NCBI GenBank assembly: GCA_001275005.1
Contig: JWZX01002498.1
Span: forward strand, 1-35,330
Origin: Chrysochromulina tobinii
Taxonomy: Eukaryota > Haptophyta > Prymnesiales > Chrysochromulinaceae
Length of the DNA: 35,330 bases
Direction of reading: 5' to 3'
Under the pieces are notes generated by a model. The model was not told where the DNA came from, made no database searches, and saw only the letters and a list, made by a program, of their open reading frames with translations. This document shows, piece after piece, positions 1 through 35,330 of the stretch (its first letter is position 1; each line of letters starts with the position of its first letter). The translations under genes and the position numbers were made by a program.

Positions 1-762
1 GCGCTGCGTGCGCATGCGGCCTATCCTCTACCGATGATCGCCACTGCGCTGGAGGCTCGCCGGCTGCCATGCTGGCCGCCTCGGCTCGGCCACGGCTGTC
101 TTGCGCTTGCGTGATGCAAGCGCGGGGACCGTGCGACGCGTCAAGATGACGCGCGAAGATCGCGCCGCGTGCCTCTGAACGGCCCGCTGACCAATCCCCG
201 AGCACGGTCGCAGCCACCAAACGACCAGCCGAGGAAAGGTGGCCCGCTGAGCACCTGCCAGCCGCCATGGCAGCACCTAGGTGCTCGTAATCACGGCCAC
301 CGCTGCCGCTTGACCACCGCCCTGCTCATCCCGGCGACCGCCTTCGGGCCGCTTCTGTTGCTCAAAGCCTGCACACGGGTTTAGGAAGCACGCTGTGTCA
401 GCGATGGGTGGATTGTGCAAGGCGAGCGAGCACGGCAGGATGGTGGCTCGCTCAACGGGGACAGGCCGCTTGCTTGCTGTCCTTGGCTCGTGCCGTTCTG
501 GCCATGACGGGCGCTGACAGCCATGAGGAAGCGCACTAAAAGCCGCTCGAATGGTCGTGAAAAAGCCGTGAAGCTTGCACTAAAAGACTCGCGCGACTGT
601 GGGGAAAGGCACTAAAAGACCCACTAAAAGATCCACCAGCACCGTCCAAAAATCCAAAAAGGTCCTTCATTCTCGCTCGGAGCAAAAGGCTCCGTGAATT
701 CACACCCGTGAGCCATAGAGCGCGCGCCGCTCCCTTACGGCTCTTAATGAAGGCCCTGATGC
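1..762. other. No supported gene; CACTAAAAG motif cluster
   Basis: No open frame here has a recognisable domain, and the short frames on both strands look like chance frames in GC-rich DNA. The one structured element is a cluster of the motif CACTAAAAG, or ACTAAAAG, at about 534, 578, 610 and 624. The spacings are irregular, so it is not a simple tandem array. The stretch just upstream of 763 should hold the 5' region of the FAM227-like gene. It could also hold the end of a gene lying outside the window. Confidence 0.4.
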
Positions 763-3071
763 ATGCGCGTGCTTTCAAAACTGTGCCCAGACGTTCAACG
801 CGCCTCACAAATGGTGGTCGCTTGCACGACGTCAGACACCACCGACGACTCGATATTCCTCACCTCTGCGTCGACTACGCGTGGCTCGGTTGTGAGTTTC
901 GAGGCAGCGCCCACGCCCGGAGATGCCCCCATGCGCTCTCGCAAGCTCAGCATGGACAGCGTCGCCTCGAGTGTGAGTTTCGAGGACCACTGCGAGTCGT
1001 CTCCGGCGAAGGCCAAGGTGCCGGACGAGCCTCAGCACTCGCTGCCGAACGACGTCGCACTGGGCCCGATCATGAGCGAGGCGCTTGCAGCGGTTAGCTT
1101 TGGGGCCGGCGCGCACGAGGCTCGCTTCTCGCGGCTCTGGACGCAGCAGCATTGCCGCGAGCTCACCGCAAGCTTCACGTGGCACGCCGTCTGCGAGCAG
1201 TTCCAAGAGAAGGACGCTGCCACCGCGGACCGCATCTTCTCGCACGTGGCCACCGCGTACGCACGCGCGCTCAGAAGCGCGCGAACGGCCGACCAGAAGG
1301 ACACTCTCGCATGGTACTTACCCCTTACCCCGAGGCTATCGAAACTTCCTGAGGACCCCTGAGGAGCACCTCTGATGACCTTTGATGACCTTTGATGACC
1401 TCTGATGACCTCTCCTTCATCACAGGTACCTACCCGAGGCGATCGCCGCCGCCGCCGTCACCGCGCTGCGCGAGGCCTACCCGACGCTTGGGGGAGAGCG
1501 GGACCAGGCCAGAAGGACGTTTGATGCAACGCTGCGGCGCACCCTGTTCGACCGTTTCGTTTTCTTCTCATCCGGATTTGGGGGCGTGCGCGACGTAGAG
1601 TGCGCCACGACCTCGCGCCACACCGAACGCGCCAGCGTCCCCGAATCGAGTGTGAACGTGAACGAATCGACAGAGGCGGTGATCCACAGGGGAGGTCACA
1701 GGGGAGGTTCGGTAGGAGGTGCGGCAGGAGTTGGAGATGGACGTGGCCACGCGGGCGGTCGAACAGGCATCGCGGGCAGCACAGGCAGCCTGCAGACCAG
1801 AGCTCTCGCGTCAAGCAGCCGTGGTGGCGGCGACGCGCATGCAAAGAGCGCCCGGGACAGCGCGGGGGACTCTCGCCAAGCGGCCCTGGCGCTTTGGACG
1901 GAGCAGCGGAGCGAGGTCGCCGCGCTCAGCGTACGCGAAAGCATCCCGCTGAGCATCGATTGGAAACGGCAGACGCTCGCGTACGCAAGCTGCCATGACC
2001 TGTGCAAAATACCTATATCCTTCTACTTGTATACTTGATGGCCGTTGATTGACGTTGATTGCGACCGATCTCCACACACTGAGTGCCACCGATTGAGAGT
2101 CTTGATTGCTTCCCTCATCAGAGGTCCCTAATTGGGATCTCGAATGCCAACGTGATTGCTTCCCTCATCACAGGTCCCTAATTGGGATCTCGAATGCCAA
2201 CGGCTCGTCGGAGGCGCAGGCGGCGTTTCGGCAAAGCCTTCGAGAGAGGGCCGAAGCGGAGCGCCTTGCGCTCCAAGGTGTGAATGTGAAGAAGCTCGAT
2301 GAGCCTCACTCATGCATCATAGGCACGCTCCCCCCTTGAGGCACTGACGACGCACCCGAAAGCCCATGAATAGGACCTTTGATGTGAATACTCGAGTAGG
2401 ACCTTTGACGGCCTTTGATAGCTTCTGATGGCTTCTGATAGCCTCGGATGGCTTCTGATAGCCTCTGATGGCGCCCCTCATCAGGCACGCTCCCGTCTCT
2501 CCGACGTACTCGACGCGACATGGCGGCATGCTCGCCGCTGATGGGGCGCTTCATCGAGCTTCGTCAACGCGCGAGCGCCGCTTCGGCGCGTGATGGTCCA
2601 TACTACATCCGCCCGAATCCGGTAAAGGCTACTCTCTCTCACGGCCGCTGATGGCATGCTGATTGCCTCCCTCATCAGGTTACATCTGCCCGAATCCGGT
2701 AAAGGCTACTCTCTCTGACGGCCGCTGATGGCATGCTGATGGCCTCTAACGGATCTCTCTGTGACTGGCTCACTGATGACCTCCCTCATCAGGTGGGCTG
2801 CTCCCTCCTCGAGCATCGAGCCTCGGTGCGCGAGCAGCAGCGCGTCGTAATGGGCACTCCCACGCTGCGCGAGGTGCGCGCTCGACTCGGCGCGCCGCAA
2901 CGAGCGCCTCTGCATGCAAGTGCTCACCACGACGCCCGCCCTCCTTCCCTACAGGTGCGCCTCGACTCGGCGCGTCGCAGGGAGCGCGTCGCGAGAGACT
3001 TCGACAAGTGCATCGCTGGCTTCAGGCACGTCGTTGCGCTTTGTGCGCACGATTGTCCGTCAACGCGGTGA
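763..3071 (+). CDS. FAM227/FWWh-like protein, six exons
   Basis: Proposed exons are 763-1313, 1426-2001, 2174-2322, 2485-2621, 2793-2873 and 2955-3071. All phases agree and give about 536 aa. Residues about 113-225 (SFTWHAVCEQFQ, then IFSHVATAYARAL, then LPEAIAAAAVTALREAYPTL) resemble the FWWh domain of the FAM227 family, which has no known biochemical role. A later segment, CSPLMGRFIEL, followed by VVMGTPTLRE fits the SPL and R-T/E motifs I recall for the same family. The N-terminus is Ser-rich and low in complexity. Intron 3 (2323-2484) is GC-AG; the others are GT-AG. In introns 1 and 5 (1314-1425, 2874-2954) the intron start copies the next exon start. Exon 2 past position 1650 is Gly/Arg-rich, and its donor at 2002 is the weakest point. 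The family call is from memory, not from a search. Confidence 0.5.
2606..2746 (+). repeat. 77-bp tandem duplication across an exon/intron boundary
   Basis: Copy A (2606-2669) and copy B (2683-2746) are nearly identical. Each contains the end of exon 4 (CCCGAATCCG) followed by the donor GTAAAGG and the beginning of the intron. Copy B lies inside the intron and is preceded by CCTCCCTCATCAG, so it forms a possible 20-nt mini-exon. That length would break the frame, so it is probably skipped. Confidence 0.85.
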
Positions 3072-3438
3072 CCGCACGCGCGCATAGCCACACAGGACCT
3101 TTCAAGGCGGTTTACAAGGTAAAGTGATACGTCGTTCTAAGGTTATATGCGCCTCGCGAAATGCGGCAACACGACAGAATTGAGCATAGACGTCCATACA
3201 CTGCGAGCTGACCCACACCAGACCACAGACCTCACTCGCACCAGCAGCAGCATACACGTGCTGATTATCAGGCTGATTATATTTATAAATTTTGCGCAGC
3301 ACATATACTGCCGCTTCGTGTACGTGTGTTGAATCTCTACTATGACATCAAAATCTCCAACACTTTCATTTACTAGCTGATTCATGTACCATATGTACTA
3401 TATGACAAACCACAGCTCCCAGATTTACTTACCAGCCG
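3072..3438. other. Intergenic, between convergent genes
   Basis: This stretch separates the 3' ends of the FAM227-like and ankyrin genes. It is clearly more AT-rich than its surroundings, for example ATTATATTTATAAATTT near 3275. No coding frame is convincing. It probably holds the two 3' UTRs. Confidence 0.5.
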
Positions 3439-4230
3439 TCACTCGCTCTCGCGCTCGACCATGTGCGGCATCATGTGGTCCACCCACAGGTCGAAGACAG
3501 CCTGCGCCACCGTCTCGTACTTGGGCAGCCGCGAGAGGCGATGCCCGACAAGCAGCATCTGCACCGCGTATGCGCGCGCATCATCCGGGAAGAGTTCGTG
3601 TGTCGCGCGGCTCCACAGCGCTGCCGCCTTGGGCACGAGCGCCGCCGCCGAGCCCTCGGCCGCCTCGCCCGTGGCGTGCAGCTCGCGTGCGAGCGAGAGC
3701 GGCGTGGGGTCGCCGGGTTCGGCCGCGGCGTGGATGGAGGCGCCCTTGCGGAGAAGGGCGTGGGCGCGGGCGGCGGGGATGATGGCGAGGTGGTGGAGCG
3801 GCGTGGTCCACTTGTGGGAAGTGGTGAGCCAGGTGGTGAGGGCGCTGTGGCTGCTGCGCCGTGCCAGATCCTCAACTGTGAGATTGGTTCCGTTGACGGT
3901 GAAGGCGCGCTCGGCGCCGTATGAGGAGAGGAGCTGGCCCATGGTGAGGTTGCCGTTGAGGCAGGCGATGCTCATCGGCGTTTCTCCATTCGGGAGGGCC
4001 TTGTTCACATCGGCACCGTGCTCGAGCAGCACAGTGGCGATCTCGACGCGGCTGTAGATGCTGGCTACCAGCAGCGCCGTCCAGTCGCGATCAGTAATCA
4101 GTCGCTGATTACTGTCCGCGCCGTCGGCGATCAAGCGCCGCACCTCGGCAGTGTCGCCACGGAAGACCGCGTTGAATAGCTGCGCCATCCCTCGCCGAGC
4201 GATACACATGCGAACATGCTCGCGAAGCAT
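3439..4230 (-). CDS. Ankyrin-repeat protein, single exon
   Basis: The 263-aa product has about four ankyrin repeats. NAVFRGDTAEVRRLIADGAD, ALLVASIYSRVEIATVLLEH and TPMSIACLNGNLTMGQLL follow in order, and TPLHHLAIIPAARAHALL with GASIHAA comes after a spacer. A C-terminal helical part (LWSRATHELFPDDARAYAVQ to VDHMMPHM) is of a type I recall from haptophyte ankyrin proteins. No catalytic domain or membrane segment is visible, so a protein-interaction role is inferred. Translation may begin at the first ATG (4230) or at the later Met at 4188 (MAQLFNAVF), where the first repeat begins. No intron is needed. Confidence 0.85.
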   Translation of the reverse strand: MLREHVRMCIARRGMAQLFNAVFRGDTAEVRRLIADGADSNQRLITDRDWTALLVASIYSRVEIATVLLEHGADVNKALPNGETPMSIACLNGNLTMGQLLSSYGAERAFTVNGTNLTVEDLARRSSHSALTTWLTTSHKWTTPLHHLAIIPAARAHALLRKGASIHAAAEPGDPTPLSLARELHATGEAAEGSAAALVPKAAALWSRATHELFPDDARAYAVQMLLVGHRLSRLPKYETVAQAVFDLWVDHMMPHMVERESE

Positions 4231-5150
4231 GCATTTCCCTACTATGAGCTACATGTATGAAGGGCTTTACTTCTAAACATGTCTAAAAAGTGACGTTGGA
4301 CCTTTTGTGCTGCGCTTACATCGTAGTATACAAACACGTACATGGAACATTTCTATCGGGTGCGAGAACCAGCTGAGCTCGGCACGTGCAAGCTAGCAAA
4401 ATCCAAAACACGCAGTGACTCGGAGTGACGGCAACCAGGACGGCAACAAGCTGTTACCAGGAGGCACTCCCACGTCCCAGATTCATCCATGATTGCATCA
4501 TCGCCGAACGCAACGCCCCATGCGATCTGGCCCAAGCCGCAAGCGCCATCCACCGGCCACATAGTGTACTCCACACGCTCCACAGGCACAGCGGCTCCAC
4601 CCCATTTCAACGACCCCAAGCCCATCCAGCACGGCGCGATCCGCGTCGTCATAACGAGCAGAAGCTCACCGTTCCAGACCCACAAGCCGCTTGCATGCGC
4701 CACAGACCCAACTTTGGAAAGCGCAAGCTGCTTGCATGCGCCACAGACCCAACTTTGAAAGCGAAAGCAGCTCATGGCCTCGAAACCTTGCATCCACGTG
4801 CCATCGTCACATGCGCTTCACATCACATGCGCTTCACACACATCACATGCCCATCAAGCATGTGCCGACGCCCAAGCTAGTGCCATCCAGCGTGTGCCTC
4901 TACACGTCGAGTGCACCTCGTTCTGCACGAGCGACCTCGCTGAGTGACCCTGCGCAGGGGAGATCACCATCTCGAGGGAGATCACCATCTCGAGAGTAGC
5001 AGAGCGAGCTCACGTCTCTCAAGTTGATCTCCCTCGAGATGTTGATCTCCCTCGAGCTCACGTCTCTCAAGAGACCCAAAACGCCCGGCGCAGCGCGCTC
5101 AGGAATCGTCAAGAGACCCAAAACGCCCGGCGCAGCGCGCTCAGGAATCG
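4231..5150. other. Intergenic between ankyrin and EF-hand genes
   Basis: No supported gene. A minus frame (4353-4793, 146 aa) and a plus frame (4425-4880) are open, but neither has a domain I recognise. The stretch holds a 41-bp tandem repeat at 4690-4771. It also holds a block of short repeats at about 4960-5071: GGGAGATCACCATCTCGA twice, and GAGCTCACGTCTCTCAAG at 5006-5023 and 5054-5071. The left end should contain the ankyrin promoter and the right end the EF-hand 3' UTR. Confidence 0.45.
4690..4771. repeat. 41-bp tandem repeat, two copies
   Basis: Copies at 4690-4730 and 4731-4771 begin CTTGCATGCGCCACAGACCC. They differ mainly by a lost G and a few substitutions near the end. The repeat lies outside any supported gene. 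Confidence 0.85.
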
Positions 5151-5194
5151 TCAAGAGACCCAAAACGCCCGGCGCAGCGCGCTGAGGAATCGCC
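5069..5194. repeat. 42-bp tandem repeat, three copies, at the EF-hand stop
   Basis: Units are 5069-5110, 5111-5152 and 5153-5194. The third unit encodes the last residues of the minus-strand EF-hand protein (LSALRRAFWVS and stop at 5151-5153). The first two are perfect copies of each other placed beyond the stop. The coding end was therefore duplicated outward into the 3' region. Confidence 0.9.
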
Positions 5195-8100
5195 GTTCAA
5201 AGTCGCGCGTCAGCCTCGCCATCAGCATCTCGTCCTGCAGGTCGTCAAAGCCCGCCTCCTCCTCCAAGCGCTTGACGAGCGCCTCCACCGACCGGGGGAG
5301 CTGCAGAGCCATCGCGCGCTCCTGCGCCCCCTCGATACGCACGAGCTTCTCGCGGAATCGCTGCGCCAACACGAGCACCTCGGGCTTCTTCTTGGCCTCA
5401 TCCGCTGACGTGGGACGCATGGACGCCTTCGCCTTCTCAACCTGTGTGGCGCGGGAGCACGGGTAGTGGCGGTGTGTCGACAGAAGCACATGGCACGCAC
5501 AGCACTACACAGCACTCGCCTGGGTGGGCAGTCCGAGGCACTCAGAGGAGCAGGGCACTCAGAGGCGATCACACGCCTGGTTGGGCCAGTAGCTGTGAAC
5601 AAAGCCACTCATGAGCATCGCCCAAGCCTCGTGCACCAAGCACCAGCCCAGCGGAGGGGCAATTGGCGCCAAGGGCTGTGGAAGAACGGTCGAGGCGCCG
5701 AGCTGGGCGCGTTGTCTCATAGAAGGTGACGGACGAGACGTCCCGAAGTCCTGGGGAGGTGAGGGGTAGGGGTGGGGGTTGGGGTTGGGTTGGGGTTGGG
5801 GGTAAAGTGTTTGGATAGGGTGTGGGGTAGGTGCGGGGGGGGGGTCTGGTAGGGCGTGGGGTACGTGCGGGGAGTCTGGGGTTGGGCGTGGGGTAGGTGC
5901 GGGGTGACCTGCAAGACCGATGTCGACAGGCTAGCGAAGAGCGCGCAGGTGCAGCCCATGGCGCGCCTATACGTGGCTTCCTCCGAAGCTGTCCATGGTG
6001 GCTGTGGCACACAGCTCACGTTTACGAACAGAAAGAGCTCTGAAAGGCTTTGCCGTTTCGTCTCACGATGGAGGTGAGCGATGAGGTTGGCAAAGGCGGC
6101 GCTCGCTTCGGGGCTATCGAGGTCGACCCTCGGCTCGATCTCGGCGACGAGATCGTATCCTAGGGCTCGTGGCTCTACTGCCTCCTTCCCCGCCTCCTTC
6201 ATCGACGCCCCCTCTGCCCGTGTCCCAGGCTGCAATGCCGCCGCGTTGAGCACGAGGATGGAACGGTCAGCACCTGCGATCGCAATCAGACGCACTCATG
6301 GGTACGATCGCAATCCGACGCACGCCGGATAGCGGCAACGGCCTCCTCAGTCGTCATCACTCGTCATCAGTCGTCATCACTCGTCATCACTCGTCATCAC
6401 TCGTCATCAGGGCGCACGTCGGATAGCGGCAACCGCCTCCTCAGTCGTCATCAGTCGTCATCAGTCGTCATCAGTCGTCATCAGTCGTCATCAGTCGTCA
6501 TCAGTCGTCATCAGGGCGCACGTCGGATAGCGGCTACCGCCTCCTCAGTCGTCATCAGTCGTCATCAGTCGTCATCAGGGCGCACGTCGGATAGCGGCTA
6601 CCGCCTCCTCGGGCGTCGCGAAGGCGTCGGCAGGTAGCTCTTGCATGCGCTGGAAGCGCGAGGGCGGCGGGGGCGGCGGGGGCGGCGGGATCGTGTCAAC
6701 CGAGGCGCGGCGCGTGAGCGGGGAAGGGCTGCTGCTTGTCTGGCTGCACGAAAGCGGGGGAGGGCTGCCGCTCGAGCTGCGCGTAAGCGGGGGAAGGTGA
6801 CCGCTCGCCAAGGCGCTCGGCACACTCCTCGCTGCGGCTGTAGGGCCCCCGCTCGAACCTGCATGCAATCGCAAGCACAGACGCCCTCGCATGGTGAGTA
6901 GACAGTGCCAATCAGCGGAGAGATCATATCTCGAAAGGGAACATCAGCGGAGAGATCATTATATTTTTGAAAGGGCCTTTCTCTGCAGGGGCTCGCGCCA
7001 TACCGCCTCCGCCACTGCCTCCGCCACTGCCTCCATGACCGCCTCCGTGACCGCCTCCGTGGCCGCCGCCGCCACCGCTGACGTTGCTCGCGAGAGGGAG
7101 CCCCTGCAGCCCCAGCAGCCAGCTGCACCGCACAAGCTTGAGGACACCCTCAGCAAGCGCCGTCGCGAGCGTCTCGTCGACGGAGCTCATCGTTGATTGC
7201 ACCTGCTCGCGGAAGCTCGGGCCGGCGGGAGGAACGCCCGCGCCCGTCACGGCGCCCTTGCCGACGGCCTGCGAGCGGTGCCCGGCAGCGAGCCCTTTTT
7301 TGCGCTGGTCCGCTAGGCTCACCGCCGTCTGCAGCAACGTGTTGAGCTCCTTGTACTCAATCCTGCCGCCCTCGTCCTTGTCGAGTGAGGCGAAGCGCTC
7401 GTCCGACTCCGCCTGCGTCACGTTAAACCCAAGGGCGCGCAGAGAGCGGAAGAATTCGTGTTGATCGATCTTGCCGTTGCAGTCCTCATCCCATAGTGTG
7501 AGCAGGTCGATTACGCGTGCTGATGAGCGAGAGATCGCTGCGTGCAGCTCATGGTTGATGACCTCCCTGATGTCGACGCTCCCGTCGCCTGTGGTGTCGA
7601 GTGCGTCGAAGCGCCGGCGCAGCGCCTCGTCGCTGAGCCCCTCGCTACGCCCCTCACTGTCCCCCTCGCTGCGACCCTCGCTGCGACCCTCGCTGCGCTC
7701 CCCTTGCTCGCGCGCACGGATGAAGTCGCAGAACTCACCAAAGTCCAGGAGCCCGTCTTGCATGGTGCCCGTGCGCACCTGAGATGATCGAGGCCATATC
7801 AGCATGCAATCAGCATGCAATCACTAGCAATCACCGGAGCCCGCCTTGCATGGTGCCCAGTGCGCACCTGTGATAGGGGAAGGCCATTCGAGGCCATCTA
7901 TCGCAATCAGAGAGGCCCTCAATCGCAATCAGAGAGGTCCTCAGACGCAATCAGAGAGGTCCTCAGACGCAATCAGAGAGGTCCTCAGACGCAATCAGAG
8001 AGGTCCTCAGACGCAATCAGAGAGGTCCTCAGGCGCAATCAGAGGCCCTCTTTTGATTTTGAGTTCTTGGTGCGATTGCATGCAGTGCGCACTTCGTCTA

Positions 8101-11100
8101 CAGATCGAGCTGCTTGCCTCCCTGCTGCGCGCACATCGCGTTGCTTGGCCTCCTTCTCCATGAGTTTCGTCACCTGTGATGAGGGAGGCAATTCGAGGCC
8201 ATTCGAAGACATCAGATGCAATCAGAGGCCATCAACGAGGTTCTCAATGGGCTTCGTCACCGCCGTTCGGGTGCGCATTGCCCCTCTCATCGACTCGAGG
8301 AGCTGATCGACAGCCACATTCTGACATACCTGTGGTGACGAGGGAAGCAATCAGAGCTCATCAGAGGATTCGTCACACTTGTTGCCAATAGAGGCCCAAT
8401 ACTGACGATGGGTAACGATGGGCTCGACGCTCAAGCAATCAGAGCTCATCAGAGGGTTCGCCACACTTGTTGCCGGTAGAGGTCCAATTTAACGATGGGC
8501 TCGACGATCAAGCGTCGAGCCCGGCGCTCTTCGAAGACACTCTCACTCAGGAGCGCGGGAGGTTGCATCTCCCCGCGGTTCGTCAGGAGCGCGGGAGATT
8601 GAATCTCCCCGCTTTTCGAGCGCGAGCCACGGCTCGAGCCCCGGCTGGACAGCGCCAGCCGTTCCCACTTGCTTGGAGGCTTGGCGGGCGGCGGCGGCTT
8701 CGGGCCTGTCTTGCGTGAGGACTTATTCGCAAGGGCAAGCTCGCCGCGGCGCAGCATCCGATAGATTGTGAACGGGCTCACCTGCATGCACAGCCATCAA
8801 TATTCGATCAGCCTGCATCCAGCCTGCCATCAGCCTGCCATCAGCCTGCCATCAGCCTGCCATCAGCGTGCAATCGGCGCGTCATCCTATAGAGTACCTA
8901 ACGATCACATCAGCCATCAATCCATCAATCACCGGAGCAAGCTTCGCAAAGAGCTGATCCACTTGATGAAGGAGGCAATCAGCATGCGGATCACCGGAGC
9001 AAGCTTCGCAAAGAGTTCATCCACTTGATGAGGGAGGGTCGTACTGAACCCAAGGTCGATCATCGTCGCCAATTGGAAGTCGGCACGCAGCAGCTTGCCG
9101 TCGCCATCATAGTCCCATTTGCGGAAGAAGGCGAGCGCCTCGTCCGCGTGCTCGGCGAGCTGCAAGCTGAGTGGCTGCACGGCTTCAAAGTACTGGAGGA
9201 CGAGTGCGTGAGGGCTCGACTCATCCTGAGCACCGCCCGCTCGCGACTGCGCGCGAAGGGCATGCAAGTCCTCAACCTTCACCCTTCCGCGCGCTTCGGC
9301 ATCGAAGGCCAAGAAGAGCTTATCGACGCCCAACGGGTTGATTCCGACACTCCCCGTGCGAGGGAGGGCGGCCCCAAACTGGCGGCGGTTGAGCGCACCG
9401 CCATGCTCATGCGCCTGGGAGAGGAGGACCTCGATCAACAGACCTTTGGCGTTGGCGCCCCGCGTGACGCCCCAGCAACCCGCCGTCTCGAAGAAAGAAT
9501 CCGCGAACATCAGTTTCTCCCTCGATCTCCGTCGATTCATCGAGCCGTTACTCCACTCGTCGAGGACCTTTTTGGCGGCCGTGTCCCCAGCCTGACCCCC
9601 GGGTTCAAGCTCGTGTGGTGAGCCTGGCTCCGCCGGCAGCGGGGAGCCGGGCTTGGGAGGTGGCATTTCGCAGATCTCCTTTTGGGTGATCGGATGACGT
9701 GTCGTGCGCTTGACGAAACGCGTGGGTCCGCCGTGACGAATCATGCGGTGCATCTCGAGGAGGGTGAGCTCACCATCGCCGTCCACATCCAAGCGTTCAA
9801 AGAGGGCATGCAAGTCATGCTTGTCCGCTGGGCGAGCCCGCCGCCTTCAGGGCGGCTCCAAACTCCTTCTCGTCGACGCTGTTGGTCGCGTCCGTGTCCC
9901 ATTGACGGAGCATGTCGATCGTGCGCGCGCCACTTCGAATGAGGCACTCCTGCAGCTTCTCTACGAGCATATCGCCCGAGTACGTCTTCGCCTGTGGCCA
10001 CACGATGGCCATCGTCGGCATGTAGGAGAGGGTCGGGCGATTGCGCAAGTGCGACCTCGTCGGTCTCCCGTCGTCCTTGAGCGACTCCAGTGCGGCCGAA
10101 GAGTCCGCCACGGCACGTGGCGGCACATTGCCACGAGCGAGGGCGCGCAGCAGCTCATGCGCAGCCACGGATCGGGAGGCATGCCTGATGAGGGTCTCGT
10201 GCTCAGGCTCGATGATGGCACGACCAAGCTCCGGCTCAGGGCTGTCGGCATCGGGGGCGGCATCGTCGATGCCGCCGTCGAGGTCGAAGTCCGCAGATCC
10301 AGAGGAGAGCGCACCGCCGTCCTCGGAGTGATTGCATGCTGATTGCACGCCGTCCTCGGAGGAGGTGAGCAGCTCCACGCCGGGTAGAGCGTCGAGCAGC
10401 CCTTGAATCTCAACCACCGAGATATTGAGCGGCGGCCACACCGACTCGTGCTGCGTTATCTGCCAGAGGCCATCCGCGAGGATCGTCTTGTCGACAAAGC
10501 CGTGGCCGTCGTCGAGCTTGGTGAGCAGCTCTCGGATCCGCATGCGTTCCTGCGCCCAGACCCGCACGTTCAGGAGCCGTGCCACCTCGATGGGCGACCT
10601 GTGGAGCACTCGTCCGAGTGTGGAGAGCGGCGCGAGGGTCGGCGACGACCTGCACTTGATGAGCTCGCTCTTCCGACGAGACGGATCAAGCCGAGCACCA
10701 TCACTGAGGAGCTTGGTGAGCTTGGATTGTGGAGCCCCGTACAAGGCAGCCGCAGCATCCACGCCCGGTGGTGGTGGCAGCGGGCCCGGCGCAGAGACGC
10801 AGTACTCAAATATCAGAGGTGGCACGGATCGGCCGCTTGTTCTTTCGCGAGGGGACATGTGCAAGGCTGTTCTCGACCTCGCCGCGTCGTCGGGCGACGC
10901 TTCGGTTGAGTGAGACGCGACCACCCGCCGAGGCCGTGGCGGCGGGATGCCCAAAGTTGGCGACAACATCGAGCGAGCTCCTCCGGCTGGACGGCCTCCT
11001 CGTCTCGAAGACGCGCACAGTGGGGGACTTGTGAAACGTCCGATATTCCCTTTTGCACAAAACCCCGATTGCATGCATTTGTGGAAGTAAGCTACAGTTG

Positions 11101-11116
11101 GCTTCGATGGACACAT
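5151..11116 (-). CDS. Multi-EF-hand calcium-binding protein, nine exons, one frameshift
   Basis: Proposed minus exons are 8995-11116, 8467-8781, 8261-8329, 8093-8173, 7148-7778, 6586-6858, 5909-6273, 5577-5750 and 5151-5441. They give about 1439 aa once one base in the GGG at 9830-9832 is discounted. Six EF-hand loops are visible in order: DTDATNSVDEKE, DVDGDGELTLLE, DYDGDGKLLRAD, DTTGDGSVDIRE, DEDCNGKIDQHE and DKDEGGRIEYKE. The second is fully canonical; others lack an acidic residue at position 12 or have changed positions 3 or 5. The N-terminal 200 residues are low in complexity. The C-terminal 250 are helical and charged (EALVKRLEEEAGF), perhaps a coiled coil. A calcium-sensor role is inferred. 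Exons 2-5 are well supported. The joints around 6859-7147 and the GC-AG intron at 5442-5576 are weaker, and a split into two genes is possible. Confidence 0.65.
5751..5908. repeat. G-rich minisatellite filling an EF-hand intron
   Basis: The plus strand carries many runs of G3-G9 of the type GGGGTTGGGGTTGGG and GTGGGGTAGGTGCGGGG. Together they make up almost the whole proposed intron 7 of the EF-hand gene. On the sense (minus) strand this is C-rich with CCCCACC units and gives a long pyrimidine-rich tract before the acceptor CTCCCCAG. The plus strand has G-quadruplex potential. Confidence 0.75.
6340..6585. repeat. CAGTCGTCAT minisatellite with copied exon ends
   Basis: Proposed intron 6 of the EF-hand gene (6274-6585) is mostly arrays of TCGTCATCAG or TCGTCATCAC units. 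The arrays are interrupted by copies of the exon-6 end (plus-strand GCGCACGTCGGATAGCGGC, near 6410, 6515 and 6580), with a diverged copy near 6320. Each copy carries the possible donor GTGCGCC, so the intron contains several repeated 5' splice sites. Confidence 0.85.
7901..8049. repeat. 22-bp tandem repeat in EF-hand intron 4
   Basis: About six or seven copies of a 22-bp unit (GCAATCAGAGAGGTCCTCAG plus AC), nearly identical to one another, lie in the intron 7779-8092. The GCAATCAGA core is shared with the intron satellite seen in the other genes. Confidence 0.85.
8932..9030. repeat. Duplicated exon-1 end of the EF-hand gene
   Basis: The plus-strand segment ATCACCGGAGCAAGCTTCGC plus about 30 further bases, ending in ACTTGATGARGGAGG, occurs at about 8931-8983 and again at about 8992-9030. 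The right copy is coding (VDELFAKLAP). The left copy lies in the intron 8782-8994 and repeats the donor region. Confidence 0.8.
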
Positions 11117-11177
11117 TGCAATTCACAAGCCAGTTCACGAGTTGATTCACGCAAGGATCGCTCTCCCTTCCCGTAAA
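11117..11177. promoter_or_regulatory. Short divergent intergenic region
   Basis: The EF-hand start (11116, minus) and an ATG that may begin the glycosyltransferase (11178, plus) are only about 60 bp apart; the distance is about 200 bp if the later ATG at 11315 is used. Any promoter here must serve both directions. I see no clear TATA box. Confidence 0.35.
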
Positions 11178-11314
11178 ATGTTCTCCCTCATGCCAGACCA
11201 CGGTGAGCCTCGCGCCCGATCTAACGTGCCCGAGCGACCTTCCGAAACCCCCGCTCAACTATATCCCATTCTACGCGCTCCGCAGGCACGACGGTCAATC
11301 GGCAATCGGAGTTC

Positions 11315-12723
11315 ATGCGACGTACTTCCGAGCAGCGCAGCACGCTGCCAGCATGGTGGACGCGACTAGAGGAGGCCGGGCCAACGAAAAAATGGAAGCC
11401 GCACTTCGTGCCGTACGATGCTGCATGTCCTGCTCGCCCCATGCGCTGGATGAGCACTCGCTGGCGTGGCCAGCATAATCTATCGGATCCTTGCTTCCAT
11501 TTTCCGCAGGGCATCGCTCGACGTTGCGATTGGACAGTATTGATGCACGGACAGAAGACCAAGCAAGGGTCCAAAGGCATGGAGCTGCGCGTCTATGGCA
11601 GTGCGTCGCGGCAGCCACGACACATCTTCGTGAGAGCCGATAAATGGATCCTCGAGCGCTTCTTCGCACGGGTGCTCCCACTCATAAGAAACACGACACG
11701 TTTCGTGCTGCTCACGGGCGATTCGGATATGACGGTTCCAAAGCAGGTCGACAGCCGCTTCCCATCGTACGTTGGAACCGAGCTCGGCCGTCAGCTCGAC
11801 GCTCTACGAACCGACCCGCGGCTGGTGCACTGGTTCGCAGAGAACCTCGACACGGCTGGCTTGCCCAAGATGTCGGCACTGCCCATCGGCATGATTGAGG
11901 CGCGGCCCGAGCTCGATAGGGTAGCGATGAGCCCCCCGGTGCGTCGAAGTTGCTCCGTACCGGGCGTCGTACCGGGCGCGCCCCGGTGCCCCCCGGCGCG
12001 TGCTCTGTGCGTGGCACGGCTGCCACCGGTGATGCGTCCCCAGTGGTTGGACCGGCAAGACGTGCAGAAGCTCTGTCGTGGCCCGTGGGCGGGATTTACG
12101 AGCACGTCCGCGACACGCAGGGGCGACGCGGGGGGGAAGGTCGACCTGATTTCGTCCGAGCAGTGGGTCGCGACACTGGCTCGACACGAGTTCACACTCT
12201 GTGTGCACGGAGGCGGTCTCTCGCCCAATCCGAAGGCGTGGGAGGCATTGCTCGCGGGCTCGATTCCGATCCTCGCACGCGACCCCGAGGGAATGGGCAG
12301 TCTCACCGAAGTGTTCGAGGGGCTTCCCGTCGCGTGGGTGACGCGCTGGTCAGCCGATGCGTTGTCGCCGACCAAATTGCAGGCATGGCTCAAGGAGCTT
12401 CGCCCGGCGTTTGAACAGCCGGAGAAGCGCGCGGAGGTCCTCAAACGGCTTAGTATGGAGTACTGGTGGCAAAAGGTGGAGGCAATGGCAAATAAGGGCG
12501 GCGGTGGCGGGAGCGAGGGCATCGCCGAGACAGGGGTGGAGGGCGGCGGCGGCGGCGAGACTGAGGACGAGGCAAAGAAAGCGCGCAGGAGGCGGAAATT
12601 GGAGAGGATGGCCAGGATGGCGAAGGGGGGCGGCGACGGCGGGAGTGAGGACGAGGCACGGGCAGGCACGAGTAAGAGGCGGGAGAAGGACGCGCAGGCG
12701 GAGGAGCAGCCTTCTACGGTGGT

Positions 12724-12756
<33 letters not shown>

Positions 12757-12964
12757 CTCCAACTCACCAGGAACATGGTCACAGGACTTGGAGGCAAAGG
12801 CCCGGCGACGGAAGGAGAAGCAGCGGCGGAAGCTCGAGCGCGAGAAGGTCCTGTCGAAGCAGCGTACCGGTAGGAGTGCTTCCGAGGGGTCACCTGCAGT
12901 CGTTCATGTTCATACCGGGCGGAGTGCTCCCGAGGGGGCACTGGCGGCTAACAGTGGAAAATGA
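11315..12964 (+). CDS. Exostosin-like glycosyltransferase domain protein
   Basis: The 549-aa product has a glycosyltransferase-like core at about residues 70-380. FVLLTGDSDMTVP is followed by LVHWFAENLD and LPIGMIEARPE. Then comes ARHEFTLCVHGGGLSPNPKA with WEALLAGSIPIL, the pattern of exostosin/GT47-type domains where a conserved loop binds the sugar nucleotide. The last 150 residues are low in complexity: Gly runs, Arg/Lys/Glu-rich blocks and an Ala run near 12720-12760. No transmembrane anchor is visible from this start. An alternative first exon (11178-11202, MFSLMPDH) joined by an 83-bp GT-AG intron to 11286 keeps the frame and would extend the N-terminus. Donor and acceptor substrates are unknown. 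Confidence 0.7.
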
Positions 12965-13466
12965 GCACCCCGCACTCCTCAGTCGCAGCTGCTTCGACGT
13001 GAAATTGGGTTCTTTCGCCGCCCGCACAATCGTTTAGAGCCCACAAACATAATGCGCGAAAATGATCCCCTTGTCCCATGTCCCGCCTTCCGACCACTCT
13101 GCTTCTTACAGCAAGCCCTGCTGTGGTCTCGTCGATGGTGCATGGTCTCGTCTCGCCCCAGTGTGTCAGTGTACCGGTGTGTGCCCCGCCCCCGGCTCCC
13201 CCCCGGTGTCTTTGTGCAGGCTCTTCAGGAGTGTCTTTTTGCCTTGCTTGTTGTCTTTTTCGGTAAACCGGTCACCTTGAAACACGTATAGAGTTGCGAG
13301 TTGGAATCTTCTGACGATGCGACGACGACAAGACACACACTTTTTCCAACGATAACGACAACTACGGTACATCATCAACGAACCCCATCCTGCATGCCCT
13401 CGAGTAGGCGGCCGAGTATTAACAGCCAGTTCACACGAGTTGGATGTGAACGTGAACACGAGTTGG
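12965..13466 (+). other. Intergenic between two plus-strand genes
   Basis: No supported gene. Overlapping plus frames at 13052-13291 have no domain and differ in all three phases. The segment should hold the glycosyltransferase 3' UTR and the oxygenase promoter. Confidence 0.4.
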
Positions 13467-14579
13467 ATGCCGAAAATGGAATTTGGAAAAATGCAAACGC
13501 CACGTTCGACCGACATGCTGCTCCATCACGAGGTGTTCAAGAACGAGGGAGCCACGCCCGGCCCCGCCAAGGCACATGAGTGGCGTGACTCGAACAGCAC
13601 GCCAACCTCGGTCCTCGATGCGATGCAAGAGCTCGAAGCGATGCAAGAGGGTCGAGCGCAGATTGACGCCGATTGGGCGGCGGCGGCACTGCCATCGCCG
13701 ACTGTGCCGCCGGCTGCTGCGGAGCCACTCACACCTGCACCTGCGCCGCTGCCGCCAACCCCACTGCCAGTGCCGCCTCCACCCACGAATGTGGCGGAGC
13801 TCCGCGTCACGCCATGCGCAGAGCTGCCCCTCGTGTCCACAGTCGAGGGGTTCGCGACTGCGGCGGAGTGCGAGAGCCTCATTGCGGCGGCTTACGAAGT
13901 GCTGGCTTCGTACGACCGGGAGCCCCAGCCACGCGAGCGCATCCCCGTTGCTGCGAGCAGTGAGGCACGGCGCCTGCACGCGAGGCTCCACGCTCGTCTG
14001 CTCTCGCTCATCGAGGCGTGGCCAGGCGATGAGCTGCGATGGGCCACGGACCTTTTTGGACAGGGCGCCGGGCTAAGTGAGATGACGTTCCGATACTCAG
14101 CCGGGGAACCTGCGATCAACATCTACACGGTCGGTGGCGAGTTCGCGCCGCACACGGACGAGGAGCACCTCACCATGCTCATGCCGCTCAGCGGCGGCTT
14201 TGAAGGCGGGGGCACTGCGTTCTGGGGGGCGACCAGCCACCTCCGTCCCGATTTGGGAGTGGACGGTTTGAGCACGGAGGAGCGTATGCGCGCGCATGCG
14301 GACCGCACGAACTGGCTGCCGCCTCAGCTCGTGCTCAAGCCGCCCGCGGGCACGGCAATCCTCTTCGGGGGCGATGTAACGCACGCGGGCTTGCCTGTTT
14401 TGGAAGGCACGCGTCACTTGTTCGTGATGTCGTTCTCGCTCAAGCCAGCTTGGAGGCCACGCGTCATCTACGTGCACGAGGAGGACGAGGAGGACGAGGA
14501 GGACGAGGAGGACGAGGAGGACGAGGAAGACGAGGAAGACGAGGACGAGGACGAGGATATTGATGACGATGCGCGGTGA
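13467..14579 (+). CDS. Prolyl-4-hydroxylase-like 2OG-Fe(II) oxygenase
   Basis: From the ATG at 13467 the product is 370 aa. The double-stranded beta-helix core shows the iron ligands His229 and Asp231 (PHTDEEH) and His306 (GDVTHAG). The 2-oxoglutarate-binding basic residue is probably Arg316 (EGTRHLFVMSF). FEGGGTAFW and LKPPAGTAILF between them are typical of the P4Hc group. These enzymes use O2 and 2-oxoglutarate to hydroxylate proline or other side chains; the substrate here is unknown. Residues about 75-108 are Pro/Ala-rich. The C-terminus is a Glu/Asp tail of about 35 residues. There is no signal peptide, so a cytosolic or nuclear site is likely. The frame is open further upstream, but only from a TTG codon. 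Confidence 0.85.
   Translation: MPKMEFGKMQTPRSTDMLLHHEVFKNEGATPGPAKAHEWRDSNSTPTSVLDAMQELEAMQEGRAQIDADWAAAALPSPTVPPAAAEPLTPAPAPLPPTPLPVPPPPTNVAELRVTPCAELPLVSTVEGFATAAECESLIAAAYEVLASYDREPQPRERIPVAASSEARRLHARLHARLLSLIEAWPGDELRWATDLFGQGAGLSEMTFRYSAGEPAINIYTVGGEFAPHTDEEHLTMLMPLSGGFEGGGTAFWGATSHLRPDLGVDGLSTEERMRAHADRTNWLPPQLVLKPPAGTAILFGGDVTHAGLPVLEGTRHLFVMSFSLKPAWRPRVIYVHEEDEEDEEDEEDEEDEEDEEDEDEDEDIDDDAR
14478..14565 (+). repeat. GAGGAC hexanucleotide repeat coding an acidic tail
   Basis: The end of the oxygenase gene is a run of GAGGACGAG units that drifts into GACGAGGACGAGG. It encodes an almost pure Glu/Asp tail just before the stop. Near-identity of the units suggests length instability. Confidence 0.9.
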
Positions 14580-14754
14580 AGAGGAGGAAGACGATAAGGA
14601 GCTCAGCGGTCGAATGGATATGGGGATGGGGAGCATCAGTCAGTACGGTATGCATGATAGTTAGATCAGTCGTGAAGTATAAATCTATACGTAATAGGTT
14701 TGCGATCTCCCAGGGGTTCCGGCGTTCCGCGGAGTTCTCTCGTCTCAAATATAA

Positions 14755-17700
14755 TCACGTGAGGTCCATCACGTTGGCACTCGCATCACTCTCACCAGCA
14801 GCAGCAGCGCTCCGCGATGCCCCAAGCGACGCCGAGACGAGCGCGGAGCCGGCAAACCCGTCCTCGGGTGCACGCGGTTTGCCTCCACTCGCGCTGCCGA
14901 ACGCCTCCTCGATCGCGGGCATCTCTGCCACGCGGCTCGTGTCGATGTAAACGTGGATGAACGAGTTCGGAAGCACGCCAGCATCGGAGAGCGTCTGCTC
15001 GTCATTGAGCAGCTCATCGCCGTCAATAAAGAGGCGCTGCTGAGACGGCGACCATTCGGTCGCTTGGTAGATACGCAGCTTCAGATTGAGGACGTTGATG
15101 GACGAGCTGGCGCGAACGCTCAACTTCGAGCCTGCCGACGCACGCGACGATCGGCGGGCGGGCCGCCCGCTGTCGCCGCCGCCGCTGCTGTCCGCCACAT
15201 CGACGCTGCCGCCCCCGCCGCCCCCGCCGCCGCCGCTGCCGCCGCCGCTCCCGCTTGCTTTATCCACGTTTGGCAGAGCCGCCAGCTTCTTCAAATGCAC
15301 GGGCTGCTCCGTGTACTCGAGGAGCGCACCGAGCACTTCTAAGCCCAGTTTCGTCGAGCACCCCTCGCACACGGGGGGCTGACATACGAAGCTGCCGTCG
15401 TCACGCAGCTCGCAGCTCGGCAGCCGCAGATCCGTGAGATCGGACAGCGAAGCTCCGTTGGCAAGCTCGAGCGCTTCCTCTGCAGTGACCATGCACAAGC
15501 GTGCGCCTAATTGCTTGTCTCGCTCGGCCTCACGGCGGCTGAGCGCACCGCCGCTGCCGCCGCGCTCTCCATAGCGGCCTTCAAAGGATCCATTCCGAGG
15601 CAGAAGGCCCATCACGTTGCGGACACACAGCTCAGGCTGAATGAGCAGCTTGCCATGATCCGTGCAGCACTCGGCGCCGCGTGGCGCGCCAGGCTTGCTT
15701 ACGTGGGTCGATTGCACGGCATGGCGCCATTCGGCGATCCATGTGCCATCCAGGAGGTAGAGCGGCCTCGTAGAACGTAGGACGTCGGGGTCGAGCCGCC
15801 CATCCTCCTGCAGCAGCCGCCCCAAGCGCTGCCGCTGCGCTGAGCGTGAGGCGATCTCCGACTTGGCGCTCAACTTGGCGCTCATCTTCTCATCCGCCTT
15901 GGCGGCTTCCCTCTCGCATTCCGACACCAGGCACGCCGCGCACTCGACCAGACGGCCATCGCCGTCGCCTCTGCCAACGGCCTCGACCAGTATCGGAATG
16001 CTGTCGGGGAACAGGGCAAAGAGATGCCCCCACGCCTCGGCGCCGATCGTGCGTGCATGCGCCTCGAGCCGCAGCAGCTTATCGTGTGGGCAGAAGAGCT
16101 CGCGTGTCGCATCCCTCTGTCCCTCGCTAAGCCATCTGACCCATTTGCTTCCAGTGAGCCTGGGCACGTAGTAGTAGTCGTCATGCGGCACGCCCCCATC
16201 GCCTCCGTTCGCCTCCACTGAGGCGTGTTTCGTCAGACTGGACGAGGCGCTGTTGAGGGCGACCGCCAGCGCGGCCTTGTGCGCCTCCTTGGCCATCTCC
16301 AGCTGCCTCCTCTCCCATTCCGCGTCCGCACACTCGACGCACCCGGTCGCAAGTAGCTCCGGTCCTCCTCCAAAGAGCCCGAGGAGCTTTTGCCATGCGG
16401 CTACCGAGATGAGTTTCATCGCGCCGGTGCTCACGTGCTTCGGGTCCGCCGCTCCACCGTGGCAGCACTCGATAAATTGGTTGCGAATGGGTCCGAGCTC
16501 GTCGGTGGTGCCTCGTGGCCCCAGTGTCAGGCACGCTTGCAGCCACCTGCTCTCGATCCATCGGCCGTCGTGGCCATCAGAGCGAAGGATCGGACGGAGC
16601 TCGTCGATAAGAGTCTGCCGCGCCGTGAGGCGCTCAGTGTGCGCGCACAGAGCGTCCTGATACTTCTCGGTGGCGGCACGCAGCGCCACATTCGCCGCAT
16701 GCACCGCCTCGCGCACCGTCGCCGGCGCCTGCACCTCCGCGTGCGTCGCCTGCGCCTCCGCGATCACATCGTCGCGCGTGTACATGAGCATGTACGCCTC
16801 GTGCGATGCAAAGAGCCGCCCGTCGCAGGGGGCGCTCTGCTTGAGGAGCGTCACGCCGTTCGGCTTGGGCTTGGTCGCCGCCTTGGCAGGGTCGAAATCT
16901 TCCTCTGTGACGAGCTCGTCGTTCACCGTCAGCCAGCGTGCGGCCGGACTCTGTTCGAGAATACGCGCCGTATAGTGCCCCGAGTGCGCCGACGCCCCCG
17001 AATGCATCAAGACCGCCGTCAGTCGATAGGTGTTCACAGCTTGGGTCGAGGGCGCATTGCTGTGAACATGGCTGTGGCCGCCAGCCGGGCCGAAGACAAG
17101 CGAGCTCGTGTCAAGGAGCTCTGGGAAAATGATCGGGTCGCTCACCTTCTTCTTGGCATCCTTGTTCGGATCGTACACAAAGCGCTTGAGCTGCAGGCAG
17201 AGCACCGGCGGCAGCTGGCGAATCGCGATCTGCCGTGTGGCGTCGCGACGGCCCTTGCAGTGAATGCACTCGTACTGGTTGCTCCCGTCGAGATGCTCCA
17301 CTGCTATATACTCGTCGAGCGCTTGCTGCAGCGTCGGGCGCACATTGAGATCCAGTTCATAGAACGGGAAGCAGATGGACGACGAGTCGGAGGGCGTGCG
17401 GCAGGTGCAGCACTGCGTGTGGTAGCAAAACGAGCCGCGAAAGTGGTCCTGAACGAGGGTTTGTATGGCCGGCTCCGGAGAAAGCTTCAGCTGCTCCTCT
17501 AGGAATGAGAGCAGCAGCTTGCAAAACTCCGACGCATCCTGCTGCACGGACACGTCGAGGCTGAGCGCGGACGTGAGGGCCGCCGGGTCGTAGCACGCGG
17601 AGTCCGAATGCTGAAGATTCGCAAACAGGAGTTGCAGCTGGCGGCAGACCTCATCGGCCCGCACCTCCTCTGGGCGGCGCGACGAGCCGGTGGAGGCCGC

Positions 17701-18108
17701 CGCCGCCGCTGCCTCGGGCGGTGGTGGCTGCCCACTGCTACCGCCACCAGCACCTGCCCCACCAGCCCACTTGTAGATGCCACGGCGGAATCCGACATTC
17801 ATGTGCAGGCATTGAAGCAGCGAGTTCATGTAGCATGTTGCCCCGAGATTGCGGAGACCTGTGCCTGCCGTGGCGTCGGTACGCACTTTGTCTCTTGGCT
17901 CCAACCCGAATAAGAGCTTCGCGTCTGCATCCTTGGCGGCCTTCTTTGCGGCCGCCTCCACAGCCTGGAGATCGGTCGGATCTGCCGCGCTCTTCTGCTT
18001 CTTCGCCGCAGCTTGCGTGGCCAGTCCATAGATGTACTGTTGCCGCGCCTTGGCGTCGGACAGCTGCGGCATCGGCATCGCGTCGCGACGCACTTTCTTG
18101 CCAGACAT
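14755..18108 (-). CDS. USP48: USP48-type ubiquitin carboxyl-terminal hydrolase
   Basis: The 1117-aa product is one uninterrupted exon from the ATG at 18108. The USP domain has a Cys box (GLRNLGATCYMNSLLQC, Cys92 the nucleophile), QQDASEF near 190, zinc-binding pairs Cys233/Cys236 and Cys281/Cys284, and a His box (HSGHYTARI, His378). Asn396 or Asp397 (TVNDELV) is the likely third catalytic residue. Three DUSP-like segments follow: WIESRWLQACL, SKWVRWLSEGQRD and GTWIAEWRHAVQ. A ubiquitin-like fold comes near 1002-1057 (NVLNLKLRIYQATEWSPSQQ), and then a tail. This order, USP then DUSPs then UBL, is that of animal USP48 and plant UBP26, which remove ubiquitin from nuclear proteins including histones. 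The frame stays open upstream to 18306, but that part overlaps the divergent gene and looks like leader. Confidence 0.93.
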   Translation of the reverse strand: MSGKKVRRDAMPMPQLSDAKARQQYIYGLATQAAAKKQKSAADPTDLQAVEAAAKKAAKDADAKLLFGLEPRDKVRTDATAGTGLRNLGATCYMNSLLQCLHMNVGFRRGIYKWAGGAGAGGGSSGQPPPPEAAAAAASTGSSRRPEEVRADEVCRQLQLLFANLQHSDSACYDPAALTSALSLDVSVQQDASEFCKLLLSFLEEQLKLSPEPAIQTLVQDHFRGSFCYHTQCCTCRTPSDSSSICFPFYELDLNVRPTLQQALDEYIAVEHLDGSNQYECIHCKGRRDATRQIAIRQLPPVLCLQLKRFVYDPNKDAKKKVSDPIIFPELLDTSSLVFGPAGGHSHVHSNAPSTQAVNTYRLTAVLMHSGASAHSGHYTARILEQSPAARWLTVNDELVTEEDFDPAKAATKPKPNGVTLLKQSAPCDGRLFASHEAYMLMYTRDDVIAEAQATHAEVQAPATVREAVHAANVALRAATEKYQDALCAHTERLTARQTLIDELRPILRSDGHDGRWIESRWLQACLTLGPRGTTDELGPIRNQFIECCHGGAADPKHVSTGAMKLISVAAWQKLLGLFGGGPELLATGCVECADAEWERRQLEMAKEAHKAALAVALNSASSSLTKHASVEANGGDGGVPHDDYYYVPRLTGSKWVRWLSEGQRDATRELFCPHDKLLRLEAHARTIGAEAWGHLFALFPDSIPILVEAVGRGDGDGRLVECAACLVSECEREAAKADEKMSAKLSAKSEIASRSAQRQRLGRLLQEDGRLDPDVLRSTRPLYLLDGTWIAEWRHAVQSTHVSKPGAPRGAECCTDHGKLLIQPELCVRNVMGLLPRNGSFEGRYGERGGSGGALSRREAERDKQLGARLCMVTAEEALELANGASLSDLTDLRLPSCELRDDGSFVCQPPVCEGCSTKLGLEVLGALLEYTEQPVHLKKLAALPNVDKASGSGGGSGGGGGGGGGSVDVADSSGGGDSGRPARRSSRASAGSKLSVRASSSINVLNLKLRIYQATEWSPSQQRLFIDGDELLNDEQTLSDAGVLPNSFIHVYIDTSRVAEMPAIEEAFGSASGGKPRAPEDGFAGSALVSASLGASRSAAAAGESDASANVMDLT

Positions 18109-18304
18109 GTGAAGAGGTTCTCTCCGAGAATACGGGAGCTGACTTTTTTCGCAATGACACAGTGATCTTCTGGACCGTGAATGAGTGGTGGAGTTGATTG
18201 AATACATGTGCTGAACTTGAGACGAAACACTGCGTTCACGAGTTCGTTCACACGTCGCGGGCCTACTCGCGCGGCAAAGGACGAAACGCGTCTCGCGGGA
18301 CATC
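18109..18304. promoter_or_regulatory. Shared promoter region of USP48-like and PAN-like genes
   Basis: The two ATGs point away from each other across 196 bp, so both promoters must lie here or overlap the 5' ends. No TATA-like or other named element is clear. Confidence 0.4.
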
Positions 18305-18898
18305 ATGCTGCGGCTGCCGCTCCAAACCGCCCTACTGGGCGGCGTGCTCTACGGCCCGGCACCCTGCTCCCAAGCACCTCTTGGAGAACAGTGCAACGGC
18401 TCCCGGTGCCATCCCGACAACAGCAATTGCCCGCCAGTGTCGACTCACCCATCTTGCGGAGAGCATCCTCACTCCGGGCGCGATGGTGCGCTCCTCACCT
18501 GGGGCAAGGACTTCCGCGCCGGCTCTGCGCAGGAGTGCTGCGACAAGTGCAAGGCACACCCGAAGCACTGCAACTCGTGGACGTTCTGCCCGTTGCCCGT
18601 CTGCTGGGGTCTCGACTCGGGCAACAACCACACGTTTGGCGAGTGCTGGCTGCGACGTCTCCAGGACGTGCAGGCGGACTCAAGCTTTCGTCAGCGCGGC
18701 AAGTACACGCAGGAGTGGCTTCTTTGGCACCGGCGCGTGCGCCCAGGCTGCAAGCACAAGGAACCGTGGCATTGTTCTCCGACTCACGTGCCGTATACTT
18801 CCGGAGCGATCGGGGGCCCGCCGTACGACCCGACGGCCGAGTTCCGTACCGGTGGCAAGTGGGGCAACGTGTGGGTGAAGCCGGGGAGTGGTAGTTGA
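18305..18898 (+). CDS. Secreted Cys-rich PAN/Apple-like protein
   Basis: The 197-aa product starts with a hydrophobic stretch (LPLQTALLGGVLYGPAP) that can act as a signal peptide. A Cys-rich domain follows: SAQECCDKCKAHPKHCNSWT, then FCPLPVCW and GECWLRRL. The paired Cys with a Trp-containing core resembles PAN/Apple domains, which bind proteins or sugars outside the cell. An even count of about 16 Cys fits disulfide bonding. A second Cys pair (GCKHKEPWHC) lies near residue 150. Secretion or cell-surface location is inferred. No intron is needed. Confidence 0.7.
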   Translation: MLRLPLQTALLGGVLYGPAPCSQAPLGEQCNGSRCHPDNSNCPPVSTHPSCGEHPHSGRDGALLTWGKDFRAGSAQECCDKCKAHPKHCNSWTFCPLPVCWGLDSGNNHTFGECWLRRLQDVQADSSFRQRGKYTQEWLLWHRRVRPGCKHKEPWHCSPTHVPYTSGAIGGPPYDPTAEFRTGGKWGNVWVKPGSGS

Positions 18899-19292
18899 CG
18901 ACGGGCTGGTCACAGTCGCAGACGTCACATCCGCCACAAGCTTTGCACTGTGTTCTTTTACGCTCGGCATTATACAGACTTAGCGGCACCGGCGTTTAGT
19001 TTTAAGGGAAACGAAAGCGGTTTGGGGCGTTGCGCGGCCCCGGGTTACTAACACGCGCCGCGCGCCGCTGTTTTTGTGCCCGCGCGAGGCTGTTTTTGTG
19101 TACGGGCGACCGCTGCCATCGACCTTGTGGGATGGTCTTCGAGGAAGATATTATGAATATGAGATGCGTGAATTCCTTGGTCCGCACACGGCACCCATCG
19201 CATGCACGTCGATCCGCCTGGAACACGTGGAGACACTTCACGCACTTCCAAAAATATGTGAGCTCTGCCTCCGGCATCTCTCAACGGATTCG
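18899..19292. other. Intergenic, between convergent genes
   Basis: This separates the 3' end of the PAN-like gene from the 3' end of the SET gene. Frames are open on both strands, but none has a domain and all overlap one another. No repeat stands out. Confidence 0.45.
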
Positions 19293-21275
19293 TCACCGCA
19301 TCTCAGGGGATGCGTTCTTGGCGCCCGACTCGTCGCCCAGGAAGGTGGCGAGCACCGCCGCCGCGAGCGCGAGCTGCTTCTTGAGCGAGAGCCGGTACGA
19401 GACGAGCGCAATCTGGCACGGGAGCACCGGATCTCCCCGCGCAGATGCCATCTCGAGCGCGAGCAGCTCCTTCGCGTCCTCATCGAGCGAGGTCGTCATC
19501 TCGCCCAATCTCCACCGGATGGCGGCGAGCAGCGGCGCGGGTCTGATGGGCTCCTCGCCCTTGGGCACCTGATGAGGGAGGCCATCAGCATGCAATCAGG
19601 CGCGGGTCTGATGGGCTCCTCGCCCTTGGGCACCTGATGAGGGAGGCCATCAGCATGCAATCAGGCGCGGGTCTGATGGGCTCCTCGCCCTTGGGCACCT
19701 GATGAGGGAGGCCATCAGCATGCAATCAGACTCAATCAGTCTGATGGGCTCCTCGCCCTTGGGCACCTGATGAGGGAGGCCATCAGCATGCAATCAGACT
19801 CAATCAGTCTGATGGGCTCCTCGCCCTTGGGCACCTCCCCCAGCAGGCACTCGAACGATGATGATGGCCATGCAAGGGCAATCAGCGCACCTCCCCCAGC
19901 AGGCACTCAAACACAGCCGCGAGCCGCGCCGACGAGGCCAGCGACGAGCCGCGATGCGCGTCAAACGCCGCCAGCAAACCGCCGATCGCCGCGCTCGACT
20001 CGGTGAGCGGTGTCGAGGGACTTGCGGCGGCAGCTGCCGTAACCCCCGGGGCGTTGGCCGCGATGGCAGCGCCGAGGGTCGCACGCAAAAGCTTCGCATC
20101 CTTGGCACACCCGTCGCTTGGCACGAAGCCATACTGAGCGAAGAGTTGCTCACCTGATGAGGAGGCACGCAGATGCCATCAGATGCGAGCAGAAGACGCA
20201 AGCAGACGCAAGCAGAAGGTGCAAGCAGACGTAATTGATGATGGATGCAATCAGGTGCAATCAGATGCAATCAGTCCTCACTCGAGTAGTCCGGATCGTA
20301 ATTGATGGTCACCTCCTCCCCTGGCTTGAGGTCGGCTAGCGCGGTGAGCGTCGCGCCGTCTTGGGCATCGACGCGGAAGTTGGCCGTGGGCACGTCCGCG
20401 TGCTGCGCCATGTCCAAGAACGGCACGAAGGCGAATGTGTCGCCGTCGGCCATCGCAAAGCAGCGCGAGACCACGAGCGCATACGCGTAGGGCAGTGGAC
20501 GAGGGATGTATTCCATCGGGAAGCCCCTGTTTGTGTAGGAGGCGGTGACCGGGTGCGTCGCGTGCGCGTGGAGCGATGGGTGCAGATCCTGGAAGAGCGC
20601 CCTCTTGGCCTGCACCTTCGCTTGCAGCTCCACATTCTGCAGCTCCGGCAGCATAGCCTGTGGAAGACAGAGCGGGTGCGTCATCGACGGCGGCGGCGGC
20701 ATCAACTTGCGATAGTCGTCCCAGAAGCCGCCCGCTCCGCCCGCGGTCGCTTCGTAGACGGCGAGCGCGAGCCGCACATCCCATGTGGCGCCGCGCTGGA
20801 AGAGCTCCTCGCCGACCTCCTCGCGCAAGTCGCCAGCGGCCTCCCACATGACTTCCGTTTGGCCCTGAAGACCACCGATGCGTCCTGAGCGATGCGCGGT
20901 GAGCAGCAAGCTGGCGGGAACCGAGAGTACAATGTCACCCTTGCTCACTGCGCGACGCGTCACCAGCCGCCGGCCGCCGCTGCCACGCGCTGACCCTTCC
21001 AGCGTGATAGCGGTCAGCGGATCGTGCTCGGTGAGGAGCGCCGTAAAGAGTGCCGTGGGTCCGTCCGGCGGCTGCTGCAAGCTGATGGCGCTCACTCGTT
21101 GCCTGCAACGATGGCCGGCGCTCAGCCCGTAGGAGGCGCATGCGACAGCGTCGAGTGCTGAGTGGAACCCGAGCATGTTTGCGGCGAGCATTGTGGTTTG
21201 GCGTCGCAAATGGATCTGGAAAATCTCAAATCTGAATTCGGTGAGTGTTTGGAACAGGACACGGTTCGCGCTCAT
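19293..21275 (-). CDS. SET-domain lysine methyltransferase, RuBisCO-LSMT/SETD3 class
   Basis: Minus exons 20282-21275, 19891-20153 and 19293-19568 give 510 aa, or about 482 aa from the ATG at 21191. The split SET domain shows GDIVLSVPASLLLTA, then YAYALVVSRCF, then FAFVPFLDMAQHAD, the NHxxxP-like region here changed to QHADVPTANF. GEEVTINYDPDYSS follows, with the Tyr of the active site, and EQLFAQYGFVP is the post-SET signature of this class. A helical substrate-binding domain follows, ending in ALVSYRLSLKKQLALAAAVL. Members methylate lysine or histidine in RuBisCO, other plastid proteins, actin or ribosomal proteins, using S-adenosylmethionine. The N-terminus could be a plastid or mitochondrial presequence. 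Exon phases close exactly (phase 1, then phase 0). Intron 2 (19569-19890) contains repeated copies of the exon-3 start. Confidence 0.87.
19569..19890. repeat. Four tandem units of intron end plus copied exon start
   Basis: Units are 19569-19633 and 19634-19698 (65 bp each), then 19699-19766 and 19767-19834 (68 bp each). On the minus strand each unit has a splice acceptor (CCTCCCTCATCAG) followed by the start of exon 3 (GTGCCCAAGGGCGAGGAGCC). The leftover 19835-19890 copies the end of exon 2 (TGCCTGCTGGGGGAG). The intron therefore contains four extra acceptors and several possible mini-exons. Confidence 0.92.
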
Positions 21276-21341
21276 TGCCTTGGCGGCTCATTGCCTGGAT
21301 GCACCCGCTCGCCGTATGCCCTTCCACACCCTCGTCTTGTC

Positions 21342-23728
21342 TCAGCCCGCGAGCTGGACGCACTGCCGGCGTACCCGAAGCTGCTTGCCGTTGCCGAGCT
21401 CGACGAGATAGCGCGCCGTCTCGGTATCGTGCTCGAGCACGCGCGCGAGCTCACCATTCAGATGCGTCGCCGTGGACGCCTGCAAGCCCGCGACGACGCC
21501 GACGCTCTGCACGGGCAGCACCGCCGCGCCGACGGGCAGCGGGATTGCATCTCCCGAGCCGAGCTCGACGCCGTACAGCTGCGCGGCTTCGTCAAACTCA
21601 AAGACGGTCGCGCTCGCGCCGTTGTGAGCGCTGTGCTCGCCCACGAGCCCTTCAATGCGCACCTGATGAGGGAGGCAATCCGAATGAAATCAGCATGCAA
21701 TCAGCATGCAATCGGCATGCAATCAGCATGCAATCAGCATGCAATCAGCGCACTTCGAGCATCTGGAGCAGATTGAGACGGCGCACGCGCAGCAACGTGC
21801 CGTCCCGCAGCGCCACTGTGTATCGATCCGCCTCGCTCTCATACCCCTTGAGGACGCCCACCTGCCCATCCGATGAGGGCGGCCATCAGCATGCAATCAG
21901 CTTGCAATCAGCATGCAATCAGTACCCCTTGAGCACGCCCACACCTGCCCATCTGATGAGGGCGGCCATCAGCATGCAATCAGTTCCCCTTGAGCACGCC
22001 CACACCTGCCCGTTGCGTTCGGCAGCCCCCTTGAGCCCGCGCAGCTTGACGTACCTGATGAGGGAGGCAATCAGCATGCAATCAGCATGCAATCAGCATG
22101 CAATCAGCATGCAATCAGCATGCAATCAGCATGCAATCAGCATGCAATCATTCCCCTTAAGCGCAGCTTGACGTACCCGTCGATGGGCAGCGTCATCAGA
22201 GCGCCGTGTGGAGCGCCACCTGACGAGGCGGGTGCCGCCCCCTCCGCTGCCGCCATTGCCGCCGCCGCCGCAGCCGATGGCTGACCGGTAGAGGCGCACG
22301 CGGCGACTCCGGTCGGTGCTCGGGACGCCGCCGCCGCCGCTGGCTCGGGCGCTCGGTACAGCGCGTGTGGCTCCGGCGGTGCTGGCGGCGGCGTGGTCGG
22401 CCGTCGTAACGACATCCGCCGCGCCTCATCGACCGTGCCATCCGGGGCGCGCTTGCGATTGCCATCGTACAGGGACGCATGCAACCGCCGTTCGTTGAAC
22501 CAACGGCCATCCATGGCGGCGAGGCATGCCTGATGATGGGAGCAATCAGGCGCCATCAGCTGTCGCACTCAGAGGCTTTCGGTGGCGAGGCCTGCCCTGA
22601 TGATGGGAGCAATCAGAGGCATGCCTGCCTGATGATGGGAGCAATCAGAGGCATGCCTGCGCGCTTGCCGCCTGTGTGAAACGGACGGCCATCGGCCCGT
22701 CCATCTCTGCCGCGAAGGACTGCACTCGCTCGACCTCGCCGAAACGCAAGCACTCGCACCTGCCATCAGCAATCAGCATGCAATCAGCATGCAATCAGCA
22801 TGCAATCAGCATGCAATCAGCATGCAATCAGCATCTCGCTCGTCGTGCAATCGTCATCCAATCAGCATGCAATCAAAGCACTCGCACCAGACAGATTCCT
22901 CAAGGGCACCGAGAAAAGCGCGCACCTGCCATCAGCACGTCATCAGCACGTCATCAGTTGACCAGCATAGGCAATCATACGCACTCCAATGCAATCATAG
23001 CCAATCATACGCACGTCGCCGCAGCTGCCCATCTGATGAGGGCGGCAATCAGCATGCAATCATACGCACGTCCCCGCAGCTGCCAAGCTCTTCGATGGAG
23101 AAGAGGTTCGTCAGCACCACCACGCGTGCCCAGTCCTCCTTGGGCACGGCGCCGCGCGCCTCGAAGTGCGCTGCGCTCACCTGTGGGAAAGAGGGTGGGC
23201 GCGCCGTGGTGAGCACCTGCATGCAACGGCGTCTCCCTCCGCCAAGTGCGCCGCGCTCACCGTGAGCGTGTCGCCGAAGAGAGCCCAGTCGCGCGAGAGG
23301 GCGGCCTGCAGGCCCGCGTCGGTCGCAAAGGTCACCAAGCCATCGCCCTTCGGCTCACCGGCCGCATCCTTGTACAGCTTGACCCTGCGCACCTCGCCCG
23401 CCTTCGAGAAGAGCGTCTGCACCGCTGTCCAGACGACCTCCTTCGGGATACCCGTAACGTAGGCGGTGAAATTGGCCACGTTGGCCTCGGCGGCGGCGGC
23501 CTTCTCCTTGCGCCGCTCGGTCTTGCGCTGCAGCTTGCGCCGGCGCTGCTCCTCGGCTGATTCGGCGCCCGCCGCGCTCGTCGAGGCGAACACGGAAGCC
23601 CACGCTTCTTCCTTGGTGTCGCGCTCGTCGTCACTGCCGCCGACGGAGCCGCTGGCCATTTCGAAATTGCGCTTCTGTGCCTTGGCCAGGCGCTCCTGCT
23701 CGGCCATCATCGCGGCTTGGTACGCCAT
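21342..23728 (-). CDS. Tat-SF1/Cus2-like splicing factor with RRM and UHM, eight exons
   Basis: Minus exons 23261-23728, 23070-23180, 22888-22925, 22657-22759, 22177-22529, 22006-22054, 21754-21861 and 21342-21662 join in phase to 516 aa. A first RRM (residues about 86-160) contains FTAYVTGIPKEVVWTAVQTL and GDGLVTF. The second, about 175-270, is a U2AF-homology motif: SVWCECLRFGEVERVQ, PMAVRF and the diagnostic R-x-F motif in GRWFNERRLHA. This pairing is that of HTATSF1/Cus2, which bind SF3B1 and help U2 snRNP assembly. The C-terminal 165 residues hold two or three repeats of the type RNGQVGVLKGYESEADRYTV, an SH3/KOW-like module absent from the animal protein as I recall it. Introns are 80-144 bp. 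Most begin with a copy of the next exon's start, and intron 4 (22530-22656) is GC-AG. Start chosen at the first ATG. Confidence 0.85.
22070..22150. repeat. 11-bp intron satellite, GCATGCAATCA
   Basis: About seven perfect copies of an 11-bp unit (plus strand CAGCATGCAAT) fill intron 5 of the Tat-SF1-like gene. The same unit recurs in introns at about 21690-21750, 21890-21920, 22770-22870 and 23050, and in the SET intron at 19580-19800. It is also present near 7800 and near 10330. Its centre, GCATGC, is palindromic. Confidence 0.92.
22514..22656. repeat. Repeated GCATGCCTG / GATGATGGGAGCAATCAG units
   Basis: The intron 22530-22656 contains three copies of CTGATGATGGGAGCAATCAG, each beside a copy of the exon-5 start (minus GCATGCCTC or GCAGGCCTC). 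Units near 22593-22625 and 22626-22656 are about 33 bp. The middle copy is diverged. Confidence 0.85.
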
Positions 23729-23882
23729 TTTGCTTCCCCTCGAAGACACTAGACATCCGATTTCACGTGAATGCGCGGCGTGCGGCAGATCCTCAACCTT
23801 GCATCGGCATCACGATTACAATCGCATAAGAAGGAGTCCATAAGAAGCTCTATTGAGCGCGACGCCGAGTTTCGGCGACATT
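23729..23882. promoter_or_regulatory. Shared promoter region of Tat-SF1-like and TruA-like genes
   Basis: Divergent ATGs are 154 bp apart. Both genes act on RNA (splicing and tRNA modification), so co-expression is possible, but nothing in the sequence proves it. No named element was recognised. Confidence 0.35.
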
Positions 23883-24929
23883 ATGCTGGTCGGATTCGGC
23901 GGGGTCGCAGTCGGTCCATGGCGCTCCCGCAATCCGCTGGCGTGCGCCGTGGACGACAAGCCGTGGCGCGAGCCCTGGCGTGAGGAGCTGTACGATCAAC
24001 TGCAGCATGAGCTGGATTGGAGCCACGTGAACGAAGCCATCTCCCGTGCCGTCTCGTCCGGAGTGGCGCTGCCAGGTGACCTTCAACCCGCACCGCTGTC
24101 GCCTCTGCCTACGCCTCGGCCGCGGCATGCCCACGAGCCTCCTCGCCATACATGGGCGTTGCGAGTCGCCTACCACGGCCCGTCCTACTGTGGGTTTGCT
24201 TGGCAGCCAAGTGGCACCTCCGTGTCAGGGTGCGTGGAGGCGGCGATCGCCTCGCTGCTCGGAGAGCGCACGGTGCTTGCTTGCGCCGGGCGCACGGATG
24301 CGGGGGTGTCTGCGATCGGCCAGCTCGTCACGTTCAGCACCTTCGATCCCACACTCAACTTTGAGGCGCTCAGCCGCGCTGTCGCCGCGGCAGCGCCGTC
24401 GGTTGGCACGCTCCGCCTCGTGTCGGCGCAGACGGTGCCGCGCTCCTTCCACGCCACCTTCTCGACGGCGTGGAGAAAGTACGTGTACCTGCTCCCCGCC
24501 AACGACGCCACCCTCGGCGCCGACGCCGACGCGATCGACCGGCAGCTCCGTCCGCTCGTCGACGCGGGTGAGGCCCACTACGGCGCACTCGGTCGAGGGC
24601 TGCCTCGAGGCAAGAGCCCACGGATGAGGCTGCAGCATGCGAGTGCGCGCGCGGTGCAGCTCGAGGGCGGCGCACGCGCGATCCGGTTCGAGCTCGTCGG
24701 AGATCGCTTCTTGCGCCGACAGGTGCGCACCCTCGTCGCAACGGCGGTGCATGCTGCCAGGGAATGCGGCTCTGGCGACGCGATGGGCGACGTCGAGGAA
24801 GGCGATGACGTGGCTCCTGGGTCCACGCTGCTTCGCATGGCCACGTCGGGGCGGCAGGAGCTGACGGCGCATCCCGCGCCACCCACCGGGCTGGTGTTTG
24901 CGGACAGCGGCATTCTCGAGGCCGGCTGA
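23883..24929 (+). CDS. TruA-type tRNA pseudouridine synthase
   Basis: The 348-aa product has the TruA fold: WALRVAYHGPSYCGFAWQPS, then the catalytic motif CAGRTDAGVSA (Asp139 from this ATG), then SFHATFSTAWRKYVYLLP. Later it has DRFLRRQVRTLVATAV, where members have the conserved F-L-R-x-Q/M-V-R motif, and ends with PAPPTGLVF, the family's C-terminal signature. These enzymes convert uridines near the anticodon stem of tRNA (positions 38-40 in TruA/PUS3) to pseudouridine. The first 80 residues before the fold are unconserved and may be a targeting or regulatory extension. The frame is open back to 23853, but only from a TTG. It is a single exon. Confidence 0.9.
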   Translation: MLVGFGGVAVGPWRSRNPLACAVDDKPWREPWREELYDQLQHELDWSHVNEAISRAVSSGVALPGDLQPAPLSPLPTPRPRHAHEPPRHTWALRVAYHGPSYCGFAWQPSGTSVSGCVEAAIASLLGERTVLACAGRTDAGVSAIGQLVTFSTFDPTLNFEALSRAVAAAAPSVGTLRLVSAQTVPRSFHATFSTAWRKYVYLLPANDATLGADADAIDRQLRPLVDAGEAHYGALGRGLPRGKSPRMRLQHASARAVQLEGGARAIRFELVGDRFLRRQVRTLVATAVHAARECGSGDAMGDVEEGDDVAPGSTLLRMATSGRQELTAHPAPPTGLVFADSGILEAG

Positions 24930-25688
24930 GCCTCCGTTTGGGGGCCACATGGAATCCGGAGCCGGACTACAGGCTCCCGGAACGCTTGCATCCCTTTTGG
25001 AGGGGCCACAGTAATAAAACAGTAACAGAGTAGTCTCCTGGTTCCTCCCGGACGGACTGAAAGCTGAAAGGTGCTCTAGGGCATCACACTGGACACTCTC
25101 CACGACTCGCTCGCGCGGAAAAGCTCCGCTCCCATCCGATCCTGCGTTCGACTTGTTCGAGCATGTCCATGTGTTCGAGTTCGTCCGGTCTGTCGTCCGG
25201 TCCAACATTACTCGACCTAACAGCTATTTCATTACTCGACCTAACAGGTATTCCGTTCTGTAACAGCTATTTCCATGGAAACAGGAATGTAACGCTCTAG
25301 TCGGAACGTAATGGACTCCGCTCCTGTTTGCCACAAGTCGACGAGGACACGACGATCAAACATGCCACGCGTCCGTTTACGCGTAAAGACTCCTTCAACT
25401 CCCGACCTTGCGGTGGGCGGAGCCGGGAACAGACAGCAAGGCCTTGCAGACTGAGCGTAAACCTCTCCACCACGTTCCGAATTCGCTCATGATTTGTGTC
25501 TGTGAAGACCATGCCCGTTGGTTCTCGACCACATTCACACGGTTCCACATCCTCTTCCTCGATGCATGATCGTCGCCGTGCCCCAGCCTCGGGACTCGGT
25601 CTGCCAAGGTGCAGCTGCAGGAGAGCCGCTGCTAATCTCCTCTTCAATTAAAGATCACCATGGACATGCACAAGCGCGCCACAAGCGG
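24930..25688. other. Intergenic, between convergent genes
   Basis: No supported gene. It contains AATAAAAC near 25013, which could serve as a polyadenylation signal for the TruA-like gene. Two near-copies of ATTACTCGACCTAACAG lie at about 25207-25248, followed by a partial third (TAACAGCTATTTCC). The 12-bp palindrome TTTACGCGTAAA lies near 25376. A minus frame at 25297-25647 is open but has no domain. Confidence 0.45.
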
Positions 25689-28600
25689 TTAATAGAATCC
25701 GCCCGCCTCCGCAATCGCCGCCCTGATGGCGGCGTCGCCGTCCGCCAGAGTCCGAATCGCCACCCTGATGGCGGGGTCGCCGAGCGCCAGAGTCCGCAAC
25801 GCGCCGGCAGCGTTTGCCAAAAGCGCACCTGATTCCCAGAGTTTGATCATCCCGTCGACCGATCCCGACACGATCTTCGATCCGTCCGGGGAAAACGCCA
25901 CCGACATGACGTGGCTGCTGTGCGCGTCCGTCTTCTCGCTCAACAGCTCCAGCTCTGCCAGACAAGCCAGCATCCGTCAGTTTTGGCCAAGGAGGGGCGA
26001 TTCTGAGGGCTCACGGCGCACCTGAATCCCAAACTTTGATCGTCCCGTCGTACGATCCAGAGACAATCTTGGTCCCGTCCAGGGAGAACGCCACCGACAT
26101 GATCTCGCTGCTGTGCTCGTTCGTCTTCTCGCTCAAGAGCCCCAGCGCGCCTGCGAGACAAGCCAACAAGCGTCAGTTTTGGCCAAGGAGGGGCGATTTT
26201 GAGCTCGCGGCGCACCCAAATCCCAGACTGTGATCGTATTGTCGTCCGATCCGGACACAATCTTGGTCCCGTCCGGGGAAAACGCGACCGACCTGATCCA
26301 GCTGCTGTGTGCGTTCGTCTTCTCGCTCAGCATCTCCAGCTTGCCTGCCAGACAAGCCAAGAAGCGTTAGTATTGGCCGAGGAGGGGCGATTTTGAGCTC
26401 GCGGCGCACACGAATCCCAGACTTTGATCGTCCTGTCGTGCGATGCTGAGACAATCTTGGTCCCGTCTGGGGAAAACGCCACCGAACTGACGATGTTGCT
26501 GTGGGCGTCCGTCTCCTCGCTCAACAGCTCCAAGTTGTCTATCAGACAATCCAACAAGCGTCAGTTTTGGCGAAGGAGGGGCAATTTTGAGGGCTCACGG
26601 CGCACCTGAATCCCAGACTTTGATCGTCCCGTCGACCGATCCCGAAACGATCATGGTCCCGTACGGGGAAAACGCCACCGACATGACGATGCCGCTGTGC
26701 GCATCCGTCTCCTCGCTCAACAGCTCCAAGTTATCTGTCAGACAATCCAACAGTGTTGGCCAAGGAGGGGCGATTCTGAGGGCTCACGGTGCACCTGAAT
26801 CCCAAACTGTGATCGTCCCGTCCTCCGATCCCGACACAATCTTGGTCCCGTCCAGGGAGAACGCCACCGATTTGATCTCGCTGCTGTGCTCGTTCGTCTT
26901 CTCGCTCAAGAGCCCCAGCGCGCCTGCGAGACAAGCCAACAAGCGTCAGTTTTGGCCAAGGAAGGGCGATTTTGAGCTCGCGGCGCACCCGAATCCCAGA
27001 CTTTGATCGTCCCGTCGTACGATCCTGAGACAATCTTGGTCCCGTCTGGGGAAAACGCCACCGAACTGACGATGTTGCTGTGGGCGTTGGTCTTCTCGCT
27101 CAACAGCTCCAGTGTGCCTGCCAGACGAGCCAGCAGGAGTCACTTTTGGACAAGGAGGGGCGATTTTGAGCTCGCGGCGCACCTGAATCCCTGCAGACTT
27201 CGATCGTCCGGTCGTCCGATCCCGACACGATCGCCTCCATCGCCGCTTGGATGGCGGCGTTGCCGGCAGCCAGAGTCCACAACGCGCCGGCCGCGTTCGC
27301 TTTGCCCTGAGCGTCACCGTCGCGCACGAGCGCCACGAGCGCCTCAACGGCGCCCGCCGCCGCCATCGCCGCCTTGTTGGCTTTGTTGTGCGCTAGCTTC
27401 CCCAAGGCCTCCGCGGCTGCGGCACGCTCCTCAGCGGTACCATCTCTGAGCATCGCCACCAGCGGCGGGAGGGCGCCGGCCGCGGCGAGTGCCCCACGCA
27501 TCGGATCCGTCGATTGAGCTGGCGGTGCGTCGGCGAGACTGGCGATGCCACTCGCCACCGGCGTCCGCGCACCGATGGCGCACGCTTGGAGCAATGCCAC
27601 CAGCGCCGCAGCCGGATCCACGTTAGCCACAGCGCGCTCCACCTCCTCGGTGGTGAGAACGCTCTCCGAGGCGATTCCGAGCACCTCGAGTGTCTTTGCC
27701 TTCATCGGCTCCACCTGAAGCATCTGCTCGCGGATCATGACGCGCTCGGCCGCACAGGCCTCCTTCCAGTCCGTCATCTCGTTGGCCGCCTCGAGCACGA
27801 GCTCCGCCGTCGACTGCTCGCGCCAAACAAACGTGCCGCGCTCGTGTGAGGCCTGCGTTTGCAGCTTTGCCACGATCGCCTCGGTAAACGCGGGGAATCG
27901 CTGCAACTTGAAAGTTGAGGCGTCAGCGGCGAACGCCTGCTTCGCCTGGCTCACAAACCTGTGCTGGCTCTCCATAGCGCTCTTCACCATCGCCAGGTGC
28001 ATCGCGGCGAGCCCAGTGCAACCACCAGGCTTCACCAGCTTCGAAACCGTCGGCTTGATGATGCTATCAAAGCATTCATCAGCCACCCCACCCATCGCCT
28101 CGTCCAGCACCGCCTCGGCAGCTCGGCACGCCGCCGCCCGAAGCTCGTCGAGGGCCGGGCCGGTCGGCGCCTCGACCGCCTCAGGCAAGCCGAGCGCATC
28201 GCACTTCGCCTGCAGCCGCTTGAGCTCTCCGTTGAGGCGGATCAGCGTCTGTGGTGCCCAGGTGCTGCGCAGATATCGGGCGTAGACGCTGCTCAGCTTG
28301 TCCACGAGCGCGTCGCACGTCAGCAGGCCATCGGACAACAGCGGCGCTAGCAGCGGCTGCGACGCAAACCACTTGCGCTCGGCCGTCGCCATCGCCTCAA
28401 GCCGCTGCACGTTGCTCAAACCCTCACCCTTGATCGGCTCCGTCATCGTGCCGATGAAGCCGTGCGGTGCGAGCTGAAACGCATCGCCCGACGTCTGCCT
28501 CAGCCGGTCCGGCAGCTTCTTCATGTCCAGCTTCCCGACGTTGTCGCACATCGTCACCACGCCGATCGTGTCGCTCTGCAGGCCCAACTCCTCCACCAGC

Positions 28601-29466
28601 TGCAAGCCGAGCGACTGGGACGGAGGCATGGAGGCTGTGCAGCTCACGAGGAAGATGGCCGATCCCTTGTGCTGCTCGACCTGCGCCTTGACCAGGGCCT
28701 TTGCCTTCTCCGGCATGTCCGCCGCGTCCGAGCCCGCCGACAGCTTCAGCCCGGGTAGGTCGACCAGGTCGATGCTTGGCACCGCCGGCGAGTGCACGTG
28801 CACCTCGATCGTGCGCGTCATGCTGACCGAGGTAAGGCCGCCGTGCTCGGCAGCAAGCACGCGCTCCATCTCATGCCGCACGTCCACCTGCCCGCCCGCG
28901 AGCGACACTGTGCGCCGCACCTCCTCCTTGCCCGTCGCGCTGTCGCGCACCACCAGCACCGGCAGCTGCGCCTCCTTTGTGTGACGCAGCTTGAGCAGGA
29001 TGGGCAGCCGCGTGCACGTGTCCTCGCCGCGCGGCAGCAGCGGCATCATCGCGAGTCGCTCGAGCAGCGACGACTTGCCGCTCGTCTCCTGGCCGAAGAC
29101 GATCACAACCGGGGTCTTCCAACCCTCCAGCGTCGCAGCCAGCAGCTCCGACAGCGGGTCCAGCACATCAAACACCACCTTGAGGGCCTCGAGGCTCTTG
29201 AAGGTGACGGATCGTGCCTGGCGCGCCTTTAGCAGCTCGCCGTCCGCGCGCAGCTGCGCCAGCGCCGCAACCACGTCGGCCGGCGCCTCGCCCAACTCCT
29301 CGTGCATGGGCTGCTCCGGGTCCTGAGGCGAGACAATCGGCAGTCCTTCGGACTTGCGGGCGGCAAAGTACTTGAGGAGCGAGGAGCGATCGTAGACGTG
29401 GCCATCGGCCGCGAGCACCGGGTCGCGGATCAGGTCGTTTGTGAATGCGTCGATCAGCTCCAGCAT
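25689..29466 (-). CDS. U-box / dynamin-like GTPase / ARM / WD40 fusion, eight exons
   Basis: Minus exons 27183-29466, 26989-27117, 26795-26923, 26606-26734, 26410-26538, 26216-26344, 26022-26150 and 25689-25954 give 1107 aa with all phases agreeing. Residues 1-58 look like a U-box ([18 protein letters not shown]), an E3 ubiquitin-ligase fold. The GTPase has a P-loop (GQETSGKS, 125-132), a switch Thr near 150, DLPG at 236-239 and TMCD at 305-308 in place of the usual TKxD. A helical stalk-like region follows, then ARM repeats (about 655-744). Exons 2-8 each encode one WD40 blade ([18 protein letters not shown]), seven complete blades in all. Half a blade ends exon 1, and an ARM-like tail ([20 protein letters not shown]) ends the protein. 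Membrane remodelling or ubiquitin ligation is inferred from the domains. The whole combination is unfamiliar to me. Confidence 0.85.
25954..27182. repeat. Tandem WD40 exon-plus-intron units, about 194 bp
   Basis: Six exons of exactly 129 bp alternate with seven introns of 60-67 bp. Exon starts fall at 27117, 26923, 26734, 26538, 26344, 26150 and 25954, giving periods of 194, 189, 196, 194, 194 and 196. Introns are alike too: each begins GTGCGCCG or GTGCACCG and contains a CGCCCCTCCTTGGCCAAAAC-like core. Blades 2/6, 3/7 and 4/8 (by exon number) are most alike, so a block of four units seems to have been duplicated. Confidence 0.93.
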
Positions 29467-29892
29467 GACTCTCACGCTCGCAACGTCGCAAGTTGAGTGT
29501 GAATAGGACGGGCAGGCTCTATGTTCTGTACTCTGCCGTCGTTGTCTTGCCGCAACATACGTAGCCTCTTAGGTATATGTACTGACGTGTCGGGTCCGGT
29601 CGGACCCGCACTGTACGAACACTTTATTTCGAGCGCTCATGGAAACGCATGTGGAAACGCTGTGCCAAGGGGATTTTCTTGTCAAAAGCCAAGGTCATAA
29701 CGGTCGGGTGTTTTAGTATACATTCGTGTACATTAGGATGTCCCCGAGATGGACCAAACATGAACGTCACGATGTGCCGTACCGTCGCCGATCACGATTC
29801 ACCGCGCACAGCACCGAGACGCGTGCATACTGCATTCGGTGAAGGAAAGTACGAGAAATAGGATGCATCGCCACCCCCATTAGGCTTTACGG
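29467..29892. other. Intergenic between two minus-strand genes
   Basis: No supported gene. It should hold the promoter of the U-box/GTPase gene and the 3' UTR of the PPR-like gene. It contains an inverted repeat, GGGTCCGGTCGGACCC, near 29590. A plus frame at 29649-29861 has no domain. Confidence 0.45.
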
Positions 29893-32265
29893 CTACGCAG
29901 CCAGTGCCGCACCGTCAGGGTAGGCTGGCGCAGACGACGGTGCGCTCGGCGGCGAGGCCACGCTCCTCAGCTTGTGACTCAGCTTGCGGCGCCCTCCCAA
30001 GCTCTGGTCCGAATTTGGGGTCCCAGGGGGGGTCCAAGGCTGTGCGTCGTGGAATTGGGTCCGGGGGGGAGGCTCTGGGGCATCCCCGTCATTTCCGGGA
30101 GGGGTGCTTGGCTCGGCATCTTGGAAATCGTCGAGGGAGGCGAGCGAGGCGGAGGAGGAGGAGGCACGCGAGGCTCGTCGGGCCTCGTCGCACATCAGCC
30201 GTCGAGAGGACAGAGCGGAGAAACCACCGCCGCCGACGCCGCTGCCGAAGCCATCGCCGCCGCCCGCTCTGGCACCTGCGCCAATGCCAGCAGCCCTTCC
30301 GCTGTCCTCAATCGCCACGAACGCACGCCACCGATGAAGGCTCGCGAAGACGAGCGAGCGGGCCCAGTGGCGAGCCCACGAGCGCACAAGAACCGCACCA
30401 CACCAGTGGCCGAGCGCTCGCTGCTCCTCGCCCATCACGGCGCGCGTGCGGCGCAGCGCCCAGTGTGCCTGCACTAGGCGCTCCCGCCAAATGGCCTCGC
30501 CCTCGGCGGCAACGCTGCCCGCGGAAGCGCCGGAAGCGGCGGCGACGCCAGTAGCGGAAGCGCTGGAGGCGGCGGAGACAGTAGGGTTAGGGTTAGGGTT
30601 AGCGGTGGAGACGGTAGGGAGAGCAGGTGCGTTGAGTGCCTCTGATGACGTGCGTTGCATGCAAGCGCTCACCACGACGCCAGTAGCGGAGGCGTTGGAG
30701 ACAGTAGGGTGGCGGTTTGGCGGCGGCAGCCCCAGCGTAGTCGTTGCGCAACGGGCAGCGGCTTCAGCGGCGGCAACCTGCTGCTGCTGCGGCTGCGGCT
30801 GCTGCTGCTGCACGAACGCTCGCCACACCCGGCACGCGTCCTGCACTCTCCGCGCATCCCAGCACTGTCCGAGGGTGTTCAGCAGGCTGAGGGCATGGGC
30901 ATGGCTACGTGCCCGGGCATAGGCCGTCGCTCGATGGGTCGCGCGTCGACTGCCCTCGAGCGCCGCCACCACCAATGTCGAGTGCCAGCGGCGGAGGCAG
31001 TGACGTGTCGACCGCTCGTCAGACAGGCGGATGGCGCGGCGTAGCGTCTGGCGGCACCGCACCACACGTGCCGCATCGCCAGCCGCGAGCGCGTCGTCCT
31101 GAGCGCCACGGATGTGGCCGATGAGGGGCGCGTCGTCCTGGGCGCTACGGGGGTGGCCGATGAGGGGCGACGTGGTAGCATCGATGGCGGCGTGGGCATC
31201 ACGTGCCGCATCGGTGGCGGCGGCCGCCGCTTTGCATCCCTTCCTCCCGAGATCGTCCCTTCCTTCCGAGATTCCTCCCGAGATCGCCGCTTTGCATCCC
31301 TTCCTCCGAGCCCTCTCGAGATCATCCCGGAGGGTCTCGATGATCGGCTCAACCTCCCGAAGAGCTCCGACGGAGATCGGCTCAACCTCCCGAAGAGCTC
31401 CGACGGAGATCGGCTCAACCTCCCGAAGAGCTCCGACGGACGCCGCCTCCATGTGCGTCGCAATCACAGTGTCGTCAATCTCCCGAAGAGCTCCGACGGA
31501 CGCCGCCTCCATGTGCGTCGCAATCACAGTGTCGTCAATCTCCCGAAGAGCTCCGACGGACGCCGCCTCCGTGTGCGTCGCAATCACAGTGTCGTAGAGG
31601 GAGAGCAGCGCGCGCATGTCCGCCGCCGGCAGCTCCTCCGCTACCGCGCCGCCGCCGCCACCACCACCGCCGCCACCACTACCACTACCGTTGTCGCCAC
31701 CGCTGCCGCCACCGCCACCGCTGTCGCCACCGCCACCGCCACCAAGGGTGAGTGTGAGAGAGCGCAGAAGCGCCGGCTCGAGCACCGTCTCGGGCGCCGT
31801 CTCGGGCGCGTGCTCATGGGCCGCGAGCAGCGCCCGGAACGACGCGAGGGCGACGGCGCGCTGGTTGGCGCGGCAGCTTGCGGCCAGGAGCGTGGTGACC
31901 CCGGCGACCGGGGGCGTCCAGCCGGCGTCCACTATCTGTGTGAGGAGGGCGTGGGCCGCACCGACTGCGTCCGCGTTGGCCATCGAGAGTGCGGCGCGGC
32001 TTGTGAGGGTGAAGATAGCGCCGTACGCCGCCTCGCTCGGCGTGTAACCGTCGCGCTGGATCGCCGTGAAGAGCGACGTGGCACGCGACGTCATCGCCGC
32101 GGACGGCTCTGCGGCGAGCTTGACGACAAGGGCGCTGCGGTCGCCCGATGTTGCCTGGTGGCCGAGAGCGGTGAGCTCGTGCTCGAGGTTCAGGCACTGC
32201 TCAAGGGTGCCCTCGGCGAGACACGCGCGCAGCAGCTGCACTAAAGCATCGACGCCCAGGGAAGC

Positions 32266-32297
<32 letters not shown>

Positions 32298-32475
32298 CCG
32301 CGGGTGCCTTCATCGAGGGTTTCGCAAGTGTGGGGAGGGACTGTGGAATGTCCAGCGGCAGCATGCAACAAACTAAGTGGGGAGATAAGGGGGGAAGGGG
32401 GGGAGCGGTTTCATGCGAACGCAATGCGGCAACGCCATGCCTTGATGTCTGCCTGGATGTCCGGAAGCTTCGCAT
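29893..32475 (-). CDS. PPR-like and Sfi1-like Trp-rich repeat protein
   Basis: The frame is open for 860 aa from the ATG at 32475. A later Met at 32364 (MLPLDIPQ) is an equally good start. The N-terminal 240 residues contain helical pairs like pentatricopeptide repeats: TSLFTAIQRDGYTPSEAAYG, AAHALLTQIVDAGWTPP and ALASFRALLAAH. A Gly run follows. Next comes a region of exact internal repeats (DTVIATHMEAASVGALREI). The second half has Trp-centred helices, CLRRWHSTLVVAALEG, ACRVWRAFVQQQ and ASLHRWRAFVAIE, spaced like centrin-binding Sfi1 repeats. RNA binding or a centrosomal role would be inference only. Ser/Pro-rich sequence ends the protein. Long low-complexity tracts make a single-exon reading uncertain; small introns could hide in the repeats. 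Confidence 0.55.
30546..30711. repeat. Duplicated segment flanking a TTAGGG-like run and a dispersed motif
   Basis: GACGCCAGTAGCGGARGCG and following bases occur at about 30544-30587 and 30676-30711. Between them lie three TTAGGG-type units (30582-30602) and the motif TGCATGCAAGCGCTCACCAC (30657-30676). The reading frame of the minus gene is preserved through the block. Confidence 0.8.
31348..31596. repeat. In-frame tandem repeats, 33 bp and 60 bp
   Basis: Three 33-bp units begin at 31348, 31381 and 31414. They are followed by 60-bp units at 31441-31500 and 31501-31560 and a partial third (31561-31596). Both lengths are multiples of three, so the minus-strand protein gains 11-aa and 20-aa repeats without loss of frame. 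The 60-bp units contain the CTCCCGAAGAGCTCCGACGG core of the 33-bp units. Confidence 0.92.
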
Positions 32476-32519
32476 CACTCAGAATATGGGTTCACCATGT
32501 CCGTAGCAATGCGCAGCGA

Positions 32520-34320
32520 TCAGCTGACGCGCCACCGGCGTAGGATCGTCTGCGGCCCAACCTCGCACACGAGCTCGACCGCGAGCGCCGCCATGAGCTC
32601 CATGGGAGAGGACGGCGGTGGCGGCGCGGTCGAGGTGCTGCTGGCGCCGTCGCTGCCCGAGCCTTCGCTGCCGCCGCCGCCGCCGCCACGGACCCACGGT
32701 CGAGGCGCTGCTGGCGCCGTCTCCACCGCCGCCTCCGCCTCTGCCGCCGCCTCCGCCGCCACTGCGGCCGCTGCCGCCGACAACACCCCCACCGCCCAGC
32801 CGATTTGCGGCGCCACCGCCCCGACCTCCGACCGCACCCCCGGCGATGCCGTGCGCGGAGAGGTGGACACCGCCGTGGGCGCCGATGCCCCCGTCGCCAT
32901 TGGGCGGTGCCACAGAAACATTGGCAACGACCTCGGACTGCCCGCTCACCTCGGCCTCTTTGGCCGCCATGTCGAAGAGAGTACAAAGGTCCCCCCCCTG
33001 AGCAATTTCGAGCGTGACATGTTTCCCAACTCGGAATGTGATCTTCTCCCTTGCATCCCGCAGGCCGAGCACCGTGCGTCGAAACTGCTGCGTATTCGTC
33101 GTGCCCTCCTTGATCTCCATCCTTGACAACTATCCCGCCGTGCAGCTGCGAGCGGGCGCGGAAGAATGCCAGGGTGCCGTCGGTCGCGAGCGGCCGGGAT
33201 CTTGACGATGTGGTGCGCGCGCTCCGCCTCCAGCGCAGCAATGGCGGCCATGTAGTCGACTGGCGCCTTGCCTGTTGTCCAGCTTGGCAACAGGCACGAG
33301 GAGCGAGTCGTCCGGCCGGGATCTTGATGATCAAGTCGAAGATGCCGCTATGAGCTTGTTGAGCTTCGGGAGAGATGTCGCGGGCCGTTGTGGTAGATGT
33401 AGTTTTCTCCTCTTGCGATGCACATCGCGTTGTCTGCCCCAGGAGCCGCCCAAGCATCCAGCGGTTTGCAGCATCGCGGGTTTCCGCAGTGCCAGTTTCC
33501 CTTTGCAAGGGCGAAGAAGACGTCGACCTGTTGAGGCGGGCGCCGCCGCGTCCACCACGTTCAGGTTGTGGCAGAGGGAACGTCGACCTGTTGAGGCGGG
33601 CGCCGCCGCGTCCACCACGTTCAGGTTGTGGCAGAGGGTCAGCTCGCCGTTCGACTTGGTCTTGGGCCTCGGCGCTCCGAGCGCGATCTGGCCGGCCGGG
33701 GAGCACATAATGATCGCCGCCGCATTACGGCACCCCGAGCGTCTGTCCTCCTTGACCACGTAGCGGCCGATGTACTCCTCCTTGGAGGTGTCAATGTTGC
33801 GCTCCTTGTCGGCGAGATGCACATCGCGTTGTCTGCCCCAGGAGCCGCCCAAGCATCCAGCGGTTTGCAGCATCGCGGGTTTCCGCAGTGCCAGTTTCCC
33901 TTTGCAAGGGCGAAGAAGACGTCGACCTGTTGAGGCGGGGGTGGTGGGGGGAGGGTGTGCAAATGAGTCATCTGGAGTGAGTTTGTGAGTGACAGGGCAG
34001 GCAAGGTTGGGGCTGCACGTGCCTGTCCCATCGGGACCGAATTGACTGGTTGCCGGATATTCGCCGGACCGTGCCACCGGGGCAACTGGCACGTCTCGCC
34101 AGTCTGCGCTCGTTGCGGCTCAGTCCGCGGCGGCTGTTGGGCGCGTCGTGCGCATCCCGCCGTGCAGCTGCGAGCGGGCGCGGAAGAATGCCAGGGGTCG
34201 CGAGCGGCCGGGATCTTGACGATGTGGTGCGCGCGCTCCGCCTCCGGCGCAGCAATGGCGGCCATGTAGTCGACTGGCGCCTTGCCTGTTGTCTGGACCT
34301 CTGATGGCTCGATGGCCCCT
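32520..34320 (-). CDS. Unresolved minus-strand locus, frames interrupted
   Basis: I do not recognise this gene. Coding-like segments on the minus strand, in changing frames, include VDYMAAIAALEAERAHHIVK (twice, near 33260 and 34270) and VDVFFALAKGNWHCGNPRCC (twice, ending near 33525 and 33930). Others are EEYIGRYVVKEDRRSGC (near 33770), TTNTQQFRRTVLGL with REKITFRVGKHVTLEI (near 33080), a Gly/Ala-rich stretch, and a possible C-terminus ELVCEVGPQTILRRWRVS ending at 32520. Possible acceptors (CCTCAACAG before GTCGACG) lie at about 33530, 33590 and 33930. Direct duplications of 60, 124 and about 145 bp break the order. It may be a real gene with introns enlarged by exon copies, or a decaying one. 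Confidence 0.3.
33132..34293. repeat. Pair of about 145-bp direct repeats
   Basis: Segment 33132-33279 recurs at 34154-34293 with few changes, except for 8 bases (GTGCCGTC) missing from the second copy. Both contain the minus-strand VDYMAAIA coding-like sequence. Confidence 0.88.
33417..33939. repeat. 124-bp direct repeat, offset 399, with a nested 60-bp tandem pair
   Basis: Segment 33417-33540 recurs at 33816-33939 almost without change. Next to the first copy, a 60-bp unit starting CGTCGACCTGTTGAGGCGGG is present at 33521-33580 and again from 33581. On the minus strand every copy places CCTCAACAG before GTCGACG, an intron-acceptor-like junction. Confidence 0.92.
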
Positions 34321-34333
34321 TATTGAGGAAAAT

Positions 34334-34704
34334 AACTTGAACTTGAACTTGAACTTGAACTTCTCCAACCAGCGCGCGCCGACGCTCCGCAATCAAGTTG
34401 TTTTCTGGGCAAGCGTGAAACAGCGCGTTTTTGTCGCAAGACCAAGAGCGCCGTAACCGTCTACATGTAACCGTTCCCTGAACCCCCTTTGCTGAGAGGA
34501 CTCGGGGCAAGAGGACAAGCACGAATGCAGTAGCCACTCTCCGACACGCGACCTACCGGAATTCTATGCACGTACCACTTCTGTCCAATTCATTGGGTAG
34601 GTATCGTCTGATTACCTGACTCATTTCGCGACGATTTTTTCCCAAAAAGGCGACTTCGGTTCTCTCGAAAACGATTAGGGTCGAGGTGGAGGGTGGACTG
34701 ATCG
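34334..34704. other. Intergenic, with an AACTTG microsatellite
   Basis: It starts with almost six copies of the hexamer AACTTG (34334-34368). The rest has no supported gene. The stretch just before 34705 should contain the promoter of the DPY30-like gene. Confidence 0.5.
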
Positions 34705-35330
34705 ATGCGCTCGTCGCGCTCGTCGCGCTCTTCCAGCAGCAGGAGGAGCAGCAGCAGCCACAGGTCACCTCGAGGTTCGAGCCCGGGTTCCTCGAGCTCG
34801 ACGCCCATCAGCTCGCGGCACCAGCCGGACGGCGTCAAAGCGCTGCAGGCGGCGCTGAGTGAGGCCGTCACCATCGCTGTCTTGCTGCGGCCCTCAGAGC
34901 AGGCCGCACACATCAGCGAATGCCTATACGCGCGGCTCAACAACCAGCCACTGCCGAGCGTGAAGCCATCGCGGCTACGATCGGGCACGATGAGCGCTGC
35001 CGACGTGCAAGCGCTCCAGGTTCAGCTCAAGAAGGCGCTGTCGCTCGCACGACGGCATGTCTGCCCGATGCGGTGCGCCGCCGAGTACTTTTGCCGGCAG
35101 GGTCTGCAAGAGTCGTTGGCAGCGCCATCAGCCGCTGCTGCCCTCGCTCCGGCAGCCGCTGCACCGGGGACCACGTCGTCACCAACACCGGTGTCACGCT
35201 TTCTGCGCGCCGCCGCCGCCGCCGCCGCCGCGCCCGCCGCGATGATGCCGGCGGCGCCGGCGGCGGCCGATCTGCAGGATGAGCTCGAGCGTGTGCGCGC
35301 CGAGCTCGAGGCGGCACAGGCGACACTGCA
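34705..35330 (+). CDS. DPY30-like, partial: 5' part of a gene leaving the window
   Basis: From the ATG at 34705 the frame stays open to the last base (208 codons and two bases), so the 3' end is outside. The first 40 residues are Ser/Arg-rich. KALQAALSEAVTIAVLLRPS, followed by a short helix ISECLYARLNN (residues about 52-82), resembles the DPY30/RIIa dimerisation helix pair, which docks proteins onto partners such as AKAP-like or Set1-complex subunits. A Cys-containing helix (HVCPMRCAAEYFCRQ) follows, then a long Ala/Pro tract, then the start of a coiled coil (LQDELERVRAELEAAQATL). The domain match is from memory and weak. A competing frame nearby (IDALVALVALFQQQ) is open but much shorter. 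Confidence 0.5.
   Translation, partial: MRSSRSSRSSSSRRSSSSHRSPRGSSPGSSSSTPISSRHQPDGVKALQAALSEAVTIAVLLRPSEQAAHISECLYARLNNQPLPSVKPSRLRSGTMSAADVQALQVQLKKALSLARRHVCPMRCAAEYFCRQGLQESLAAPSAAAALAPAAAAPGTTSSPTPVSRFLRAAAAAAAAPAAMMPAAPAAADLQDELERVRAELEAAQATL

Follow-up and report, generated by a model that had tools for sequence, protein, structure and literature searches.

The origin of new spliceosomal introns is an old question. Introners are a known mass source of introns, and the prevailing view takes them for DNA transposons that leave short target duplications; in the parts of PMC9860276 drawn on here, they are described as repeated intronic elements flanked by target duplications, the duplicated target providing one of the two splice sites. 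In Symbiodinium microadriaticum, for example, a splice site comes from a 4-bp duplicated target, and a family in Chrysochromulina sp. carries its own 5' splice site and leaves a 4-bp duplication. Duplications of characterised introners measure 3-9 bp, and the published survey requires similarity to start within 10 intronic bases of both boundaries (PMC9860276, same parts).

Direct repeats at introns are known from other settings as well. As reported in the consulted portions of PMC4202315, Daphnia neointrons (33 cases) have an exon-derived direct repeat of variable length, 4-12 bp, at the far end of the intron. The invasive introner elements of Amoebophrya carry direct repeats of 3-5 nt at their borders, inverted repeats of 8-20 nt and many non-canonical splice sites (PMC7789003, in part). 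Rogers and Bendich (2025) examined 213 introns of all classes and report that every one has direct repeats, 4-30 bp long with a mean of 11.4, at its borders or close to them (PMC11782384, in part). Finally, the AGGT model derives introns from tandem genomic duplication, in which a duplicated exon segment supplies the splice sites (PMC3443670, in part).

The window, by which we mean the whole stretch of 35,330 nucleotides analysed here, comprises bases 1-35330 of contig 1350 in a genome of 53.15 Mb and 2,253 contigs. Its G+C content is 0.60-0.70 in 2-kb steps, and a scan against Rfam at gathering thresholds gave no match within it. The locus of interest is a Tat-SF1-like gene, placed by homology and phase, with exons of 468, 111, 38, 103, 353, 49, 108 and 321 nt. 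The eight-exon model of the earlier note is borne out: every phase closes, giving a protein of 516 aa that matches chains of HIV Tat-specific factor 1 in the PDB (E 1.3e-16). Five of 14 database homologues (P0001, P0003-P0006) show 48-52% identity across 96-99% of this protein and, in an alignment of eight of the 14, have gaps of at most one residue at the seven junctions (P0003, P0004 and P0006 each carry one additional residue at junction 2, and P0006 another at junction 7). In the same alignment, P0010 has an insertion of about 48 residues directly before junction 2. Homology and phase together suggest that the gene is spliced as modelled. The closest named relatives, P0012 from Chrysochromulina parva (95% identity along 12% of the query length) and P0013 from Prymnesium parvum, indicate a Chrysochromulina-like haptophyte. 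Another sequence, P0009, is 99% identical over exon 1 and reads into a first intron of its own, similar at the start and different further on. Exon 1 spans window 23728-23261; in P0011 and P0012, its first part continues into other sequence, which in one of the two includes an FKBP-type domain (PF00254), a putative exon-level fusion or duplication.

The earlier note claimed that the introns of this gene start with a copy of the next exon's start. This is real, and all four repeats that it quoted are exact. It left out the repeats of introns 2, 4 and 7, and its interval ends with intron 5, short of introns 6 (22005-21862) and 7 (21753-21663). From intron 1 to intron 7, the exact prefixes shared between an intron and its own downstream exon are 8, 5, 12, 9, 16, 3 and 6 nt, while among 42 mismatched intron/exon pairs the longest prefix is 6 nt, seen once. 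Introns 1, 3, 4 and 5 are clearly above chance against these 42 pairs; introns 2 and 7, taken alone, are not. The match of about 20 nt in intron 6 exceeds chance only with a 2-nt gap, and gaps were barred in the mismatched-pair control. Intron 2 has, in addition, an internal copy of about 30 nt of the exon 2 end and intron start, flanking a repeat unit. Intron 4 is of the GC-AG type because its duplicated target begins with GC.

What the earlier note overlooked is that the remainder of each of these introns is a genome-wide repeat. We denote the duplicated target copy R (R1 on the left, R2 on the right) and the repeated element between the copies E, so that the intron consists of R1 followed by E, and the exon begins with R2 (Table 1). 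We are highly confident in this R-E-R anatomy, with the donor half of the intron coming from the exon copy and the acceptor half from E.

Table 1. Coordinates of the modelled genes, introns and repeat units in the window
Feature	Position	Strand	Details
Tat-SF1-like gene, 8 exons	21342..23728	-	ATG 23728, stop at 21342; model from homology and phase
Tat-SF1-like intron 1, 80 nt	23181..23260	-	R1 23260-23244; family B element 23225 to 23181; R2 = exon 2 start 23180-23164
Tat-SF1-like intron 2, 144 nt	22926..23069	-	GTGCG (5 nt) is the whole match to exon 3; internal copy flanks a family A unit
Tat-SF1-like intron 3, 128 nt	22760..22887	-	R1 22887-22876; family A array to 22760; R2 22759-22748
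Tat-SF1-like intron 4, 127 nt, GC-AG	22530..22656	-	R GCATGCCTC (9 nt); second copy within intron
Tat-SF1-like intron 5, 122 nt	22055..22176	-	R1 22176-22161; family A (11-mer) array 22150-22055; R2 22054-22039
Tat-SF1-like intron 6, 144 nt	21862..22005	-	two units R-E-R-E; R starts 22005, 21944; last copy = exon 7 start 21861
Tat-SF1-like intron 7, 91 nt	21663..21753	-	R GTGCGC (6 nt); family A array
SET-gene first intron	20154..20281	-	R GTGAG (5 nt); family A-like repeats
SET-gene second intron	19569..19890	-	serial 68- and 65-bp units; R about 27 and about 35 nt; restart at same GT
Family A intron	8174..8260	-	20-nt R
Family A unit	7779..7867	-	31-nt R
Family B intron	2874..2954	+	R1 33-34 nt and 43-nt element ending CCCTACAG
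R-E unit	2124..2173	+	target copy 29/29 nt identical; 21-nt element
Likely intron	1314..1425	+	diverged target copy (GTACTTACCC...); TGATGACC repeats

Two repeat families, each ending like the 3' end of an intron and each present at more than 1,000 places, account for the E sequences; the hosts identified by homology are the Tat-SF1-like gene and a neighbouring SET gene. Family A, which fills introns 2-7 of the Tat-SF1-like gene, is a tandem of the 11-nt TGATTGCATGC followed by pyrimidines and ending with CTCATCAG (or GATGGCAG, GGGCAG). Its doubled 11-mer occurs at 272 exact places genome-wide, counted along arrays (reversed control 0), and its end joined to GT at 1,139 places, with tandem neighbours each counted. 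Family B, found in intron 1, is about 40 nt long and runs from GCATGCAAGTGCTCACC to CCCCACAG, with the layout GCATGCAAGTGCTCACCACGGCGCC, a short variable tract and CCCCACAG; its 25-nt core occurs at 1,783 places with at most 2 mismatches (control 0). In both families, a branch-point-like motif precedes the pyrimidines and the final AG (CTGAT in A and CTCAC in B, which we take to be branch-point-type sequences), and neither has a 5' splice site of its own. The hexamer GCATGC occurs both in family A arrays and at the left edge of family B; read as RNA, UGCAUG matches the binding motif of the RBFOX splicing factors. Family A ends also recur every 22 bp in a very short tandem form on two contigs of the genome (G000 C815:10203-10326 and C267:12974-13031). 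A scan of IMG/VR with the family B core returned one contig (L071, IMGVR_UViG_3300027760_000958), with the core at 4495-4517, at the extreme contig end. The remaining frames of this contig, which is filed as viral, look bacterial or phage by eye, and it is probably a chimeric assembly.

In 20 sampled family B copies with an exact core (L051-L070), six do not end with CACAG: one has CATAG, one TAATTAG, one a nested second copy, and three (L055, L065 and L068) break off at GGCGCC without a clear splice end. The existence of copies without a splice end indicates that this end is not required, and any count of GT after it is conditional on its presence. Of these 20 copies, 15 have a readable tract between GGCGCC and AG, and no two of these tracts are the same, with both ends constant, which is odd for a recent master element; some tracts do recur among the 100 listed of the 169 places where family B adjoins GT. 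Within the same 100 listed places, five pairs of copies 73-80 bp apart share a tract and one more pair differs by a single base, as if from duplication of the whole unit, and a pair on contig C609, 76 bp apart, has different tracts, as if from serial insertion.

The SET gene adjoining the Tat-SF1-like gene agrees with the R-E-R picture, as judged from its predicted introns. Its joined protein has 482 aa, a SET domain (E 1.2e-5) and 42 database relatives. P0018 and P0019 (70-73% identity) run continuously through both junctions, and most others have an insertion that lies a few residues past the second. P0015 is the cluster of the window's own SET frame (97 members) and reads into intron 1; P0016 and P0017 (94%) appear, from their read-through, to have the first intron at the same position with different repeat content. 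The orientation of the elements relative to genes was taken from these two homology-modelled genes, Tat-SF1-like and SET. Elsewhere in the window, positions 25823-27232 hold 7.3 imperfect copies of a 194-bp tandem repeat, possibly a repeat-protein gene with one intron per unit. An interstitial telomere-like TAGGGT x3 lies at 30582-30599, near a family B core at about 30657 without a clear splice end.

A test with shuffled pairs, proposed in the earlier note, was run on element-anchored introns and was passed clearly. For family B, 38 copies (at most 4 substitutions in a 23-nt core) gave 30 with an AG end and 28 with enough flank, 18 of them from 20 stretches around listed exact matches and 10 from other sequence. 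When the downstream exon was matched, anchored, to the 90 nt upstream of E, R scored at least 8 in 23/28 copies against 13/756 shuffled pairs, and at least 12 in 19/28 against 3/756; five of the 28 copies had no R at a score of at least 8. The longest matches were 44/44 nt (L069), 42/43 (L037), 39/41 (L066) and 34/35 (L054). For family A, 165 ends were collected from the window, 20 random stretches and 8 array-chosen pieces, and 103 were left after 62 that ran into element sequence were excluded. Here, R scored at least 10 in 39/103 ends against 21/1,360 shuffled pairs, and at least 15 in 32/103 against 0/1,360; at least 5 of these loci were read on both strands, because family A ends resemble each other on either strand. 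A narrower initial test of family A had given a score of at least 16 in 16/32 ends against 2.9% of shuffled pairs. Such results rule out chance similarity as the source of the R copies.

A scan that began from the repeats themselves, in the window and 20 sampled 10-kb stretches, was noisy, with many short direct duplications of other kinds, and for this reason we rely on the element-anchored tests. In the 20 stretches, AG/GT starts were enriched 2.5-fold (11/1,267 against 66/18,941, P 0.008), with GG/GT slightly higher (11/1,077); in the window, the enrichment was 4-fold (5/224 against 19/3,316, P 0.015), with CA/GT slightly higher (5/183). An open-frame check across 23 family B joins gave 18/23 spliced, 18/23 unspliced and 19/23 antisense, random joins being open in 76%; these similar rates make the check non-discriminating in G+C-rich DNA.

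Altogether, 67 copies scored at least 9. We kept the 44 that are no longer than 150 nt and in which each R copy begins with GT or GC; 21 were dropped because of their start and 2 because of their length, and some of the 21 are opposite-strand readings or gapped starts. In the 44 kept introns, R measures 9-45 nt (median 25; alignment limit 45 nt for family A and 60 nt for family B), the identity of the two copies has a median of 0.94, the intron has a median of 81 nt, and four begin with GC. With target copies that are 94% identical at the median and 97-100% in several cases, the R-E family is abundant and apparently recent. The repeats are thus too variable for a fixed footprint, as the earlier note had argued, and the lengths that it quoted, about 6 to over 20 nt, proved too short in view of L069. 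This spread within one genome bears on whether E might be a MITE-like DNA transposon, whose transposase would cut the two strands far apart and leave unusually long target duplications. The introners described so far have for the most part been interpreted as DNA transposons (PMC9860276, in part), and family A has short inverted ends (5 bp by eye, CTGAT...ATCAG). However, inspection by eye revealed no terminal inverted repeat in family B, a target duplication of fixed length is not seen, and the footprints on record are shorter, 3-9 bp for characterised introners of the DNA-transposon type and 10-15 bp for MITEs (PMC9860276 and PMC7789003, each in part). We consider such a transposon decidedly unlikely.

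The internal order of the introns is regular. In all 18 family B introns measured, 28-51 nt separate the 5' splice site from GCATGC downstream of it, and R1 ends at most 6 nt from GCATGC in 14/23 of the family B copies that have an R. When starts from -6 to +15 were searched, the best R start fell 0-6 nt left of the AG junction in 17/22 family B copies. The longer R is, the shorter E tends to be (Spearman -0.50, P 5e-4, n=44), an anticorrelation partly built in by the 150-nt limit and expected if only introns long enough for splicing survive. Serial units are found in Tat-SF1-like intron 6 and a SET-gene intron, and also in L057 and L061, where the E copies that share a site differ from each other.

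In intron 6 and in L034, the repeat takes in the AG preceding GT, so that AG/GT is duplicated whole. This would fit the simple tandem duplication of a piece of exon that includes AGGT, followed by minisatellite growth within the intron, and short direct duplications are indeed many in this genome. The earlier note had proposed both such a tandem unit and a target duplication with an exon-derived 5' splice site; the latter holds, and the former is contradicted for most introns examined, in which a dispersed, non-exonic repeat family lies between the copies. Plain tandem duplication is therefore highly improbable. Template switching, replicative or by a reverse transcriptase, would account for the intervening repeat in another way: a polymerase would copy R, then E from an existing intron, re-enter upstream and copy R again. 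The sequence GATGGGCAG follows both the element of intron 2 and the first of the elements in intron 6, and GGCAG occurs in the exon 2 target, as would be expected of re-entry guided by a short match; moreover, the exon base preceding R is G in 34/44 kept introns, with AG in 21/44. Against this, 39/44 junctions share only 0-3 nt left of GT, and identical E ends recur precisely. We regard template switching as quite unlikely.

Copies of the elements adjoin GT far more often than expected. Among 189 exact-core family B copies with CCCCACAG, GT follows in 169, G without T in 13 (nine of them GC) and another base in 7, the last count having been made with a pattern two bases longer. The expected frequency of GT after ACAG is 5.3% (n=1,078, 200 kb of random stretches). 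The family A end is followed by GT at 1,139 places, by G without T at 345 and by a base other than G at 186, the latter two being inflated by arrays; tandem copies in all these counts are not independent. Part of the bias could be due to selection, if copies outside genes are lost. In C. tobin, an assembly of 59 Mb with 63.4% G+C has 16,777 genes of 1,899 bp (PMC4580454, in part), from which we compute that genes fill about 54% of it, a figure whose transfer to the present genome is an assumption. If insertion were random and selection acted in genes alone, most copies should be non-genic and begin arbitrarily. A link of insertion to transcribed or spliceable targets is therefore probable. We rejected strict integrase specificity for GT, as the 21 copies dropped above begin otherwise.

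The same 21 copies, and the variable length of R, would be accommodated by staggered double-strand breaks repaired by end joining, in which filled overhangs would yield R on both sides of captured stray DNA, and the survivors would be those carrying a 3' splice end at GT. The Daphnia repeats have been read in this way (PMC4202315, in part). Nevertheless, capture of stray DNA fails to explain why one unit of roughly 40 nt, its two ends included, recurs at 1,783 places, and it leaves the 169 of 189 copies at GT unexplained if about half of the DNA is non-genic, as in C. tobin (PMC4580454, in part). Break repair deserves some weight but is, on the whole, unlikely.

The scenario that we favour, and to which we would give an even chance as a whole, is that small, non-autonomous mobile sequences carry only the 3' half of an intron, namely, a branch-point-like motif, a pyrimidine tract and the final AG. 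The target would be cut or copied with a stagger, placing some 9-50 nt of exon on either side of E. The left copy, starting with GT, would become the 5' splice site and E the rest of the intron, and the right copy would be the untouched exon, so that splicing would restore the exact message. As the new AG/GT junction would again be a usable target, serial R-E-R-E-R arrays could arise. Insertion would be RNA-templated, by a short RNA ending at the intron's 3' AG and priming at the staggered break. We favour this route, in a form linked to transcription or splicing, for three reasons: E stops on its 3' side where a spliced intron RNA would end, R is variable and intact copies lie at GT. The genome contains 26 matches to reverse transcriptase domains (RVT_1), 22 of them over the cut-off. 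Two observations speak against the route: family B has a fixed 5' end, and some copies lack a splice end. Target-primed reverse transcription usually gives ragged 5' ends; family B shows no ragged 5' truncation among copies that were found by their core, a search that would miss 5'-truncated ones.

A further step is tempting, and we put it forward tentatively, as an improbable idea worth stating. The mobile unit might be the 3' end of an excised intron RNA, reinserted by the splicing machinery itself, which would join its AG to a GT in transcribed DNA or RNA by reversing only the second splicing step, and then reverse-transcribed at a staggered break. If so, each insertion would remake AG/GT and hence its own next target, and the spread of half-introns would be invisible to introner surveys based on similarity.

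Overall, these introns point to a division of labour in which the acceptor half alone comes with the element and the donor half comes from a long stretch of duplicated host exon. Many young copies retain their target duplications, which makes the mechanism testable. Surveys that need similarity at both intron ends would undercount intron gain.

Among known systems, target-primed retroposons (LINE/SINE), such as the rotifer R9, combine a fixed 3' end of the insert with a variable, long target duplication. We likewise find a variable duplication adjoining a fixed 3' end of the element, with the usual end absent in 6 of the 20 sampled copies; in contrast to such retroposons, E is about 40 nt long, has a fixed 5' end and is tailless. 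The introns of the AGGT model share a duplicated exon segment that supplies splice sites, whereas here a dispersed repeat lies between the copies and AG usually comes from E (PMC3443670, in part); the introns are not made of duplicated exon sequence. The invasive introns of Amoebophrya also have direct repeats at their borders, but ours are GT/GC-AG and have no long inverted repeats by eye (PMC7789003, in part). Like Daphnia neointrons, these introns have an exon-derived repeat at the far end, which is longer than described there, up to 45 nt, and is accompanied by one repeated insert (PMC4202315, in part). The repeats of Rogers and Bendich lie anywhere in 80 bp around a border and, in the portion of the paper drawn on, come without a common mobile insert, whereas R is anchored to the junction and was tested against shuffled pairs (PMC11782384). 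Direct repeats at introns are thus not new; the novelty here lies in the shared insert and in the length and anchoring of the repeats. Our search of open PubMed Central papers, which was not exhaustive, found no 3'-half introners with long duplications. By the working definition of introners, family B agrees at the 3' end and departs from it at the 5' end, since similarity begins 28-51 nt inside the intron, and this locus-specific 5' sequence should let R-E introns escape the published survey (PMC9860276, in part). The elements are introner-like, with duplications of 9-45 nt that are long and variable next to the 3-9 bp of characterised introners, and, supplying the 3' rather than the 5' splice site, E is the mirror image of the Chrysochromulina sp. 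family (PMC9860276, in part).
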